64,000 nt of DNA from Agromyces sp. 3263 (GTDB lineage Bacteria > Actinomycetota > Actinomycetes > Actinomycetales > Microbacteriaceae): positions 806,001 to 870,000 of the forward strand of contig NZ_JAVDUV010000001.1 in NCBI RefSeq assembly GCF_031456545.1. Reading direction: 5' to 3'. A model generated the notes under the pieces. It searched no databases. It worked only from the letters and a program-made list of their open reading frames with translations, and was not told the DNA's origin. The position numbers and the translations under genes are program-made. Below are positions 1-64,000 of this stretch, piece by piece. Numbering within the stretch: the stretch's first letter is position 1; the number at the start of each line of letters is the position of its first letter.

Positions 1-935
1 TCGATCACCGGAGCGAAGCAGAACGCGCCGGCGTAGACATCGGGCGTGCGCACCTGGAGTTCGACCGAGGCGGCCACGAGTTCGTCGGCGTTCGACTCCG
101 TCAGGAGCTGCTGCGCGGTCGCCGTACCCACGTCGAGCGCGCCGGGCTGATTCCGCGTCGCCCGCTCGCGCTCGACCTCCCGCAGGATGGCGACGTACTC
201 CGCCGCCCACCTCCCCGTCAGTTCCGGCGGATAGACCGCGTCGGGCGGCGGGCTCTGCGCGATCGCCCCGACGAAGAGTCCTCGCGCCGACGGCGTGGTC
301 ATCAGCGTGGTGACCGCGTTCCCGCCCGCCGACTCACCGAACACCGTGACGCGCTCGGCGTCCCCGCCGAACGCGCCGATGTTGTGCCGCACCCACTCGA
401 GCAGGGCGACCTGGTCGCGCAGTCCCAGGTTGCGATCGAACGGCCGTTCCTTAGTGCCGTACCGGGTGAAGTCGAGGTAGCCGAGCGCTCCGAGCCGGTA
501 GTTGAAGCTCACGTACACGACGCGTCCGCTGCGCACGAACCCCTCGCCCTGGCCCGAGAAGTCCCTCGAGGAGCCCGCGCTGTAGCCGCCGCCATGGATG
601 AACACCATCACCGGCAGCAACGGTCCGCCGGGTTCGCGCGCCGGCGCATGCACGTTCGCGGTGAGGCAGTCCTCATCGGCGACGACCGCGTTGGGCAGCA
701 CGCGCGGCCGCCGCGTCACCCGGGCCTGCGGGGCGACGGCGCCGTAGTCCGAGGCGTCGCGAACCCCTGGCCACGGATGCACCGGGGCCGGCGCCCTGAA
801 CCGCAGCTCGCCGACCGGTGGGGCCGCGTACGGGATGCCGCGCCAGGCGAGCACCTCGCCCTCGCGGACTCCGCGCACGACGCCCCCGGTGACGCGAACC
901 TCGAGCCGGTCGTCCGTTCCGGGGTGTGCGGTCAT
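1..935 (-). CDS. Type B carboxylesterase, C-terminus cut by window edge
   Basis: Serine hydrolase of the carboxylesterase type B family, expected to cleave carboxylic esters. Translating the minus strand from an ATG at 935 gives an oxyanion-hole motif HGGGY (residues 114-118), the nucleophile elbow GESAGG with Ser202, and a typical N-terminal stretch ending GIPYAAPPVGELRF. No stop occurs before base 1, so about the last third, including the catalytic His, lies outside the window. A purine-rich GAGGTG sits about 12 bases upstream of the ATG. No signal peptide is visible, so a cytoplasmic enzyme is likely. Substrate unknown; family call is firm. Confidence 0.9.
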   Translation of the reverse strand, partial: MTAHPGTDDRLEVRVTGGVVRGVREGEVLAWRGIPYAAPPVGELRFRAPAPVHPWPGVRDASDYGAVAPQARVTRRPRVLPNAVVADEDCLTANVHAPAREPGGPLLPVMVFIHGGGYSAGSSRDFSGQGEGFVRSGRVVYVSFNYRLGALGYLDFTRYGTKERPFDRNLGLRDQVALLEWVRHNIGAFGGDAERVTVFGESAGGNAVTTLMTTPSARGLFVGAIAQSPPPDAVYPPELTGRWAAEYVAILREVERERATRNQPGALDVGTATAQQLLTESNADELVAASVELQVRTPDVYAGAFCFAPVI

Positions 936-1019
936 GCCCGCGTGCACCTCATCCACGCCATTCAAGCCCTGCGGCGGCCGCGCCGCCACTGCTGTGCGCG
1001 AAGACGGTGCCGCGAGCGA

Positions 1020-1409
1020 TCAGCGACCGAGCAGGTCGTTCAGCCAGCCGGGCCCGGCGACGAGGGCCGCCTCGGGCAGGCGCGCCCGCAGGCCACGATC
1101 GGCCGTCACGACGATCACGCGCTCCCCCGCGGCATCCCACTCATCTGCCGTCGCCGCGATCGCGCTGTCGCCGTCAGACGGCGCACGCACCAACTCGATG
1201 CCCTCGGGGGCGGCGACCGACTTCGCCTGGCCCTCCACGACGGCCACGATCCGCTCGAGCACCACCACCGAGCCATCGGGCGCCGCGACGGCTCGACCGA
1301 CGAGCGCGGGCATCGGCGCGAGCAGCCGGGCGGCGGCGCCCGCGCGGTCCTTCCACCAGCCGTCGGGGCGCGAGCCCATGACGTTGGCCACGTCGACCAC
1401 GAGGGTCAC
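1020..1409 (-). CDS. Small NYN/PIN-like domain protein (129 aa)
   Basis: Short protein starting with GTG whose first bases overlap the TGA stop of the upstream VOC gene (GTGA), implying translational coupling. The sequence has an N-terminal VVDVANVMG strand with acidic Asp6 and a later VIVVTADRGLR strand with a second Asp, the arrangement of NYN/PIN-like (YacP-like) metal-dependent nuclease folds. It also carries SDGDSAIAATADEWD, which could supply further acidic residues. Such proteins are often annotated as NTP pyrophosphohydrolase without support. I infer an RNA- or nucleotide-acting role, not demonstrated. The start was chosen from the overlap and because upstream codons in this frame are only the shadow of the VOC gene. 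Confidence 0.7.
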   Translation of the reverse strand: MTLVVDVANVMGSRPDGWWKDRAGAAARLLAPMPALVGRAVAAPDGSVVVLERIVAVVEGQAKSVAAPEGIELVRAPSDGDSAIAATADEWDAAGERVIVVTADRGLRARLPEAALVAGPGWLNDLLGR

Positions 1410-2029
1410 GCGTCGGCGCTCACCTCGGCGGGCGCCCATGCGAACCCGTCGGGGTCGGTGAGGGCGCGGCTCCCGCCGCCGATGACGATGCGATGCGAAC
1501 CACTGCCTTCGGGCGCGACCCCGGCGGACTTGGCGAGCGCGCGGCGCTTGTAGAGCCCCAGCGAGATCGGGCTCCTCGGCATGTCGAAGTCGACGTAGGA
1601 GCCGAAGCTCTTGCCCACCTTCAGGCCGAGGTCGGTGTAGAACTTCCTGCTCGCGCCCACGTCCTCGACGCCGAGCAGGAGCACGACGGACTCGATGTCG
1701 CGGGTGGCGGGCCCGGTGTCCTTCTTCGACGAGGTCGCGAGGTTCCAGATGGACCCGTCGGGCGCCTGGACGACTCCGCCGAAGCCCCACATGGACTTCG
1801 CGGCCGGCTTGAGCACCGTGGCGCCCGCCGCGATCGCCGAGTCGTAGAAGCTGAGGGCGTCGGCGGGCTGCGCCACGGTGATGGAGAGGGTGTATCCGCG
1901 GAAGCCCGTCGTCGGGGCATCCGTTGCCCGGAACCGGATGCGGTCGCCGAGCCCGAAGGCGGCGTCGGAGAAGCGCTGGGCGGCCGCGATGTCGGCCACC
2001 TCGAGGGTGATGAAGTCGATGCTGTTCAT
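1406..2029 (-). CDS. VOC (glyoxalase/bleomycin-resistance-like) protein
   Basis: A 207-residue member of the vicinal-oxygen-chelate superfamily, built from two betaalphabetabetabeta halves: residues 1-90 begin MNSIDFITLEVADI, and the second half begins near ESVVLLLGVEDVGASRKFY. Members bind metal and act as glyoxalases, dioxygenases or drug-binding proteins; the substrate here is not deducible. An ATG at 2035 is also possible, but TAGCGT lies 7 bases upstream of the 2029 ATG, favouring a near-leaderless start there. It overlaps the following NYN-like gene by 4 bases and is divergent from the membrane-protein gene starting at 2110. Confidence 0.85.
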   Translation of the reverse strand: MNSIDFITLEVADIAAAQRFSDAAFGLGDRIRFRATDAPTTGFRGYTLSITVAQPADALSFYDSAIAAGATVLKPAAKSMWGFGGVVQAPDGSIWNLATSSKKDTGPATRDIESVVLLLGVEDVGASRKFYTDLGLKVGKSFGSYVDFDMPRSPISLGLYKRRALAKSAGVAPEGSGSHRIVIGGGSRALTDPDGFAWAPAEVSADA

Positions 2030-2097
2030 GACCATCACGCTACGGATGCCGCCCACTCGGCTGCTTCTTCGTTCCTGCTCGGTCACCTCGGCGCCAC

Positions 2098-2103
2098 TAT
2101 CCT
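2098..2103 (+). promoter_or_regulatory. Leaderless -10 hexamer TATCCT
   Basis: TATCCT followed by exactly six bases and the GTG start at 2110. The same TANNNT-N6-start geometry recurs at four other genes here and predicts transcription starting at the first base of the codon. Confidence 0.45.
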
Positions 2104-2109
2104 GACGGC

Positions 2110-2508
2110 GTGACGTCATCGCCCACTCCCGCCCGCCGCCCCATGCGCGTCATCCTGCTGGTGGTGTGGGCCGCCGTCGCGCTCGCGGCGGCGATCGGCG
2201 TGCTGTTCGGGGCGCTCACGGCGGCGCTCAACGGCGCGGGCTTCGAGACGACCGTGTCGGATGCAACGCCGCTCTTCGTGCTGTGCCTCATCGCAAGCGT
2301 GGGCGCCGGCGTGTGCGGCATCCTGCTCGGCGGCCGGTGGTGGACGGCCCCGCTCGTGGCGGCGCCCGCGCTGCTCTTCGCGGCGAGCTGGATCTTCAGC
2401 GGTCAGTGGGTGTCGACGCCGCTCACCGCGAGCCCGATCGTCACGGCCGCGGGCGTGGTGTGCGTGCTCGTGCTGCCGAGGCGCCGCGCCGCGGCTGTCG
2501 CCGGCTGA
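2110..2508 (+). CDS. Small four-TM membrane protein, unknown function
   Basis: A 132-residue protein with four hydrophobic segments (about residues 13-40, 50-70, 77-92 and 102-125) and a basic tail PRRRAAAVAG that should face the cytoplasm. I recognise no family. GTG at 2110 is taken as start because a -10 hexamer ends six bases before it and there is no Shine-Dalgarno; an in-frame ATG at codon 12 (MRVILL) is an alternative. It converges with the gene ending at 2512; only 3 bases separate the two stops and the junction is palindromic (CTGACTGTCAG). Confidence 0.65.
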   Translation: MTSSPTPARRPMRVILLVVWAAVALAAAIGVLFGALTAALNGAGFETTVSDATPLFVLCLIASVGAGVCGILLGGRWWTAPLVAAPALLFAASWIFSGQWVSTPLTASPIVTAAGVVCVLVLPRRRAAAVAG

Positions 2509-2511
2509 CTG

Positions 2512-3204
2512 TCAGAGCCGCACCGGGAACGTCAGCATCACGACGAAGCCGGCGAGCGCGACGAGGCCCGCGAGCCCGAGCATGATCCACGCTGCGACGT
2601 GGTGGATGTCTCGCTGGGCCATTGCGGTCAGGAAGAGCACCAGGGCGAAGAGCACCGTCAGCAGCGAGTAGTTGTCGCCCCGCTCGGTGTCCTCGAGCGC
2701 ATCGGTGAATCGCGCTTCCGCGTAGGCGGAGCGCTCGGCGGACTTCTCACTGCCCGGCGGCACGTAGGCGTCGGTGGCGAACGGGCCGGGCTCGACCTCG
2801 CCGTCGCTCTGCCAGGCGTCGAAGGCGACGCGGAAGTGCGGCGTGAACCGGGCTTCGATCTGGTCGGCGAGCACTGTGTCGCCCTGCGCCGTCGCCGTGA
2901 CCCACTCGGCGTAGATGATGAGGTCGATGATCCGCGCCTCCCGGGCCTCGCCGTCGGCATCCGTCGCCTCCACGCGGGCAGCGGATGCCTCGGCGAACGC
3001 GATCGCCCGCTCACCGCTCCACTTCGACGCCTGGAACCCGCACCATGCGGTGAGGATCGCGGTCACCGACAGCATCGCCACGGCGACGATCTCGATGAAC
3101 GGCCGATGCCGCCATCGCGAGACGCGCGCCGGCGCCGCGGCGGGCGGGCCGGACAGCGGCGCTGCGGGTGCGGCCGGTGCCGGGGTCGTCGACTCGTCGC
3201 TCAT
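2512..3204 (-). CDS. Three-TM membrane protein with long extracytoplasmic domain
   Basis: A 230-residue protein: Ala/Pro-rich N-terminus, one TM helix (about 37-57), a hydrophilic 110-residue domain rich in Ala, Glu and Asp, and two C-terminal TM helices (about 173-190 and 197-220) flanking QRDIHH. The architecture resembles DUF4337-like proteins, but that is a weak impression. ATG at 3204 is chosen because AAGGG lies seven bases upstream. No functional partner is evident; the upstream gene on the same strand is separated by about 195 bases containing a long inverted repeat. Confidence 0.65.
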   Translation of the reverse strand: MSDESTTPAPAAPAAPLSGPPAAAPARVSRWRHRPFIEIVAVAMLSVTAILTAWCGFQASKWSGERAIAFAEASAARVEATDADGEAREARIIDLIIYAEWVTATAQGDTVLADQIEARFTPHFRVAFDAWQSDGEVEPGPFATDAYVPPGSEKSAERSAYAEARFTDALEDTERGDNYSLLTVLFALVLFLTAMAQRDIHHVAAWIMLGLAGLVALAGFVVMLTFPVRL

Positions 3205-3289
3205 GGCTGCCCTTCGTCGCATCCGACACGATGCTGCTCACACTGGCACAGCCGTGCGTCTCGCTGCCACTGCCGCGGCCCCGCGAGCA

Positions 3290-3351
3290 GGAATCCCGTT
3301 CGCGCGCAGGAATCCCCAGCACTCGGGCTTCCAGTGCGCGAACGGGATTCC
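3290..3351. repeat. 16-bp perfect inverted repeat, 30-bp spacer
   Basis: GGAATCCCGTTCGCGC (3290-3305) and its exact complement GCGCGAACGGGATTCC (3336-3351). The spacer repeats GCAGGAATCCC in direct orientation (3287-3297 and 3306-3316). It lies just downstream of the minus-strand gene ending at 3400 and may be its terminator, although no T-run follows. Confidence 0.6.
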
Positions 3352-3399
3352 AGCGAGTGCGTGTCAGCGGCTCAGTCGACCCCGAGCACCGTGCACCGC

Positions 3400-4284
3400 T
3401 CACCGCTCGGCGAAGTTGCCCTCACCGCAGGGCGGCAGGCTGCTCCAGCCCGGCGTCGCGGTCACGTACCGCCGGCAGATGTCGCCGCCCAGGTACACCG
3501 TGCCGTACTCGCCCTCGTCCTCTTCGAGTTCGATCGACGTGACGACGAACGGACCGTCGGGGCCCGAGACCGGCATTCGCCGCTCAGCACTCCCGTCCCA
3601 CACCGTCAGCTCGAGCTCGACTTCGCAGATCGACCCGGAGAAGTCGGGCACCAGGTCGACGACGAGCGGAACCTCCTCGTCGTGGGCGAGGGTGATCGTG
3701 CGTTCGGGGAAGTAGTTTTGCGGAGTGCCGCTGGGGTCGTACGCGTAGGCATCCGACGGCCCGTGCCCGACATCGACGTTCATGACCTCGGACGCGACTC
3801 CCGCCCCGCGGCCGGTCACCATCCGCACCAGCGTTCCCCTCGAGATGGGCTTGCACGTCTCCTTCGTCGTCACGTCGGTGACCCGCACTTCGCCGGTGCG
3901 GTTGCCCGTCAGGTACAGCGTGACCTGCTGCGCCCCGGAGACGCGGCCGTGCTCGTGCGCCTGGAGCCACCCGACCTGCGCATCGGCGTCGAGCCCCGCG
4001 AGCAGGTCGAGCTCGCTCGACGTGAGCGTGGCGCCCCGCGGAAGGACCACGTCGTCGGTACCCGCCTCGCCGTCGACCCTGACCTCGACGGGCTCGCCCT
4101 GCGAGTCGACCGCCACGGTCGCGAACCATCCGAACCCCTGCGTGACCGCGCCGGCGATGACGGTGGCGAGTGCGGCCGCGACCACACCGCCGATCCAGAC
4201 TCCAGCTCGGCGCCAGACCGGCCTCAGATCGGTGGTCGGGCCGGTCTCGTGCGGCTGCTCGCGCTCGCCCTGTTCTCCTGGCAT
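3400..4284 (-). CDS. Single-TM exported protein, unknown function
   Basis: A 294-residue protein with a short polar cytoplasmic N-terminus, one TM helix at about residues 28-49, and a 240-residue extracytoplasmic part. The latter contains two spaced Cys (TTKETCKPISRG and GSICEVELELTVWDG) and a Cys pair near the end (GGDICRRYV, SSLPPCGEG), suggesting disulfide bonds. Beta-rich composition. I recognise no family. It stands alone on this strand, followed by the inverted repeat at 3290-3351. Confidence 0.65.
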   Translation of the reverse strand: MPGEQGEREQPHETGPTTDLRPVWRRAGVWIGGVVAAALATVIAGAVTQGFGWFATVAVDSQGEPVEVRVDGEAGTDDVVLPRGATLTSSELDLLAGLDADAQVGWLQAHEHGRVSGAQQVTLYLTGNRTGEVRVTDVTTKETCKPISRGTLVRMVTGRGAGVASEVMNVDVGHGPSDAYAYDPSGTPQNYFPERTITLAHDEEVPLVVDLVPDFSGSICEVELELTVWDGSAERRMPVSGPDGPFVVTSIELEEDEGEYGTVYLGGDICRRYVTATPGWSSLPPCGEGNFAER

Positions 4285-4404
4285 GACTGCATCTCACGGG
4301 TCGCTTCAGATCCTAATCCTGAGCGTCGCTCGCGTTATCGGTGTCCGCCCTGATCCGCTCATCCGACCCTCGCGGCGCGTGGCCGAGGGGAGGATGCTGA
4401 ACCC

Positions 4405-4827
4405 ATGAATGACCGTGAGGATTTCCTGATCTGGGTGCACACCTCGCTCGCGGAGGCCGAACGAGCTCAGTTCGACGGCGACGACCGCCTGAGACGCGCG
4501 ATCTGGTCGAGTGAGGAGCCGGTGAGCGTGCTCGGGGCGTGGCGCAACGCGACGAGCCGTCACGAACTCGTGGAGGCGTTCGAGGTGCTCGCGTCGAGCT
4601 TCTCGGACTGCACCGCCTACTCGTTCGACTTGATCTCGTTCGACCTCCGCGGCGACATGGCGTACACCGTCGGCTACGAGCGCATCTCGGCGTCGATGGA
4701 CGGCACGCCGCGCACGTTCACCCTGCGCGCCACCCAGGTCTACCGTCGCGAGGGCGGGGAATGGCGGGTCGTGCACCGGCACGCCGACGCCCTCGGGTCG
4801 TCGACCTCGCCTCCGCCCGCTGCCTGA
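4405..4827 (+). CDS. SnoaL/DUF4440-like (NTF2-fold) protein
   Basis: A 140-residue protein with the NTF2-like pattern: N-terminal helices, then strands AYSFDLISFDLRGDMAYTVGYER, RTFTLRATQVYRREGGEWRVVHRHAD. This last motif (R.T.VYRR..G.WR..H.H.D) is the hallmark of SnoaL_3/DUF4440 proteins, which are small steroid-isomerase-like or ligand-binding domains. No catalytic assignment is possible. GGGAGG about 12 bases upstream of the ATG is a plausible ribosome-binding site. It stands alone between two minus-strand genes. Confidence 0.75.
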   Translation: MNDREDFLIWVHTSLAEAERAQFDGDDRLRRAIWSSEEPVSVLGAWRNATSRHELVEAFEVLASSFSDCTAYSFDLISFDLRGDMAYTVGYERISASMDGTPRTFTLRATQVYRREGGEWRVVHRHADALGSSTSPPPAA

Positions 4828-4926
4828 ATCCCGGAATGGACCCGCGCCGGCTCGCCCTCACCGCCGAGCGCGACCGCGTCATCGCCCGCACGGAGCTCTT
4901 CCGCGTGCCGAGCACCTAGCCGCGGG

Positions 4927-7900
4927 CTACCCGAGCGGCACGTACGGCAGCACGACGGGCGACCCGGCGCGCCAGTCGAGCACCGTCGACTGCGTCGCAC
5001 CGTCGGGCACGAGCACGTCGATCGTGTTCGGGTCGCGCGTGTCGGTGTCATGCGCGTCGTTGTCGCCGGTCCAGACACCGGCGCCGCCGCCGAAGCGGTA
5101 CTCCTTGATCCAGCTCATGCCGATGTCGGGGCTCGTGTTCCAGTAGTCGAAGTCGTAGACGGGTCGGATGCCGCCGGTGCCCTCGCCGTTGGGATCCGCG
5201 TGCGACATCAGGGCGACCTGGTACGTCGCGCCCGCGAGGTCCACCCCGTCGAACACGTCCTTCGGCACGGACATCGCGATCTGGTGCGTCGCCGGCAGCA
5301 CGAGCAGGGTGGCGTTGGCGAGCACCGCGTCGGTCGCGTCCCGCACGGCCGGCTGGATGAAGCCCGATCCGCCGACGACGAAGTCGTACGGGTGCGCGAG
5401 GGTCGCGTTCGTGCCCGGCCGCGCCGCGACGGCCGCGCCCGCGGCATCCGTGCTCACGTAGATGTCGACCCGCTGCACCGACATCTGGTTGCCGCCCCAG
5501 GGGTTGTTGATGTCGCCCGCGAGCGTCGTGACGAAGTTGATCGAGGTGCCGTCGTCGTAGACGCCGAGCTGCGTGAGGTCGAACGCGCCCGGGTTGAAGG
5601 CGCTGTTCGTGGGGTACACGTAGTCGCCGGGGCCGTGGTCGTCGCCCGACGGGTCGTCGACCGTGCCGACGGCCGTGCCGAAGTTCGTCGACGTGACCGC
5701 CACCTGCACGGCGGTCGTGCCGCCGTCGGCGCCCACCGCCACCACGGTGATGGTGTTGGCGCCGAGCACCACGGGCACCTCGGCGGTGAAGGCGCCCCCG
5801 GTGACCGATGCCTCGACGGCGTGCCCTCCGGCCGCGACCCAGACGGATGCCGCGTCGGTCGAGCCCGCGACCGTGACGCTCGATTCCGGGGTGACGGCGC
5901 CGGCGACCGGCTCCGTGACCGTGAGGCTCGGCCCGGCGGCAAGCGCGCCATCGGCGTACCGGTCGGCCACGACGGAGGGCGTCGAGATCGGCCGCCCCGC
6001 GTCGATCGACTGGGCGAGCCGCACGAATGCGGCCATCGACCAGGCCAGCGGCGTCGCCGAGCCGGTGCCCTCGCCGAACACGAAGCCCGCGGCATCCGGG
6101 CGGTCCCAGACCTGCTCGGGAATCATGTACCCGTCGTTCGCGGTCGCCGCGAGCGTGTCGAGGAACGTGTCGGCCGGACGGCCGTTCGCGAGCTCGTACT
6201 CGCCGCGCTCACCCGAGAGCAGCGGCCAGAGGCGGCCGACGCCGGTGCCGTCGTAGGGCGACCCGTCGGCCTTCTCGCCGTAGCCGTCGTGGTTGTAGCG
6301 GTACCAGAGCGCGCCATTGGGCGAGTCGACCTTGATCGTCGCATCGACCTCGGGTAGCGACTCGATGATCGCGGCATCCGCGGCCGGCTTCACGCCGAGG
6401 CGCACCAGGTCGAGGAAGCCGGCATCGACGATCGACCGCTCATCCCAGGCGCCGCCGCCGTTGTTGATGTCGAGGAAATGCCCGTCGTTCGGGTTGCCGT
6501 TGTCGTCGATGCGCTCGTAGTACTGCCCGTTGCCGAGCGGGCCGGTCGTGGTGAACGTCCAGTCCTGCACCTTGCGCTGCCAGTCGTCGGCGACGCCCGT
6601 GTAGACCGCGGCCGATGCCTCGTCACCGTTCGCCGCGGCGATCGACGCGGCGGCCGTGAGTCCGGCGACCTCAGCGGCGATGGTGCTGGGCGAATAGCCG
6701 CCTTCCTCCTCCCAGCGCTCCTGCGGGGTCGACGGGCCGTGGCCGACGAGGAAGTCGGCGGCGGTCTTCACGTGGTCGGCGTAGGTCGTGGCATCCGTGC
6801 GCCCGAGGCTCCACGCCAACACGATCGGGAACGCGACCTCGTCGAGCTGCAGGCCGCCCCAGTAGGGCGTGCCGTCGAGCAGCGAGTTCTGCGGGAACGA
6901 CCCGTCGCTCTTCTGCTGCACGTCGAAGAGGTAGTCGAGCGAGCGGTTCGCGGCATCCGAGTCGCCGAGGGCGATCTGCGCGGTCGCGACCTGGTAGAGG
7001 TCGCGCGCCCACACGAGGTGGTATCCGCCGACGCCGGCCTCGTTCGCGTTCTGCGCCTGGCCCCACGGAATCGTGAGCGAGGCGATGTTCGCGCCGCGGT
7101 AGGTCTTGTCCTCGTGCGCCTTCAGCGTCATCGCGGAGACCTGGTACTGGGTGGTGAGCGCCGCATCGCCCGCCACGCTCGCCGGCACCGCGCTGACGCT
7201 GTCGAGGTAGTCGTGCCAGCCCTCGGCGTACGCTTCGGCAGCAGCATCGGCGCCCTTGCCGGACTTGCCGAGGCTCGCATTGGCGACCGTGCGCGCGGCG
7301 TCGGCGGAGGCCCCGAACCCGAGCACGAGCGTCGCCGAGGCGTGCTTCGCCGGGCCGGTCAGCTTCAGCTCGGCGGTCTGCACGACGTTGCCGTCGAGCG
7401 CCTCCGCGTATCGGTGATCGAGGCGGTGATCGGTGGCGAGATCGGTCCAGCCGTCGCTGACGCCGGCGAACCCGTTGGAGGTCGCCACGAAGTCCTTGTC
7501 GGCCACCAAGGCGCTCGCGATGGGCTCGCCGCCGGTGCCCGGGTCGCCGGCGAGGTCCTCCGAGACGAGCGCGCCGCGCCAGAACCGGGCCGAGTCGTGC
7601 CGCCCGCTGTTCGCCAGCGACGGGTCGTACTGGGCGAAGACCCGATACTTGCCGCCGTCGAGTGAGCGTACCGAGACGTCGATGATCACGCTCGCGCGGG
7701 CGGGATCGGTGAACGTCGTCTTGACGATCTGGTACCGGCCGTCCTTGTCGGTGTTGGTCTGCGTGTACACGAGCGCCCGCGAGTCGGCGAGGCTCACCTC
7801 GTGGGTCGTGTCGCGCGACTCGAGGTCGGTGAACGTGGAGCCGTCGGTGACGATCAACTCGAGGCTGCGGCTGTTCGCCACGTCGACGCGCGGGTAGTAC

Positions 7901-8190
7901 ACCTCGGCCAGCGTGCCCTCCGAGAGGGTGTACCAGACCTTGGACTCCGTGGTCGTGGACGTTCCGACGCCCTGCTTCGCGCCGGTGGTCCAGGTCGCCT
8001 GGGCACCCGGAGCGCCGGGGGCCTGCGATGGCTGCGGCGCGGCGTTCGCGGCTGCGGTTCCTCCGAAGAGTGCGACGCTCACGAGCGCTGCCACGGCGAC
8101 GGATGCCGCGGCGCGGCGCCTGCGCCCGCGATCACGCGCCCGACTCGTCGATCCTGATCCCGCAACTGCCGACCACTCCGTCGAACGCAT
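4927..8190 (-). CDS. Secreted GH15 glucodextranase/glucoamylase-type glucosidase
   Basis: A 1087-residue exported enzyme releasing glucose from alpha-glucans or dextran. Signal peptide residues 1-51 (Arg-rich n-region, AAASVAVAALVSVALF core, ending ANA). The glucodextranase N-domain follows (about 60-330), then the (alpha/alpha)6 catalytic domain (about 340-735) with the acid Glu in WEEEGGYSPST (493-503) and the base Glu692 in PEQVW. An Ig-like segment and a C-terminal DOMON-like glucodextranase domain complete it. This matches the full-length Arthrobacter glucodextranase layout except that no S-layer anchor is seen. ATG at 8190 has AGGAG five bases upstream. Two palindromic repeats precede it. 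Confidence 0.92.
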   Translation of the reverse strand: MRSTEWSAVAGSGSTSRARDRGRRRRAAASVAVAALVSVALFGGTAAANAAPQPSQAPGAPGAQATWTTGAKQGVGTSTTTESKVWYTLSEGTLAEVYYPRVDVANSRSLELIVTDGSTFTDLESRDTTHEVSLADSRALVYTQTNTDKDGRYQIVKTTFTDPARASVIIDVSVRSLDGGKYRVFAQYDPSLANSGRHDSARFWRGALVSEDLAGDPGTGGEPIASALVADKDFVATSNGFAGVSDGWTDLATDHRLDHRYAEALDGNVVQTAELKLTGPAKHASATLVLGFGASADAARTVANASLGKSGKGADAAAEAYAEGWHDYLDSVSAVPASVAGDAALTTQYQVSAMTLKAHEDKTYRGANIASLTIPWGQAQNANEAGVGGYHLVWARDLYQVATAQIALGDSDAANRSLDYLFDVQQKSDGSFPQNSLLDGTPYWGGLQLDEVAFPIVLAWSLGRTDATTYADHVKTAADFLVGHGPSTPQERWEEEGGYSPSTIAAEVAGLTAAASIAAANGDEASAAVYTGVADDWQRKVQDWTFTTTGPLGNGQYYERIDDNGNPNDGHFLDINNGGGAWDERSIVDAGFLDLVRLGVKPAADAAIIESLPEVDATIKVDSPNGALWYRYNHDGYGEKADGSPYDGTGVGRLWPLLSGERGEYELANGRPADTFLDTLAATANDGYMIPEQVWDRPDAAGFVFGEGTGSATPLAWSMAAFVRLAQSIDAGRPISTPSVVADRYADGALAAGPSLTVTEPVAGAVTPESSVTVAGSTDAASVWVAAGGHAVEASVTGGAFTAEVPVVLGANTITVVAVGADGGTTAVQVAVTSTNFGTAVGTVDDPSGDDHGPGDYVYPTNSAFNPGAFDLTQLGVYDDGTSINFVTTLAGDINNPWGGNQMSVQRVDIYVSTDAAGAAVAARPGTNATLAHPYDFVVGGSGFIQPAVRDATDAVLANATLLVLPATHQIAMSVPKDVFDGVDLAGATYQVALMSHADPNGEGTGGIRPVYDFDYWNTSPDIGMSWIKEYRFGGGAGVWTGDNDAHDTDTRDPNTIDVLVPDGATQSTVLDWRAGSPVVLPYVPLG

Positions 8191-8209
8191 CGCCACTCCT
8201 CGTCGAGTT

Positions 8210-8252
8210 CGCTGTGACTCCGTCAGCAGAGTCCGCCGTGACTCGGTCAGCA
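8210..8252 (-). promoter_or_regulatory. Tandem 19-bp repeats carrying TGAC-N3-GTCA palindromes
   Basis: CGCTGTGACTCCGTCAGCA (8210-8228) and CGCCGTGACTCGGTCAGCA (8234-8252) differ at two positions and are 24 bp apart. Each contains TGAC-N3-GTCA. They lie 20-60 bases upstream of the GH15 start, a good place for an operator pair. Confidence 0.6.
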
Positions 8253-8297
8253 TAGGCGCGGCCGGCGACGCCCGCCAGAGGTCAGAACCGGCCCGCC

Positions 8298-11200
8298 TCA
8301 CGGAGCGACGCAGGACGTGAACCCGCTGGTAGCGCTGCTCAGGTAGGTTCCGCCGACCCCGAGCGTGCCCGACTGGCTCGAGTTCAGCGCGTTCACGTGC
8401 TGCTCCACGAGCGGGGTGCCGGCGGGCGAGGGCTGGAGCCCCTCGATGCCGAAGACGTTGACCGCCGGATCGGTCCCGGCCTTCGTGAGCATGATCCCGG
8501 GAGCGGTCGACCCGTTCGTCGTGCCTCCGGCGGTGACGTTTCCGGCGATCTCGAGGCACAGCGTCGCGTTCATGCCCGGCCCGCCGGAGATACCTCGGAT
8601 GCCGCTGAACGCGCCGCCGAGCGACGCCGGCACGGTGTTGTTCAGGATGCGGGCGGTCAGCGCACCCGAGGCCTCGGCGAAGGTCACGATCCCGCTTCCA
8701 CTCACTCCCGACACGACGTTGCCGCTGATGACGGCCGAGAGCGCCGGCCCTTCCTGCACGAGCGGCGTCCGGCTGCTGGCCCTGATACCGCTGCACCCCT
8801 GGCGGTTGCCGGCGTTGATGATGTTCTCCGACACGGTGGCCGTCGCCGTGGAGTTCTGCGACACCTCGAGGAGGATGGCTTCGCAGTCGATGTGCCGGAT
8901 CGGCTGTTGGGACGTGCCGTTCTTCGTGATCACGAAGTTGGCGTCGGCACCGAAGCCCGCGGCCGCACGGACGAACTGCTCCGGCTGCGCGCCGAGTCCT
9001 CCGTCGCCGCCGTTCATGAGGTTGCCGCTGACGGTGACCACGTCCGTCGCCGATCCGAGCGCGCCCATCGCCGGCACCGGGCCGCCCACCGCGTTGCCCG
9101 CGAGCACCTCGATGCCCACGCCGTGGGCGAAGCCGGTGAGGTCGTTGCCCGAGATCGTCGCCTTGGTGACCGTCGCCGCGGTGGTGGCGGTTCCCCCCGC
9201 GAAGAGCAGGATCCCGTCACCCGGCGTCGTCGTCGTCCCGTCGTCGGAGATGCGGTTGCGAGAGAGTTCCGCGTGGCTGATGGTGCCCGCCCGAGTGGTG
9301 AGGTCGATGCCGTTCTCGGCGGCGCCCGTGATGATGTTGTCGGTGATCGTCACGGCGCCGGTGACGCCGGCGGACCCGGTGAATCCGATGGCGCTCGAGC
9401 CGGCGAGGTCCGCGGCTCCCGCGCCCGAGATCGTGCCGTACGTGAAGGAGAAGCCGTCGACCTGGGATCCGATCACCCCGGTGAATCCGGGATCGACGAT
9501 CCGCATGTTGCGCAGCGACGGGTTCTTGGTGGCCATGAGGCTCACGGCGGTGGTCGCCGAGCCGCTGATCACGCCACCGGAACCGTCGCCGCCCTGGGTC
9601 GTGTTCCCGAGCCCGGTGATGCTGAAGGAACCGGCGGTGCCCGTGCCGTTCACCACGATGTTCCCGGAGCTTCCGATCGACACCCGCTGGAACGTGACGC
9701 CGGTCGCGGCGATGTCGGTGAACGCGAGGGTCACCGCGTAGCCGCTGGCGGTGTCGATCGTGTTGCCCGCGCCCGTCACGGCGATCGTGCCCGACGACGT
9801 CGCCGACAGGCCCGCCCCGTGCGTCGTGTCGATGTCGAGCCCGCCCCCGGTGATCGAGAGGGAGTGGCCGTCGGAGCTGCCGAAGACGACGGCATCGGCG
9901 GCGTTCGTTCCGATCCGCTTCGTCGCCCCCGCGAGCGTGGTCGCTCCGCCGGTGTTGTCCGTCACCCGCACGCCGCCGCCCTCGTCGGATCCGTCGGTGA
10001 TGGAGCCCGACAGCGTGACGGTGCCGCCGGTGCGATGCTCGACGGCCGCGCTGAGCGCACCGCTGCCGTCGGCGATCGTGCCGCCGTAGGTGATGTCCCC
10101 GCTGCCGCCGTCGACATCGACGGCCGTGCCGGCGGCGCCCGAGATCGTGCCGCTCGCCGCCGAGAACGTTCCGGCGCCGAGGCCGGTGAGGTCGATGCCC
10201 GCGCCGGAGCTGTTCGTCGACGAGACCTCGTCGAACGGCAGGGTGGCCGCCGTGCCGTTGACCACGACGGCTGGAGCGCCGGTCGCGCGGACCACACCCG
10301 AACCCGCGGCGGTGAGGGTCACCGTGCCGGCGTTGCTCAGCGAGAAGGCCGGCGTGAAGCCGTCGGTGGTGAGGGCGAGATCGCCGAAGGTGATCGCGCC
10401 CGTGGTGTTGGCGAGCGAGACGCCGCCGTAGGACGAGTCGACGGTCTCGACCCGGTCGATCTGGCTGGTGCCGAGCGCCGTGCCGGAGATGCGCAGCGCA
10501 GAGGCGGACCATGCGCTGATGCGGATGTCGGATGCCGGGTCGAACACGACGGTGCCCGCATTGACCAGCTCCACCCCCGCCTGCTTCGTGTTGACGGACA
10601 GGCCCGAGAAGGTGAATGTGCCGCTGGTGCCGATGAGCGAGACGGCGGCGTCACCGGACGCGGAGTAGACGATCTGCAGGTCGCGGAAGGTGCCGCCGAC
10701 GTCGCCGGCGCCACCGACGAGCGCGTTCCCGAAGCCGCCCACCGAGAGCTCGAGCCCGCCGACGGTGTCGCCCGAGCCGAGCCGCACGACGTCCTGGATG
10801 GAACCGGCGGTGATGACCGGCTTGATGCCGGCGCCCGTGTGCAGCGTGGCACCGCCGACGACGAGGCTCGCCGCCGAGCCGATGAGCTGCTGGTCGGCAT
10901 CGAGGTCGATGCCGGCGGCGTAGCCGGTGCTCGTGCCGTTCCCGCGGAACACGAAGATGCTCTGCCCGGCGCTGCTCGCGGCATCCGCTTGGGCGAGGGT
11001 GTCGAACGGGGCGGTGGAGGTGCCGTCGTTGCCTTCGGCGTTGTTGCTGACGTACCAGACGCAACCCGCGAGCGCGATGCTCACGCGCCCGGTGTCGGAG
11101 TCGTCGCCGTCGGTGACCTCGTAGTCGAAGAAGTCGGCGGCGTCGGTGCAGCTCGTGCCCGCGGCCGGGGTGTAGACGAAGTCGCCGTCGGCCTGGATGT

Positions 11201-12794
11201 CGACGCTGCCGCCGTCGTTCGTGGCGACGGTGCCGGCCACGAGCGAGAGCGCACCGTCGCCGCCGCCGTCGTTGGCGATCAGGTCGCCGGTGACCAGCTT
11301 GCGCGGACCCGAGGTCGTGGGCACGCCGTCAGTCGGCGAGTCCATCACGAACGTCGTGTTGCCGACCGCCGACTTCGCGGCGGCGAAGGTGTCGTCGCCG
11401 GCGACGGGCACGTCGTTGACGCACGCGACCGTGACCGCGACGGTCGCGGTGGCGCCGCCGGTGACGGTGTAGGCGAAGTCGTCGGTGGTGGTGCCCGGCG
11501 GATCGTTGCAGACGTTCGGGTCGGGCTGGTACGTGAGGCCGGTGTGGGCGCCGGGGCTGCCGCCGGTGAGCACCACGGTGCCGCCCGCGGGGTCGCTCGC
11601 CGACACGATGGCGAGCAGGCCGCCGTCGGGGTCGTCATCGTTGGCGAGCACGTCGAGTGCCGTGGCGCCTGCGTCCTCCTCGACGGTGAACGCGTCGTCG
11701 CTCGCGGTCGCCAGGTCGTCGACGCAGGTCACGGTGACGGCGACCGTCGCGGTCGATCCGCCCGGTGCAAGCGTGTAGGTGAAGTCGTCGGTCATGGTGC
11801 CAGGCGGGTCGTTGCACACATCCGGGTCGGGCGCATAGGTGACGGATGCCGCGTCGCCGGCGATCACCGCGGTGCCATGGTCGGGCTGCGTGATCGAGTC
11901 GATCGCGATGGGTCCGCCGTCGGCGTTGTCGTCGTTGGCGAGCACGTCGATCGTGCTGGCAACGGCGTCCTCGGCGATGGTCGCGCGGTCGTCGACGGCG
12001 GTGGGCGGCACGTCCTCGACGACGTCGGTGACCTGGATCGTGAAGGCCTCCTCGACGGCGCCTCCGTACCCGTCGCTCCCCCGGAGCCTGATCGAGTAGG
12101 AGCTCTTCGCCTCGTAGTCGAACGCCGCAGTCGTCGTGAGCGTGCTGCCCGCGATCGAGAAGCTCGAGTTGTCGTCGGCGCCGGCGCCGGCGACCAGCGC
12201 GAACGTCGGCGTGCTCGCCGGATCGCCATCCGTGAGACTCAAGGTGCCGACCGTCGTGCCGGCCGGCTCGTTCTCGAGCACGGCGGCGTTCGACAGCGCG
12301 AGGTCGCTGGGCGCGTGGTTCACGATGACGTACGCCGTCTCGGTGGCGGCGCACAGTCCGGGCCCGCTCACGCGTCGCAGCACCCCGGAGCTCGGCGCGC
12401 AGAGGTACACGGGCGTCGAGGTCGGCACCGTGATGATGGTGCCCGGCGGCTTGGTGCCGGTGCACGCCTTCGCGGAGCTCAGGCGGCGCACCGAACCGTC
12501 GGGCTGCACGCACAGCTGCGTCGGCCCGGGCCAGATCGCCACGGCCGTCTCCTGCTTCGGCCGGCAGTCCGACGAGCTCGTCGCGACCCGCAGCAGTCCG
12601 TTCGACTTCTGCGCGCACGCGAACGTGAGCTGCGCCTCGGTCGTCGACGCGACGGCCACGGATGGCGCGGCCACCCCGACGACCAGCGCGAGGATCGCGG
12701 CGAAGACCAGTGCGGGTCGCGCTCGGCCGGGGACCCGGCGGCGCCGCCCCCGCTCGGCGCTGGCGTTCGAGGCATGGGCGGGCGCGACCGACAT
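8298..12794 (-). CDS. Giant secreted protein: Cys repeats, cadherin/Ig-like domains, beta-helix
   Basis: A 1498-residue exported protein. After a signal peptide (about 1-50, ending SVAVAS) come three degenerate 35-residue Cys repeats of the form C-(x)-GLLRV..-C (about 55-160). A cadherin-like domain follows (LENEPAGTTVGTLSLTDGDP), then tandem Ig/cadherin-like repeats each containing VLANDD and CNDPPGT (about 260-560). About 900 residues of Gly/Thr/Ser-rich parallel beta-helix repeats (right-handed beta-helix/pectate-lyase-like) make up the rest. It looks like an adhesin or a polysaccharide-binding surface protein; no LPXTG anchor or catalytic triad is visible. It is followed on the same strand, after about 107 bases, by the GH15 glucosidase. 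Confidence 0.85.
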   Translation of the reverse strand: MSVAPAHASNASAERGRRRRVPGRARPALVFAAILALVVGVAAPSVAVASTTEAQLTFACAQKSNGLLRVATSSSDCRPKQETAVAIWPGPTQLCVQPDGSVRRLSSAKACTGTKPPGTIITVPTSTPVYLCAPSSGVLRRVSGPGLCAATETAYVIVNHAPSDLALSNAAVLENEPAGTTVGTLSLTDGDPASTPTFALVAGAGADDNSSFSIAGSTLTTTAAFDYEAKSSYSIRLRGSDGYGGAVEEAFTIQVTDVVEDVPPTAVDDRATIAEDAVASTIDVLANDDNADGGPIAIDSITQPDHGTAVIAGDAASVTYAPDPDVCNDPPGTMTDDFTYTLAPGGSTATVAVTVTCVDDLATASDDAFTVEEDAGATALDVLANDDDPDGGLLAIVSASDPAGGTVVLTGGSPGAHTGLTYQPDPNVCNDPPGTTTDDFAYTVTGGATATVAVTVACVNDVPVAGDDTFAAAKSAVGNTTFVMDSPTDGVPTTSGPRKLVTGDLIANDGGGDGALSLVAGTVATNDGGSVDIQADGDFVYTPAAGTSCTDAADFFDYEVTDGDDSDTGRVSIALAGCVWYVSNNAEGNDGTSTAPFDTLAQADAASSAGQSIFVFRGNGTSTGYAAGIDLDADQQLIGSAASLVVGGATLHTGAGIKPVITAGSIQDVVRLGSGDTVGGLELSVGGFGNALVGGAGDVGGTFRDLQIVYSASGDAAVSLIGTSGTFTFSGLSVNTKQAGVELVNAGTVVFDPASDIRISAWSASALRISGTALGTSQIDRVETVDSSYGGVSLANTTGAITFGDLALTTDGFTPAFSLSNAGTVTLTAAGSGVVRATGAPAVVVNGTAATLPFDEVSSTNSSGAGIDLTGLGAGTFSAASGTISGAAGTAVDVDGGSGDITYGGTIADGSGALSAAVEHRTGGTVTLSGSITDGSDEGGGVRVTDNTGGATTLAGATKRIGTNAADAVVFGSSDGHSLSITGGGLDIDTTHGAGLSATSSGTIAVTGAGNTIDTASGYAVTLAFTDIAATGVTFQRVSIGSSGNIVVNGTGTAGSFSITGLGNTTQGGDGSGGVISGSATTAVSLMATKNPSLRNMRIVDPGFTGVIGSQVDGFSFTYGTISGAGAADLAGSSAIGFTGSAGVTGAVTITDNIITGAAENGIDLTTRAGTISHAELSRNRISDDGTTTTPGDGILLFAGGTATTAATVTKATISGNDLTGFAHGVGIEVLAGNAVGGPVPAMGALGSATDVVTVSGNLMNGGDGGLGAQPEQFVRAAAGFGADANFVITKNGTSQQPIRHIDCEAILLEVSQNSTATATVSENIINAGNRQGCSGIRASSRTPLVQEGPALSAVISGNVVSGVSGSGIVTFAEASGALTARILNNTVPASLGGAFSGIRGISGGPGMNATLCLEIAGNVTAGGTTNGSTAPGIMLTKAGTDPAVNVFGIEGLQPSPAGTPLVEQHVNALNSSQSGTLGVGGTYLSSATSGFTSCVAP

Positions 12795-12941
12795 GGGGTC
12801 TCCTCGGGTTCGGCACCGTCGCCTGGTCCGTGCTGGGGGCGCGGAACGACGACGCCTTCGCGCTCAGCGTGGCGGGGGCAGGTGCCCGCTGCCAGTCCCA
12901 GAAGGGGGGTCGTGAGGGTTGCTCGGGTCGGCCACGCACGA

Positions 12942-12978
12942 CGAAGGCCCGGTCCCCTGCGTGAGGGCCGGGCCTTCG
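12942..12978 (-). terminator. Hairpin downstream of the Clp gene
   Basis: CGAAGGCCCGG (12942-12952) and CCGGGCCTTCG (12968-12978) form an 11-bp stem with a 15-base loop, starting 22 bases past the stop at 13001. No strong T-run, as is common in actinobacteria. Confidence 0.7.
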
Positions 12979-13000
12979 AGCGGATGCCGCGGGGCGGGCG

Positions 13001-15589
13001 TTACGCCGCGGCAGGCACCTCCACGGTCGCGCGCGGCACCGGCACGACGACGAACTCGCCGTCCGCGGCATCCACCGTCACGCCCTCGCCGTCGCCCAGC
13101 GCACCCGACACGAACAGGTCGCTGATGCGGTCGTCGATCTCGCGCTGGATCACGCGACGCAGCGGGCGAGCACCGTACTCGGGCTCGTAGCCGCGCTCCG
13201 CGAGGAGCGCCACCGCGGCATCCGTCACCTCGAAGGCGACCTCGCGCGCGGCGAGCCGCTTCGAGGTCGCGCCGAGCATGAGCCTGACGATCTGCGCGAG
13301 CTCCGCCTCGCCGAGCTTCTGGAACAGCACGATCTCGTCGATGCGGTTCAGGAACTCGGGCCGCATGGCCTCGCGCACCTTGCCCATGACCCGCTGGCGC
13401 ACGTCGTCCTGCGACGCGAAACCAGAGCCATCAGCGGATGCCACGAAGCCGAGCGCACCCGACCGCGACGCGAGGAACTCCGAACCGAGGTTCGAGGTCA
13501 TGATGACCACCGTGTTGCGGAAGTCGACCGTGCGACCCTGGCCGTCGGTCAGGCGTCCGTCGTCGAGCACCTGCAGCAGCAGGTTGAACACGTCGGGGTG
13601 CGCCTTCTCGATCTCGTCGAACAGCACGATCGAGTACGGGTTGCGCCGCACGCGCTCGGTGAGCTGCCCGGCCTCGTCGTAGCCGACGTATCCGGGAGGG
13701 GCGCCGACGAGCCGCGACACGGTGTGCCGCTCGCCGAACTCGCTCATGTCGAAGCGGATCACGGCGGTCTCGTCGTCGAACAGGCTCGCCGCGAGCGACT
13801 TGGCCAGCTCGGTCTTGCCGACACCCGTCGGGCCGAGGAACAGGAACGACCCCACGGGCCGACGCGCGTCGCCCATGCCGGTGCGGCTGCGGCGCACGGC
13901 CTTGGCGACCGCGGTGACCGCGTCGTCCTGGCCGATGACGCGCGAGTGCAGCTCGCCCTCGAGGTCGCCCAGGCGCTCGCGCTCGGACTCGGTGAGGCGG
14001 TTCACCGGAATTCCGGTGGCCCGCGAGATCACCGCGGCGATCTCGGCCTCGTCGATCACGGCCTCACGCTGCTGAGCGGATGCCGCGGCGCGGCCGGCTG
14101 CGGTCACCTCGTCGAGCTTCGCCTGCACCTTCGAGATCTCGTCGCGAATCCGCGACGCCTCCTCGTAGTGCTCGGCGCCGACGGCGGCGTTCTTGTCGGC
14201 CTCGAGGTCGGCGAGCCGCGCGATGAGCGCGGAGACATCCGTCTTCACGCCGAGCCGCAGGCGCAGCCGCGCCCCGGCCTGGTCGATGAGGTCGATGGCC
14301 TTGTCGGGAAGCACCCGGTCGGTGAGGTAGCGCGCACTGAGCTCGACGGCGGCGCGCAGCGCGGCATCCGTGTACTCGATGCCGTGGTGCTCCTCGTAGG
14401 CGGGCTTCAGCCCGTGCAGGATGAGCACGGCGTCCTCGATCGAGGGCTCGCCGACGCGCACCGGCTGGAACCGGCGCTCGAGGGCGGGGTCCTTCTCGAT
14501 GGTGCGGTACTCCTTGAGCGTGGTCGCACCCACGAGGTGCAGCTCACCGCGCGCGAGGCGCGGCTTCAGGATGTTGCCCGCGTCCATGCCGTCGCCACCG
14601 CCGCTGCCGCCGGCGCCCACGACCGTGTGCACCTCGTCGATGAACACGATGAAGTCGCCCTTGTGCTCGGCGATCTCGTCGATGGTCTTGGTGAGGCGCT
14701 CCTCGAAGTCGCCGCGGTAGCGGGTGCCCGCGAGCATCGCGGGCAGGTCGAGCGACACGACGCGCTTGCCGAGCAACTGCTCGGGCACGTTCTCCTCGAC
14801 GATCGCGCGGGCGAGGCCCTCGACGATCGCGGTCTTGCCCACGCCGGCCTCGCCGACCAGCACCGGGTTGTTCTTGGTGCGGCGGCTGAGGATCTCGATG
14901 GCCTGCTCGATCTCGTCGACGCGTCCGATCACGGGGTCGAGCTCGCCGTTCTCGGCGAGGGCCGTGAGGTCGGTGCCGAACTTGTCGAGCATCGGGGTGG
15001 CGGATGCCGCGGCGCCCGCGCTGCTCGCGTCGCCCTCGCCCTCTGCGCCCTCAGCGCCCGGGGTGACCGTCTCGCGGATCTGCTGCGTGAGCGCCTCGGC
15101 GGTGACGCCGGCGCGCGCGAGCACCTGCCCGGCGGGGGCATCCTGGCCGAGCACGAGCGCGAAGAAGAGGTGCTCGGGGTCGATGTAGGTCGAGCCGGCC
15201 GAGCGCGCGACCTGGTAGGCGTGGAACAGCGCGCGGCTCGCGCTGGGGGTGATCGTGGCCGCGTTGATGTCGGCCGTCTCACCCGCGGCGGGCAGGCGCG
15301 CCTCGGTCGCGGTGATGATGCGCTCGGGTGCGACGCCGATGCGCTGGATGGCCTGCGTGACCGCCTCGTCCTCGACGATGACGCGCAGGATGTGCAGGGC
15401 GTCGAGCTCGGTCTGGCCGCGCTCGAGCGCGAAGCGTCCTGCCTGCTGCAGGATGCCTTGCGTGCGGGCGGTCAGGAACCGGCTGAGGTCGATCGACCGA
15501 GCCTGACGCGCCTGCTCTCCCGCAAGGTACCGGCTGAGGAACTCGTCGAACGAGCTCGCGCCGGCTTCGGGGTTGAAGTCTTCGGGCAC
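13001..15589 (-). CDS. clpC: ClpC-type AAA+ unfoldase (ClpP partner)
   Basis: About 862 residues: double Clp-N repeat (about 35-175), AAA+ domain 1 with Walker A GEAGVGKT (247-254), a short middle domain with UVR-like [10 protein letters not shown] instead of the long ClpB coiled coil, and AAA+ domain 2 with GPTGVGKT. After MTSNLGSEF comes GALGF, the LGF-type loop that docks ClpP, so this is a protease partner rather than a ClpB disaggregase. GTG at 15589 is preferred: AGGAGG ends four bases before it, while the adjacent TTG is too close. The promoter region carries an HspR-type operator, so heat-shock control is likely. It may be a second, stress-dedicated ClpC copy. Confidence 0.88.
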
Positions 15590-15601
15590 CAATCCTCCTG
15601 G

Positions 15602-15628
15602 GAACTTGAGTTGGGTACGCTCAAGTTC
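15602..15628 (-). promoter_or_regulatory. HAIR operator (HspR binding site)
   Basis: GAACTTGAG-N9-CTCAAGTTC is a perfect 9-bp inverted repeat. It matches the HspR-associated inverted repeat CTTGAGT-N7-ACTCAAG with a single mismatch (GCTCAAG). It lies immediately upstream of the clpC-type gene's ribosome-binding site, consistent with HspR repression as known for clpB/dnaK in Streptomyces and mycobacteria. Confidence 0.8.
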
Positions 15629-15753
15629 AACGCGGAGGGGGCGCGGGTATTCCCGGCAACTGACGAAGGAATATACACTCCGTCAGAGCCGTCGCACGCC
15701 ACGCAATCGGCGTGGATCGCATACTCGTCGGTGTGCAAGCACGTTCGCACCTC

Positions 15754-16893
15754 TCACGACTTACCGCGGGGCCGATCCATCTCGCCCTTATTTGATGCAG
15801 TGCTCTCCGGTCGCGTTACTGTCCCCTCCGATGCGGATGCCTTGTCGCCTGAGGGGCCGTCTTGCGTAGCCGCAGTTTCCTCACTACGAGTTTGCGGTCG
15901 CTTGATCTCGAGTTCCCTTCGCTTTGACCACCTCAAGTAGTCGGTACCAGCTTGCGTCAGCGACCAGTACTCGTTCTGGTCGCTGACGGAATGACGCAAG
16001 CTAGAAGGGGCAACAAGGTCAAGAGCCATAAGCTCCACAAGCACCTCCTTCACGACATTGAGCGGCGTGATCGTGGATGATCGCGATTGATCGCTCTTCA
16101 GGTGAATGGCCAGGAGTTCGGACGCTTTGCGCAACGGGTACTCGGGGATGAGCGACGGGCCCAACGTCTCGAATATCCAACGCAGGCTGACCGAGGGAGC
16201 ATCCGTCTCCCACTCGGTTGAATCAAAGTATCGGTAGGAGACATCGTGCGTGCGCCCGGAAAGTACCGCCCGGAGTTGTTGCATCGCCTTGGTCTGATCC
16301 GCATCTACTTCGTGGTTGAGCGCCTCGATCTCGCGCCTGAGTCTGGCGTTCTCCGCGCTCAAACGCGACAGTTCGGATGTAACTTCGGGGCCGATCGAAG
16401 ACGACGAGCGAACCCAACCCTCTCGTGGCGTCGCAGTGAACGCCTTCATTAGGGCGACCACAGCCTTCGAATGAAGATCCTCCGCAGACTTCCAGTATCC
16501 AACCGGTCGTTGGCCTACCAGCCCCCTGAACTCATCAAGTAGCAAGCGCACTTCTTTGTCACCATCAATGCGATCGGCAGGCCAACTTGCGCTGGGGTCA
16601 ATAAGGAAACCGAGGGCTGGCACGCCGGATGCAACTGCGTATTCATACTCTTTGCGCGTATAGCTGATCCCGTCGACGACCGATCCATAGCGATGGGCGA
16701 CTATCACGAGGTAGTAATCGCTCTCATCGATGTGGCGTTGAATTATCTGCCACTGCTGTTCATCTGCAGCGCTGAACATCTCCATGCCGACGGGTATGTG
16801 ACCCATCTCCAGGATGGCTTTGATGACGGCATCCCGTTCCTCGACGAGATCTTCGTACGTTGAGCTCACAAAGATCTGAAATTTGGTTGCCAA
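15754..16893 (-). CDS. DUF4062 (TIR-like) domain protein with coiled coil
   Basis: A 379-residue protein. Residues 5-95 form a DUF4062 domain (FQIFVSSTYEDL, then VGMEMFSAADEQQW, YYLVIVAHRYGS, YTRKEYEYA), a TIR/nucleoside-deoxyribosyltransferase-like fold often linked to STAND or defence proteins. Residues 105-165 give the usual family extension, 170-205 a coiled coil (SRLSAENARLRREIEALN), and the C-terminus a winged-helix-like segment ending LTQAGTDYLRW. Start is TTG at 16893 with AGGAG eight bases upstream; the family motif begins five residues later, and the in-frame ATGs farther upstream have no ribosome-binding site. Base use is AT-richer than neighbours. Role in phage defence or NAD/nucleotide signalling is inference. 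Confidence 0.82.
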   Translation of the reverse strand: MATKFQIFVSSTYEDLVEERDAVIKAILEMGHIPVGMEMFSAADEQQWQIIQRHIDESDYYLVIVAHRYGSVVDGISYTRKEYEYAVASGVPALGFLIDPSASWPADRIDGDKEVRLLLDEFRGLVGQRPVGYWKSAEDLHSKAVVALMKAFTATPREGWVRSSSSIGPEVTSELSRLSAENARLRREIEALNHEVDADQTKAMQQLRAVLSGRTHDVSYRYFDSTEWETDAPSVSLRWIFETLGPSLIPEYPLRKASELLAIHLKSDQSRSSTITPLNVVKEVLVELMALDLVAPSSLRHSVSDQNEYWSLTQAGTDYLRWSKRRELEIKRPQTRSEETAATQDGPSGDKASASEGTVTRPESTASNKGEMDRPRGKS

Positions 16894-17193
16894 CGCTGTT
16901 TCTCCTTCGGTCACGACACAACGCGAGCTACCTCTAGTTCGCAATCGGCTTCGAGTGTACGGTCGTTGTCGCATGCACTTAGGTCTCGAGTCAGCGTTGC
17001 CTCCGGCATTCCGGCCGCCCACTAGGGCTAGGACTACACGCATGTAGGGGGAGCGCCGGCCGTAGTCATGTCTCACCTCAGGTCAGCTCGCCGTTGCGAC
17101 ACGGCATCCTCATCGAGGCACCTCACACCGCAACCACACCCGTGGCGTATTTCGTGCGACGACGCGAGAAGCATCGAGATATAGACTCCGCAC
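16894..17193. other. 300-bp divergent intergenic region of the island
   Basis: No gene is supported here. It separates the divergent DUF4062 and methyltransferase-like genes and holds the palindrome CTACACGCATGTAG (17034-17047; 5-bp arms, 4-base loop), a possible operator, plus the rightward promoter at its end. Confidence 0.5.
17182..17187 (+). promoter_or_regulatory. Leaderless -10 hexamer TAGACT
   Basis: TAGACT followed by six bases and GTG at 17194; no Shine-Dalgarno precedes the gene, so a leaderless transcript is predicted. Confidence 0.45.
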
Positions 17194-17799
17194 GTGCCTT
17201 TCCCACAGTCTTTCGATGACTCTGGGCTCCCTGATCCGGCTGACCGGGGGACGCCGTGGGTAAGCGACACACCCGCTTACGTCATGTGGTGCGAGCGCAT
17301 GGCCGGTCTCGACTTCATGGATCGGCTCGCCATCGTCGAGCATCGCGGCCTAATCGACGCCTACGGGGAGAACGCCATGAGCCGTGACGCGCTGCAGCGG
17401 ATCGCAGCGTACGGGCCGTTGTGGGAACTCGGCGCCGGCGGCGGCTACACCGCTCGACTTCTAAAGGATCTCGGAGCAGAGGTGGTCGCCTCGGATCCGA
17501 AGCCGCCCGTGATCCCATGGACGGAGGTCAGATGGGGCACGTACGAAACGGATGACGTAGGAGACAGCATCCCTCTCCTAGTCTGGCCCTACATGAACGC
17601 GGCTCTCCCATGGCTTCGATCCGAGCGCGCCCCGCACCGCCTAATCGTCGTCAATGATGTCGCACCGAATGCAGTCGGGGCTCACGGCATAATCGGCTAC
17701 CTGTCCGAGGCATGGACGCATATCGAGACCTTCCCCGCTGGTTCGGGATGGCGCAGGTGGGCCGACTATGTCCACGTTTGGGATCGGCCGAACCGATAG
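17194..17799 (+). CDS. SAM-methyltransferase-like protein of the island
   Basis: A 201-residue protein with a class I methyltransferase motif I, LWELGAGGGYTARLL (about residues 76-90), followed by VVASDPKPP with the acidic residue that would bind the SAM ribose. Later strands (HRLIVVNDVAP, WRRWADYVHVW) fit the fold, but no catalytic motif for DNA, RNA or protein methylation (such as DPPY or NPPY) is visible. Target therefore unknown, and it may be a degenerate relative. GTG start supported by the leaderless promoter geometry. It is convergent with the large nuclease-like gene and divergent from the DUF4062 gene. Confidence 0.65.
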   Translation: MPFPQSFDDSGLPDPADRGTPWVSDTPAYVMWCERMAGLDFMDRLAIVEHRGLIDAYGENAMSRDALQRIAAYGPLWELGAGGGYTARLLKDLGAEVVASDPKPPVIPWTEVRWGTYETDDVGDSIPLLVWPYMNAALPWLRSERAPHRLIVVNDVAPNAVGAHGIIGYLSEAWTHIETFPAGSGWRRWADYVHVWDRPNR

Positions 17800-17875
17800 C
17801 TACGCCGAGTGTGCCTCCGGCCGGCCACCTCCCCGTCGGTTTGATGGCGCAGGTTCGTTAACACTTGACGTTGGG

Positions 17876-20242
17876 TTACAGGTTCTCTTCGAACCGAACA
17901 CGGACTTCGGGTCTCACACGTATGGACTTATCAATCGCGGCCCGAGCCGATGGCGGCCATGCTCCTGCGGTGGCGAAGAGAACTTCATCGGCCTGGAGTA
18001 TCTCGGCAGCATCAAGGCGCTTCTTGACCGCTGTGCGGAGGGCGGCGCCGGAGCCCATGTTGCCACTTGATTTCACTTCGCCGACCGTTACTTGGCCATT
18101 GACGAATGCGATCAGGTCAATCTCGTACATCGGCTTTCCATCCGCATCAGTGAATACCACCTCGGATGTGGTGAGCGCGGCGTCCGTAGCGCCGCCCACA
18201 CGGGCCGCTGCTCTCAGCACTTCCATTCCGTGTTCGTCCACTAGGCCGCGAAACGCCTTGTGCAGGTCATAGTGCCACACTGGTTCATCCATCGGGCGTC
18301 GCCACTGCGCGCCGATGAAGTCGTTGCGCGCACCGCAGTGACTGCATTCATAGACCTGGGCTAGGTCGTCGATACTCACAAATGACGGAGACCCACATTC
18401 CTCGCAACCGAGTACAAGCCCGCGCCGAAGGAGCCTAGCCCGCAGGAGCTCGTCAAGCAGGGCTCGAATGGGAGCGTCGCTGATAGACCCGAGCACTCGG
18501 CGGAATGCAGCAAACGTTAAGTAGGGCGACAATCCCAGCAGGACACCATCACCGCACGGGAACGCGTCGCTGCTCTTCTTCGGAGAGGCGGCAGACCGGA
18601 ACTCGCTGAACGCCGCTTGCTGCCCGCCAGCAGCGAGCTCGACCAGCCTTACTCGGCCCCCCAGTCGGCGGGCCACCAACTCGGAGTACTGCCCAGCCTT
18701 GGAGTACGTTGCGTTGAGATTATGACGTCTCGCCATCGCCTGCACCCATGAGTAGAGGCCGAGTTGACGGAGGTGTGGGCGCGCAAGACGGGAATGGAGC
18801 ACGCTATTGCCCGCGACGAAACCAAAGCTCGCTGCTCGGAAGGTAATCCCGTCGCGAGCATTGCGAAGCAGGGTTGCCGTGGCCAAGTTCTCGCTGGCGA
18901 CGATCTCTGCCGCGGGAAGTTGCCGTCCTGGTGGCATGGAACGGGGAGAGATTTGCACGTCCACCACCCAAGCGGGCTGGCCATTCTGATCCAGGGGAAG
19001 CCCGGACTCCGGGCCTGGTGGAAGTGGAGCTTCAAATGGGGCGGCGAGTCGGACGGTGCCGTCTGGCGACTCGAACACGGGCACCACGTACGAGGCACCG
19101 ACTCCGTCGGCGATGGCCAACGTCGAAAGGCCGCTGCCGAATTCCGGGAGTGCCTTTGATACGCCAAGCGACGATGAACCGCTTGTCACCTCCACGTCGT
19201 TGATCAACAATTGACCGCGGATCGTCATGCTGTTCAGAGCATCCTGAGCGTCGGCGGGCGTTTTGCTAACGGTAGTGACATGGACGTCTGAGGCATCGAA
19301 ACCGAGAACCCCATGCAGGTGGAGCTTTAGACGAGGTGCCGCGTCCATTACCGAAGTTGCGTCATTCGATAGCCAGATGGCGAAGCCGAGAATTCGATCG
19401 AGTGCAAGGGCAAGCGCGAAGTCCTCAGCCGTGTCGCCGAGCACTAGGACACGCTTGACCGGGTTCCATCCGGTGCTGATTCGTGTAAGCGTCGGTGACG
19501 CAGCCTCAAACCACGTGTCCGCGCGGATCTCACTGGTTGACTCACGGCTGTGCTGCCAGATGAGCGGCTCTGGCGCCTCCCCCGCCGACGGGTCAAGCAA
19601 CCAGTCGAGCAGATCTTCATCAGCGGGCGCTGGCCGAGTGGGTTCAGAATGCGGTGGGCTGCCTGTCTTTGCGAGCGCCCAGAGAGCGACGTCGCCATCC
19701 CATTCAGTCGTGGCTCCAACGACGCTTCGAGTTCCTATGACCGAGTTCTCGTCGACGCGATGGTGCCAATCTCCTCCGTTTGAACCCCCCACCGAAATAC
19801 GCAGCGGGTGGGGGGTTAGGCGCGAGTGCGCAAGCGGCGTGACCACCGCGGCGAGCGATTCGGTGGCCTTCTTTGCCCAAGCGTCGGCGACTGGCTCATC
19901 TGCCGCAGCGGCGAGCCGAGCCTCCCACGCACAAGGGTCTTCATCGGGGCGAGGACCAACCACATCCGGCGAGAGCCGATGCCACGTCGCAACATCATGT
20001 ATCAGGATCGCTAGCTCATCCGGGTCATAGGTCCGCACAGTGTTGATGATGGTGGGGTGGACAACTCCATCCTCGCCGTACGGCACAAGGATGTATCCGC
20101 CGCCACCCCATCGAACGCTGACCGCCTCGAGCGCGAGCCGTGCCCATGCCTGCCAACTTGTCCCTCCGTAGAAGAGGACAGCGACTCTCGGTGGCCTCAG
20201 GATTGTGGTCGCCGTTCGGTACGCCAGCGACTCCTCAGGCAT
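17876..20242 (-). CDS. Large zinc-ribbon PD-(D/E)XK nuclease-like protein
   Basis: A 788-residue protein not assignable to a named family. N-terminus: Rossmann-like strand VAVLFYGGTSWQAWARLAL, then a second nucleotide-fold-like strand RVLVLGDTAEDFALALALDRILG in the middle. C-terminus: a four-Cys zinc ribbon (C613, C616, C633, C636) and a restriction-endonuclease-like core with Asp709 (YEIDLIAF) and Glu722-x-Lys724 (GEVKSSG), the D-x(12)-ExK pattern of PD-(D/E)XK enzymes. ATG at 20242 chosen for GGAGAGG just upstream. I infer a sensor-plus-nuclease architecture as in many anti-phage proteins; DNA or RNA cleavage is unproven. Base composition is AT-richer than the chromosome around it. Confidence 0.75.
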   Translation of the reverse strand: MPEESLAYRTATTILRPPRVAVLFYGGTSWQAWARLALEAVSVRWGGGGYILVPYGEDGVVHPTIINTVRTYDPDELAILIHDVATWHRLSPDVVGPRPDEDPCAWEARLAAAADEPVADAWAKKATESLAAVVTPLAHSRLTPHPLRISVGGSNGGDWHHRVDENSVIGTRSVVGATTEWDGDVALWALAKTGSPPHSEPTRPAPADEDLLDWLLDPSAGEAPEPLIWQHSRESTSEIRADTWFEAASPTLTRISTGWNPVKRVLVLGDTAEDFALALALDRILGFAIWLSNDATSVMDAAPRLKLHLHGVLGFDASDVHVTTVSKTPADAQDALNSMTIRGQLLINDVEVTSGSSSLGVSKALPEFGSGLSTLAIADGVGASYVVPVFESPDGTVRLAAPFEAPLPPGPESGLPLDQNGQPAWVVDVQISPRSMPPGRQLPAAEIVASENLATATLLRNARDGITFRAASFGFVAGNSVLHSRLARPHLRQLGLYSWVQAMARRHNLNATYSKAGQYSELVARRLGGRVRLVELAAGGQQAAFSEFRSAASPKKSSDAFPCGDGVLLGLSPYLTFAAFRRVLGSISDAPIRALLDELLRARLLRRGLVLGCEECGSPSFVSIDDLAQVYECSHCGARNDFIGAQWRRPMDEPVWHYDLHKAFRGLVDEHGMEVLRAAARVGGATDAALTTSEVVFTDADGKPMYEIDLIAFVNGQVTVGEVKSSGNMGSGAALRTAVKKRLDAAEILQADEVLFATAGAWPPSARAAIDKSIRVRPEVRVRFEENL

Positions 20243-20526
20243 GTCCTCTCCATCCTGCTCAATACAACCAAGTGCCGAAATCATCCCATCCGCAAACCGC
20301 GCATGGTGGCCAGCACGCCCGCGACCAAGTCCGCGGGAGGAAGCCAACGAGCTCACCCATGCTTGGAGCGGCCGCAAGTGAGTGCTCGAATTCCATTTCG
20401 ACAGATTCCCGAATTCGCGAGTCGCAAGAAACGCGCGCGGCGTGTTGGGACAGCTCTAAGGCGCCGCGATCATCTCCTCGACGGGTATCAATGGACGGCC
20501 GCGAGGCCCTACCCCGAACCGTCCGA
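20243..20526. other. Gene-free right border of the island
   Basis: No supportable gene. The stretch is AT-richer on its left, contains CGAATTC twice about 25 bases apart (near 20387 and 20413), and returns to high GC toward the padR operator. No attachment-site repeat matching the left border (15640-15750) was seen. Confidence 0.4.
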
Positions 20527-20549
20527 ACGATATATCGTTGACATATCGT
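20527..20549 (+). promoter_or_regulatory. Palindromic operator of the padR gene
   Basis: ACGATAT-N9-ATATCGT, perfect 7-bp arms, 38 bases upstream of the padR start; its spacer contains TTGAC, so it probably overlaps the promoter. Autoregulation by PadR proteins is common. Confidence 0.6.
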
Positions 20550-20586
20550 CGAGACCCGATCAGGGCCCCGGTTCAGGGAGGTCATC

Positions 20587-21165
20587 ATGAGCGATTCGTA
20601 CATGGGCAGCGGCTTCGGCGGCTCCTCGAGCGGCTGGGGCAAGGGCAGCAACCCCGGCCCGAACCTGTGGGAGGCCATGGAGCAGCTCCGCGGCATGTTC
20701 GAGCAGAAGGTCGCGCCGCGCATGGGCAAGGGCGACGTGCGCGCGGCGGTGCTCGCACTGCTCGCCGAGAAGCCGATGCATGGCTACCAGATCATCAGCG
20801 AGATCGCCGAGCGCAGCGGCGGCGCGTGGAAGCCGAGCGCGGGCTCGGTGTATCCGACGCTGCAGCTGCTCGCCGACGAGGGGCTGATCAGCGCCGAGGA
20901 GTCGAACGGACGCAAGACGTACACGCTGACCGAGTTGGGACGGGCCGAGGTCGCGGCATCCGGCGACCGCCCGGCGCCCTGGCCGACCGCAGGCAGCGGC
21001 CGCAGCCACGACACCGGGGCCGGCTCGCTCGGGAAGGCCGGCTTCGAGCTCGCCCAGGCGGCGGCGCAGGTCGGACGCACTGGCACGCCTGAGCAGGTCA
21101 AGGAGGCGGTGGACGTGCTCGATGAGGCACGTCGTCGCCTGTACTCGATCCTCGCCAAGGACTGA
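20587..21165 (+). CDS. PadR-family transcriptional regulator
   Basis: A 192-residue PadR repressor. A Gly/Ser-rich N-terminus precedes the winged helix at about residues 48-125 (DVRAAVLALLAEKPMHGYQII, then PSAGSVYPTLQLLADEGLI and YTLTELGR), all diagnostic of PadR. A C-terminal helical part (EQVKEAVDVLDEARRRLYSIL) should dimerise. GGGAGG seven bases before the ATG. The palindrome at 20527-20549 is the likely operator. It lies 5 bases from the AarF kinase gene, so both are probably co-transcribed and self-repressed. Confidence 0.93.
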   Translation: MSDSYMGSGFGGSSSGWGKGSNPGPNLWEAMEQLRGMFEQKVAPRMGKGDVRAAVLALLAEKPMHGYQIISEIAERSGGAWKPSAGSVYPTLQLLADEGLISAEESNGRKTYTLTELGRAEVAASGDRPAPWPTAGSGRSHDTGAGSLGKAGFELAQAAAQVGRTGTPEQVKEAVDVLDEARRRLYSILAKD

Positions 21166-21170
21166 CCTCG

Positions 21171-22979
21171 GTGGCATCGGCACGTGGGCGTCGAGGCGAC
21201 TCGGCGCCCAACGCCGGCAGCATGCGCGCCCGCTACCGGCGCATCCTGCGGTTCGCCGCGCGCTACATCGTGCAGACGTGGTGGTTCGAGCTCGTGCTGC
21301 CGCGCTTCGGCCTGGCCCGGTTCGCGGCGCGCGGACGCACCGCGCGGCTGACGCGCATCGCCCAGCGGTTCCACGTGCTCGCCGTCGACCTCGGCGGCCT
21401 CATGATCAAGGTCGGCCAGTACCTCTCGTCGCGCCTCGACATCCTGCCGCCCGAGATCACGAAGGAGCTCGCCGGGCTGCAGGACGAGGTGCCGCCCGTG
21501 CCGTTCGACGCGATCCAGCGCCTCGCCGAGGCCGAGCTGGGCGTGCCACTCGAGCGCGCGTACGCGTCGTTCGACCCGACGCCGCTCGCCGCGGCATCCC
21601 TCGGCCAGGCGCACCGCGCCCGCCTCGCGCCCATCGACGCCGCCGACATGGGCTACGACGAGGCCGTCGTCAAGGTACAGCGACCGGGCATCGAGACGAT
21701 CGTCGCCGTCGACCTGAAGGCGCTGCGCCGCGTCGCCGGATGGCTCAGCCGCGTGCGATTCGTCGCCAACCACGTCGACCTGCCCTCGCTCGTCGAGGAG
21801 TTCGCCGTCACGAGCCTGCAGGAGATCGACTACCTGCAGGAGGCGAACAACGCCGAGCAGTTCGCCGCGGCGTTCGCCGGCGACCCCCGCGTCGCCGCGC
21901 CCGAGGTCGTCTGGGAGCGCACGACGCGCCGCGTGCTCACGCTCGCCGATGTGACCGCGATCAAGATCAACGACCGCGAGGCCTTGCTCGCGGCGGGCAT
22001 CGACCCGAAGGCGGTCGCGAAGCAGTTCGCGGCCGTCATGTTCGACCAGCTCTTCCGCGACGGCTTCTTCCACGCCGACCCGCACCCCGGCAACATCTTC
22101 GTCACGCCGGTCGAGCGGGTGGCGGATGCCGCGGGCGCGGGTGCGTGGGCGCCGGATGCCGCGTCGCCCGCGTCATCGGCTGGGCCCAGGGCATCCGCCG
22201 GCTCACCCTCGTCGACCGATTGGCGGCTCACCTTCATCGACTTCGGCATGATGGGCGAGGTGCCCGACGGGCTGCGGCGCGGACTGCAGCAGCTGTTGCT
22301 CGCGGTCGCCGCGCGCGACGGCAAACGCCTGGTCGACAGCATCCGCGGCGTCGGCATCCTGCTGCCGTCGGCTGACACCGAGGAGCTCGAGCGGGCGATG
22401 TCCGCCCTGTTCGCGCGCTTCGGCGGCATGGGGCTCGCCGAGCTGCAGCAGGTCGACGAGCGCGAGCTGCGCAGCTTCGCGATCGAGTTCGGCGAGACGA
22501 TGCGGGCGCTGCCGTTCCAGCTGCCCGAGAACTTCCTCCTCGTCATCCGTTCGATGTCGCTGACCTCGGGCCTCTGCAGCTCACTCGACCCCGAGTTCAA
22601 CATGTGGGACGCCGTCGAGCCCTACGCCAACCAGCTCCTGCGCGACGAGCGCGGCAACTTCGTGCAGGCGCTCGGCAAGGAGGCGCTGAGTTACGCCGGC
22701 ACGGTCGCGCGGCTGCCGCAGCGCCTCGACGCCCTCGCCGACCGCGTCGAGGAGGGGCGCCTCGTCGCCCACTCGCCGCGGATCGAGCGACGCCTGGCGA
22801 AGCTCGAGCGCACGGCCGGGCGGATCGTGTCGGCGGTCGTCTTCGTCGGCCTCTTCATCGGCGGCATCCTGCTGCGCCTCGACGAGCCGGTGTGGGGCGT
22901 GGCGCTCATCGTGGTGTCGGCGATCCCGCTGCTGCACGCCGTGTTCGGCGGGGTGTTCGGGCGGCGCGGGCCTCGGTGA
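21171..22979 (+). CDS. ABC1/UbiB (AarF) atypical kinase
   Basis: A 602-residue ABC1 (UbiB/AarF/COQ8) family protein, atypical kinase-like ATPases associated with isoprenoid/quinone metabolism. Seen: KxGQ motif (MIKVGQYLSSR), the Ala-rich loop AAASLGQAHRA, Lys in VVKVQRP, catalytic loop FHADPHPGNI and metal-binding IDFGMMGE, and two C-terminal TM helices (VFVGLFIGGILL, VALIVVSAIPLL). An unusual Ala/Pro/Ser-rich insert of about 40 residues separates HPGNIFVTP from the DFG strand. GTG start, 5 bases after padR, implies an operon. Cytoplasmic kinase domain anchored to the membrane. Confidence 0.92.
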   Translation: MASARGRRGDSAPNAGSMRARYRRILRFAARYIVQTWWFELVLPRFGLARFAARGRTARLTRIAQRFHVLAVDLGGLMIKVGQYLSSRLDILPPEITKELAGLQDEVPPVPFDAIQRLAEAELGVPLERAYASFDPTPLAAASLGQAHRARLAPIDAADMGYDEAVVKVQRPGIETIVAVDLKALRRVAGWLSRVRFVANHVDLPSLVEEFAVTSLQEIDYLQEANNAEQFAAAFAGDPRVAAPEVVWERTTRRVLTLADVTAIKINDREALLAAGIDPKAVAKQFAAVMFDQLFRDGFFHADPHPGNIFVTPVERVADAAGAGAWAPDAASPASSAGPRASAGSPSSTDWRLTFIDFGMMGEVPDGLRRGLQQLLLAVAARDGKRLVDSIRGVGILLPSADTEELERAMSALFARFGGMGLAELQQVDERELRSFAIEFGETMRALPFQLPENFLLVIRSMSLTSGLCSSLDPEFNMWDAVEPYANQLLRDERGNFVQALGKEALSYAGTVARLPQRLDALADRVEEGRLVAHSPRIERRLAKLERTAGRIVSAVVFVGLFIGGILLRLDEPVWGVALIVVSAIPLLHAVFGGVFGRRGPR

Positions 22980-23001
22980 GCGCTGCAGTCGGGCGACAGC
23001 T

Positions 23002-23043
23002 GCACCGGCCCGCCCGGTGCGCGAACACCGCCGATTCGGCGGT
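23002..23043 (+). terminator. Two adjacent hairpins after aarF
   Basis: GCACCGG-N5-CCGGTGC (23002-23020) and the palindrome ACCGCCGATTCGGCGGT (23027-23043). Together they sit 23-64 bases past the AarF stop and before the next promoter; likely transcription terminators. Confidence 0.65.
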
Positions 23044-23104
23044 CGGCGCATCCGCGTTCAGCGCTGAGCGCGCGGCCCCTGTGGCCACGGCCGCGGCACG
23101 CGCG

Positions 23105-23137
23105 TAGATTGGCGACGAACGAGGGGGTTCGCGTGAG
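23105..23137 (+). promoter_or_regulatory. Promoter and leader shared with the acyl-CoA dehydrogenase gene
   Basis: TAGATT (-10), then a leader in which CGAAC and GTTCG flank the GAGGGG ribosome-binding site, then GTG at 23133. GAACGAGG[G/A]GGTTCGCG followed by TGAGCA is repeated at 38552-38584 with one difference. Confidence 0.55.
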
Positions 23138-25226
23138 CAGCAGGGGTGTGTCGACCGTGTCCGACGCCGGAAGCAGCGTTCGGTTCCACCGCCATCGTCG
23201 CTGGCCCACGCTCCTCCTCACCGTTGCGCTAACGTCGAGCCTCGCCGTCGGCATGACGCCTCAGGCCGCAGGAGCGGCGCCGCCCGCCCTATCGACCGGC
23301 GTCGTGCAGGAGGGGCTGAGCATCCCCTGGGACCTGGCATTCCTGCCGAACGGCCAGATGCTCGTCACCGAGCGGCCCGGACGGGTGCGCGTCTACGCCA
23401 GCGGCTCGCCCGGCGCGGCGCTCGTCCGCACCGTCACCATCCCCTCGGTGCGCGCCGAGGGCGAGTCCGGGTTGCTGGGCATCGCCGTTGACATCGACTT
23501 CGCCACGAATCCCTACGTCTACGTGTGCGCCTCGCGGGAGTACGCCGGCAGCGGCGGCTGGAGGAACCAGCTCGTGCGGTACCAGCTCCTCGGAGACGGC
23601 AGCTGGGGCGGCGAGACCGTCCTGGTGGGCGGCATGCTGGCCAATCGGATCCACAACGGCTGCGCCGTCGAGATGGATCGGTCCAGGAAGCTGTGGGTCG
23701 GCATGGGTGATGCGAGCAACACGTCCCTCGCTCAAGATCGCAACAGCCTGAACGGCAAGATCCTGCGCTTGAACGCGGATGGAAGCGTGCCCAGCGACAA
23801 TCCCGTCATCGGCGGCACGCGGAACATCGTGTACTCAATGGGCCATCGAAACCCCCAGGGGATCGCCCTCCGTCCGGGCACGGACCAGGTCTTCGCCATC
23901 GAGCACGGCCCCGACGTGAACGATGAGATCAATCGCATCGAGGCGGGCGGCAACTACGGGTGGCCGTGCCAGACCGGCGCCGCGAGCGGCCCCTGCGGCT
24001 CCTCGCCGACCACGATCGGTTCGATCTGGGCGTCCGGCGGCTCGACGATCGCGACATCCGGCGCCGCGTTCGTCGGTGGCACCCAGTGGGCGGATCACAA
24101 CGGCAACCTCTTCGTGAGCACGCTCAAGGAGTCCGACATCCGCAGGTTCTCGATCAGCGACGACGGCGCGACCGTGAGCGGCAACCAGATCCTCTTCGAC
24201 GGCGCCTGGGGACGCATGCGGGCATCGGTGCTCGGGCCGGGCGGACAACTGTACGTGACCACCTCGAACGGCAGCAATGACAAGGTGATACGCATTCGAC
24301 CCGCCGCGACGTCGGTCTCCCGGGTGGCGGGCGCCGACCGCTTCGCGACGGCGGCGGCGTTGAGTCAGGGCGCCTACCCCTCCGGTGCCACCGACGTGGT
24401 GATGGCCACGGGAACGGACTTCCCCGACGCCCTCGCCGGCAGTGCGGTCGCCGGGATGCGGGGCATGCCGATCCTCCTCACGGAGGCGAACGCCCTGCCC
24501 GGCGCGACGCAGGCCGAACTCGACCGCCTCAACCCCCAGCGCATCTGGGTGCTGGGCGGCACGAGCGTGGTCAGCGAGTCGGTACGCGCGGCGGTGGCGG
24601 CGTACGCGTCGTCCGGGGAAGCGACACGTGTGGCAGGGTCCGACCGCTTCGACACCGCGGCTGCCATCAGCAACCGCTGGTACGCGCCCGGTGTTCAGGC
24701 CGCCTTCGTCGCGGTCGGGACGGACTTCGCCGACGCCCTCGCCGGGGCTCCGGCGGCGGCATTGCGCGATTCCCCGCTGCTCCTCGTGCAGGGCGATGGA
24801 ATCCCCGCCGCGACCGTAGCCGAGCTACAGCGCCTGCAGCCCCAGCGCATCTACGTGTTGGGCGGCACCGCCACGATCGGCTCCGCCGTCGAATCGCAAC
24901 TCGACGCCTACACCAGCGGCCCGGTCCTCAGGCTGGCCGGTGCGAACCGTTTCGCCACGGCCGAGGCGATCAGCCGCACGTTCTGGGTCAAGGCCCCGGC
25001 CGCGTACGTTGCGAGTGGCGTCAACTTTCCGGATGCGCTCGCCGGCAGCGCGGTCGCCGGCAACCGAGGGCTGCCGATGCTGCTCTCCGCACCCGACGAC
25101 GTCTCGATGCACACGGGGCAAGACCTCCTGCGACTCTCTCCGGCTCAGGCGGTCATGCTCGGCGGAACGGGGGCACTGACGGCGACGGTGGAGGCGCGAT
25201 TGAGAGCGCTCGTCGCGGCGCCGTAG
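23133..25226 (+). CDS. Secreted sugar dehydrogenase-like beta-propeller with three CWB2 repeats
   Basis: A 697-residue exported protein. After a signal peptide (LLLTVALTSSLAVGM...AAGAAP) comes a six-bladed GSDH/sorbosone dehydrogenase domain (PQQ-dependent glucose-dehydrogenase family) with IPWDLAFLPNGQMLVTERPGRV, GHRNPQGIALRPGT and EHGPDVNDEINRI (about 60-395). Three cell-wall-binding CWB2 repeats follow, each starting R[VL]AG.[DN]RF.TA (about 405, 510 and 605). Thus a carbohydrate-oxidising or binding enzyme held on the cell wall; PQQ use is inferred from family only. GTG at 23133 preferred over a TTG 24 bases earlier because GAGGGG lies six bases upstream. Confidence 0.88.
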   Translation: MSSRGVSTVSDAGSSVRFHRHRRWPTLLLTVALTSSLAVGMTPQAAGAAPPALSTGVVQEGLSIPWDLAFLPNGQMLVTERPGRVRVYASGSPGAALVRTVTIPSVRAEGESGLLGIAVDIDFATNPYVYVCASREYAGSGGWRNQLVRYQLLGDGSWGGETVLVGGMLANRIHNGCAVEMDRSRKLWVGMGDASNTSLAQDRNSLNGKILRLNADGSVPSDNPVIGGTRNIVYSMGHRNPQGIALRPGTDQVFAIEHGPDVNDEINRIEAGGNYGWPCQTGAASGPCGSSPTTIGSIWASGGSTIATSGAAFVGGTQWADHNGNLFVSTLKESDIRRFSISDDGATVSGNQILFDGAWGRMRASVLGPGGQLYVTTSNGSNDKVIRIRPAATSVSRVAGADRFATAAALSQGAYPSGATDVVMATGTDFPDALAGSAVAGMRGMPILLTEANALPGATQAELDRLNPQRIWVLGGTSVVSESVRAAVAAYASSGEATRVAGSDRFDTAAAISNRWYAPGVQAAFVAVGTDFADALAGAPAAALRDSPLLLVQGDGIPAATVAELQRLQPQRIYVLGGTATIGSAVESQLDAYTSGPVLRLAGANRFATAEAISRTFWVKAPAAYVASGVNFPDALAGSAVAGNRGLPMLLSAPDDVSMHTGQDLLRLSPAQAVMLGGTGALTATVEARLRALVAAP

Positions 25227-25257
25227 CACGATGTGGGGCCGCAGTGAGCGGCACTCC

Positions 25258-26061
25258 CTACGAGGGCAGTCCCATGCAGACGCCGTGGTACGAGAGCTCG
25301 TGCACGCCGGGTCCGAATGCATTCGGGATGACGAGGATCTCCACGTACGGGTCCTCGAGGGCCGTGCCCGAAACGTAGGCCATTCCGTCGATGCTCCCGG
25401 CGCCGACGTGGGGGTCATATCCCTTCGCCCTCCAGAACGACAGGGCGACGCGAACGAGATCCTCGGCGGCGACGCCTCCTGTCTCGGCGCGCATCACGAT
25501 CGTGGGTGCCACTCCCCTGCCGCCGTCCGATAGCACGCATGATTCGCGCGTGATCTCGGGCTCGCCGAGCGCGGCGAGCGTGAGCGACGAGGCCATCCAC
25601 TCGAGGTGGTCGACGCCCTCGGCTTCGACCGCCGACGCATCCAGCGATTGCTCGAAGGACGCGGCCTCGTCGGCGTGCACCCGCTTCACGGCGCCCGCGG
25701 TGCCCCAAATGCTGGTCAGTCCCAGGGCGAGGCACACGCACGCGGTCACCAGCGGACCCGATCGATCGGGGCGGCCCGTTCCGGTGAGATGACGATGACG
25801 GATGCCCCACCAGATGATCGTGGCGATGGGCACGCTCAACGCGATGCACATGACGACGATCGCGGTCCTGAGGTTCACCGACGAATCCGCGCCCTGGAAC
25901 GCATACCGGGCTTCATTGTCGAGTGCGAGGAAGACGCACACCAGCAGCGAGACCACCAGTCCGAGGGAGACCAGCACGGCGATGGCGCGCCCGCCAGCCT
26001 CGGGACGTGGTGGTGCGGCATCCGCTCGCTTCTCGGACGTCTCGGGCGTCTCGGGCGACAT
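25258..26061 (-). CDS. Three-TM membrane protein, unknown function
   Basis: A 267-residue protein with a Pro/Glu-rich cytoplasmic N-terminus, TM helices at about 24-46, 62-84 and 101-119, and a 150-residue extracytoplasmic domain containing two Cys (ITRESCVLSDGG and YHGVCMGLPS) that could form a disulfide. I recognise no family. It converges with the CWB2 protein gene (31 bases between stops) and lies 10 bases downstream of the UPF0014 permease gene, so the two may be co-transcribed, but a functional link is not evident. Confidence 0.65.
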   Translation of the reverse strand: MSPETPETSEKRADAAPPRPEAGGRAIAVLVSLGLVVSLLVCVFLALDNEARYAFQGADSSVNLRTAIVVMCIALSVPIATIIWWGIRHRHLTGTGRPDRSGPLVTACVCLALGLTSIWGTAGAVKRVHADEAASFEQSLDASAVEAEGVDHLEWMASSLTLAALGEPEITRESCVLSDGGRGVAPTIVMRAETGGVAAEDLVRVALSFWRAKGYDPHVGAGSIDGMAYVSGTALEDPYVEILVIPNAFGPGVHELSYHGVCMGLPS

Positions 26062-26071
26062 GCGGCCGATC

Positions 26072-26812
26072 CTATTGCGTCGGCACCGTCGTCGACCGGC
26101 TCATCGACTCACTGAGGCCCACGGCAACCAGGGCACCGGCGCAGAGGATCCCCGCGAGCACGATCAGTTGGAATCGACCGGCCTCGATCGGTGATGCGCC
26201 GGCGAACACCGCGCCGACGAAGGCGCCCGGCAGCACCACGAGACCGGTCGTTCGCGTCTGGTCGACTGACGGGATGAGCGCTTCACGCACGGCGATGCGG
26301 GCGATGTCGATGGTGGATTGTCGCGGCGTTGCCCCGAGCGCAAGCCAGCCCTCGACCTCGTCACGGCGCGCCACGAGCGACGAGTGGTGGTGTCGCCCCG
26401 TCAGGGTGGTGATCGTCATCGTGTTGCCCACGACGATTCCGCCGATGGCGAGGACATACTGCGGCGTCAGCTGGACCGCCCCCGACACGAAGATCACCGC
26501 GAGCGTCACGATGGCGGCACCTGCCATGACCCCCGCGATCGTCAGCAACATCCGCCAGTCGGCGTGCAGGCGGCGCCCGGCGGTGAGGATCGCGGCCAGC
26601 AGCATCACGCCCAGCGCCAGCCAGACCCAGAGCAGATCCTCGATGACGATCGAGAGCACGAGGCTCAAGGCGGCGAGCTGCACGGCCGCCCGAAGGATGG
26701 CGAGGGCTCCGGCGTACCACTGCGTCACGCCATAGAGCCGCAGCGCGATCGCGGTGATCGCCACCAGCGCGCTGACGCCGAGCAACGTCGTGAGGGCAAC
26801 GCTCCAGTCCAT
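26072..26812 (-). CDS. UPF0014/FetB-type membrane permease
   Basis: A 246-residue polytopic protein with about seven hydrophobic segments. Family marks are RAAVQLAALSLVL near the N-terminus, the centre GNTMTITTLTGRHHHSSL, EGWLALGATPRQS, and TTGLVVLPGAFVGAVFAGASPIEA, typical of UPF0014 (YbbM/FetB) permeases. In E. coli FetB works with the ATPase FetA in iron homeostasis. No ATPase gene adjoins this one, so a partner elsewhere or an ATPase-independent role must be assumed. Confidence 0.88.
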   Translation of the reverse strand: MDWSVALTTLLGVSALVAITAIALRLYGVTQWYAGALAILRAAVQLAALSLVLSIVIEDLLWVWLALGVMLLAAILTAGRRLHADWRMLLTIAGVMAGAAIVTLAVIFVSGAVQLTPQYVLAIGGIVVGNTMTITTLTGRHHHSSLVARRDEVEGWLALGATPRQSTIDIARIAVREALIPSVDQTRTTGLVVLPGAFVGAVFAGASPIEAGRFQLIVLAGILCAGALVAVGLSESMSRSTTVPTQ

Positions 26813-26881
26813 GCCGCAGACTCTACGGCTCGATCAGTCGCGTCGCGGCATCCGCGGGGCTGCCCAGATGCACGCGCGGGC

Positions 26882-28081
26882 TCAGGCGCGCCCCTTGAGG
26901 ATCATGTGCCAGTACACCCAGGGCAGGATGTGCCGGTCGAAGAGCCACGAGAGGCGTCGCTCGCGAGACAGCGACTTCCAGAACGGGATGGTGGGCTTCA
27001 GCCGGTACTGGTCGTCGAATTCGGCGAAGACGACCGTGGAGCGTGAGACCGTGAACGGGCAGACGGTGTAGCCGTCGTAGCGGGTCGTGGGTTCCTTGCC
27101 GTCGAGCACCGCCAGCACGTTCTCGGCGAGAACCTTGGTCTGCTTGCGCAGCGCGCCACCCGACTTGGAATTGCGGGTCGCCGCGGCGTCGCCAAGCGCC
27201 CAGACGTTGTCGTAGCGCACGTGGCGGAGCGTCTCGGGGTCGACTTCGACGAACCCGCCCGAATCGCCGGCCGCCGGGAGACTCGTCGACTTCAGCCAGT
27301 CGGGAGCCGATTGGGGCGGCACGGCATTCAGCACGTCGTACGGCAGGCGCTCGCTCGCTCCGCCGCCGCCGACGGGGCCGATCTCGGCCGTGCGGTTCGC
27401 GCCGTCGACCGAGCGCAGCTCGGTTCCGGTTCGAAGCTCGATGCCGTACTCGGCGATCTTCCGCTCGAGCTCGCGGTCGATCTCGGGGATGCCGAACACG
27501 GTCGGGTCGGGCACGATCATCACGACACGGATGTCGCTGAGCACGCCGGTCGCGCGCCAGTAGTCGCATGCGAGGTACATGGGCTTCTGCGACGCACCGG
27601 CGCACTTCGCCGGCCCCGGCGGCTGCGTGAAGACGGCGGTTCCCCGGCGCAGGTCGCGGAGGAGCCGAGACGCCTTGGGCACCAGCTCGAATTCGTAGTG
27701 CGATGCGACCGACGGCGTGCCCAGCGCGGCCGTGAGACCGGGCACACGGTCCCAGTCCAGCTGCATCCCCGGACAGACGATCAGCTGGTCGTAGGTGACC
27801 CGACGACCTGACGCGAGGACGACGCTGGCGTCGTCGGGGTCGAGATCCACGACGGCCTCCTGGATCCACCCGACGCCCTTCGGCATGACGGAAGCCTGCG
27901 GCCGCACCGTCATGCTGGCGCGAGCGACGCCACCGGCCGCGTGCGAGAACAACGGCTGGAAGCGATGCTGGTCACGTGGTTCGATCACCACCACGTCGTC
28001 GACGCCGTGCCGATGGAGTCGCCCGGCGACCGAGAGTCCGGCGTTGCCTCCGCCGATGATCACGATGCGGTGGTGGGTCAT
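26882..28081 (-). CDS. Sulfide:quinone oxidoreductase-type flavoprotein (SQR type II-like)
   Basis: A 399-residue FAD-dependent oxidoreductase. N-terminal dinucleotide fold VIIGGGNAGLSVAG (residues 6-19), second FAD motif VWALGDAAATRNSKSGGA. The redox Cys pair of SQRs is present: KCAGASQKPMYLACDYWR and YTVCPFTVSRS, closest to the mitochondrial-type SQR, and the C-terminal amphipathic helix (ILPWVYWHMILKGRA) suits membrane-surface quinone reduction. Reaction expected: sulfide to sulfane sulfur with quinone reduction. GGAGG six bases before ATG fixes the start. No persulfide dioxygenase or rhodanese is nearby. A plain NADH dehydrogenase II is less likely given the Cys. Confidence 0.85.
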   Translation of the reverse strand: MTHHRIVIIGGGNAGLSVAGRLHRHGVDDVVVIEPRDQHRFQPLFSHAAGGVARASMTVRPQASVMPKGVGWIQEAVVDLDPDDASVVLASGRRVTYDQLIVCPGMQLDWDRVPGLTAALGTPSVASHYEFELVPKASRLLRDLRRGTAVFTQPPGPAKCAGASQKPMYLACDYWRATGVLSDIRVVMIVPDPTVFGIPEIDRELERKIAEYGIELRTGTELRSVDGANRTAEIGPVGGGGASERLPYDVLNAVPPQSAPDWLKSTSLPAAGDSGGFVEVDPETLRHVRYDNVWALGDAAATRNSKSGGALRKQTKVLAENVLAVLDGKEPTTRYDGYTVCPFTVSRSTVVFAEFDDQYRLKPTIPFWKSLSRERRLSWLFDRHILPWVYWHMILKGRA

Positions 28082-28231
28082 GGGGCGCCTCCTTGCAACG
28101 TCGATGGGCAGCCGGAATCCGAACCTATGCGCCGCCCTGCGGCGAAGCGACCCGCTTGACTCGGCGGGCGCCGAGTGCATGGCGAGGTCCTCCCCGATGG
28201 ACAACCCAGTCGCAGCGCCATCCGACGCTCG

Positions 28232-28237
28232 TAGCAT
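28232..28237 (+). promoter_or_regulatory. -10 hexamer TAGCAT before the 28244 gene
   Basis: TAGCAT, six bases (GGAGGT), then ATG at 28244. The leader could serve either as a leaderless promoter spacer or as an unusually close ribosome-binding site. Confidence 0.4.
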
Positions 28238-28243
28238 GGAGGT

Positions 28244-29008
28244 ATGCGTCCGCTTGAAGAAGCTGCCGCGACTGATGGCGGCGGCACCGCACCACCGCCG
28301 GGCCGCTCAGATGCCGGCAGCCCGCCGACGCCCGACGACCTTCGCCAGGCACGCGAGGTGCTCACCACCGAGTACAACGTGCTCATGTCGGCATTGAGCG
28401 CCGCGTGGACGGCCTCGTTGACCCGAACGAGCCTGTTCCTCGCCGTGGTCTCCGCTGCCGGCGTCGCGTTCGGGTTCGCCTCGCAAGGCGGGATGGACTC
28501 CTCGACCTTTCTCGTCGTGGCGTTCCTCGTGCTGCTGCTCACGTTGTTCCTCGGGATCGCGACGTTCATCCGGCTCGTCGAGATCCAGCGCGAAGCCACG
28601 GTGTACCTCACCGGCATGAACCGGATCCGCCACTTCTTCGCCGAGTCCTCGCCGACCGCCGCCACCTACTTCGTCCTGCCCGTCAACGACGACGAAACGG
28701 CGTTGTATCGCAGCATCGGAACCGGCATGCGCCTGAAGCGGCCTCGGTTCCGGATGCTGCACCTCTCGGTGCAGACCCAGGGCATCGTCGGCATCGTCAC
28801 CGCCGTGGTGGCCGGCAGTTGCGCGGGCCTCGCGGGGTCACTCGGCGGGCCGATCGTGGCGTGGTCGCTTGCCGCCCTGCTGTTCCTCGTCACGCTGATC
28901 GTGCTCTACGTCTACTGGCATCGGTCGCTCACCGAGGTTCGCACCATGCTTCGGCCGAGGTATCCGACGGTTCCGACCGTCACGGATCAGGTTGTGGCGA
29001 AGGGCTGA
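28244..29008 (+). CDS. Four-TM membrane protein, unknown function
   Basis: A 254-residue protein. A disordered Pro/Gly-rich N-terminus (1-32) precedes a helical segment (LRQAREVLTTEYNVLMSALSA) and two TM pairs (about 60-80, 87-110 and 180-200, 205-228). The loop between pairs contains a conserved-looking YLTGMNRIRHFF. I recognise no characterised family. Divergent from the SQR-type gene with 162 bases between starts, so shared control is possible but unproven. Confidence 0.7.
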   Translation: MRPLEEAAATDGGGTAPPPGRSDAGSPPTPDDLRQAREVLTTEYNVLMSALSAAWTASLTRTSLFLAVVSAAGVAFGFASQGGMDSSTFLVVAFLVLLLTLFLGIATFIRLVEIQREATVYLTGMNRIRHFFAESSPTAATYFVLPVNDDETALYRSIGTGMRLKRPRFRMLHLSVQTQGIVGIVTAVVAGSCAGLAGSLGGPIVAWSLAALLFLVTLIVLYVYWHRSLTEVRTMLRPRYPTVPTVTDQVVAKG

Positions 29009-29051
29009 GCGCCGGTTCGACTCGTCCTCCCCAGGTGATTGGAGGGCGGAG

Positions 29052-29060
29052 TTGTCCACA
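29052..29060 (+). promoter_or_regulatory. Exact DnaA box TTGTCCACA
   Basis: TTGTCCACA matches the preferred DnaA box of high-GC actinobacteria. It is single, so not an origin; it lies 70 bases upstream of the DUF222-HNH gene. Confidence 0.4.
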
Positions 29061-29065
29061 GGTGA

Positions 29066-29094
29066 ATGCCTGATCAACGGTGTTTTTCAGGCAT
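29066..29094. repeat. 8-bp inverted repeat ATGCCTGA/TCAGGCAT
   Basis: ATGCCTGA (29066-29073) and TCAGGCAT (29087-29094), 13-base spacer containing a T-run; directly between the DnaA box and the HNH gene, in operator position. Confidence 0.5.
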
Positions 29095-29129
29095 GATCGG
29101 ATGTCGGTGGGTGGGTGCATGATCGAAGC

Positions 29130-30578
29130 ATGGAACAGCTCCCTCCGCCACACCCAGCGATGGCAGCGCAGCCGTCGCGGCTGCCGGCGTCGCCGGGCGC
29201 GCTCGCCGCGATCGAGCGCGACGTGGCGGTGCTGTTGGAGGCGTGGGGCGGGGCGATGCCGGCGTGGGGTGCGGTTCGTGGCGACGCGCAGGTCGAAGTG
29301 GAGCAGATGAGCGACCCTGGGCTCATGCGCGTCGCCGATGCGCTCGCGCAGGTCCGGCGCGACGTCGACGCCGTGCTGGCCAGGGTCGCGGCCGAGGTGA
29401 TGAAGCGATCGGGCCCAGAGTTCGGCGACATCGGGTTGGCGAAGGCGCAGGGGTTCCACAATCCGGCGCGACTGATCGCCGCCTCGACGGGCGCATCGCG
29501 CGCCGACGCGCAGCGGCTCATCACCGTCGGCACCGTCACCGCACAACGGCAGACCTTCAGCGGAGAGCGGCTCCCGTCGCGGCATCCTCACGTGGCCGCT
29601 GCCCTGGAGGCGGCGAGCATCGGCATCGAGGCGGCATCCGCGATCACGACGATGCTCGATCGGGCGTCGGCGCGAGCCGAGCCGAGCCGGGCCGGCCATG
29701 TCGAAGCGGCGCTGGTCGACCTCGCGGCGCACGTGCCGCTCGAGATGCTCCTTCGCGGAGTCCGCGAGGCAGAGGCGCGGCTCGACCCCGACGGAGTGGA
29801 GCCCCGCGAAGACGAGCTCCGCATGGAGCGCTCCCTGACGATGCGCGAAGACGGATACGGCATGCTGCACGTGCACGCCCGCCTCGACCCCGAGAGCGGC
29901 GCACCGGTGAAGGCGGCGATCGAGGCGCTCGTGACCGACGTGCTGCGCCGACGCCAGGCCGGCGACGGCGATGGCGACGCTGTGGTAGATGACCGACGGT
30001 CGATCCCCCAGATGCAGGCGGATGCCCTCGCGGCGCTCGCCCGGCATGCGCTCGGCTGCAGCCAGACCCTCACGCCGCTCGCGAAGACCACGGTCGTCGT
30101 TCGCGTCGACCTCGACACGCTCGTGAGCTGCCTCGGGCACGCCCGCATCGACGGCCTCGATCAGCCCGTCTCCGCGGCCACGGCCCGCCGCTTGGCGGCC
30201 GACGCCGAACTCCTTCCGGCCGTGCTCGGCGGCGACAGCCTGCCACTCGATCTTGGAAGGGCCGCCCGACTCTTCAGCAAGGCGCAACGACTCGCGCTCG
30301 GCGAGCGCGACGGCGGCTGCGCTTCGTGCGGTCAGAACATCGCCTACGTCGAAGCCCACCACATCGCCTGGTGGGAGCGCGATGCGGGGCCGACGGACCT
30401 CTCGAACGGCGTGATGCTCTGCAGCTTCTGCCACCACATGATCCACCGCGAGGGGTGGCAGATCCTCCCGAGCCCGAACGACGTGTGGTTCATCCCGCCA
30501 CCGCACATCGATCCGGCACGGGTTCCCCGACTCGGCGGCCGGGCGCGCTTTGAGCTGCGCGAGGAAAGGGCAGCGTGA
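29130..30578 (+). CDS. DUF222 (13E12 family) HNH endonuclease
   Basis: A 482-residue protein of the DUF222-HNH (REP13E12) family, abundant and multicopy in actinobacteria. DUF222 covers about 30-330; the C-terminal HNH nuclease shows CASCGQN, EAHHIAWWERDAGPTDLSNGVMLC and CHHMIHR (about 395-440), with paired Cys for zinc and the H-N-H catalytic residues intact. Function is unproven; such genes behave like selfish or mobile homing-type elements. The start is ATG at 29130; one 15 bases earlier is possible. It is preceded by a DnaA box and an inverted repeat. Confidence 0.92.
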   Translation: MEQLPPPHPAMAAQPSRLPASPGALAAIERDVAVLLEAWGGAMPAWGAVRGDAQVEVEQMSDPGLMRVADALAQVRRDVDAVLARVAAEVMKRSGPEFGDIGLAKAQGFHNPARLIAASTGASRADAQRLITVGTVTAQRQTFSGERLPSRHPHVAAALEAASIGIEAASAITTMLDRASARAEPSRAGHVEAALVDLAAHVPLEMLLRGVREAEARLDPDGVEPREDELRMERSLTMREDGYGMLHVHARLDPESGAPVKAAIEALVTDVLRRRQAGDGDGDAVVDDRRSIPQMQADALAALARHALGCSQTLTPLAKTTVVVRVDLDTLVSCLGHARIDGLDQPVSAATARRLAADAELLPAVLGGDSLPLDLGRAARLFSKAQRLALGERDGGCASCGQNIAYVEAHHIAWWERDAGPTDLSNGVMLCSFCHHMIHREGWQILPSPNDVWFIPPPHIDPARVPRLGGRARFELREERAA

Positions 30579-30838
30579 CCCGGCCGGCTCGTCGGACGAG
30601 TCGACGTGCATTCGGGCACAGCTGGCGCGGGACCGATGGAACTGCTTCGACCCCTGAAGTGGGGCGCCGCTCGTTCGCCATCGGCGCGCGCGGGCGGCGT
30701 AGGGTCGCGAGTGGGGGCACCGCTCCCGCCCCGCGATCCGGATCCCTAGCCTCAGCGAGGGGCGACGGCACGGTCACGACGTCGTGCCCGCCGTGCGCGA
30801 TCCGAGCTGCGTCCCGCGCGACGCCGAGGGGCCAGGTC

Positions 30839-32065
30839 ATGCGGAACACGAAGTGGGCGGTTGGCGCGGTCGCCGCGACGGCGGCGGTCACGGCATGGGT
30901 ACTGAGCGGATGCGTCGCCACGCCGGCAGGCGTCACGGACACGGCCGAACCCGCGGCATCCGCCACCGCCCTCGACCCCGCGCTTCGAGCAGAACTCGAG
31001 ACGGCCCTCGACGAGGGGTTCGCGGCATCCGGAATACCCGGCGTGATCGTCGGGATGTGGATCCCCGGCGAAGACGAATGGATCTCCGCGCGAGGCACAG
31101 CCGACGTCGAGACGGGCGAGCCCATGGGCCGCGACAACCAGCAGAAGATCGGCAGCATCACCAAGACCATCGTCGGCACGGTCATGCTGCAGGTGATCGG
31201 CGAGCCCGATTTCGACGTGAGCCTCGACGACACGCTCGACCGGTGGTATCCCGACTTCCCCGAGGCGTCGAACATCACCGTGCGGATGCTGCTGAACCAG
31301 TCGAGCGGCATCGGCGAGTCCGGCCGGGCGCAGGTCGACCGCATCTGCAGCGCCCCGCAGGCCATTCCGACGTCCGACGAACTCATCGCGGTCGGCGCGG
31401 CGACGCCCCGCGCGGACTTCGCGCCGGGCGAGGGGTTCGAGTACGCCAACACGAACTACTTCCTCCTCGGGGGCATCCTCGAGCAGGTCACGGGCGTCGA
31501 CCTCGAGACCCTCATCCGAGACCGCATCACCGAGCCGTTCGGCATGGACCGCAGCAGGTTCGCCCCCGACGGGCAGGTCGCCGCTCCACTGGCCCACGGG
31601 TACTCGCTCTTCTGCCCCGAACTCGGCGAGCCCGTCGACACCGTCGGCTGGTCGAACGGCGAGAGCTGGGCGGGCGGCGCCATGGTGTCGACCCTCGACG
31701 ACCTCCACGCATGGGGCGAGGCCCTCGGCGAGGGTGCCGGCGTCACGCCCGAGCTCCAGGCCGTGCGGTATGCGGATCTCGCGCCGGTCCCCGGAAATCC
31801 CGGGGCGGGCTACGGCCTGGGCGCCGGCGTCGAGTACGACGTCGACACCGGCTGTGTCACGAGCGTCTCGCATGCGGGAGCCGAACCCGGCTACGGCACC
31901 AGCGTGGCGTACTACCCGCAGACCGGCGCGGTCTTCGCGATGCTCGGCAACGGCGACGGCGGAACGGGCGAGGCGGTGCTCGAGGTCACGAAGGCGCTGG
32001 CGCCGCTGCTCGGTCCCGTGCTCAAGGGCTCACCTCCCGAGCCGTGCGCCGCCCCCTGGGGATGA
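30839..32065 (+). CDS. Lipoprotein serine hydrolase, beta-lactamase/DD-peptidase family
   Basis: A 408-residue class C beta-lactamase-fold hydrolase. N-terminal lipoprotein signal with lipobox LSGC (Cys25), catalytic SITK (Ser106, Lys109), Tyr-x-Asn motif YANTN and a C-terminal SHAG in place of the KTG box. Probably a D-alanyl-D-alanine carboxypeptidase or esterase attached to the outer face of the membrane; substrate unknown. ATG at 30839 chosen for the signal peptide and GAGGGG ten bases upstream; the 260 bases before it contain no supportable gene. Confidence 0.88.
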   Translation: MRNTKWAVGAVAATAAVTAWVLSGCVATPAGVTDTAEPAASATALDPALRAELETALDEGFAASGIPGVIVGMWIPGEDEWISARGTADVETGEPMGRDNQQKIGSITKTIVGTVMLQVIGEPDFDVSLDDTLDRWYPDFPEASNITVRMLLNQSSGIGESGRAQVDRICSAPQAIPTSDELIAVGAATPRADFAPGEGFEYANTNYFLLGGILEQVTGVDLETLIRDRITEPFGMDRSRFAPDGQVAAPLAHGYSLFCPELGEPVDTVGWSNGESWAGGAMVSTLDDLHAWGEALGEGAGVTPELQAVRYADLAPVPGNPGAGYGLGAGVEYDVDTGCVTSVSHAGAEPGYGTSVAYYPQTGAVFAMLGNGDGGTGEAVLEVTKALAPLLGPVLKGSPPEPCAAPWG

Positions 32066-32216
32066 CGGGTCGCGGGGCTCGCAGGGCAGTCCTCCCCATT
32101 CCCCCGTCATCCGTGGCGTGGATAGGCTCGCGGCGCGCGCAGATGCGGCGATCACCTGGGGGCGTACTGCGGTACCCCCACGACCACGACCAGCACCACG
32201 AATTCGGAGAACTGCC

Positions 32217-32702
32217 ATGAAGACGTTCAGGAAGACCATCGCCGGGGGCGCCGTGGCGCTCGCGATCGCCGGGATCTGCGCCATCGCCCCGGCCACCGCG
32301 GCGAGCGCCACCACTGGGGCGACGGGCAAGGGCTGCACGGCCTACCAGTACTCGTCGGGCGGCTACTCGACGTGCGTCGGCTACATCCAGCGCATGCTGA
32401 ACGGCATCGCCTCGGTGCGCGGCGGCAGCTACGGCGGCTACCAGCTCGTCGTCGACAACAGCTTCGGGGCCAACACCAACACCAACGTGCGCCGCTTCCA
32501 GAGCTACACGGGCCTGGTCTCCGACGGCATCGTCGGCCGCAACTCGTGGAACCAGCTGTGCCGCTACGCGGGCACCCGTTCGTTCGCCGAATACAATTCG
32601 TCCGCGCTGCAGAAGTCGGCCTGGCAGGCCGCCTACGACGCCGGATGCTACGTCGACCGCCCCGTGGGCGCCGCAGGCATCGAGGTCATCTCGAAGTACT
32701 AG
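32217..32702 (+). CDS. Secreted peptidoglycan-binding-domain protein
   Basis: A 161-residue exported protein: signal peptide MKTFRKTIAGGAVALAIAGI...ATAASA (about 1-31), then a PG_binding_1-like three-helix domain (YIQRMLNG...VDNSFGANTNTNVRRFQSYTGLVSDGIVGRNSWNQLC). Four Cys (TGKGC, STCVG, QLCRY, AGCYV) suggest two disulfides. No catalytic domain, so a cell-wall binder or modulator of hydrolases. GGAG lies ten bases upstream of the ATG. A strong terminator follows directly. Confidence 0.85.
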   Translation: MKTFRKTIAGGAVALAIAGICAIAPATAASATTGATGKGCTAYQYSSGGYSTCVGYIQRMLNGIASVRGGSYGGYQLVVDNSFGANTNTNVRRFQSYTGLVSDGIVGRNSWNQLCRYAGTRSFAEYNSSALQKSAWQAAYDAGCYVDRPVGAAGIEVISKY

Positions 32703-32716
32703 GACGAGCGCTGTTC

Positions 32717-32756
32717 ACGGGCACGGATGCTGCGCCCCCGCGGCATCCGTGCCCGT
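32717..32756. terminator. Bidirectional terminator, 14-bp perfect stem
   Basis: ACGGGCACGGATGC (32717-32730) pairs fully with GCATCCGTGCCCGT (32743-32756), 12-base loop. It lies between convergent stops at 32702 and 32765. Both arms contain the recurring GGATGC/GCATCC word. Confidence 0.85.
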
Positions 32757-32764
32757 CGCCGTAC

Positions 32765-33115
32765 CTACGCCCACCCGAGCTCGTGCAGCCGCGCGTCGTC
32801 GAGCCCGAAGTAGTGGCCGATCTCGTGCACGAGCGTGACGCGCACCCGCCGACGCAGGGACTCGAGGTCGACGCTGTGCTCCTGCAGGTTGTTCTTGTAG
32901 AGCGTGATGCGGTCGGGCAGCTCGCCGAAGCCGTAGACGCCACGCGTGGTCAGCGGATGCCCCCGGTACTGGCCGAACAGTCGCGGCCGCTCGCGGAGCG
33001 GCTGGTTCTCGACGACGACCGCGACGTTCTCGATGCCGCGGATCCACTCGTCGGGAAGCGCGTCGAGCTCCTCGGCGACCATGCGCTCGAAGTCATCGTC
33101 CGAGATCTCGACCAT
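32765..33115 (-). CDS. Zincin-like metallopeptidase family protein
   Basis: A 116-residue protein of the small metallopeptidase family (Zincin_1/DUF1025). The C-terminal HEIGHYFGLDDARLHELG carries the HExxH zinc motif and, ten residues on, a third His ligand. N-terminal MVEISDDDFERMVAEELDALPDEW is also typical of the family. Cytoplasmic; the biological substrate is unknown. The start is the ATG at 33115. It converges with the peptidoglycan-binding gene and is divergent from ltrA-like gene. Confidence 0.9.
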   Translation of the reverse strand: MVEISDDDFERMVAEELDALPDEWIRGIENVAVVVENQPLRERPRLFGQYRGHPLTTRGVYGFGELPDRITLYKNNLQEHSVDLESLRRRVRVTLVHEIGHYFGLDDARLHELGWA

Positions 33116-33230
33116 CTCCCCATTCTGCGCGCTGCAAGGGCGCCCGCGGCCCGCGCGCGACGGAACGAGTCGCACCGGGCCACCGCCACACCTGCTGACA
33201 GCCGGCGACCCGCGGACGAGGATGGTCCCC

Positions 33231-34565
33231 ATGACGACGACGGCAGCGTTGGCATCCCAGTTGCGCGACGACCTCCGGCATCGGTTGCGGCCGATGACGG
33301 GCCGGGACCCGAATGAACGCGACCGCGTGGTCACGCCGCTGGAGCTGCTCTACGACCTCGTCTACGTCATCGCGTTCGCGGCAGCCGCCGATGAGCTGGC
33401 ACACGCCATCATCGACGGCGAGGTCGGCCCCGGAATCGGTGCCTACGTCTTCGCGATCTTCGCCATCACGTGGGCGTGGCTGAACTTCACCTGGTTCGCG
33501 TCGGCGTACGGCAACGACGATGCGCTCTTCCGCGTCGCGACCGTCGTGCAGATGGTCGGCGTCGTCGTCCTCACGTTCGGCCTGCCCGTGAGCTTCGAGA
33601 ATGCCGCGCACGGCGAGAGCCCCAACAACGGGATGCTCGTCGTCGGCTACATCATCATGCGCGTGCCGCTCATCGTGCTGTGGCTCCGAGCCGCACGCGA
33701 GGATCCGGCCCATCGGCGCACCTCCATCGCGTACGCCGTGGTGATCGCGATCGCCCAGGTCGGATGGGCCCTCACGACGCTGCCCGGGCTCTCCTTCGGC
33801 GTCACCGTCACCTTCCTGGTCGCCGTCGCCGCGGCCGAGATGATCGCGCCCGTCATCATCGAACGCCGGTACGGGCGCGCCCCGTGGAACGCCGGGCACA
33901 TCGCCGAGCGGTTCGGCCTGCTCACGCTCATCACCGTGGGCGAGGTCGTCGCCGCCACGGTCGCGGCGGTCGGCGTGCTCGTGAGCGAACAGGGGTGGTC
34001 GGTCGGCGCCGTCGTCATCGCGGCGTCAGGGCTGGTCATCGCGGCGGGGCTCTGGTGGGCCTACTCCCTCATCCCCACGCGCGCGATCCTGACGCGGTGG
34101 CCCGAGCGCACCTTCGCGTGGCGCTACGCCCACCTGCCGCTCTTCGGCGCCATCGCAGCGGTCGGTGCCGGCCTCCGCGTCGCCGCAGACGGCGTCGAGC
34201 ATCAGGAGCTCACTCTCCCGCAGATCACGCTCGCGCTGGCCGTGCCGGTCGGATGCGTCGTGGTGCTCGTGTTCCTGATCTGGAGCGTGCTGCTCCGCTC
34301 CTACGACCTCACGCACATCCCGCTGTTCCTCTGCACGCTGGTGCCCCTCGTCGCCGCCGCCGTCGTCGCGGTCGTGGCCTCCGAGCCGGGCGCTCCCATC
34401 GACCTGGAGGACGACGCCGACGTCGCCGCGCTGGTCACGGTGATCGCGCTCGTGTCGCTCTCGTGCGTCGTCGAGGTGGTCGGGCACGAGATGGTCGGCT
34501 ACACGCACACGCTCCGTGCGGTCGAGCGGAACCTGCCGCGCCAGGGCGACGACGTCCACGCCTGA
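33231..34565 (+). CDS. LtrA family (low temperature requirement A) membrane protein
   Basis: A 444-residue polytopic membrane protein with the LtrA signature near the N-terminus (RVVTPLELLYDLVYVIAFAAAADELAH), an aromatic stretch WAWLNFTWFASAYGNDD and the central APWNAGHIAERFGLLTLITVGEVV motif. About 12 TM helices. The family was named for cold growth in Listeria; biochemical function is unknown. ATG at 33231 with GAGGA nine bases upstream is preferred; another ATG lies three codons earlier. Confidence 0.93.
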   Translation: MTTTAALASQLRDDLRHRLRPMTGRDPNERDRVVTPLELLYDLVYVIAFAAAADELAHAIIDGEVGPGIGAYVFAIFAITWAWLNFTWFASAYGNDDALFRVATVVQMVGVVVLTFGLPVSFENAAHGESPNNGMLVVGYIIMRVPLIVLWLRAAREDPAHRRTSIAYAVVIAIAQVGWALTTLPGLSFGVTVTFLVAVAAAEMIAPVIIERRYGRAPWNAGHIAERFGLLTLITVGEVVAATVAAVGVLVSEQGWSVGAVVIAASGLVIAAGLWWAYSLIPTRAILTRWPERTFAWRYAHLPLFGAIAAVGAGLRVAADGVEHQELTLPQITLALAVPVGCVVVLVFLIWSVLLRSYDLTHIPLFLCTLVPLVAAAVVAVVASEPGAPIDLEDDADVAALVTVIALVSLSCVVEVVGHEMVGYTHTLRAVERNLPRQGDDVHA

Positions 34566-34717
34566 AGCGACGGATGCCGCCGCGAGCGGACGCGGTGACG
34601 AACGGACGCTCGCCCGCCGACCACTGCCCGCACGGGCGAGATCCGCTGCCTGTTCGGCGACCCGCTACCCCTCGCCGCGCGCGCCCGGCCGGATGACGCT
34701 GGTGAGCGGGGTGACGG

Positions 34718-37675
34718 ATGAGCTCGACTGCGGCCCACGACCTGCGTGCGGAGCCCGCTGCCCCTGCCCACCGCGCCACCGGCGTCGAGGCAGCGGAGCC
34801 CGCTGCGTCCCTCGCGGAGTCGTCGGTGGCCGACCCGTCGGTCCTTGAGTCGTCGGCCGCCGACTGGGCCATCCGTGGCGGCGCGCCGACTCGCGTCGCC
34901 CTGCCCGCGCTGCAACGGTCGGCGGGGAATGCCGCGGTCGCGCGGCTGCTGGCGCATCCCGCTGCGCCGGCTCCCGCCCGGTCGCCGACGCCGAGGCCGT
35001 CGCAGGCGCCGACGCCCCATTCGGCGTACGCCCCGACTGCCGAGACGGCACCCGCGGCCGGCAGCACCGACGTCGAGGCATCGGCCGCCGGCTTCGGCAG
35101 CGAGACGCTGACGACCGACGCGGTCGCCGGCCCGACCGCGCTGCGCGGACCCGAACAGCAACGCGCCGAACCCGCGACGCAACACGACCAACCCGCGCTG
35201 CAACGCGAGGAGGAGGACCCCGGCTTCTTCGCCTCGATCCGTCGCCGGTTGTCGGGCATCGGCGACGGCATCCGCGCGGGGTGGACGAGCGTGTCGAGCG
35301 GCGTCGGCGAGGTGGTCGACGGCCTGCGGGAGCGGGGCGCCGGCGCGCTCGACGCCATCCGCGCGGCCGGCGCGGGCGTCGGCAACTTCGTGCGCTCGGT
35401 CGCCGCGAGCCTGCCCGACTCGGCGACGGCGGCGTTCACGGCCATCCGCGGGGTGGTCCTGGCGCCGATCACGGCGATCGTCGGCGGCGCGACCCGTCTG
35501 CGAGACGCCGTGCTGCACTTGGATGCCGACGGCCTCGCCGGCGCATGGAGCTCGATCACCGGCCTGGCGTCGGGTGCGTGGAGTGCCGCGCAGGCGATGG
35601 CGGGCGCCGTCGGCCGTGCACTTTCGGGCCTGTGGGACGGCGCTGCGGCCGGATTCCGCAGCGTCGTCGACTCCGCGCGGGCCGGCGCGAACGCCGTCGT
35701 CGACGGGCTGGTCGGGCTCGCGTCGTCGGCCACGAGCCGGCTCGGCGCGTTGTGGTCGCGGGTCGAGGGCTTCGGCTCCGACCTGCTGTCGGCCGACAGC
35801 TGGGGCGGCGCGATCGTGCGGCGCATCGGCGGCGCGCTGCTGTCGGGTGCGCAGCGCGCGTGGAGCACCGCGCAGGCCGGGTGGCAGCGGGCGCGGGACA
35901 CGGCCGGGAGCATCGGGGCATCCGTCGTCTCTGGCGCACGCGGCGCGTGGGACACGGTGTCGGGTGCGGCGACCTCGGCATGGGACACGGCGGGCCGCGC
36001 GTGGACCCGCGTGAAAGAGGGCGTGGGCGGCGCCGCCGACAAGATCACGGGCGGCGTGCGGTCGTTCGTGCAACGCGTGCGTTCGTTCTCGATCACGCCG
36101 CTCGTCGCGAAGCTGCGCAAGTACGGCCAGGCCATCACCGGCTTGGGCACCCTCGTCGCCGATCCGATGTCGACCATCGAGCCCTACGCCGAGGGCATCG
36201 CGGGCAAGCTCTCGGCCGGCATGCCGGCCGCGGCATCCGATGCGGTCGCACCCCACATGCCGGCCGCCGCGCGTGCCGCGAACGCTGGGCCTGCGGCATC
36301 CGCTGTGCCTTCACCGGTGCAGCGACAGGTGACGGATGCCCCGGCCGAGGCGGTCACGCGCACCACCTCGAGCGGCGCCGAGATGTGGGCGGGGCTCGGG
36401 GCGGCGTTCACCGACAAGTGGGCCAAGCTCCACGTGAAGAAGATGGCGCTCGACGGGCTGAAGAGCCTGGTCTGGCCGTGGCCGAAGATCGGCCAGGAGC
36501 TCACCGGCATCGCCGCCGACATGTCGAAGGCGTGGGGCACCCTGTTCTCGCCGCGCAACCTCTTCGACGATCCGCTCGGGTTCTTCCACGACCTGTGGAG
36601 CGACCTGATGAAGCTGCTCGACTTCCCGCTCATCCTCTGGCGACGGCTGAACAACATCGCGCTGCTGCTGCTCGGGCCGATCACGATCGTGCTCACGGTC
36701 ATCGGCTTCATCGGCGGCAGCCTGGCAGGCACCGTGCTGGGTGGCATCGCCGGTGCGCTGGCCGGACTCGGCATCGGTGCGGCGCCGGGAGCCGGTGGCG
36801 GGTTCGCCGTCGGTGGCGTCGGCGGGGCCGGGCTCGGCTTCGGGGTCGCGATGGGACTCGGCCAGGCCTTCCTCGTGTCGTTCGCCGCCGGCGAGGTGGC
36901 CGCGCTCGTCAAGGTGCTCGCCGACCTGTTCACCACCCGCCAGACCCGGCAGGAGAAGGCCGACGACTACAACACCGCCGCCGACAGCGGGCTCGCGCTC
37001 GGCATCACCGCGATCCTCGTGGGGCTCGGATGGATCGGCGGCCGCATCGCCGCCGCCTGCGCCTCGGTGCTGCGCGGGTTCCTGCCCGCGTCGGTGCTCG
37101 CCGTGATCGACGAGTTCGCCGCAGGGGTGCGCGCGGCCCGCAAGGGCGGACTGCCCGCCGAGGACCGACCGCCGCCCGCGGAGGACAAGCCCCCGGTGCC
37201 CGAGGAGAAGCCCGCCGTCGTCGACCCGGTGACCCCAGATATGCGGGTTCCGGGCCCGCAGACGCTGACCGCGGCGGAGCTCGCCGAGTTGCAGGGCATC
37301 GCGAACAAGCACCAGACGAGGCTGCAGGTCACCGGCAGCCGGGGCCGCGGAATGGGCCGGGCCGTCGAGACCGATCTCCCGCCGGGCAAGGGGACGGGGA
37401 CGAAGAGCGACATCGACGTGGTGATCGACGGGCAGCGGGACATCGACACCCGCGGCGCACTGTCGAACGACGTGAGCGGCGCCTGCAAGGGCGTCGCCAA
37501 CGTCGCGAGCTCGATCGGCGAGGCGAGCGGCCCGCACATCGACATCCTGCCGGCACCGCGCGGCGTGCCCGGCGGCGGGGAGCGGCCGACCATCCCGCCC
37601 AGCGAGCGGCCGACCGTCCCGCCGGGCCCGCCGAGCGATCGGCCGACGGTGCCGCCGGGGCCGCCGCGCGACTGA
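34718..37675 (+). CDS. eCIS/polymorphic-toxin-like protein with C-terminal nucleotidyltransferase
   Basis: A 985-residue protein. Residues 64-78 read ALQRSAGNAAVARLL, the signature found in actinobacterial extracellular-contractile-injection-system (DUF4157-type) proteins, and further LQR/VQR words occur near 165 and 530. A long Ala/Gly/Trp helical region with repeated SGAW.., GAW.., SAW.. words spans about 180-480. Hydrophobic Gly-rich putative TM segments lie at about 640-735. The C-terminus is a Pol-beta-like nucleotidyltransferase core: GSRGRG (873-878), SDIDVVID with Asp898 and Asp900, third carboxylate Asp942 (HIDIL). It ends in a Pro-rich PTVPPGPP repeat tail. Inference: an NMP-transferring toxin or cargo. 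No sheath, tube or immunity gene is adjacent. Confidence 0.75.
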   Translation: MSSTAAHDLRAEPAAPAHRATGVEAAEPAASLAESSVADPSVLESSAADWAIRGGAPTRVALPALQRSAGNAAVARLLAHPAAPAPARSPTPRPSQAPTPHSAYAPTAETAPAAGSTDVEASAAGFGSETLTTDAVAGPTALRGPEQQRAEPATQHDQPALQREEEDPGFFASIRRRLSGIGDGIRAGWTSVSSGVGEVVDGLRERGAGALDAIRAAGAGVGNFVRSVAASLPDSATAAFTAIRGVVLAPITAIVGGATRLRDAVLHLDADGLAGAWSSITGLASGAWSAAQAMAGAVGRALSGLWDGAAAGFRSVVDSARAGANAVVDGLVGLASSATSRLGALWSRVEGFGSDLLSADSWGGAIVRRIGGALLSGAQRAWSTAQAGWQRARDTAGSIGASVVSGARGAWDTVSGAATSAWDTAGRAWTRVKEGVGGAADKITGGVRSFVQRVRSFSITPLVAKLRKYGQAITGLGTLVADPMSTIEPYAEGIAGKLSAGMPAAASDAVAPHMPAAARAANAGPAASAVPSPVQRQVTDAPAEAVTRTTSSGAEMWAGLGAAFTDKWAKLHVKKMALDGLKSLVWPWPKIGQELTGIAADMSKAWGTLFSPRNLFDDPLGFFHDLWSDLMKLLDFPLILWRRLNNIALLLLGPITIVLTVIGFIGGSLAGTVLGGIAGALAGLGIGAAPGAGGGFAVGGVGGAGLGFGVAMGLGQAFLVSFAAGEVAALVKVLADLFTTRQTRQEKADDYNTAADSGLALGITAILVGLGWIGGRIAAACASVLRGFLPASVLAVIDEFAAGVRAARKGGLPAEDRPPPAEDKPPVPEEKPAVVDPVTPDMRVPGPQTLTAAELAELQGIANKHQTRLQVTGSRGRGMGRAVETDLPPGKGTGTKSDIDVVIDGQRDIDTRGALSNDVSGACKGVANVASSIGEASGPHIDILPAPRGVPGGGERPTIPPSERPTVPPGPPSDRPTVPPGPPRD

Positions 37676-37742
37676 CCGAGCCGGTGCACGGCAGACCGGC
37701 CGCCGCCCGCGGCGCCCGCGGCGCCCGCGCCACCCGAGCCGG

Positions 37743-38450
37743 TCAGCTCGCGGCGGCGAGCTGCGGGTACTGCTCGAGCACGGTGCGCGACAGCGTGCTC
37801 TTGGCCCAGACGGCGGTGTCGTCGGCGAGGATCTCGTGCTCCCCCGCCTCGACGCCCTCGTACACGCGTCGCACGATGTCGTCGGCGCGGCCCTTCGGCA
37901 CGTCGAGGTCGGCGATCATCGGGGTGTCGGTGTAGCCGAGGTGCACGCCCACGACCTGCGTGCCGCGGGGCGCCAACTCGAGGCGCAGGGAGTTCGTGAT
38001 CGACCAGAAGGCGGCCTTCGACGCGCTGTAGGCGTTGCCCGCGGCGTACCAGCTGAGCGCCGAGTGGATGTCGACGAGCGCGCCGCCGCCGTTCGCGGTG
38101 AGCACCGGCGCGAACGCCTGGGCGACGGCGAGCGGTCCGAAGACGTTGGTCTCGAAGAGCGCGCGCACCTCGTCGAGGTCGGCGTCGAGCATCGTCGACG
38201 GTGCCGAGGCGCCGGCGTTGTTCACGACGACGGTGGTGTCGGAGGCTTGTGCGGCGACCGCGGCGATGGATGCGGCATCCGTGACGTCGAGCTGAAGGGG
38301 CACGACGCGATCGTCGTTCCACTCGCGCGGAGCGCGGGCGGTCGCGTACACCTTCGCGGCGCCGCGCTCGAGCGCCTGGTGCACGAACTCGGTGCCGAGT
38401 CCGCCGTTCGCTCCGGTGACGAGCACGACGGCTCCCTGCAGTGAAGTCAT
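37743..38450 (-). CDS. Short-chain dehydrogenase/reductase
   Basis: A 235-residue classical SDR: NAD(P) motif TGANGGLGT (12-20), NNAG (77-80), catalytic Ser in IHSALSWYAAG and YSASK (141-145). It belongs to the oxidoreductase branch acting on small alcohols or carbonyls; substrate unknown. ATG at 38450. It converges with the toxin-like gene (67 bases between stops, containing a GC-rich 9-bp tandem repeat) and is divergent from the acyl-CoA dehydrogenase gene. Confidence 0.93.
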   Translation of the reverse strand: MTSLQGAVVLVTGANGGLGTEFVHQALERGAAKVYATARAPREWNDDRVVPLQLDVTDAASIAAVAAQASDTTVVVNNAGASAPSTMLDADLDEVRALFETNVFGPLAVAQAFAPVLTANGGGALVDIHSALSWYAAGNAYSASKAAFWSITNSLRLELAPRGTQVVGVHLGYTDTPMIADLDVPKGRADDIVRRVYEGVEAGEHEILADDTAVWAKSTLSRTVLEQYPQLAAAS

Positions 38451-38551
38451 GATGTGGCCTTTCGGTGGTGCGGCGGGGCGCCGCGAGACCGCGGCATCCT
38501 GAGTAGGTATTTCAAACTTAGCATGCTGGTGAGCGCCAGACGCCCTGAGCG

Positions 38552-38584
38552 TAGATTTGGCTGGAACGAGGAGGTTCGCGTGAG
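38552..38584 (+). promoter_or_regulatory. Promoter/leader matching the one at 23105
   Basis: TAGATT, then GAACGAGGAGGTTCGCG and the GTG start at 38580. The ribosome-binding site lies between GAAC and GTTC, as in the leader of the CWB2 sugar-dehydrogenase gene. Confidence 0.5.
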
Positions 38585-40568
38585 CACCGTTCGTGAGTCC
38601 AGCGCTTCCAGTGCCGCCACCGCCGCGGGCGCCGTCGCAGGTGGCGCCGTCCCCGAGGTCGACGAGCAGCAGTCGCGCGCCGTCGCCGAAGCCGCCCGCG
38701 AACAGGACTGGCGCAAGCCGAGCTTCGCCAAGGGCCTGTACCTGGGCCAGTTCGACCTGTCGCTGATCCATCCGCATCCCCGACCGGATCCAGCCCGCCG
38801 CGAGCGCGGCGAGGCGTTCCTCGCGGCCCTCGAATCGCTGCTGCGCGACGTCGACGTCGCACGCATCGAGCGCGAGGCGCGCATCCCTGATGAGACGTTC
38901 CAGGCGCTCGCCGACATCGGGGCGTTCGGCATGAAGATCCCGGTCGAGTACGGGGGCCTCGGGCTCGGGCAGTGGTACTACAACCGCGCGCTCGTCATGA
39001 TCGGGTCGGTGAACGCCAGCCTCGGCGCACTGCTCTCGGCGCACCAGTCGGTCGGCCTGCCCGAGCCGCTCGTGCTCGCGGGCACCGAGGCGCAGAAGCG
39101 CGAGTACCTGCCGCGGTGCGCCGCGGGGGCGATCAGCGCCTTCCTGCTCACGGAGCCAGAGGTGGGCTCCGACCCCGCCCGACTGCGGGCCACCGCGGTG
39201 CCGACCGACGACGGCACGGGGTACGTGCTCAACGGCACCAAGCTGTGGACCACCAACGGGGTGGTCGCGGAGCTGCTGGTCGTGATGGCGCGCGTGCCGA
39301 AGTCCGACGGGCACCCCGGCGGGATCAGCGCGTTCATCGTCGAGGCGCGCGCCCCCGGCATCACCGTGCACCGCCGCAACGCCTTCATGGGCCTGCGCGG
39401 CATCGAGAACGGGCTGACCTCGCTGCACGACGTCCGCGTGCCGCGCGAGCACCTGATCGGCCGTGAGGGGCAAGGGCTCAAGATCGCGCTGACCACCCTC
39501 AACGCCGGCCGCCTTGCCATCCCCGCGATCTGCGCGGGTGCCGGCAAGTGGAGCCTCAAGATCGCCCGCGAGTGGTCGCGCGAGCGGGTGCAGTGGGGCC
39601 GCCCCGTCGGCGAGCACGCCGCGGTCGCGCACAAGGTCGCGTTCATCGCCGCCACGGCGTTCGCCCTCGAGGCCGTGGTCGACCTGTCAGGCGTGCTCGC
39701 CGACGAGGACCGCAAGGACATCCGCATCGAGGCGGCGCTCGCCAAGATGTGGGCGTCCGAGATGGGGTGGCGCATCGCCGACGAGCTCGTGCAGATCCGC
39801 GGCGGCCGGGGGTTCGAGACCGCGGCGTCGCTGGCCGCCCGCGGCGAACGCGCCGTCGGGGCCGAGCAGGTGCTCCGCGACATGCGCATCAACCGCATCT
39901 TCGAGGGCTCGACCGAGATCATGCGGCTGCTCATCGCGCGGGAGGCCGTCGACGCGCACCTCACCGCCGCCGGGGACCTGATCGACCCGCACCTCGAGCT
40001 CTCCCGCAAGCTCAAGGCCGCCGCATCTGCCAGCGGGTTCTACGCCCGCTGGCTGCCCCAGCTCGTCGCCGGCAAGGGCGACCTGCCGACCTCCTTCGAC
40101 GAGTTCGGCCCGCTCGCCGCGCACCTCCGCTACGTCGAGCGCACCAGCCGCAAGCTCGCCCGAGCGACCTTCTACGGGATGACGCGCTGGCAGGGCGCAC
40201 TCGAACGCAAGCAGGGGTTCCTGGGGCGGGTCGTCGACATCGGCGCCGAGCTGTTCGCCGTCTCGGCCTCGTGCGTTCGTGCCATGATGATCGGCGCCGA
40301 CACCCCCGAGCACGGCAAGGCGGCCTACCAGCTCGCCGACACGTTCGCCGAGCAGTCCCGGCTGCGCACCGAACGACTGCTCGACGGGCTCTGGCGCAAC
40401 ACGGATGCCGCTGACGAGCGCCTGTCGGAACGGGTGCTCGACGGCGCGTACGAGTGGCTCGAGGACGGGATCCTCGACCGCAGCGAGGGCACCGGCCCGT
40501 GGATCACGGAGGAGGTGCCGGCCGACGCGTCCGAGAACGTCGCGCGGCGCGTCATCCGCTCGCCGTAG
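38580..40568 (+). CDS. Acyl-CoA dehydrogenase family protein
   Basis: A 662-residue FAD-dependent acyl-CoA dehydrogenase, expected to introduce the alpha,beta double bond of acyl-CoA. Seen: FGMKIPVEYGGLGLG, FLLTEPEVGSDPARL, the substrate loop LNGTKLWTTNG, and RIFEGSTEIMRLLIARE at the family's catalytic/FAD region. It is longer than short-chain enzymes (about 380 aa), with an N-terminal extension and a C-terminal 150-residue helical domain, resembling very-long-chain (VLCAD/FadE5-like) types. GTG start with GAGGAG six bases before. Transcribed away from the SDR gene. Confidence 0.92.
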   Translation: MSTVRESSASSAATAAGAVAGGAVPEVDEQQSRAVAEAAREQDWRKPSFAKGLYLGQFDLSLIHPHPRPDPARRERGEAFLAALESLLRDVDVARIEREARIPDETFQALADIGAFGMKIPVEYGGLGLGQWYYNRALVMIGSVNASLGALLSAHQSVGLPEPLVLAGTEAQKREYLPRCAAGAISAFLLTEPEVGSDPARLRATAVPTDDGTGYVLNGTKLWTTNGVVAELLVVMARVPKSDGHPGGISAFIVEARAPGITVHRRNAFMGLRGIENGLTSLHDVRVPREHLIGREGQGLKIALTTLNAGRLAIPAICAGAGKWSLKIAREWSRERVQWGRPVGEHAAVAHKVAFIAATAFALEAVVDLSGVLADEDRKDIRIEAALAKMWASEMGWRIADELVQIRGGRGFETAASLAARGERAVGAEQVLRDMRINRIFEGSTEIMRLLIAREAVDAHLTAAGDLIDPHLELSRKLKAAASASGFYARWLPQLVAGKGDLPTSFDEFGPLAAHLRYVERTSRKLARATFYGMTRWQGALERKQGFLGRVVDIGAELFAVSASCVRAMMIGADTPEHGKAAYQLADTFAEQSRLRTERLLDGLWRNTDAADERLSERVLDGAYEWLEDGILDRSEGTGPWITEEVPADASENVARRVIRSP

Positions 40569-40596
40569 GGAGTTCGCGCGAGCGTCCCGCGAGTCC

Positions 40597-40612
40597 GCGT
40601 TCGCGTGAACGC
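40597..40612 (+). terminator. Short hairpin after the acyl-CoA dehydrogenase gene
   Basis: GCGTTC-GCGT-GAACGC, 6-bp stem with a 4-base loop, 29 bases past the stop. Weak on its own. Confidence 0.4.
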
Positions 40613-40667
40613 AAGCCCGTTGTGCGCCCGTCGAACCCGCGCGTAGCTTCCACCCCAACAGACCGGG

Positions 40668-41234
40668 ATGGAGACTGCGATGACCGTGGACGATTCGACC
40701 CGCCGGCCGGTGCTCGACCGGTTGACGAAGGCGGCCGGCTCCCCCGGCACCGGAGCGTACGTGGGCCTGCTCAGCCTCGTCGTGCTCGCGGCATCCGGCG
40801 CCATCGGCCTCGCCCTGCGCACGCCGTGGCTGTTCCCGAGCCTCGGCCCGACGGTCATGCTGATCTTCGGCGCCGCCAAGGATCCGTCGTCTCGACCGCT
40901 GAACGCCGCGGTCGGGCACGGGGTCGGCATCGGCGCCGGCGTGCTCTGCCTGATCGTCTTCGGCATGGACGGCCAGCCGTCGGCACCCGACCAGGGCCTC
41001 ACTCCCGGTTACCTCCTGGCGGCTGCGTTCTCCGTGGCCATCACGGCGTTCGTGCTGAGCGCCCTGAAGCTGCCGCATCCACCCGCCGGAGCCACCACGA
41101 TGATCATCAGCCTCGGCGTGATCGCCGACCCGATCGGCATCCTCTCGATGGCGTCGGCCCTCGCGTTCGTCATCATCGCGGGTTGGGGACTGAACGCGCT
41201 GCTCGGCACCCGTCCATCCCCCCGGGAGGCGTGA
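40668..41234 (+). CDS. HPP family membrane protein
   Basis: A 188-residue protein with four to five TM helices and the family signature PHPPAGATTMIISLGV, preceded by LFPSLGPTVMLIFG and SSRPLNAAVGHGVG. HPP proteins include plastid/cyanobacterial nitrite transport components, but most bacterial members are unassigned. ATG at 40668 or 40680 may start it. A TAGCTT box lies about 25 bases upstream. No partner gene adjoins. Confidence 0.88.
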   Translation: METAMTVDDSTRRPVLDRLTKAAGSPGTGAYVGLLSLVVLAASGAIGLALRTPWLFPSLGPTVMLIFGAAKDPSSRPLNAAVGHGVGIGAGVLCLIVFGMDGQPSAPDQGLTPGYLLAAAFSVAITAFVLSALKLPHPPAGATTMIISLGVIADPIGILSMASALAFVIIAGWGLNALLGTRPSPREA

Positions 41235-41259
41235 GGCGGCGCGGGCGGCATCCGGGAAT

Positions 41260-41275
41260 ACATGCTCAGTCATGT
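41260..41275. promoter_or_regulatory. Inverted repeat ACATG-N6-CATGT
   Basis: ACATG (41260-41264), six bases, CATGT (41271-41275), 40 bases upstream of the monooxygenase-MarR-reductase operon. Size and position suit a MarR operator. Confidence 0.45.
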
Positions 41276-41314
41276 TGTTTACCTTTCTCGAACGACCGCA
41301 GAAAGGCGGACCCC

Positions 41315-42502
41315 ATGCAGTTCGGCATCTTCAGCGTCGGCGACATCGCCCCCGACCCCACCACCGGAACGACCCAGAGCGAGGCGGAGCGCATCAGCAA
41401 CCTGGTGCGCGTCGCGCAGCGGGCCGATGAGGTGGGCCTGGACGTGTTCGCACTCGGCGAGCACCACAATCCCCCGTTCGTGCCGTCGTCGCCGCCCACG
41501 CTGCTCGCGCACATCGCCGCGCTCACGGAGCAGATCGTGCTGAGCACGTCGGTCACCCTGATCACGACCAACGACCCCGTGAAGCTGGCGGAGGACTACG
41601 CCATGCTCCAGCACGTGGCGAAGGGGCGGCTCGACCTCATGGTCGGTCGTGGCAACACCGTGCCCGTGTACCCGTGGTTCGGCAAGGACATCCGCCAGGG
41701 CGTCGCGCTGGCGCTCGAGAACTACAACCTGTTGCACCGACTCTGGCGTGAGGACGTCGTCGACTGGGAGGGCAGCTTCCGCACCCCGCTGCAGGGCTTC
41801 ACGTCGACCCCGCGCCCACTCGACGACGTGCCGCCGTTCGTGTGGCACGGCTCGATCCGCACTCCCGAGATCGCCGAGCAGGCCGCCTTCTACGGCAACG
41901 GTTATTTCGCGAACAACGTGCTCGCCCCGAACTTCCACTTCAAGCCGCTCGTCGACTTCTACCGCGACCGGTTCGAGCACTACGGTCACGGCACCCGCGA
42001 CCAGGCGATCGTCGGCCTCGGCGGACAGGCCTTCATCGCGAAGCGCTCGCAGGACGCCGTCGCCGCGTTCCGGCCGTACTTCGAGGAGTACCCGCTCTTC
42101 AAGGGCAGCTCGCTCGACGACTTCATGGCCCGCACGCCGCTCAGCGTCGGCAGCCCGCAGGAGGTCATCGACAAGACGCTCACATTCCAGGAGGGATTCG
42201 GCGACTACCAGCGGCAGCTGTGGTCGCTCGACGGCCTGGCGCTCCCCGTCGAGGTCGCGCTCGAGCAGGTCGAGCTGCTCGGCACCGAGGTGGTCCCGGT
42301 GCTGCGCAAGGAGATGGCGGCGCGACGGGCGCCCGGGGTTCCGGATGCCCCGACGCACGCGAGTCTCGTCACCGCGAAGTACGGCGACTCGGAGCCCCGT
42401 CAGCCCCGCCCGAACCCCAACCGGGGCGACAACCTGTCGGGTGCCTCGCCCTACCAGGACAGCGACCCGAACGCTCCGGCGCGCTTCCCCCTGGCGGCGT
42501 GA
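41315..42502 (+). CDS. LLM class flavin-dependent monooxygenase (CE1758-type)
   Basis: A 395-residue luciferase-like monooxygenase using reduced FMN and O2. N-terminal MQFGIFSVGDIAPD, DVFALGEHHNPPF and central LMVGRGNTVPVYPWFG are typical, and the C-terminal RPNPNRGDNLSG extension matches the actinobacterial type that pairs with a dedicated FMN reductase. AAAGGCGGA precedes the ATG. Its stop overlaps the MarR gene by 4 bases, and the FMN reductase follows, so the three are translationally coupled. Substrate unknown. Confidence 0.93.
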   Translation: MQFGIFSVGDIAPDPTTGTTQSEAERISNLVRVAQRADEVGLDVFALGEHHNPPFVPSSPPTLLAHIAALTEQIVLSTSVTLITTNDPVKLAEDYAMLQHVAKGRLDLMVGRGNTVPVYPWFGKDIRQGVALALENYNLLHRLWREDVVDWEGSFRTPLQGFTSTPRPLDDVPPFVWHGSIRTPEIAEQAAFYGNGYFANNVLAPNFHFKPLVDFYRDRFEHYGHGTRDQAIVGLGGQAFIAKRSQDAVAAFRPYFEEYPLFKGSSLDDFMARTPLSVGSPQEVIDKTLTFQEGFGDYQRQLWSLDGLALPVEVALEQVELLGTEVVPVLRKEMAARRAPGVPDAPTHASLVTAKYGDSEPRQPRPNPNRGDNLSGASPYQDSDPNAPARFPLAA

Positions 42503-42990
42503 CCGTGGCGCACGATGCCCGGCTCGCGAACGAGGCCTGGGAGGCGTACTACCGCGCCCAGGCCACCATCGCCCGCGAGCTCACCGACGCCGACATCTGG
42601 GAGGGCCTGCTCACCCGCGAGTACGCGGTGCTGTTCGCTCTCTCGTCCGAGCCCGAGGGGCTCAGGATCACGGAGCTCGGCGACGACGTGCTCATCACCC
42701 AGCCCGGCATGTCACGCCTCATCGTGCGCCTCGAGGCCCGCGGCCTCGTCGAGCGGGTCGACGATGCCGCCGACGGCCGGGCACGCCGCATCCGCCTCAC
42801 CCCAGCCGGACTGGACACCCAGCGCCGCGTCGGCGCCGGGGTCGCCCGGCACGTCACCGAGGCGCTCGGCCGCGCCCTCGATCACGACCAGATCGTGATG
42901 CTGCGCGACCTCAGCCTCGCCCTGCTCGCCGGCGCTTCCGGCCCCTCGGCCGAGGTGCAGCAACTCGCCATGCGAAGGAACCTCTCATGA
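42499..42990 (+). CDS. MarR-family transcriptional regulator
   Basis: A 163-residue MarR protein. Winged helix at about 45-115: LRITELGDDVLITQPGMSRLIVRLEARGLVERVDDAADGRARRIRLTPAG, with the DGR wing. GTG at 42499 overlaps the monooxygenase stop (GTGA); a second GTG lies two codons on. It overlaps the next gene by ATGA. It likely controls its own operon, perhaps through the inverted repeat at 41260-41275, in response to the enzyme's substrate. Confidence 0.92.
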   Translation: MTVAHDARLANEAWEAYYRAQATIARELTDADIWEGLLTREYAVLFALSSEPEGLRITELGDDVLITQPGMSRLIVRLEARGLVERVDDAADGRARRIRLTPAGLDTQRRVGAGVARHVTEALGRALDHDQIVMLRDLSLALLAGASGPSAEVQQLAMRRNLS

Positions 42991-43712
42991 CCAGCACTCC
43001 CATCCACACGCCCGCTCAGCTCGCAACGGATGCCGCGAGCCGGCCCCTGCGGCTCGTCGTCGTCAGCGCAGGCGTGAGCGACCCGTCCACCACGCGGCTG
43101 CTCGCCGACCGGGCCGCGCAGAAGACGATCGACCTGCTCGGCGAAGCCGGGATGCCCGCGACCGTGAACGTGATCGAGCTGAGCGGGCTCGCCGTCGAGA
43201 TCGCCCAGGCGATCGTGGCCGGATTCCCCGGCGTGCGCCTGCAGGCGGCGATCGAGCTCCTCGCCGGAGCCGACGCCGTCATCGCGAGCACCCCGGTCTA
43301 CAAGGCGGGCATCAGCGGGCTGTTCAAGTCGTTCGCCGACGTGCTCGACAACGACCTGCTCATCGCGAAGCCGGTCATCCTCGCCGCCACGGCGGGCACG
43401 CCCCGGCACGCGATGGTCGTCGACGAGCAGCTGCGCCCGCTGTTCGCGTTCCTCCGCGCGATGCCGATGCCGACGTCCTTGTTCGCCGCGCCCGACGACT
43501 GGGGATCCACGACGCTCGGCGACCGCATCACCCGCGCGGCCACGGAGCTCACGCTGTTCCTGCGCAGCGGCGTCGGCGCCTCCATCGCCGACGGCAACTG
43601 GTCGGGCTACCAGCACCAGTTCGCCGGAAACGCGACCGCCGCCGAGCGCTCGGTCGCGGACGTCGACTTCGACACCGACCTGATGCGGCTCGCCGCCGGC
43701 GGAGGGCGCTGA
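42987..43712 (+). CDS. NAD(P)H-dependent FMN reductase (CE1759-type LLM partner)
   Basis: A 241-residue flavodoxin-fold reductase that supplies FMNH2 to the upstream monooxygenase. Seen: LVVVSAGVSDPSTTRLLADR (phosphate-binding loop), STPVYKAGISGLFKSFADVL flavin motif, and VILAATAGTPRHA. Third gene of a tightly coupled operon (ATGA overlap), which supports the pairing. Cytoplasmic. Confidence 0.93.
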   Translation: MTSTPIHTPAQLATDAASRPLRLVVVSAGVSDPSTTRLLADRAAQKTIDLLGEAGMPATVNVIELSGLAVEIAQAIVAGFPGVRLQAAIELLAGADAVIASTPVYKAGISGLFKSFADVLDNDLLIAKPVILAATAGTPRHAMVVDEQLRPLFAFLRAMPMPTSLFAAPDDWGSTTLGDRITRAATELTLFLRSGVGASIADGNWSGYQHQFAGNATAAERSVADVDFDTDLMRLAAGGGR

Positions 43713-43723
43713 CGCGGCATCCG

Positions 43724-43769
43724 GAACCGACTGCGCCCGCGGGAACCGACCTCACCGGCCCGAACCGAC
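43724..43769 (+). repeat. Three GAACCGAC repeats with 19-bp period
   Basis: GAACCGAC begins at 43724, 43743 and 43762, exactly 19 bp apart; units 2 and 3 continue as NNCACCGGCC. They end 21 bases before the -10 box of the thioesterase gene, like an array of activator or repressor sites. Confidence 0.6.
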
Positions 43770-43789
43770 GGCACCGGCCGGCATCGGCG

Positions 43790-43795
43790 TAGCTT
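43790..43795 (+). promoter_or_regulatory. Leaderless -10 hexamer TAGCTT
   Basis: TAGCTT, six bases, then ATG at 43802; no Shine-Dalgarno. Same geometry as at 2098, 17182 and 60865. Confidence 0.5.
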
Positions 43796-43801
43796 TGGGG
43801 T

Positions 43802-44224
43802 ATGGCGAAGCAGCCGATCGTGTATGAGACCACGCACCGAGTCGCCTTCTCGGAGCTCGATCCGTTCCAGCACCTGAGCACCGGCAACTACGCCAGGTAC
43901 TTCACCGACCACCGCATGGAGGCGCTCGCGAAGTACGCCGGGTGGGACCTGCCCACCCTCGACACGCTCGGCTTCATGACGTGGATCCGGCGCATGGAGA
44001 TCAGCTTCCGCCGACCGGTGAACGCGGACCAGGAGATCACGATCACCTCGTTCGTGCGAGAGTTCCACGGGCCCGACGCGATCATCGAGTGCACGATGGC
44101 GGATGCCGCGGGGACGACGGTCGCCACGTGCCTGATGATCGTGGCGCACGTCGACGCGACGACACGGCGCGCGACCGACTGGCCCGACGACCTGCGGGCG
44201 ATCTTCTTCGAGGCGGGGCACTAG
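43802..44224 (+). CDS. Acyl-CoA thioesterase, hotdog fold (4HBT-like)
   Basis: A 140-residue hotdog-fold thioesterase hydrolysing acyl-CoA. The 4HBT pattern VAFSELDPFQHLSTGNYARYFTDHRM (active-site Asp then HL..GNY), then MEISFRRPVNADQEITITSFV, is clear. It is transcribed behind the 19-bp repeat array and a leaderless-type promoter, separated from the FMN reductase gene by 89 bases, so probably an independent unit. Confidence 0.92.
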   Translation: MAKQPIVYETTHRVAFSELDPFQHLSTGNYARYFTDHRMEALAKYAGWDLPTLDTLGFMTWIRRMEISFRRPVNADQEITITSFVREFHGPDAIIECTMADAAGTTVATCLMIVAHVDATTRRATDWPDDLRAIFFEAGH

Positions 44225-44241
44225 CGGACTCCGGCACGCGC

Positions 44242-44263
44242 GCGGCGCCAGTGCGGGCGCCGC
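44242..44263. terminator. Bidirectional hairpin, 8-bp stem
   Basis: GCGGCGCC-AGTGCG-GGCGCCGC between the convergent stops of the thioesterase (44224) and phosphotransferase (44282) genes. Confidence 0.65.
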
Positions 44264-44281
44264 TCCGCTCCCCCGTCGTCG

Positions 44282-45181
44282 CTAGCTGCCGGCGAGAATC
44301 GCCCCGAGGCGCGCCCGGCACTCCGCGACGAACTCGGGAAGGGTGCGCCAGTAGTAGGGGATGCCGAAGATCGCCACGGCGATCGCCCAGGCCCGGGCGC
44401 GCTGCCAGGTCGCCTCGTCGAGGTGCAGCGCGTTCCAGTAGGCGTCGCGGGCGGCCTGCGGGAGGTCCCAGACGGCGGCATGCTCGGCATCGGGCGCGCC
44501 GACCGAGAGCGCCCCGAAGTCGATGACCGCGTGAAGCCGGCCCCCGGCGACGAGGAGGTTGCCCGGGCGCAGGTCGCCGTGCAGCCACACGTGCGGCGTC
44601 CGCGAGTCGGGGAGGGCCAGCCCGTCGCACCACCACTGCTCGAGCCGGTCGAGGTCGAGCTCGTCACCCACGAGCGGACGAGCCTCGTCGAAGGCCTGCG
44701 CGACCCCCGCCTCGACCTCTCGGAGGCTGCCGCCCCGATACCAGCTCAGGTCGCCCGACCGTCGCTGGCCCATGAGATCGATGCGGTGCAGGTCGCGCAC
44801 GACGGCGGCGAGGTCGTCGCCGAACCGTCGCCAGTCCGTCACGGTGTCGGACGCCGGTGGGGCGCCGTCGATCCACCGGTACACCGACCACTCGACCGGG
44901 TACGCGTCCGACGGGGAACCTGCGTGCACCGGTTCCGGGATGAGAACCGACAGGGCGGGCGCGAGGCGGGGAAGCCACGTGCGCTCCTTGCGGAGCGAGC
45001 CCACTCCTCCGGCCGTGCGCGGTATCCGCACCAACAGCTCGGCACCGAGGCGGAACATCACGTTGTCGGTTCCTCCACCGGCGAGGATCACCGGCAGGCC
45101 GGCCCAGTCGGGTCGGTCACGTGCGATGAGGGCGGCAGCGAGGCCGACGTCGATCGGCAGCTCGTCGGGGTGGAGAGGCAT
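44282..45181 (-). CDS. Aminoglycoside-phosphotransferase-family kinase
   Basis: A 299-residue APH/choline-kinase-like protein. Catalytic loop WLHGDLRPGNLLV and metal motif AVIDFGAL are intact; the N-lobe has VMFRLGAELLVRIPR with the ATP-binding region. Many such proteins phosphorylate macrolides, hydroxyurea-type or small metabolites; resistance cannot be concluded from sequence. ATG at 45181 (MPLHPDELP) preferred over one 33 bases upstream. Confidence 0.9.
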   Translation of the reverse strand: MPLHPDELPIDVGLAAALIARDRPDWAGLPVILAGGGTDNVMFRLGAELLVRIPRTAGGVGSLRKERTWLPRLAPALSVLIPEPVHAGSPSDAYPVEWSVYRWIDGAPPASDTVTDWRRFGDDLAAVVRDLHRIDLMGQRRSGDLSWYRGGSLREVEAGVAQAFDEARPLVGDELDLDRLEQWWCDGLALPDSRTPHVWLHGDLRPGNLLVAGGRLHAVIDFGALSVGAPDAEHAAVWDLPQAARDAYWNALHLDEATWQRARAWAIAVAIFGIPYYWRTLPEFVAECRARLGAILAGS

Positions 45182-45288
45182 CCGACCCAGCTTGCCACTC
45201 CCGGCTTGCCACACCCTGATGTTCGCTTCCCCGCCCGCCGCGGTTCGCTTCCCCGCCCACTGTCGGTGCCCCCGAGCAGGATGGCGGC

Positions 45289-46014
45289 ATGCACGGAATC
45301 GTCGTGGTCACGGGTGGCGCCGCCGGGCTGGGCGCCGTCATCGCCGAGACGCTGCTGGCGCATGGTCACGGCGTGCTCCTCATCGACCGCGACCTGACGG
45401 CGGCGAGGGCGACGGCCGACGACCTCGAGGCCCGGCACGGGTCGCCCGTCGCGGTCGTCGCCGCCGACCTGTCGACGATCGACGGCATCCAGGCGGCGGC
45501 CGATGCGCTCGCCGGCGTCTCCGGCATCACGGCGCTCGTGAACAATGCCGGAGGCTGGTCGCCGGGCCCGCAGTACCCCGACGCCGAACCCGACGCCTGG
45601 CTCGGTGCGCTGACGCTCGACCTGGTCGCGCCGTTGTTGCTCGCCCAGCGGCTGTGGCCGCGGCTCGCGGCGGTCGGCGGAGCGGGCGGCGGCGTCGGGG
45701 CGAGCGGCGCCGTGGTGAATATCGGGTCGAGCGGCGGCGAGGGTGATGAACCCTACGGGTCACCCGAGTACGGCGCCGCGAAGGCCGGCCTTCGCCGCTT
45801 CACGACCTCGCTCGGCGGTCGGGCCGACGTTCGCGTCATGGCGGTCGTGCCCGGCTGGATCGGGCTCGATCGCGCGCACCGGCAGTTCGCCGCGCTCACC
45901 GCCGAGCAGCAGCGTGCGACTGGGCGGCTCATCCCGCCCCAGGAGGTCGCGGATCGGGTGCTGCACCTGCTCGAGCACGGACGCCCCGGCGAGGTCGTCG
46001 AACTGCTCGAGTGA
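45289..46014 (+). CDS. Short-chain dehydrogenase/reductase
   Basis: A 241-residue classical SDR with TGGAAGLG (8-15), VNNAGGW, VNIGSSGGE (catalytic Ser) and YGAAK (Tyr/Lys). Substrate unknown. The loop after NNAG contains Gly-rich GGAGGGVGAS, longer than usual. Divergent from the phosphotransferase gene; the next gene, DLH family, follows 78 bases later. Confidence 0.92.
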   Translation: MHGIVVVTGGAAGLGAVIAETLLAHGHGVLLIDRDLTAARATADDLEARHGSPVAVVAADLSTIDGIQAAADALAGVSGITALVNNAGGWSPGPQYPDAEPDAWLGALTLDLVAPLLLAQRLWPRLAAVGGAGGGVGASGAVVNIGSSGGEGDEPYGSPEYGAAKAGLRRFTTSLGGRADVRVMAVVPGWIGLDRAHRQFAALTAEQQRATGRLIPPQEVADRVLHLLEHGRPGEVVELLE

Positions 46015-46092
46015 GCGCTCGTCGACAGCCGTCGCGCGAGCGAGTACCGTGCGAGCGACCGAGTCGTTCGACCGACAGACAGGAGTATCACG

Positions 46093-46668
46093 ATGGCCGA
46101 GGTCCTGCTCTTCCATCACGCACTGGGTCCCACCGAGGGCCTGCGTGCCTTCGCCGACGACCTCCGTCGCGCGGGCCACACCGTGCACACGCCAGACCTC
46201 TTCGACGCACGCACCTTCGACTCGATCGAGGCGGGCGTCGGCTACGCCAAGGAGGTCGGCTGGGAGGAGATCATGGCCCGCGGCGAGCGCGCCGCCCAGT
46301 CGCTGACGAACGAGCTCGTCTACGGCGGCTTCTCACTCGGCGTCGTGCCGGCGCAGCAGCTCGCCCAGACGCGCGCCGGCGCGAAGGGCGCCCTGTTCTT
46401 CTACTCCTGCCTGCCGCCGTCGGAGTTCGGCGGCTGGCCGGCCGGCCTGCCCGCGCAGATCCACGGGGCCGACGCCGACCCGATCTTCATGGACGAGGGC
46501 GACGTCGACGCGGCGCGGGAGCTCGTGGCCTCCGCCGACGACGCCGAGCTCTACCTCTACCCGGGCGACCAGCACTACTTCGCCGACTCCAGCCTGCCGA
46601 GCTACGACGCGGCGGCCGCGCAGCTCCTCACGCAGCGGGTGCTCGAGTTCCTCGCGCGAGTCGGCTGA
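46093..46668 (+). CDS. Dienelactone hydrolase family protein
   Basis: A 191-residue alpha/beta hydrolase of the DLH family. Nucleophile elbow GGFSLGVVPAQQ, where typical DLHs have GYCxGG, so a Ser replaces the Cys; acid region DPIFMDEGDVD and the His in YPGDQHYFADSS complete the triad. Hydrolytic substrate unknown. ATG preceded by AGGAG nine bases upstream. It converges with terC; its stop lies in a 19-bp palindrome. Confidence 0.9.
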   Translation: MAEVLLFHHALGPTEGLRAFADDLRRAGHTVHTPDLFDARTFDSIEAGVGYAKEVGWEEIMARGERAAQSLTNELVYGGFSLGVVPAQQLAQTRAGAKGALFFYSCLPPSEFGGWPAGLPAQIHGADADPIFMDEGDVDAARELVASADDAELYLYPGDQHYFADSSLPSYDAAAAQLLTQRVLEFLARVG

Positions 46669-46679
46669 GGCTCAGCCGA
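46661..46679. terminator. 19-bp palindrome spanning two convergent stop codons
   Basis: TCGGCTGAGGCTCAGCCGA is perfectly self-complementary around one G. It contains the TGA of the DLH gene and the TGA (as TCA) of the TerC gene, which end 3 bases apart; a candidate bidirectional terminator within coding ends. Confidence 0.55.
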
Positions 46680-47574
46680 GGCCGGCGCGCTCCTCCGAGG
46701 CATCCGTCTCGTCGCCCGCGACCGGCTGTCGCGACAGGCCGACCGAGCCGGCGCCCGGCGTGCGCTCGGACAGCGCCGCCGACACCGCGACCGACTCGTC
46801 GACGTCGGGGTACTGCGGACGCAGCTGCACCGCGTGCTGGCGACGCTGCTCGCGCTTCGCCTTGCGCGAGGACGCGACGAGGTTCAGCGCCTCGACGAGG
46901 ATCGCGAACGCCATCGGCGCGTAGATGAGCGCCTTGTCGATCTTGATGCCGAAGCCCTCGGCGATGAGGAACACCCCGATGAGCAGGAGGAACGACAGCG
47001 CGAGCATCTTCACCGTGGGGTGCCGGTTCACGAACGTGAAGATGAAGCGCGACGCGAACAGCATGATGCCGAACGACAGCACGACGACGGTGATGATGAC
47101 GAGGAGGTTCTCGGTCATGCCGACCGCGGTGATGACCGAGTCGAGCGAGAAGACGATGTCGAGCAGCAGGATCTGGATGAGGACCGAGCTGAAGGTGATG
47201 CGCTTCGGCGCGGCGCCGCCATGCTCCTCCTCGGCGCCCTCGAGCTTGTGGTGGATCTCGGTGACCGCCTTGTAGACGAGGAAGAGGCCACCCGCGATGA
47301 GGATGAAGTCCTTGATCGAGAAGCCCATCCCGAACCAGACGACGACGTCCTCCTTCAGGGTGATGATCCAGCCCGCGAAGAACACGAGCACCACCCGGAT
47401 GACCATCGCCAGGGTCAGGCCGAGGTTGCGGGCCCGGGCCTGCTGCTCCTTCGGCAGCTTCGACGCGAGGATCGAGATGAAGATGACGTTGTCGACGCCG
47501 AGCACGATCTCGAGCACGAACAGCGTGACGAAGACGGCGATGAGATCGGGCGTGAAGGCGAGTGAGAAGTCCAC
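46672..47574 (-). CDS. terC: TerC family membrane protein
   Basis: A 300-residue TerC/YkoY-type integral membrane protein with about seven TM helices and the acidic in-membrane motifs GVDNVIFISI and LDIVFSLDSVITAVG. Family members are linked to tellurite resistance and to manganese export/metalation of exported enzymes. A 60-residue polar C-terminal tail is added here. No ter operon is nearby, so Mn homeostasis is the more likely role. Confidence 0.93.
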   Translation of the reverse strand: MDFSLAFTPDLIAVFVTLFVLEIVLGVDNVIFISILASKLPKEQQARARNLGLTLAMVIRVVLVFFAGWIITLKEDVVVWFGMGFSIKDFILIAGGLFLVYKAVTEIHHKLEGAEEEHGGAAPKRITFSSVLIQILLLDIVFSLDSVITAVGMTENLLVIITVVVLSFGIMLFASRFIFTFVNRHPTVKMLALSFLLLIGVFLIAEGFGIKIDKALIYAPMAFAILVEALNLVASSRKAKREQRRQHAVQLRPQYPDVDESVAVSAALSERTPGAGSVGLSRQPVAGDETDASEERAGLG

Positions 47575-47594
47575 CCGCTCATGCTAGGTGCACG

Positions 47595-48155
47595 TCACTT
47601 CTCGAGCGACGCGATCCACTTCCTCATCGCACCGACCGAGATGCCGTGCTTCATGTGCCCCTTGCCGAGGCCTGCGGCGGCGATGATCTGCTCGGCGGAG
47701 CATCCGCCCGTCTCGTCGAGGGTGTACCGGACCGCGCCGGTCGCGTCGACGAAGCCGGCCTCGCTGGTCGACCAGGAGTGGTTGGGCTTCAGCTCGCCCC
47801 GGTTGTGGTCGCGCTTCGGCTTGGCCGGGTGATCGTCGGGCTCGGCCTCGGCGTTGGGCTTGGCGTTGGGCTTGGCCTTGGCCTTAGCGGAGTCGCCCTC
47901 GAGCTTGAGGTCGGCCGGACCCGCGGTGAACGTGGTGCCGGCGCACACGTCGGATGCGTCGGACACGCCGTCGCCGTCGGCGTCGGCGTCGGCGTCGCCC
48001 TGGCCCGACGCGCCCGCCACGACGACGCGGAACGCGAGACCGTCACTCGTGACGACCTGCTCGGCGTGGGCAGGCGCCGTGACGCCCAGGGTGAGGATGG
48101 CGGCCACGGCGACGCCGAGGGTGACACCGACTCTGGAGCTGCGGGCGCGTCGCAT
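47595..48155 (-). CDS. Secreted protein with calcium-type DxDxDGDG repeat
   Basis: A 186-residue exported protein. Signal peptide (RRARSSRVGVTLGVAVAAILTLG...APAHA), then a thrombospondin type-3-like acidic loop DADADADGDGVSDASDVC, likely calcium binding. A low-complexity Ala/Lys/Pro linker (KAKAKPNAKPNAEAEP) leads to a C-terminal helical region ETGGCSAEQIIAAAGLGKGH. Unknown function; surface protein inferred. ATG at 48155 chosen for the signal peptide. It lies 20 bases upstream of terC on the same strand. Confidence 0.75.
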   Translation of the reverse strand: MRRARSSRVGVTLGVAVAAILTLGVTAPAHAEQVVTSDGLAFRVVVAGASGQGDADADADGDGVSDASDVCAGTTFTAGPADLKLEGDSAKAKAKPNAKPNAEAEPDDHPAKPKRDHNRGELKPNHSWSTSEAGFVDATGAVRYTLDETGGCSAEQIIAAAGLGKGHMKHGISVGAMRKWIASLEK

Positions 48156-48274
48156 GATCGTGGCACTCCGTCCGACGACCCTCGGGTGGGCCGACACACG
48201 CAGGGTACGCCCGATCGCCCGAGGCCGCGTTCCCCCGAACGCGGCTCACGCGCGACCGGAACGCTCGCCGTCGA

Positions 48275-48820
48275 TCAGGTCGCCGACGACGCCGGGGCGT
48301 ATCTCGCGGCGATGATGCCCGAGGCGGATGCCTCCACGCCGAGCAGCCGTAGACCGACCGGATGCGGCGTGGTCAGCCGCTGCCCCTCGGTGCCGACCAG
48401 GAACGGGTGGATGCCGGCGCGGATCTCGTCGACCAGGCCGGCGTCGACGAGCGTGGCCGCCAGCCCGCCGTAGCCGTGCGAGATGATCGACCCGTACCGC
48501 TCGCGCAGCCCGCGCACCGCCTCGGCGACGTCGCCCTCGATGAGGGTGGCGTTCCAGTCGAGCGGACCGGTGAGCGTCGTCGATGCGACGTACTTGGGCA
48601 GCGCGTTGTAGTGCGCCGCGAAGCCGCGGTCATCGGTCTGCTTCGGCCAGTACTCGCGGAAGAACTCGTAGCTCTCGCGACCGAGCAGCACCGCGTCGGC
48701 GCCGAAGACGAGCTCGTCGGAGGCCCGCTGCAGCCCCGGATCGTTCTCGTCGAACCAGTGCTCCATCTGGTCGAACACCCCGTCGAGCGTCATTTCGAAT
48801 GAGATCGTCACGGTTCCCAT
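48275..48820 (-). CDS. RibD C-terminal/dihydrofolate-reductase-like protein
   Basis: A 181-residue DHFR-fold protein of the RibD_C branch: MGTVTISFEMTLDGVFD at the N-terminus, ADAVLLGRESYEFFREYWP and a later ISHGYGGLAATLVDAGLVDEI strand-helix. Such stand-alone proteins reduce pterin- or flavin-precursor-like substrates with NADPH; true role unknown. ATG at 48820 fits the family's first strand. Confidence 0.9.
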   Translation of the reverse strand: MGTVTISFEMTLDGVFDQMEHWFDENDPGLQRASDELVFGADAVLLGRESYEFFREYWPKQTDDRGFAAHYNALPKYVASTTLTGPLDWNATLIEGDVAEAVRGLRERYGSIISHGYGGLAATLVDAGLVDEIRAGIHPFLVGTEGQRLTTPHPVGLRLLGVEASASGIIAARYAPASSAT

Positions 48821-48852
48821 GCGGTCCAGCCTGCCGCGTCGGGCTCCGGATG

Positions 48853-49713
48853 TCACGGGGTGCCGGTGATCGCCTCGACCACCGCGGGCCACGCCGCCGG
48901 GGGCAGCTCGTGCCCGCCGCCGGGGATCGTCACGAGCCGGGCCCCGCGGATGTCGCGCGCCAGCGCCTCCCCGTTGCCGAGCGGGAACACGGGGTCGGCC
49001 GTGCCGTGCACCACCGTGGTCGGCACCCGGATCTCGCCAAGGCGCTCCCGCCAGCGCGGAGCCTCCTCGATGACATCCGGCCCGCCCTCGTCGCGGTGCA
49101 TGCCGGGCGACCGGCCCACCGTGTCGGTCCAGATCGCGCGGTCGTGCGCCTCATCGAACTCGTCGCCGGCGTAGTCGCGGTCGACGTCGACGTGGTGCTG
49201 GATCACCGCGTCGGGGTCGCTCCAGTCGGGCTCCGGCAGCGGGTTCGCCCACGCCTCCCGCATGCGGGCGGTCGCGCCGGGCAGGTCGGGATCGGCCTCG
49301 AACATCGTCGGGCTCGTGGACACCAAGGTGAGCGCTCCAACCCGGTCGGGGTGATCGAGCGCAGCCAGTTGCGCGATCCACCCGCCCGCGGAGAACCCGA
49401 CCCAGTGCGCGTCGGGCGCGGCGACGGCGGCGAGCACCGCGAGCGCATCGTCGACGGCGACCGGCAGTCCGTCGCGTCGCGTGCCCGGCGGACCCAGCGT
49501 CGTCTCCCCCATGCCGCGCTGGTCGTATCGCACCACGCGGAACCCACGATCGGCGATCAGCTCGCAGAACTCGGGCCGCCACCAGTCCATCGACGATTCG
49601 CCCCCGGCGACGAGCAGGACGACGGGGTGCCCCGGCTCGCCGATCGCCTCGGCCGCGATCACGGCGCCGTCGGGTCGCTCCACCCGCAGCGCTCGCACGT
49701 CAGCTCGCGACAT
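48853..49713 (-). CDS. Alpha/beta hydrolase
   Basis: A 286-residue alpha/beta hydrolase: VVLLVAGGESS near the oxyanion hole, nucleophile elbow GFSAGG (Ser), acid in HGTADPVFP, and His in PGGGHELPP. Matches the TAP/proline-iminopeptidase-like or esterase types. ATG at 49713 overlaps the end of the upstream AlkZ-like gene by 14 bases, suggesting one transcript. Substrate unknown. Confidence 0.9.
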   Translation of the reverse strand: MSRADVRALRVERPDGAVIAAEAIGEPGHPVVLLVAGGESSMDWWRPEFCELIADRGFRVVRYDQRGMGETTLGPPGTRRDGLPVAVDDALAVLAAVAAPDAHWVGFSAGGWIAQLAALDHPDRVGALTLVSTSPTMFEADPDLPGATARMREAWANPLPEPDWSDPDAVIQHHVDVDRDYAGDEFDEAHDRAIWTDTVGRSPGMHRDEGGPDVIEEAPRWRERLGEIRVPTTVVHGTADPVFPLGNGEALARDIRGARLVTIPGGGHELPPAAWPAVVEAITGTP

Positions 49714-50773
49714 CGTCGAACACCACCCGCGCCTCGAGGCCGAGGAAGTCGCCGTAGCGCTCGGCGGCATCCCGGATCGCCGACGTCTCGCGCGTGGCCA
49801 GCACTCGGTGCGCGCGCAAGGAGAATGTGACCGCCTTCGCGGTGACCGTGCGCTTCATGCCGGCGACGAGCTGCCCGCCGACGAGCGCCATGCCGATCGC
49901 GGCCTCGCGGGCGCGCGGCACGACCCCATCGGCGTCGAGCACCCACCGCGAGTCCTGGTAGCCGCGGTACATCTCGTCGAGCACCTGCAGCAGGTGACCG
50001 GCCGGCGATGCGGATGCCGGGGCGTCACCTGGCGCGTGCCAGAACGTGCGCCCATCGTGCTCGAAGGAGGCGAGCCGGTCGGATGCCGCGGCGATCCCGC
50101 GACGGACGTCGGTCACGGTGAGCGTGGCCCAGTACGCGAGGTCGCGCTCGGTCGCCGGCCCATGCGAGGTGAAGTAGCGCAGGGCGATCTCGGCGAGCGC
50201 GTCGTCGCGGTCGAGGCGCCTCGGCGTCGGCACGCGATCGGCGAAGAGCGCGTAGGTGTGCTCGCCGTCGCGCGGCACTCCGCTGCACACCAGGCCGAGC
50301 ACCTCGAGGCGTCCGAGCAGCAGCATGAGCTGCTGGCCGGTGAGCTCGTCGCCGCGCTCGGCCAGCGCGGCCGCCAGATCGCTTCGTGTACGGTCGGGCG
50401 ACTCGGCGAGCATCGCCTCGACGGCGTCGTCGAGTGCGGGCAGCCGATCGGCCAGCGGCTGCAGCTGCTGCGCGAAGACCGGCATCACCCGCGGCGCGGT
50501 GAGCTCCTGCAGCCACTGCGCGTCGTCGGCGTGCACGTAGTGCCAGGTCGAGCGCAGCACGTGGATGCGCAGGACGCGCCCGTCGGCGAGGGCCTCGGCG
50601 AGGTCGTCCTGGCCGGGCGAGGTGGTGCGGGTCGCCACGGCCCAGGCCGACTGCGACGGGTTCTCCGCCTGCACCGCCACCAACGAGCGCACCACCTCCT
50701 CGGCCCTCTCGGCGGGTGCGGCGAGCAGTTGCGAGTGCAGCCGCCACCGGGCGATGTCGCGGTCGGTGATCAC
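49700..50773 (-). CDS. Winged-helix DNA-binding protein, AlkZ/HTH_42 family
   Basis: A 357-residue protein of the winged-helix (HTH_42) family that includes the DNA glycosylases AlkZ and YcaQ, which unhook interstrand crosslinks and bulky adducts. Seen: SLVAVQAENPSQSAWAVATR (the QxQ-type active region of AlkZ/YcaQ appears as VQAENP), VLRIHVLRSTWHYVHADD and YFTSHGPATERDLAYW. The variant active region makes repair activity uncertain. It is the promoter-proximal gene of a two-gene unit with the alpha/beta hydrolase. Confidence 0.85.
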   Translation of the reverse strand: MITDRDIARWRLHSQLLAAPAERAEEVVRSLVAVQAENPSQSAWAVATRTTSPGQDDLAEALADGRVLRIHVLRSTWHYVHADDAQWLQELTAPRVMPVFAQQLQPLADRLPALDDAVEAMLAESPDRTRSDLAAALAERGDELTGQQLMLLLGRLEVLGLVCSGVPRDGEHTYALFADRVPTPRRLDRDDALAEIALRYFTSHGPATERDLAYWATLTVTDVRRGIAAASDRLASFEHDGRTFWHAPGDAPASASPAGHLLQVLDEMYRGYQDSRWVLDADGVVPRAREAAIGMALVGGQLVAGMKRTVTAKAVTFSLRAHRVLATRETSAIRDAAERYGDFLGLEARVVFDDVAS

Positions 50774-50861
50774 CCTTGCAGCGTATGGGGCGCCGGCGTC
50801 GCGCGACCAGCGCTCTCGCCCCGCCGGATGCGCTCCAGCACGTCCTCCCGCTCCCGCGTGT

Positions 50862-51365
50862 CTAGAGCGACGCCGTCTCGAGATGGGGGGCGCCGTGGCT
50901 CAGCACCTTGACGACGAGGTTGTGCCGCTGGAGAGTGCGGATCGTGCGAGCGACCTCCTCCGACGTGCTCCCGAGCGCACGCTCGTTCGCCACCACGAGC
51001 ACGTCGCCGGCGCGCAGCGTCTCGAACAGCAGGCCGAACCGCTGCTCCCACGTCATCGTGCCCTCGGGCGCGGGGTGCTTGAAGTCGAGGATCGCCACGC
51101 CGAACGCGGCGAGGTCGTTGCGCTGCTGCACGACCGACGGCATGTCGTCGCGCGCGACCACCAGCCCGACGAGCCGCGAGCCCTCGGGCCGGGCCTTCCA
51201 CCAGTCGCGGTTGCGCTGCAGCTCCTCGAAGCACTCGGGGCAGCCGATCGCGTGGTGGCCGGGGCCGTGCGGCGTGGTCGCCGCGGCCCGGCCGGGCGGG
51301 GTCGCCGCCGTCGTCGCATCCGTCACTGCAGCATCCGTCGTCGCGTCCGTCGTCAGCTCGCTCAT
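50862..51365 (-). CDS. Degenerate serine-recombinase N-terminal-domain protein
   Basis: A 167-residue protein. Residues 65-160 follow the resolvase/invertase catalytic-domain pattern (LVGLVVARDDMPSVVQQRNDLAAFG, then DVLVVANERALGSTSEEVARTIRTL and HNLVVKVLSHG). However, the catalytic Ser of the usual Y-x-R-V-S is Asp, and the second Arg of LDRLGR is Gly. No C-terminal DNA-binding domain exists. It is probably catalytically dead and adapted to another, perhaps regulatory, use. N-terminal 35 residues are Thr/Ala low complexity, followed by a Cys pair (CPEC). Confidence 0.72.
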   Translation of the reverse strand: MSELTTDATTDAAVTDATTAATPPGRAAATTPHGPGHHAIGCPECFEELQRNRDWWKARPEGSRLVGLVVARDDMPSVVQQRNDLAAFGVAILDFKHPAPEGTMTWEQRFGLLFETLRAGDVLVVANERALGSTSEEVARTIRTLQRHNLVVKVLSHGAPHLETASL

Positions 51366-51479
51366 GTGTCAGGCCCTTCCACGTCTCCTTCCATTCTCCC
51401 GGAATGCAGCGTCGTCGGCCACGTCACCGCGGCCGGCGGCCGGCGCGACCCGCGCGACCGGCGCGACCCGGAATGCCGC

Positions 51480-52559
51480 TCACCCGAACGTGAAGCAGTA
51501 CGCCTCCGCGCCCGCCTCGAGGAACTCGATCTCGAAGACCCGCTCCTCGATCGGCCCCGACTGCCGGACCAGCTGGTAGGTGTTCTGGTCGCGCACCACG
51601 CCCCGGCCGTCGGCATCCACGTCGGTGCCGTTCGCCCCGCCGAGGTCCCTCCCGTCGAGCCGCACCCGGAACGGGATCGACCCACCCACGATCGCCGGTC
51701 CCATCACCAGGTTCACGTCGCGCGCCTGGAACGCGAACGAGATGCGCCCGCCCGCCTGGTTGAGCACCGCGGCGTGCTGCGCCTGGGTCCAGACGCCGGT
51801 GAGGGTCCACGCGTTGAGCGGCAGGCCGTCGGCCCCCTCGTAGTCGTGCGGACGGTCGTAGAGCGCGGCGTCCTCCGCGAGGAATCCGCTGCTCTGGCCG
51901 TAGCCGAGGTAGGTCTCGGGCGATCGCAGCGAACGCCAGTCGGCGGCCACCTCGAGCCCCTGCGGGTCGACCATGACGAGGTCCATGTCGACGCCCTCAG
52001 CGCCTGCCTCGACGAGGAGCTGCTGGATCACCATCTCGGTGCGGGCGTACTCGCCCTCGCCGAAGTGGTGGTAGCGCAGGCGGCCCTCGGCGTCGGCGAG
52101 GTAGACGGCGGGCCAGTAGTGGTTCGCGAACTCGTTCCAGACGCCGTAGTCGCTGTCGACGGCGATCGGGTACTGCACGCCGAGTGCGCCCGACTGCGCG
52201 ATGACGTTGCGCAGTTCGTGCTCGAAGCCGAACTCGGGCGTGTGCACGCCGACGATCGTCAGCCCGGCGTCCGCGTACTTCTCCGCCCATGCCTTCAGGT
52301 ACGGGAACGTGCGCAACCAGTTGACGCACGTGTACGTCCAGAAGTCGACGAGCACCACGCGGCCGCGCAGGCCCGCCGGCGTGAGCGGCTCGGAGTTCAG
52401 CCAGCTCGTCGCCCGGTCGAACGACGGGAGGCGGCCCTCGTCGGGGAGCACCTCCCGATCCCCCGCGAGGCGGTGCGCGAGCGAGCGGAACAGGCCGCCA
52501 CGGCCCTCCCTCATGACGGTCGCGGCGACCGCCTCCTCATTCTCGATGTGATCGGACAT
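51480..52559 (-). CDS. Thioredoxin-like protein with altered CxxC
   Basis: A 359-residue protein with a thioredoxin/redoxin fold (about 45-190) and a C-terminal beta-sandwich like that of DipZ/CcdA-fused redoxins. The active region reads FWTYTCVNWLRTFPYLKAW: Cys78 is kept but the second Cys is Trp81, so a single-cysteine peroxidatic or thiol-adduct chemistry is more likely than disulfide exchange. No signal peptide. It overlaps the upstream alpha/beta hydrolase gene by 23 bases, so both belong to one operon with the epoxide hydrolase. Confidence 0.85.
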   Translation of the reverse strand: MSDHIENEEAVAATVMREGRGGLFRSLAHRLAGDREVLPDEGRLPSFDRATSWLNSEPLTPAGLRGRVVLVDFWTYTCVNWLRTFPYLKAWAEKYADAGLTIVGVHTPEFGFEHELRNVIAQSGALGVQYPIAVDSDYGVWNEFANHYWPAVYLADAEGRLRYHHFGEGEYARTEMVIQQLLVEAGAEGVDMDLVMVDPQGLEVAADWRSLRSPETYLGYGQSSGFLAEDAALYDRPHDYEGADGLPLNAWTLTGVWTQAQHAAVLNQAGGRISFAFQARDVNLVMGPAIVGGSIPFRVRLDGRDLGGANGTDVDADGRGVVRDQNTYQLVRQSGPIEERVFEIEFLEAGAEAYCFTFG

Positions 52560-53514
52560 CTGTTCCTCCAGTCGTCTGGGGCGCGGTGGTGGCGCGGTCG
52601 GCGGCCAACCCCGCCGCATCCGCGATCGCGGACGCGAACGCCTCGGGCGCCTCCTGCGGCAGGTTGTGCCCGACGCCCCCGGTGATCAGCCGGTGCTCGT
52701 ACGGCCCGGTGAACCGGCCGGCGTACGACTCGGGTTGCGGATGCGGCGCACCGTTCGCGTCGCCCTCCATGGTGATGGTCGGCACGGCGATCGACGGCGT
52801 GGCGGCCAGCCGTCGTTCGACGTCGTCGTAGCGCGACTCGCCCTCGGCGAGTCCCAGCCGCCAGCGGTAGTTGTGGATCACGATGGCGACATGGTCGGGG
52901 TTGTCGAAGGATGCCGCGCTGCGCGCGAACGTCGCGTCGTCGAAGCTCCACCGCGGTGAGGCCGTGTGCCAGATGAGGCGCGCGAAGTCGTCGCGGTACT
53001 GGTCGTAGCCGTCGCGCCCCCGCTCGGTGGCGAAGTAGAACTGGTACCACCACGAGAGCTCGGCCGCCGGCGGCAGCGGCCGGCGGTTGACCGCCGGGTC
53101 GCCGATCAGGTAGCCGCTCACGGCCACGAGAGCACGGGTCCGCTCGGGCCAGAGCGCCGCCACGATGTCCGCCGATCGCGCACCCCAATCGAAGCCGCCG
53201 ACGACCGCCTGGTCGATGCCGAGCGCGTCGAGCAGGGCGACGGCGTCGAACGCCAGGGCGGCCTGCTGGCCGTTCCTGGGTGCATCGTCATCGAGGAACC
53301 GCGTGGAGCCGTACCCCCTGAGGTGCGGCACGATCACGCGGAACCCCTGCTCGGCGAGCAGCCCCGAGGCATCCAGGTAGCTGTGGATGTCGTACGGCCA
53401 CCCGTGCAGCAGCAGCACCGCCGGGCCGTCCGACGGCCCCACCTCGGCGTAGCCCACGCTCAGGGCACCGGCGTCCACCTGCCGGATGCTCGCGAACGAT
53501 CCCGTGTCAGCCAT
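52537..53514 (-). CDS. Alpha/beta hydrolase, epoxide/haloalkane type
   Basis: A 325-residue alpha/beta hydrolase with HGWPYD oxyanion motif and an aspartate nucleophile in GGFDWGARSA, as in epoxide hydrolases and haloalkane/fluoroacetate dehalogenases; the His lies in GGVGHNLPQE. It starts 6 bases after the stop of a second epoxide hydrolase and overlaps the redoxin gene. Attack on epoxides or haloalkanes is a family-based inference. Confidence 0.9.
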   Translation of the reverse strand: MADTGSFASIRQVDAGALSVGYAEVGPSDGPAVLLLHGWPYDIHSYLDASGLLAEQGFRVIVPHLRGYGSTRFLDDDAPRNGQQAALAFDAVALLDALGIDQAVVGGFDWGARSADIVAALWPERTRALVAVSGYLIGDPAVNRRPLPPAAELSWWYQFYFATERGRDGYDQYRDDFARLIWHTASPRWSFDDATFARSAASFDNPDHVAIVIHNYRWRLGLAEGESRYDDVERRLAATPSIAVPTITMEGDANGAPHPQPESYAGRFTGPYEHRLITGGVGHNLPQEAPEAFASAIADAAGLAADRATTAPQTTGGTDVRSHRE

Positions 53515-53520
53515 GCCGGA

Positions 53521-54738
53521 TCACCGCAGCGACCGGAACGCGGCGCGCATCTCCTGCGAGAACGACTCGGGCTGCTCCCACGCCGCGAAGTGGCCGCCAC
53601 GCTCGAGGCGGTTGAAGTGGATCAGGTTCGGATACGCCTGCCTCGCCCAGCTGCGCGGTGCGGCGTAGATCTCCTCGGGGAACACGCTCACCGCGACCGG
53701 CAGCTTCACGCCCTTGGGCGCGAAGAAGGGGAGCTTGCTCTCCCAGTACAGCCGCGCCGACGAGACCGCCGTGTTCGTGAGCCAGTAGAGCGTCACGTTG
53801 TCGAGGATGTCATCGGCGGTCAGTCCCTCGGATGCCCCGTCGAACACCCGCGCGATCAGGTCGTAGCTGCGGGCGTCGTGGTCGAGCATCCACGCGGCGA
53901 GGCCCACCGGCGAGTCCGCGATCCCGTACAGGGTCTGCGGACGGTTGCCCATCTCCTGCGCGTAGGCGAGGCCGTGCGCGTAGAAGAACGCGAGCTGGTC
54001 CCAGGCGCCGCGCTCCTCGGCCGAGAGGTCCTCGGGGGGCGCTTCGCCGTTCGTCAGCGCGCTCTGGATCGCGTCGGGAATGGTCGCCGGCATGTTGGTG
54101 TGGATGCCGACGAGCCCCTCGGGCTCGAGCAGGGCCATCTGCTCGGTCACGGCATTGCCCCAGTCGCCGCCCTGGGCGACGTAGCGGTCGTAGCCGAGGC
54201 GACGCATCAGCTCGATCCACGCGTGTGCGATGCGGATCGGGTCCCAGCCGGTCTCGGTGGGCTTGCCGGAGAAGCCGTGCCCGGGCAGCGACGGGATGAC
54301 GAGGTCGAACGCGTCCTCGGCGCTCGCACCGTGCGCGGTGGGGTCGGTGAGCGGGCCGACGATCTTCAGCTGCTCGATGATCGACCCCGGCCATCCGTGG
54401 GTCACGATCATCGGCAGGGCACCCGGATGCTGCGAACGCACGTGGATGAAGTGGATGTCGACGCCGTCGATCTCGGTGACGAACTGCGGCAGCTCGTTGA
54501 GGCGTGCCTCAGCGGTGCGCCAGTCGTACGCCTCCCAGCGCCGGGCGAGCTCGGTCATGACGTCGAGCTGCACGCCCTGGGAGGTGTCGCTGACGATCTC
54601 CCGGTCGGGCCAGCGGGTCTCATGGATGCGGCGGCGCAGGTCCTCGAGATCGGAGTCGGGGAATGCGACGGTGAACGGGCGGATCGAGGTGTCGTCCTCG
54701 CGGTGCTCCGCGTCGGGGCGGGGTTCGGTGATGGTCAT
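53521..54738 (-). CDS. Epoxide hydrolase with N-terminal EHN domain
   Basis: A 405-residue EHN-type epoxide hydrolase. The EHN domain (about 18-125) has DLEDLRRRIHETRWPD. The catalytic part has HGWPGSIIE, nucleophile Asp in AQGGDWGN, oxyanion/lid tyrosines and the C-terminal His in RGGHFAAWEQPE. Juvenile-hormone-epoxide-hydrolase-like family, cytoplasmic. It heads a three-gene operon and is preceded by a 16-bp palindrome and the MEDS-LuxR regulators. Confidence 0.93.
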   Translation of the reverse strand: MTITEPRPDAEHREDDTSIRPFTVAFPDSDLEDLRRRIHETRWPDREIVSDTSQGVQLDVMTELARRWEAYDWRTAEARLNELPQFVTEIDGVDIHFIHVRSQHPGALPMIVTHGWPGSIIEQLKIVGPLTDPTAHGASAEDAFDLVIPSLPGHGFSGKPTETGWDPIRIAHAWIELMRRLGYDRYVAQGGDWGNAVTEQMALLEPEGLVGIHTNMPATIPDAIQSALTNGEAPPEDLSAEERGAWDQLAFFYAHGLAYAQEMGNRPQTLYGIADSPVGLAAWMLDHDARSYDLIARVFDGASEGLTADDILDNVTLYWLTNTAVSSARLYWESKLPFFAPKGVKLPVAVSVFPEEIYAAPRSWARQAYPNLIHFNRLERGGHFAAWEQPESFSQEMRAAFRSLR

Positions 54739-54854
54739 GGCGTACGTGCTCCTTCGGAGATGGTGGCGGCCGGTGCCGCACGTCGAGACTCCCGCGGCGC
54801 GCTCGCGAGGGCGTCCGTGGGCCTCGCCAATCCACGGCGGCTCCTCGCGCGAGT

Positions 54855-54870
54855 TGAGGGGAACCCCTCA
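54855..54870. promoter_or_regulatory. Palindrome TGAGGGGAACCCCTCA
   Basis: Perfect 7-bp arms around AA, 117 bases upstream of the epoxide-hydrolase start and just past the LuxR stop. It could be the LuxR-type operator or a terminator. Confidence 0.5.
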
Positions 54871-54892
54871 CTCCGCTCACTCCGCCGCACGA

Positions 54893-55867
54893 CTACCCCA
54901 TCCCGTTCCGGAGCGCGAACGCGGTCGCCTCGCTGCGCCGCGCCACGCCGATCTTGCGATAGAGGCTCGTGATGTGGCGTTCGACGGTGCGGTCGCTCAG
55001 CCACATCACGCCGGCGATCTCCTTGTTGCTGAGGCCCTGCGCGAGCAGCCCCAGCACCTCCATCTCGCGGCGGGTCAACGACGGCTGCGGCGAGGGATCG
55101 ACGCCGCTGCCCTTCCCGTTCCCAGTTCCGTGCCGGTCGGATGCCACGGGCGAGGTGGTCGTGCCGGCACGACGCCACGACGCCGCATGCGCGGACTCGA
55201 CCTCGGCGACCAGCCGCGAGGCATCCGCGATGCGACGGGAAATCGCGGCGAGCGAGGGTTCGGCATCCTCGACGAGCCCACGGAGGAGCTCGTTCTGGTG
55301 CGACAGCGCCGCCTCCGCCTCGAGGCGTGCAGCGTGCTCCCGGCGGATCCGCCGCGCGGTGTGCACGGCGATCGCGGCCTGGCTCACGGCCACGCGAAGG
55401 AGGTGCGTCTCCATCTCGTTGGGGAAGTCGGCGCGTCCGGCGGACACGAGCACCAGCCCGGTCTCCCACGGCAGCGCGATCGGCAGGCTCGCCACGCGCA
55501 CCGTGCCGATCTCGTCCACCACGACCTCCGTCGCCGTCAGGCCCGGCGGCGGAACGGGGTCGGCCTCGAGCACCGCCCGCAGCTCGACCGCCATCCGGCC
55601 GCCCGTCGGCCGCCACGACTCGAGCGGTCGCCCGTCATCCTGCCCGTCGTCGAATCGTGCGTACGCACCGTCGAGCTGGAGGATGCCGAAGAGCACGCTG
55701 AGCAGGCCCGTGGCGATCTCGGGCGGCTCGTGGTCGACCCACATCGCGGGCAGGGCGAGGAGGGCGCCCAGGTCGCGGAGCCAACGGCGAGTGTCGACGG
55801 CCGAGCCGATCGGGGCGACCGGCGCAGGCGGGAACTCGCGGGCCGGACGTGCGGACGCGGTATCCAT
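54893..55867 (-). CDS. GAF-like/LuxR-type transcriptional regulator
   Basis: A 324-residue regulator. N-terminal sensory region with GAF-like features (about 35-185), a helical linker (ARRIRREHAARLEAEAALSHQNELL) resembling a signalling helix, and a C-terminal LuxR/GerE HTH (LTRREMEVLGLLAQGLSNKEIAGVMWLSD, about 265-315). No phosphoacceptor receiver domain. It follows the MEDS protein gene by 14 bases, so the two form a sensor-regulator pair, and probably controls the downstream epoxide-hydrolase operon. Confidence 0.9.
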   Translation of the reverse strand: MDTASARPAREFPPAPVAPIGSAVDTRRWLRDLGALLALPAMWVDHEPPEIATGLLSVLFGILQLDGAYARFDDGQDDGRPLESWRPTGGRMAVELRAVLEADPVPPPGLTATEVVVDEIGTVRVASLPIALPWETGLVLVSAGRADFPNEMETHLLRVAVSQAAIAVHTARRIRREHAARLEAEAALSHQNELLRGLVEDAEPSLAAISRRIADASRLVAEVESAHAASWRRAGTTTSPVASDRHGTGNGKGSGVDPSPQPSLTRREMEVLGLLAQGLSNKEIAGVMWLSDRTVERHITSLYRKIGVARRSEATAFALRNGMG

Positions 55868-55881
55868 CTCGGCCCAGCCGC

Positions 55882-56508
55882 TCAGCTCACCGCTCGTGCG
55901 TCGCGCTCATCAAGGAACTCCGACGGCGGGATGAAGAACGGGTTCTCCTGGAGCATCCCGCCGATCAGCACCATCGGGTGCGTGCGCAGGATGTCGACGA
56001 CGAAGGCCCCGTCGAACTTCGTCGCCTCGTATGAGCAGATCACGAGATGGTCGTGCTGGGCGTGGATGAAGTTCGCCCTCGCCTCGAACTCGATGAGCGC
56101 GTCGAGGTCGGCGCGGCCCGCGGCCCATCCCATGTCGCACAGCATGCGGATGCGCGGCGACCGCTGGGCGACGAGCACCTCGTCGAGCACGTCGAGCATC
56201 GCCGCCTGGTCGAAGCTGCCGCCCCTGAGGTACGTCTCCGTCCAGGTGCGCACCTCGGCCCGGTGGTCCTCGAGCAGGGCGCCGGCGTCGAAGCCGAGTC
56301 GGCGCAGCCGGTTGACCGGGGCAGCGGATGTCGCGGGGTCGACGAGGTAGAGCAGACGATCGCCCCGCTCCACCCCGTCGGCGATGAACGGGTCGAAGAC
56401 CGGGTCCACCCATGGGGCGTCCACGAACGCGCACACATGACGGTACGGGTCGAGTACTCCCCCGGCGAACGTGACGGGCTCGCGGGCGCTCGGGAACTCA
56501 GGGGGCAT
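55882..56508 (-). CDS. MEDS-domain sensory protein
   Basis: A 208-residue MEDS (methanogen/methylotroph DcmR sensory) domain protein. The pattern HVCAFVDAPWVDPVFDPFIADGVERGDRLLYLVDP, RIRMLCDMGWAAG and HLVICSYEATKFDGAFVVDILRTHP, with the family's His and Cys, is clear. MEDS domains bind small hydrocarbon-like or halogenated ligands, as in the dichloromethane regulator DcmR. ATG at 56508 with GGA about a dozen bases before; a start at 56535 is possible. Adjacent LuxR gene supports a two-part sensor. Confidence 0.88.
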   Translation of the reverse strand: MPPEFPSAREPVTFAGGVLDPYRHVCAFVDAPWVDPVFDPFIADGVERGDRLLYLVDPATSAAPVNRLRRLGFDAGALLEDHRAEVRTWTETYLRGGSFDQAAMLDVLDEVLVAQRSPRIRMLCDMGWAAGRADLDALIEFEARANFIHAQHDHLVICSYEATKFDGAFVVDILRTHPMVLIGGMLQENPFFIPPSEFLDERDARAVS

Positions 56509-56625
56509 GTCCGATCTTCCGTCCCAGGTGAACAACCGATATGTGGGAACAGCATGCTCCCTCGCGCCCGAAATGTCATCGCCCGAGATGGCGGGCCCGC
56601 CGAGCTGCGCGGTGAGATCAGGGGA

Positions 56626-57432
56626 TTACCGCACGCTCTCGAGGAAGTTGCGCGTGCGCTGTCGTTGCGGACGGTCGAGGACCTGCTCGGGGTGACCCGC
56701 CTCGACGACCACGCCGCCATCCATGAACACCACCTGGTCGGCGACGCCTCGCGCGAAGCCGATCTCGTGCGTGACCACGATCATCGTCATGCCCTCCTTC
56801 GCGAGCTCCCGCATGACGTCGAGCACGTCGCCGACGAGTTCGGGGTCGAGGGCCGACGTGGGCTCGTCGAACAGCATGAGCTTCGGATCCATCGCGAGCG
56901 CCCGGGCGATCGCGACGCGCTGCTGCTGCCCTCCTGAGAGCTGGGCGGGATAGTGCGCGGCGAAGTCGGCGAGGCCCACCCGGTCGAGCAGGTCCTTCGC
57001 CCGTGTCCTGGCCTGCGTCCGGGGCACGCCTCCGATGCCGGTGGGGGCCTCGACGATGTTCTCGAGCGCGGTCATGTGCGGGAACAGGTTGAAGCGCTGG
57101 AACACCATTCCGATGTCTCGCCGCTGCCTGGCGATCTGCTTCGGCGTCATCTCGTGGATGGCATGTCCGGCCTGCCGGTACCCGATGAGCTCGCCGTCGA
57201 CGATGATGCGGCCACCGTCGATGGTCTCGAGGTGGTTGATGCAGCGCAGCAGCGTGGACTTGCCGGAGCCCGAAGGTCCGAGCAGCACGGTGACGGTGCC
57301 CTCGGGCACGGCGAGCGACACGTCGCGCAGGACCTCGTGCGCTCCGAAGCTCTTGCGCACCCGGCGGATCTCGACGAGCGATCGTGTCGGCGTCGGCGTG
57401 GCGGAATCGGTGGTGGGAACGGTGATGCTCAT
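56626..57432 (-). CDS. Polar amino-acid ABC transporter ATPase
   Basis: A 268-residue GlnQ/HisP-type ATPase. Walker A GPSGSGKST (52-60), Q-loop FQRFNLFPHMT, signature LSGGQQQR (about 166), Walker B LMLFDEPTSALDP, and H-loop VTHEIGFA. It powers the import of an amino acid with the permease and binding protein just upstream, and overlaps the permease gene by 4 bases (ATGA). Last gene of the transporter operon. Confidence 0.95.
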   Translation of the reverse strand: MSITVPTTDSATPTPTRSLVEIRRVRKSFGAHEVLRDVSLAVPEGTVTVLLGPSGSGKSTLLRCINHLETIDGGRIIVDGELIGYRQAGHAIHEMTPKQIARQRRDIGMVFQRFNLFPHMTALENIVEAPTGIGGVPRTQARTRAKDLLDRVGLADFAAHYPAQLSGGQQQRVAIARALAMDPKLMLFDEPTSALDPELVGDVLDVMRELAKEGMTMIVVTHEIGFARGVADQVVFMDGGVVVEAGHPEQVLDRPQRQRTRNFLESVR

Positions 57433-58454
57433 ACGACGCTGACCGCCTTCGTCTCGGGGGCCGGCGATGGGCCCGGCCGGCGGGCGGCGAATGCACGGCG
57501 CATCCGCTGCAGTGGGGTGGGCGGCAGGTTGCGCGAGGTGCCGCGACCGTACCGGCGTTCCAGGTAGTACTGCGGGATCGAGAGCACGCTGGTCATGAAC
57601 AGGTACCAGAGGCTCGCGACGATCAGCAGCTCGACCTGCTTGAGGTTCTGCGACGAGATCACCGTGGCCTGCGTGTAGATCTCCAGTACGGCGATCACCG
57701 ACAGCAGCGACGTGTTCTTCAGCATCGAGATGGTCTCGTTGCCCATCGGGGGGATGATGACGCGCATGGCCTGCGGCAGCAGCACCCGACGGAACGTGTA
57801 GAGCGGCGACATGCCGAGCGAGTACGCCGCCTCGTGCTGGCCCTCGTCGACCGACACCATGCCGGCGCGCACGATCTCGGACGAGTACGCCGCCTGGTTC
57901 AGCGTGAGGGCGAGCAGGCCCGCGACGAATGCGCTGATGAGCTCATTCGTGTTCACCTGCCAGAACACGACGTCGGTGAACGGGACGCCGACGCTGAGCT
58001 TCGCGTAGAGCAGCCCGAGATAGCCCCAGAGCACGATCTGCACGAGCAGCGGCGTGCCGCGGAAGACCCAGACGTAGCACCACGCCACCGTCGACAGCAC
58101 GGGGTTGGACGAGAGCCGCATCGCCGCGATGACGATCGCGAGCACCGTCGAGACGACCATCGCGATCACGGTGATGACCACGGTCAGCCAGACGCCCTCG
58201 AGGATCCTCGGGTCGAAGAGGAACTCCCCGATGGCGGCGAAGTCGATGTTGGGGTTGGTCAGCACCGAGAAGGCGAACGCCGCCACGAGGAGCAGCACCA
58301 CGGCGGCGCTGATCCACCGCCACGGCCGACGCAGCGGGATCGCCACGACGTCGTCATCCGTGGCATCCGGTGCCGGGGCGTTCGCGGACGGGCCGGCCAG
58401 CAGACTCTGGCCCTGCCCGTGACCCCGGCCGTCGCCCCGGCCCTGCAGCGTCAT
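57429..58454 (-). CDS. Polar amino-acid ABC transporter permease
   Basis: A 341-residue HisM/GlnP-type permease with a 35-residue Gly-rich cytoplasmic N-terminus, about five TM helices and the EAA loop EGQHEAAYSLGMSPLYTFRRVLLPQA. A single permease gene implies a homodimer. It overlaps both neighbours by 4 bases. The C-terminal tail is Arg/Pro-rich. Confidence 0.94.
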   Translation of the reverse strand: MTLQGRGDGRGHGQGQSLLAGPSANAPAPDATDDDVVAIPLRRPWRWISAAVVLLLVAAFAFSVLTNPNIDFAAIGEFLFDPRILEGVWLTVVITVIAMVVSTVLAIVIAAMRLSSNPVLSTVAWCYVWVFRGTPLLVQIVLWGYLGLLYAKLSVGVPFTDVVFWQVNTNELISAFVAGLLALTLNQAAYSSEIVRAGMVSVDEGQHEAAYSLGMSPLYTFRRVLLPQAMRVIIPPMGNETISMLKNTSLLSVIAVLEIYTQATVISSQNLKQVELLIVASLWYLFMTSVLSIPQYYLERRYGRGTSRNLPPTPLQRMRRAFAARRPGPSPAPETKAVSVV

Positions 58455-59392
58455 TGCGCCGATCCCTGGTTCACCGCGGCCGACTCCACCGCGTACGCGC
58501 CGATGTTGTTGCGCTCGAGCACCTGCTGGTACGTGCCCTCGTCGATGAGCGCCTGGAGCGCCTGCCGGATCGCGTCGACGAGCTCGGTGTCTCCCTTGAG
58601 GATGCCGATGCCGCTGTAGACCGGGTCGAACCCGGCCGGATTCTCGGGGTCGCGCACCACGTCGAAGGCCTTCCCGTCGTCGGTCGTCGCCGCGACGTAC
58701 TCGGCGACCACCGCATCGGCGACGTACGCGTCGCTCTTGCCCGCGCGCAGTGCGGTCTGTGCGTCGAGATCGGAGGGCAGCTCCGTCACGGTGACCGGGT
58801 CGGCGCCGCAGTCCATCGCACGCAGCAGCTCGCCCTGCACGGTGGCCTTCTGCACCGACACCGTCATGCCGCAGAGGTCCGTCTGCGTCGACACGTCCTT
58901 CGGATTGCCCGCCGGCACGAGGATGGCGAAGCCCCCGTGCGTGTAGTCGACGAAGCTCAGGGTCTCCTCGCGCTCGGGGGTGTCGTTCATGCCGCTCATG
59001 ATGAGGTCGTTGTTGCCCGCCTGAAGCGACGGGATCACCGTGTCGAACGCCTGCTTGTTGAGCGACACGTCGATGTCGAGCTTCTGGCCGAGCAGCCGGC
59101 CGAGCTCCGGGTCGAACCCGATGGCGCGATTCTGGTCGTCGTACATCGCCATCGGCGGGAAGGGGATGTCGACGGCGACGTCGATCCGGCCCTTGTCGAC
59201 GATCTCCTCGGGCAGCAGTGCCGCGAGCGCCGGGTCGGCGGTCGTCGAGACCTCGTCGCCGACGGGCAGGTCAGGGCCGGATGCCGCGGCGGCGTCGTCT
59301 CCCGAGCCGCCGACGCCGGAGCATCCGGTGAGCATCAGCGCGGCGGCGACCGCCGTGGCGCTGAGGAGCGGGGTGGTGGTGCGAGCGATCAT
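58451..59392 (-). CDS. Amino-acid-binding lipoprotein of the ABC transporter
   Basis: A 313-residue solute-binding protein (SBP_bac_3). Lipoprotein signal with lipobox LTGC, then DKGRIDVAVDIPFPPMAMYDDQNRAIGFDPEL and LQAGNNDLIMSGMNDTPER, typical of polar amino-acid binders. ATG at 59392 precedes the signal directly. It starts the three-gene transporter part and lies 76 bases downstream of the LysA-type gene. Ligand unknown; a diamino acid would suit the neighbour. Confidence 0.93.
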   Translation of the reverse strand: MIARTTTPLLSATAVAAALMLTGCSGVGGSGDDAAAASGPDLPVGDEVSTTADPALAALLPEEIVDKGRIDVAVDIPFPPMAMYDDQNRAIGFDPELGRLLGQKLDIDVSLNKQAFDTVIPSLQAGNNDLIMSGMNDTPEREETLSFVDYTHGGFAILVPAGNPKDVSTQTDLCGMTVSVQKATVQGELLRAMDCGADPVTVTELPSDLDAQTALRAGKSDAYVADAVVAEYVAATTDDGKAFDVVRDPENPAGFDPVYSGIGILKGDTELVDAIRQALQALIDEGTYQQVLERNNIGAYAVESAAVNQGSAQ

Positions 59393-59468
59393 GGGGTGAC
59401 TTCCTTGTCGTGGGGTGATCGGGTCGTGGTCGGGACGGCCGCGCCGTGGTCGGTTCGGCGCCCGGGTC

Positions 59469-60779
59469 TCAGGCGAGGGCATGCGCCATGGCGGGCGCAT
59501 GCGTGGCGAGCAGGTCGTCATAGGTCTCGCGGCGGGTCACGAGGCGCGCGTCGCCGTCGCTGACGAAGACGATCGCCGGCTTGAGGGCGCCGTTGTAGTT
59601 GTTCGACATCGTGTAGGCATAGGCGCCGGTGCCGGTCATCACGACGAGGTCGCCGACCCGCGCCGGCGGCATGCCCGCGCCGTCGACGAGCAGGTCGCCC
59701 GATTCGCACTGGCGCCCGACGAGCTGCACCGTCTCGGTCCATGGCTCGAGGAGGCGGTCGGCGATGATCGCCTCGTAGCGCTGGTGAGTGAGCGCGATGT
59801 CCATCTGGTCGGCCAGGCCGCCGTCCACGGCGACGAACGTGCGCCCGGTGCGCTTGACGGTCGTCACCCGGTAGAGCGTCACTCCCGCCCGGGCCACGAT
59901 CGACCGGCCGGGTTCGATCATGAGCCTGGCGTCGGCGGGCAGGTGTTCGCGTGCCGCCGCGACGATCGCATCGAGGTAGGAGTCCACCGTCGGCGCCTCC
60001 TCCGCGTAGGTGTAGCTCACGCCGAGCCCGCCGCCCACGTCGTAGGTGGCGAACGTGCCGACGGTCGAGATCTTCGCGACGGCCTCGGCGAATTGTGCGG
60101 TGTCCAGGATCTGCGAGCCGATGTGCAGGTGCACGCCCTCGAACACCATCAGGGGATGCGCCTGCATGCGGGTGATGGCGCGCTCGGCCTGCTCGATCGG
60201 CAATCCGAACTTCGAATTGAGGCCGCCCGTGGCCTGGGATGCGTGCGTCTTCGCCTCGACACCTGGGATGACGCGCAGCAGGAGGCGCTGCGGCCGTTCG
60301 AGCAGCCGCTCGAGCCGGTCGAGCTCGTCGTCGTTGTCGACGATGATCGTGCCGATCCCCGCGTCGAGGGCCATTCGCAGCTCCGCGTCGGTCTTGGCGT
60401 TGCCATGGAAGAAGATCCGGGCCGGGTCGACTCCGGCGGCGAGCGCGAGCCGCAGTTCGCCACCGCCGGCGATGTCGACCGCGAGGCCCTCCTCGTGTGC
60501 GACGCGATACATGCCGACCGCGGGCAGCGACTTCGACGCGAACAGCACGTCGGAGTTCGGCCAGCGTTCATGGAGCCCGTCGACGAAGCGCCGGACCTGC
60601 CGCCGCAGCCCTGCTTCGTCGTAGACGTGCAAGGGCGTGCCGAACCGCTCGGCGAGTTCGGTGACGGCGACGCCGCCGATCTCGAGCACCCCGTCGTCGT
60701 TCGCGGTCGCCTCCTCCGGCAGGATTCGCCAGAGCTCGCCGAGGCGGGTGCCGTCGGGTGCGGGCCGGGTCGGGGTCAT
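59469..60779 (-). CDS. lysA: Diaminopimelate decarboxylase-type PLP enzyme
   Basis: A 436-residue fold-III PLP decarboxylase (LysA/ornithine-decarboxylase-2 family). PLP lysine in LFASKSLP, HLHIGSQ, phosphate loop VGGGLG, EPGRSIV, CESGD with the catalytic Cys, and GAYAYTMSNNYNG. In the last motif NNYNGALKP replaces the usual YNxRxRP, so the substrate-binding Arg is changed to Lys and the substrate may differ from meso-diaminopimelate. It is grouped with an amino-acid importer and a PucR regulator rather than with thrA/thrB/hom, which suggests a catabolic paralogue. ATG at 60779. Confidence 0.85.
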   Translation of the reverse strand: MTPTRPAPDGTRLGELWRILPEEATANDDGVLEIGGVAVTELAERFGTPLHVYDEAGLRRQVRRFVDGLHERWPNSDVLFASKSLPAVGMYRVAHEEGLAVDIAGGGELRLALAAGVDPARIFFHGNAKTDAELRMALDAGIGTIIVDNDDELDRLERLLERPQRLLLRVIPGVEAKTHASQATGGLNSKFGLPIEQAERAITRMQAHPLMVFEGVHLHIGSQILDTAQFAEAVAKISTVGTFATYDVGGGLGVSYTYAEEAPTVDSYLDAIVAAAREHLPADARLMIEPGRSIVARAGVTLYRVTTVKRTGRTFVAVDGGLADQMDIALTHQRYEAIIADRLLEPWTETVQLVGRQCESGDLLVDGAGMPPARVGDLVVMTGTGAYAYTMSNNYNGALKPAIVFVSDGDARLVTRRETYDDLLATHAPAMAHALA

Positions 60780-60835
60780 CGTTCCTCCTCCGTCGACCGC
60801 GTCCACGCCGTCGACGTCGGCCAGCCTAGGGAGGG

Positions 60836-60852
60836 CACCATCACCGATGGTG
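60836..60852. promoter_or_regulatory. Palindrome CACCATCACCGATGGTG
   Basis: Perfect 7-bp arms around ACC in the 97-base region between the divergent lysA-type and pucR-type genes, overlapping the pucR promoter; likely operator for PucR. Confidence 0.6.
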
Positions 60853-60864
60853 AGAGATTTCGGA

Positions 60865-60870
60865 TAGCTT
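60865..60870 (+). promoter_or_regulatory. Leaderless -10 hexamer TAGCTT
   Basis: TAGCTT, six bases, ATG at 60877; no Shine-Dalgarno. The palindrome 12 bases upstream would block it. Confidence 0.5.
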
Positions 60871-60876
60871 TGGCGC

Positions 60877-62481
60877 ATGGATGCAGTGATTCCTCCAACC
60901 GATGGGGCGAGGCTGCTCGGACCGCGAGTCACCCTTGCGGAACTCGTCGAACAGCTCGGTCCGCGCACCATCACGCCGGTCGGGTCGTTCCGCGGCGCTG
61001 CACACGTCATCGGCACCGAGTTCCTCGACATCGCCGACGACGTTCCGGATGCCACGGGCACGCTGCTGCTCGCGCCGTCGACCGCCTCGCTCAGCACCGC
61101 ACGGCTGGCCGCGGTCGCCGCGGGCGCAGCCGACCGCGGCGCGGCGGGCCTGGCCGTGAAGTGCAGCGCCGATCGGCTCCCCGCGCTGGCCGCCGTCAGC
61201 GAGTCGACCGGGCTCCCACTGCTCCGGGTCGCCGACCGCATCAGCTGGCGACTGCTCGACGCGCAGCTCACGCGCCTGCTCGGGGAGGCTGAGACGCCCC
61301 TCGCCGTTCCGCAGGATCGGGGGGCGGAACCCCTCTTCGCGCTCGCCAACGAGTTGGCGGAGTTCTTCGGCGGTTCCGTCGCGATCGAGGACCTCAGCCG
61401 CAACATCCTCGCCTACTCGTCGGTGCCCGGACAGCTCATCGACGCATTGCGTACCCACGGCATCCTCGCGCGGCAGGTTCCCGCGTCCCCGTACAACGAC
61501 GACCAGTACCGCACCGTGCTGCGATCCGAAGGCGCCGTGAAGTACCCGCGCCTCGGCGCGGAGGAGCCGCGGGTGGCCGTGGCGATCCGGGCGGGCGCCC
61601 TGCCGCTCGGCAGCATCTGGGCGATCGACGCATCGGGCGAGGGTCCCGTCACACCCGAACAGGACGAGCGGATGCGTCGCGCGAGCGAGCTCGCCGGCGC
61701 GCATCTGCTCGACGACTTCCGTCTGCACGCGACGAACCAGCGTCCCCGAGAGGACCGCTTGCGCACCCTGCTGACCGGCATCGACCTGACCGGCACCGAG
61801 TTCGCCGAGCTCGGCATTCCTGAGGAACGCGGTGCGGCGCTGCTCGGGTTCGAGGTGCCGGGCGCCGGTCCCACCGCGATCGCGCAGTTGCGGTCCACGG
61901 TGATCCGGCACCTCGTGCTGCACCGGCCCGATGCCGTCGCCGTCGCGCACCGCGGGCGCGTCTACACGCTCTTCGCCGCCGGGAGCGTCGACGAAGCGGT
62001 CAGGGCGGCCGAACCGCTGCTCCCGCTCGTCGACCGGCTCGTCGGCGAGGGCAGCAGCGTGGCCGTCGCCGGACCCGTGCACCGCTCCGGGGAGGTCGCC
62101 GGCGCACGGGAACTCGCCGATCGCCTCCTCGGCGCCGCTGCACGCGGATCGAATCCCCGGATGCCGCGCATCGTCACCGCGGCCGGCGTCCGCCCCAGCC
62201 TCGTGGTCCAGCGCGTCGCCGAGCTGTTCGCCGCATCCGACGAGCTGCGCGACCCGGCGATCGACTCGCTGCGAGCCACGGTGGCGACACGGCCGATCGC
62301 CGACACCCTCCTCACCTGGCTCGAGTGCTTCGGCAACGTGGCGCAGACTGCGGAGCGTCTCGGCGTGCATCAGAACACGGTGCGACACCGTCTCGCACGA
62401 GCGACCGATGCGCACGGCATGCACCTCGAGACGCCGGACGAGCGTCTCGCCGTATGGCTCCAGCTCCGCGCCAGCGCGTGA
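60877..62481 (+). CDS. PucR-family transcriptional regulator
   Basis: A 534-residue PucR/CdaR-type regulator: N-terminal PucR sensory domain (LAELVEQLGPRTITPVGSFRGA, about 15-130), a GGDEF-like CdaR middle domain and a C-terminal HTH_30 (WLECFGNVAQTAERLGVHQNTVRHRLARA, about 483-512). Such proteins activate nitrogen or amino-acid catabolism in response to the substrate. Divergent from the LysA-ABC gene group, which it probably controls. Confidence 0.92.
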   Translation: MDAVIPPTDGARLLGPRVTLAELVEQLGPRTITPVGSFRGAAHVIGTEFLDIADDVPDATGTLLLAPSTASLSTARLAAVAAGAADRGAAGLAVKCSADRLPALAAVSESTGLPLLRVADRISWRLLDAQLTRLLGEAETPLAVPQDRGAEPLFALANELAEFFGGSVAIEDLSRNILAYSSVPGQLIDALRTHGILARQVPASPYNDDQYRTVLRSEGAVKYPRLGAEEPRVAVAIRAGALPLGSIWAIDASGEGPVTPEQDERMRRASELAGAHLLDDFRLHATNQRPREDRLRTLLTGIDLTGTEFAELGIPEERGAALLGFEVPGAGPTAIAQLRSTVIRHLVLHRPDAVAVAHRGRVYTLFAAGSVDEAVRAAEPLLPLVDRLVGEGSSVAVAGPVHRSGEVAGARELADRLLGAAARGSNPRMPRIVTAAGVRPSLVVQRVAELFAASDELRDPAIDSLRATVATRPIADTLLTWLECFGNVAQTAERLGVHQNTVRHRLARATDAHGMHLETPDERLAVWLQLRASA

Positions 62482-62579
62482 TCGCGAAGGGGTACGCTGA
62501 TCAGGCTTCAGGCGCGCCCTGCCCGTGCCGCCAGCAGTCGGGAGACGCACGTGACGTTCCAACCGGTCGAGCGCCGCTG

Positions 62580-62900
62580 ATGCCGGCTGAGACCGACGAC
62601 CGGTCGATCCGTCGCATCGAGCTGACCCTGCACAAGCCGTGGTTCGCGCTCTACGGCGGCATTCGGCCCACCCTCGTCATCGCCGGACTCGGCCAGCCGG
62701 CCCAGTGGGGCATCGGCACGTGGCAGGTACCGGCCGACGAGACCGTGACGATCGGGGTGTACCTGTTCAACCGCATGTGGCGCTTCGGCCGCGCCGAGAT
62801 CGCGCTGGCGCCGACCGACCCGCCGGCGCTCCGATACCGCGCACCGGCGCTGCCGTTCCTCCGAGGTCGCGTCCGCGTGCACGGCGGGTCATCGCTGTAG
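62580..62900 (+). CDS. Small hypothetical protein (106 aa)
   Basis: A 106-residue basic, beta-rich protein with LTLHKPWFALYGGIRPTLVIAGLGQPAQWGIGTWQVPADETVTIGVYLFNRMWRFG cut here into its core: HKPWFALYGG, PAQWGIGTWQVP and VYLFNRMWRFGRA. No family is recognised. It starts at ATG 62580, overlapping the stop of a nine-codon upstream reading frame (GTG at about 62551) that could be a coupling leader. It lies 98 bases after pucR. Confidence 0.5.
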   Translation: MPAETDDRSIRRIELTLHKPWFALYGGIRPTLVIAGLGQPAQWGIGTWQVPADETVTIGVYLFNRMWRFGRAEIALAPTDPPALRYRAPALPFLRGRVRVHGGSSL

Positions 62901-62976
62901 TCGCCCTCGGCCGCGCCGAGCGCGCAACCCGTGACCAACGGCGTCGGCGGCCGTAGGATGACGCCTGAGGATCCCG

Positions 62977-63432
62977 ATGAAGTCATCGACCGCTGCGTTC
63001 TTCGACGAGCTGGGCCGGCGAGGGCATGAGCCCCTGCTGGAGCGGGTGCGTGCGACGGTGCGGTTCGACATCGGCGACGGGTCATCCGTCGACCATCGGG
63101 TCCTGCACCTCGACCGCGGCGACGTCCGCGTGACGTCGGAGGACGGCGAAGTGACCGCGGACTGCGTGGTCATCGTCGGCGAGGACCTCTTCGAGGAGAT
63201 CGTGGGCGGTCGCACCGGGGCGATGGCGGCGTTCCTGCGCGGGGCGCTCATCGTCGAGGGGGACCCAGAGGTGCTCGTGCTCGTACAGCGGCTGTTCCCG
63301 GGGCATCCCAGAGGTACGGCGCAGCCGGCGCGCGTGACCAGCGCCGAAGCCGCCGACCTGGGCGAGGCCGACCGGGCCAGCGCCGACATCGCCGGCCGCG
63401 AGGCATCCGGAACCGGAGCAGCGCCGCCATGA
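62977..63432 (+). CDS. SCP2 sterol-binding-domain protein
   Basis: A 151-residue SCP2-like protein: FFDELGRRGHEPLLERVRATVRFDIGD, then VTADCVVIVGEDLFEEIVGGRTGAMAAFLRGALIVEGDPEVL, the core lipid-binding SCP2 pattern. A 45-residue Ala/Glu/Asp-rich tail is appended. GAGGATCCCG precedes the ATG. It overlaps the following debranching-type gene by ATGA, so they are co-translated; the metabolic link is unclear. Confidence 0.88.
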   Translation: MKSSTAAFFDELGRRGHEPLLERVRATVRFDIGDGSSVDHRVLHLDRGDVRVTSEDGEVTADCVVIVGEDLFEEIVGGRTGAMAAFLRGALIVEGDPEVLVLVQRLFPGHPRGTAQPARVTSAEAADLGEADRASADIAGREASGTGAAPP

Positions 63433-64000
63433 CCGACGATCTCGTGCGCATCCTCGACGGCAACACGTTCGTGGTCAGCGACGGGCGCGGCGACATCGAG
63501 GCGTCGCCCACCGACCCGACGGGGTTCTTCTCGTTCGACACGCGGTTCCTCTCGCGATGGGTGCTCACCATCGGCGGCGAGCGCCTGACGTCGCTGTCGA
63601 CCGACGACCTGCACTACTTCGAGGCGAAGTTCTTCCTCGTCCCCGGCACGGGCACGGTGTACGTCGACGCGAACCTCACGGTCATCCGCCAGCGCGTCGT
63701 CGAGGGCGGATTCCGTGAGCAGCTGACGCTGCTGAACCATGACGAGCACGCGGTCGAGCTCGCGGTGCGCCTCGACGCCGGCAGCGACTTCGCCGACCTG
63801 TTCGAGGTGAAGGACGCGCTGCAGAAGAAGGGCACGACCGGGTCGCGGGTCGACGACGGCCGCCTCGTGCTGGCGTACCAGCGCGACACGTTCCTGCGCA
63901 CGACGACCATCTCGTCGACCGAGCCGGCCGAGGTCGACGAACACGGCCTCGGCTTCACGGTGCGGATCGAACCGCACGGCACGTGGAGCACCGAGCTGCG
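63429..64000 (+). CDS. Glycogen-debranching (amylo-alpha-1,6-glucosidase) N-terminal part
   Basis: The first 190 residues of an open reading frame cut by the right edge. MTDDLVRILDGNTFVVSDGRGDI and FFSFDTRFLSRWVLTIGGERLTSL, followed by RQRVVEGGFREQLTLLNHDEHAVE, is the GDE_N_bis domain found at the N-terminus of amylo-alpha-1,6-glucosidase-like GH proteins; a GH15-like catalytic domain should follow off-window. ATG overlaps the SCP2 gene stop. Confidence 0.88.
   Translation, partial: MTDDLVRILDGNTFVVSDGRGDIEASPTDPTGFFSFDTRFLSRWVLTIGGERLTSLSTDDLHYFEAKFFLVPGTGTVYVDANLTVIRQRVVEGGFREQLTLLNHDEHAVELAVRLDAGSDFADLFEVKDALQKKGTTGSRVDDGRLVLAYQRDTFLRTTTISSTEPAEVDEHGLGFTVRIEPHGTWSTEL

Follow-up and report, generated by a model that had tools for sequence, protein, structure and literature searches.

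Introduction

Defence hotspots lie between conserved core genes, where the flanks are fixed and the cargo changes. PD-(D/E)XK effector nucleases with a separate sensor include CARF-nuclease proteins such as Card1 and Mrr-type restriction enzymes. KpSwz, the portal-activated NADase of Swarozyc, is described in a preprint of May 2026 (PMC13174449; PDB 10wc, 11cq, 11cv), which places W238 and Y239 at the tip of its portal-binding hairpin.

Here, we compare with these systems a 4,852 bp insert in Agromyces sp. 3263, found within the 64,000-nucleotide stretch of DNA that was analysed (positions 806,001 to 870,000 of contig NZ_JAVDUV010000001.1; the window). A first-pass annotation had read the three genes of the insert, termed A, B and C, as a candidate undescribed defence island. 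We consider it likely that the region is a clp-padR defence hotspot with exchanged cargo, and that its three genes are independent: a Swarozyc-type gene (A), a separate nuclease defence (C) and a passenger (B).

Results and discussion

The insert, the variable cargo of the clp-padR slot, occupies positions 15657..20508 of the window (no strand assigned), between a clp gene (13001-15592, minus strand) on one side and padR (20587-21165, plus strand) on the other. These names, like leuS and comEA below, come from reading the translations and from the earlier annotation. The limits are defined by comparison with a related genome, G029, which carries flanks about 97% identical and none of the insert; homology stops at 15656 and restarts at 20509. 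The limits given earlier, 15640-20526, differ from these break points (15657 and 20508) by no more than 20 bp. With a GC content of 0.607, the insert lies well apart from the rest of the window (0.688-0.739 in 495 equal-size slices), in line with the earlier description of three AT-richer genes between clp and padR. This composition, together with the different cargo that related genomes carry between these flanks, supports the proposal that the region was transferred. A further argument for transfer, the absence of the word GGATGCC, stands in part. The word occurs at 96 sites in the window with a mean gap of 659, and the longest gap (3,852 bp, from 17103 to 20955) does fall here; however, it is present within the insert at 15835, 16828 and 17103, so only the right part of the insert lacks it.

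Both edges of the slot coincide with promoter blocks. The left edge is the outer end of the clp promoter block (15597..15656, minus strand), which consists of a SigH-like GGAAT-N17-GTT element followed by a HAIR-like CTTGAG..CTCAAG. Using a promoter consensus taken from PMC10012870, we find GGAAT-N17/18-GTT upstream of clp in 19 of 19 genomes and the HAIR-like pattern in 18 of them. Eighteen of the 19 genomes have 17 bases between GGAAT and GTT and one has 18; the published spacing is 18-19. A sharp left edge could mark the target of a site-specific insertion. We rejected this explanation because the edge coincides with the -35 element of the SigH-like clp promoter in all 19 genomes, which makes selection acting on the promoter the simpler account. 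The right edge is formed by a block with ATATCGT repeats upstream of padR (20509..20586, plus strand), where locus alignments restart at 20509-20528. This block is likely an operator.

The cargo of the clp-padR slot changes between genomes. Among 53 other genomes compared, clp and padR are separated by 2.9-13.2 kb in 18; in the remaining 35, clp was not found near padR. In all 18 other genomes of the genus with both flanks in reach, the cargo differs from that of the insert, and the GC content of the interval is below that of the rest of its own locus (18/18). A defence-type gene could be placed inside the slot by coordinates in 6 of these 18 intervals, namely Ppl, a DUF4062 gene, HamA, GmrSD, OLD and a weak OLD-like match. 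These genes, and those adjoining relatives of gene C (see below), bear out the suggestion of a defence setting. Two of these families are found elsewhere as well: GmrSD is present in 8 of the 18 genomes and in the slot of just one, and Old-model matches occur in 16 of the 18 and in the slot of two. PADLOC models matched number 235 for 66 AT-rich cargo ORFs (23,026 aa) versus 27 for 66 flank ORFs (18,767 aa), where overlapping ATPase models swell the first count and the control consists of flank ORFs rather than other islands. Cargo and neighbour ORFs were taken from our own GC-based picker, and some are therefore not genes.

Like defence hotspots in general, the slot has fixed core flanks, changing cargo and no recombinase among the three genes of the insert, as judged by family-library searches. 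It differs in that its edges coincide with two flanking promoter blocks. No account of a clp-padR slot was found in full-text searches. The cargo of the interval between the outward-pointing clp and padR promoters differs from genome to genome, and homologous recombination within the conserved flanks is the most likely means of its exchange. The slot offers a fixed address at which to collect further unknown defence genes of the genus, by inspecting the sequence enclosed by the two core promoters.

Genes A, B and C do not travel together. Neither A nor B is present at any of the 16 gene C loci, neither B nor C at any of the 10 gene A loci, and in the family searches the genomes with A and those with C overlap in the source genome only. 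Homologues of the three genes are not adjacent at these other loci, and we rejected the trio as one system on this co-occurrence. It is conceivable that the three form a single multi-gene defence, with cell killing assigned to A, DNA cleavage to C and the marking or sensing of DNA to B, an idea that draws on their adjacency, common low GC and shared flanks. Set against the empty counts of 0/16 and 0/10, the meeting of A and C in the source genome alone, and the alternating strands of the genes (A minus, B plus, C minus), such a system seems very improbable. The same counts favour the caution, already expressed in the first-pass annotation, that all three genes need not act together. We therefore treat the genes as independent.

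Gene A (15754..16893, minus strand) encodes a predicted Swarozyc-type DUF4062 NADase of 379 aa, read from a TTG start at 16893 that was chosen from the sequence. It matches Pfam DUF4062 over the full 82-position model (E 1.4e-29), and phmmer aligns about 301 of its 379 residues with chain residues 4-308 of the 326 of KpSwz (E 4e-42). The aligned span, known from sequence alignment only, takes in the KpSwz stalk and winged-helix tail, that is, the AUX domain with its portal-binding hairpin. These matches confirm the DUF4062 TIR-like domain and the winged-helix-like tail that had been read from the sequence. By this alignment gene A is a homologue of KpSwz; it belongs with a system already described, as a relative of Swarozyc (PMC13174449). 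Gene A and KpSwz share the DUF4062 TIR-like domain, the stalk, the winged-helix AUX domain, a Glu at the place of E97 and an aromatic pair at the tip of the hairpin. The predicted catalytic Glu (16648..16650, minus strand) falls opposite the Ala of the E97A construct in the alignment and is invariant in 11 of 11 aligned sequences. At the place of the hairpin-tip residues W238-Y239, the phmmer alignment puts Tyr-Phe (16225..16230, minus strand). In contrast to KpSwz, gene A is actinobacterial and far diverged, with Tyr-Phe in place of Trp-Tyr, AH in place of GG, and a charged tail of its own.

We propose that gene A is a one-gene abortive-infection system. Its TIR-like DUF4062 NADase would be inactive until triggered; binding of a phage portal by the winged-helix domain would switch it on, and the infected cell would die as its NAD+ is destroyed. 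Near the active site, at two positions that hardly vary among its relatives, gene A departs from them, with AH replacing GG and R replacing E, and the hairpin region is variable across the family alignment. These features raise the prospect that the protein has lost its function, or responds to a trigger other than a portal. We regard this as unlikely, given that the catalytic Glu is retained, as are the FVSST with which the domain starts and the YWxLT motif of the winged helix, and that the reading frame is open. Our preferred reading is still that gene A may sense the phage portal.

Matches to gene A occur in 23 of 100 genomes, the source genome included; its search of family genomes used a threshold of 1e-15. 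Beyond the source genome, near full-length relatives are confined to G082 and G048 among the 100, and the remaining matches are restricted largely to the first 120 residues and lie in frames of roughly 410-1630 aa. With gene A, Swarozyc-like NADases would extend to the Microbacteriaceae, and the alignment offers 11 natural variants whose hairpin regions differ.

Gene C (17876..20242, minus strand; 788 aa) is the novel part of the insert. It comprises an N-terminal part followed by a predicted zinc ribbon and PD-(D/E)XK core, and it has relatives, yet no family in Pfam or the other family libraries matched it and the PADLOC models yielded none at E values up to 1. The Cys4 ribbon (C613, C616, C633 and C636; 18335..18406, minus strand) and the core residues (E694, E707, D709, E722 and K724; 18071..18163, minus strand) are invariant in 19 aligned sequences, which upholds their earlier assignment. 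In these sequences the acidic residues and the E-x-K follow the PD-(D/E)XK order (E694, D709, E722, K724). Comparison of the gene C profile with solved structures gave nothing significant (a zinc-ribbon chain at E 0.013, a UPF0102 chain at E 0.56). Judging from its conserved residues, gene C is probably a nuclease. Its mode of action would match that of Card1 and Mrr-type effectors, provided that the C-terminal core is a nuclease under the control of the N-terminal part. It differs from them in the length of that N-terminal part (about 570 residues), in the ribbon just before the core, and in having no matching PADLOC or Pfam model.

The distribution of gene C is patchy. Counting the source genome, it is found in 4 of 100 genomes (the others being G006 and the weak, partial G021 and G044), in 7 of 398 family genomes (G124 and G273 as fragments) and in 3 of 296 genomes (G565 and G613 being partial). 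The relatives are actinobacterial; some are solitary, others adjoin Avs2, GmrSD or Mrr genes or lie within a phage structural module. For example, the relative in G006 is solitary between leuS and comEA, whereas that at locus L140 sits inside a phage head-tail gene cluster. A scan of 20 neighbour ORFs from 10 loci (leaving out L038, L039, L063, L064, L080 and L140) gave PADLOC matches beside gene C in 6 of the 10, with neighbours picked by hand and without a matched control; L032, L036, L037 and L078 had none. The loci read show no single constant neighbour. The plasmid search returned three distant relatives on actinobacterial plasmids, one near several transposases and one adjoining a Mu-type transposase gene. 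Phage records gave no match; among viral contigs, a single-sequence scan found none and a profile scan found one contig. A search with the 19-member profile added one weak match (P0011) among the candidates scored, whose number was capped at 8000.

Gene C probably defends against phage, to judge by its sequence and setting. Most likely it is a separate one-gene defence, in which the roughly 570 N-terminal residues would sense a trigger and the zinc ribbon and PD-(D/E)XK nuclease would cut nucleic acid. The relatives near transposases on plasmids, including the Mu-type, and the one in a phage structural cluster also suggest a mobile-element or replication/repair factor whose nuclease domain processes DNA. 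We consider this alternative rather unlikely in view of the patchy occurrence (7/398 family genomes, two of them fragments), the solitary copy between housekeeping genes, the defence genes adjoining in 6 of 10 scanned loci and the lack of one constant neighbour. A defence role being preferred, we give about an even chance to the further proposal that gene C is the first member of a new family of one-gene anti-phage defences in Actinomycetota, in which a long N-terminal sensor gates the zinc-ribbon/PD-(D/E)XK nuclease and the gene moves on its own into chromosomal slots, plasmids and the phage cluster. If so, the copy inside the phage structural gene cluster could act against competing phages. 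We put gene C forward as a specific candidate one-gene defence of a new kind.

Gene B (17194..17799, plus strand; 201 aa from GTG) is a methyltransferase-like orphan, placed by two relatives, by a match to phrog_19090 (3.9e-8) and by haloviral relatives. Counting the source genome, relatives were found in 1 of 100 genomes and in 4 of 398, three of these weak and partial. No match was found in plasmids, and none of 46 pattern matches in viral contigs was confirmed. The SAM-type GAGGG motif, the WPYM and the sub-threshold Pfam matches agree with the earlier view of a methyltransferase-like gene. Gene B is probably a passenger. It shares with haloviral WPPY-type methyltransferase-like proteins (phiH PhiH1_425, HGTV-1 gene 67) a SAM-type motif followed by WP-Y, but the similarity is weak (E 1e-4), and gene B has WPYM where its halovirus relative has WPPY.

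Independent genes in a slot of variable cargo

The 4.07-Mb source genome is high in GC, and the first-pass annotation had described three AT-richer genes in it, between clp (13001–15592, minus strand) on the left and padR (20587–21165, plus strand) on the right. These are gene A (15754–16893, minus), encoding a 379-residue DUF4062 protein; gene B (17194–17799, plus), encoding a 201-residue methyltransferase-like protein; and gene C (17876–20242, minus), encoding a 788-residue protein. The compositional difference is real and sets the insert apart from the rest of the window: its GC content is 0.607, versus 0.688–0.739 for 495 equal-size slices elsewhere in the window. The description of the island as lacking the word GGATGCC over about 3.4 kb fits in part; the longest gap in the window, 3,852 bp, speaks for it, yet the left part of the island still holds three copies. 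Adjoining clp, a 1498-residue open frame with repeat-like sequence (8298–12794, minus) perhaps encodes a surface protein, judged by eye.

The three genes had been proposed to form an undescribed defence system, which we reject. Neither gene A nor gene B occurs at any of 16 gene C loci, and neither B nor C at any of 10 gene A loci (E 1e-6); family searches place A and C together in this genome only. The three sit side by side by chance, and the insert consists of independent genes in a slot of changing cargo.

A genus search detected padR in 55 of 60 genomes, this one included, and its neighbourhood was compared in 53 others (54 loci). The same clp lies 2.9 to 13.2 kb from padR in 18 of these; it is out of reach in 35, including short contigs and all more diverged padR copies. 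In each of the 18, the interval has a lower GC content (0.585–0.688) than the remainder of the locus (0.675–0.723), and its content varies between genomes. The contrast is clearest in one related genome, G029, which has 99% (clp) and 98% (padR) protein identity to the window; its DNA flanks are ~97% identical up to base 15656 and again from 20509, with nothing shared between. Another, G048, carries a different DUF4062 gene in the slot. We infer that cargo is exchanged through homologous recombination in the flanks; the clp–padR slot is a useful address. G029 also has two padR copies ~9.5 kb apart (L081:13715–14293 and L082:4205–4783), each 98–99% identical to the window copy, one of them adjoined by DNA matching window positions 26866–28180.

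Towards clp, 15 of the 18 genomes have alignment ends no more than six bases apart, whereas in three the alignment stops earlier. The conserved block terminates in GGGAATA (clp strand) and, in all 19 genomes including this one, holds GGAAT and GTT separated by 17 or 18 bases, a pattern with three matches in the whole window, counting both strands. In 18 of the 19 it is followed by a HAIR-like CTTGAG...CTCAAG. The block resembles the SigH consensus gGGAAta / cGTTgaa, for which a spacing of 18–19 has been published (PMC10012870), versus 17 or 18 here. This reading places the left slot edge at the -35 element of a predicted clp promoter. At its other end, the slot is bounded by the block upstream of padR. 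The slot sits between two outward-pointing promoters, where insertion is harmless to clp and padR. In another genome, G019, a second, 58-bp clp promoter block without the GTT element (L087:3985–4042) divides two cargo groups inside the slot, and may be an earlier edge left by later insertion.

The defence setting suggested at first is supported. The 66 AT-rich ORFs of the 18 intervals matched 235 PADLOC defence models, versus 27 for 66 flank ORFs (E <= 1e-5); counts are pooled per ORF set, not per protein, the cargo ORFs comprise more sequence (23,026 vs 18,767 aa), and overlapping ATPase models inflate the 235. By coordinates, a defence-type gene falls within the slot in 6 of the 18 genomes: Ppl (G029), the DUF4062 gene (G048), HamA (G059), GmrSD_N (G006), OLD (G015) and a weak OLD-like match (G044). 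GmrSD occurs in 8 and Old-model matches in 16 of the 18 genomes, also outside the slot, so neither is special to it; HamA occurs in one genome only, inside the slot. Pfam adds a D12 methyltransferase, an ORC-CDC6-like protein and T5orf172, one member each, among the 66 cargo ORFs.

Gene C

Gene C is the new part of the finding. It has no convincing match to any library model searched, and its first 570 residues have no known match in the searches made. Relatives came from one homologue search (six), a scan of genome contigs (ten loci, one a contig-end fragment), plasmids (three, distant) and viral contigs (one). Among 19 aligned sequences, 22–34% identical to gene C, residues C613, C616, C633 and C636 are invariant, as are E694, E707, D709, E722 and K724, a pattern that predicts a PD-(D/E)XK core preceded by a zinc ribbon.

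Among selected neighbours, a PADLOC match lies beside gene C in 6 of the 10 loci scanned: Avs2 and a UG22 reverse transcriptase (L031), a weak Mrr-type match (L033), GmrSD/NsnA (L034), a PDC-S28 helicase with an HNH effector (L035), a PifA-like gene (L040) and a weak REase_II match (L079). The neighbours scanned at L032, L036, L037 and L078 gave none. The G006 relative stands alone between leuS-like and comEA-like genes, with a GC content of 0.61 versus 0.74 around it. The viral relative (L140:3670–6285, reverse; IMGVR_UViG_3300031456_000025) lies inside a tailed-phage head-tail cluster, flanked by head-tail connector and head-tail adaptor genes. A gene that is patchily distributed and solitary in settings like these has the look of a one-gene defence, although relatives on plasmids, close to transposase genes, leave room for a role in mobile elements. 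Judged by its conserved residues, gene C would act as a triggered nuclease.

Genes A and B

Gene B is methyltransferase-like but has no usual catalytic motif. We found two relatives among 422 candidates, and matches to the phage family phrog_19090 (3.9e-8) and to two haloviruses (E ~1e-4). In phiH, the relative has two DNA methylase genes nearby, and reads WPPY where gene B has WPYM. We regard gene B as a probable passenger.

Gene A matches Pfam DUF4062 (E 1.4e-29) and KpSwz, the type member of Swarozyc (PDB 10wc; E 4e-42, spanning chain residues 4–308 of 326). As reported in a May 2026 bioRxiv preprint (PMC13174449), the DUF4062 of KpSwz is a TIR-like NADase; KpSwz at rest forms assemblies that are inactive; the phage portal is bound by its winged-helix AUX domain, which has a hairpin tipped by W238 and Y239; E97 is required; and the outcome is NAD+ loss, with culture collapse at high phage dose. 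At the E97 position (Ala in the solved E97A construct), gene A has Glu, using a numbering offset of 13 that we derived and that agrees with W238/Y239. All 11 proteins of the same order in the alignment keep this predicted catalytic Glu. Gene A has Tyr-Phe in place of W238/Y239, and departs from its relatives in the alignment with AH for GG and R for E. We regard gene A as related to Swarozyc and expect that it would work in the manner of KpSwz; the DUF4062 part of the region is now a known kind.

By eye, the neighbours of gene A relatives at three loci (L059, L071, L072) include SLATT, P-loop/STAND and SIR2-like genes and a second DUF4062-like gene. The genome itself encodes four more DUF4062 domains, on contig C1 at ~1545–1551 kb and 705 kb (L066 and L065), in long open frames of ~960–1480 aa, three in tandem, with ordinary high GC. 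These long-frame proteins are a class distinct from gene A, frequent in the genus too.
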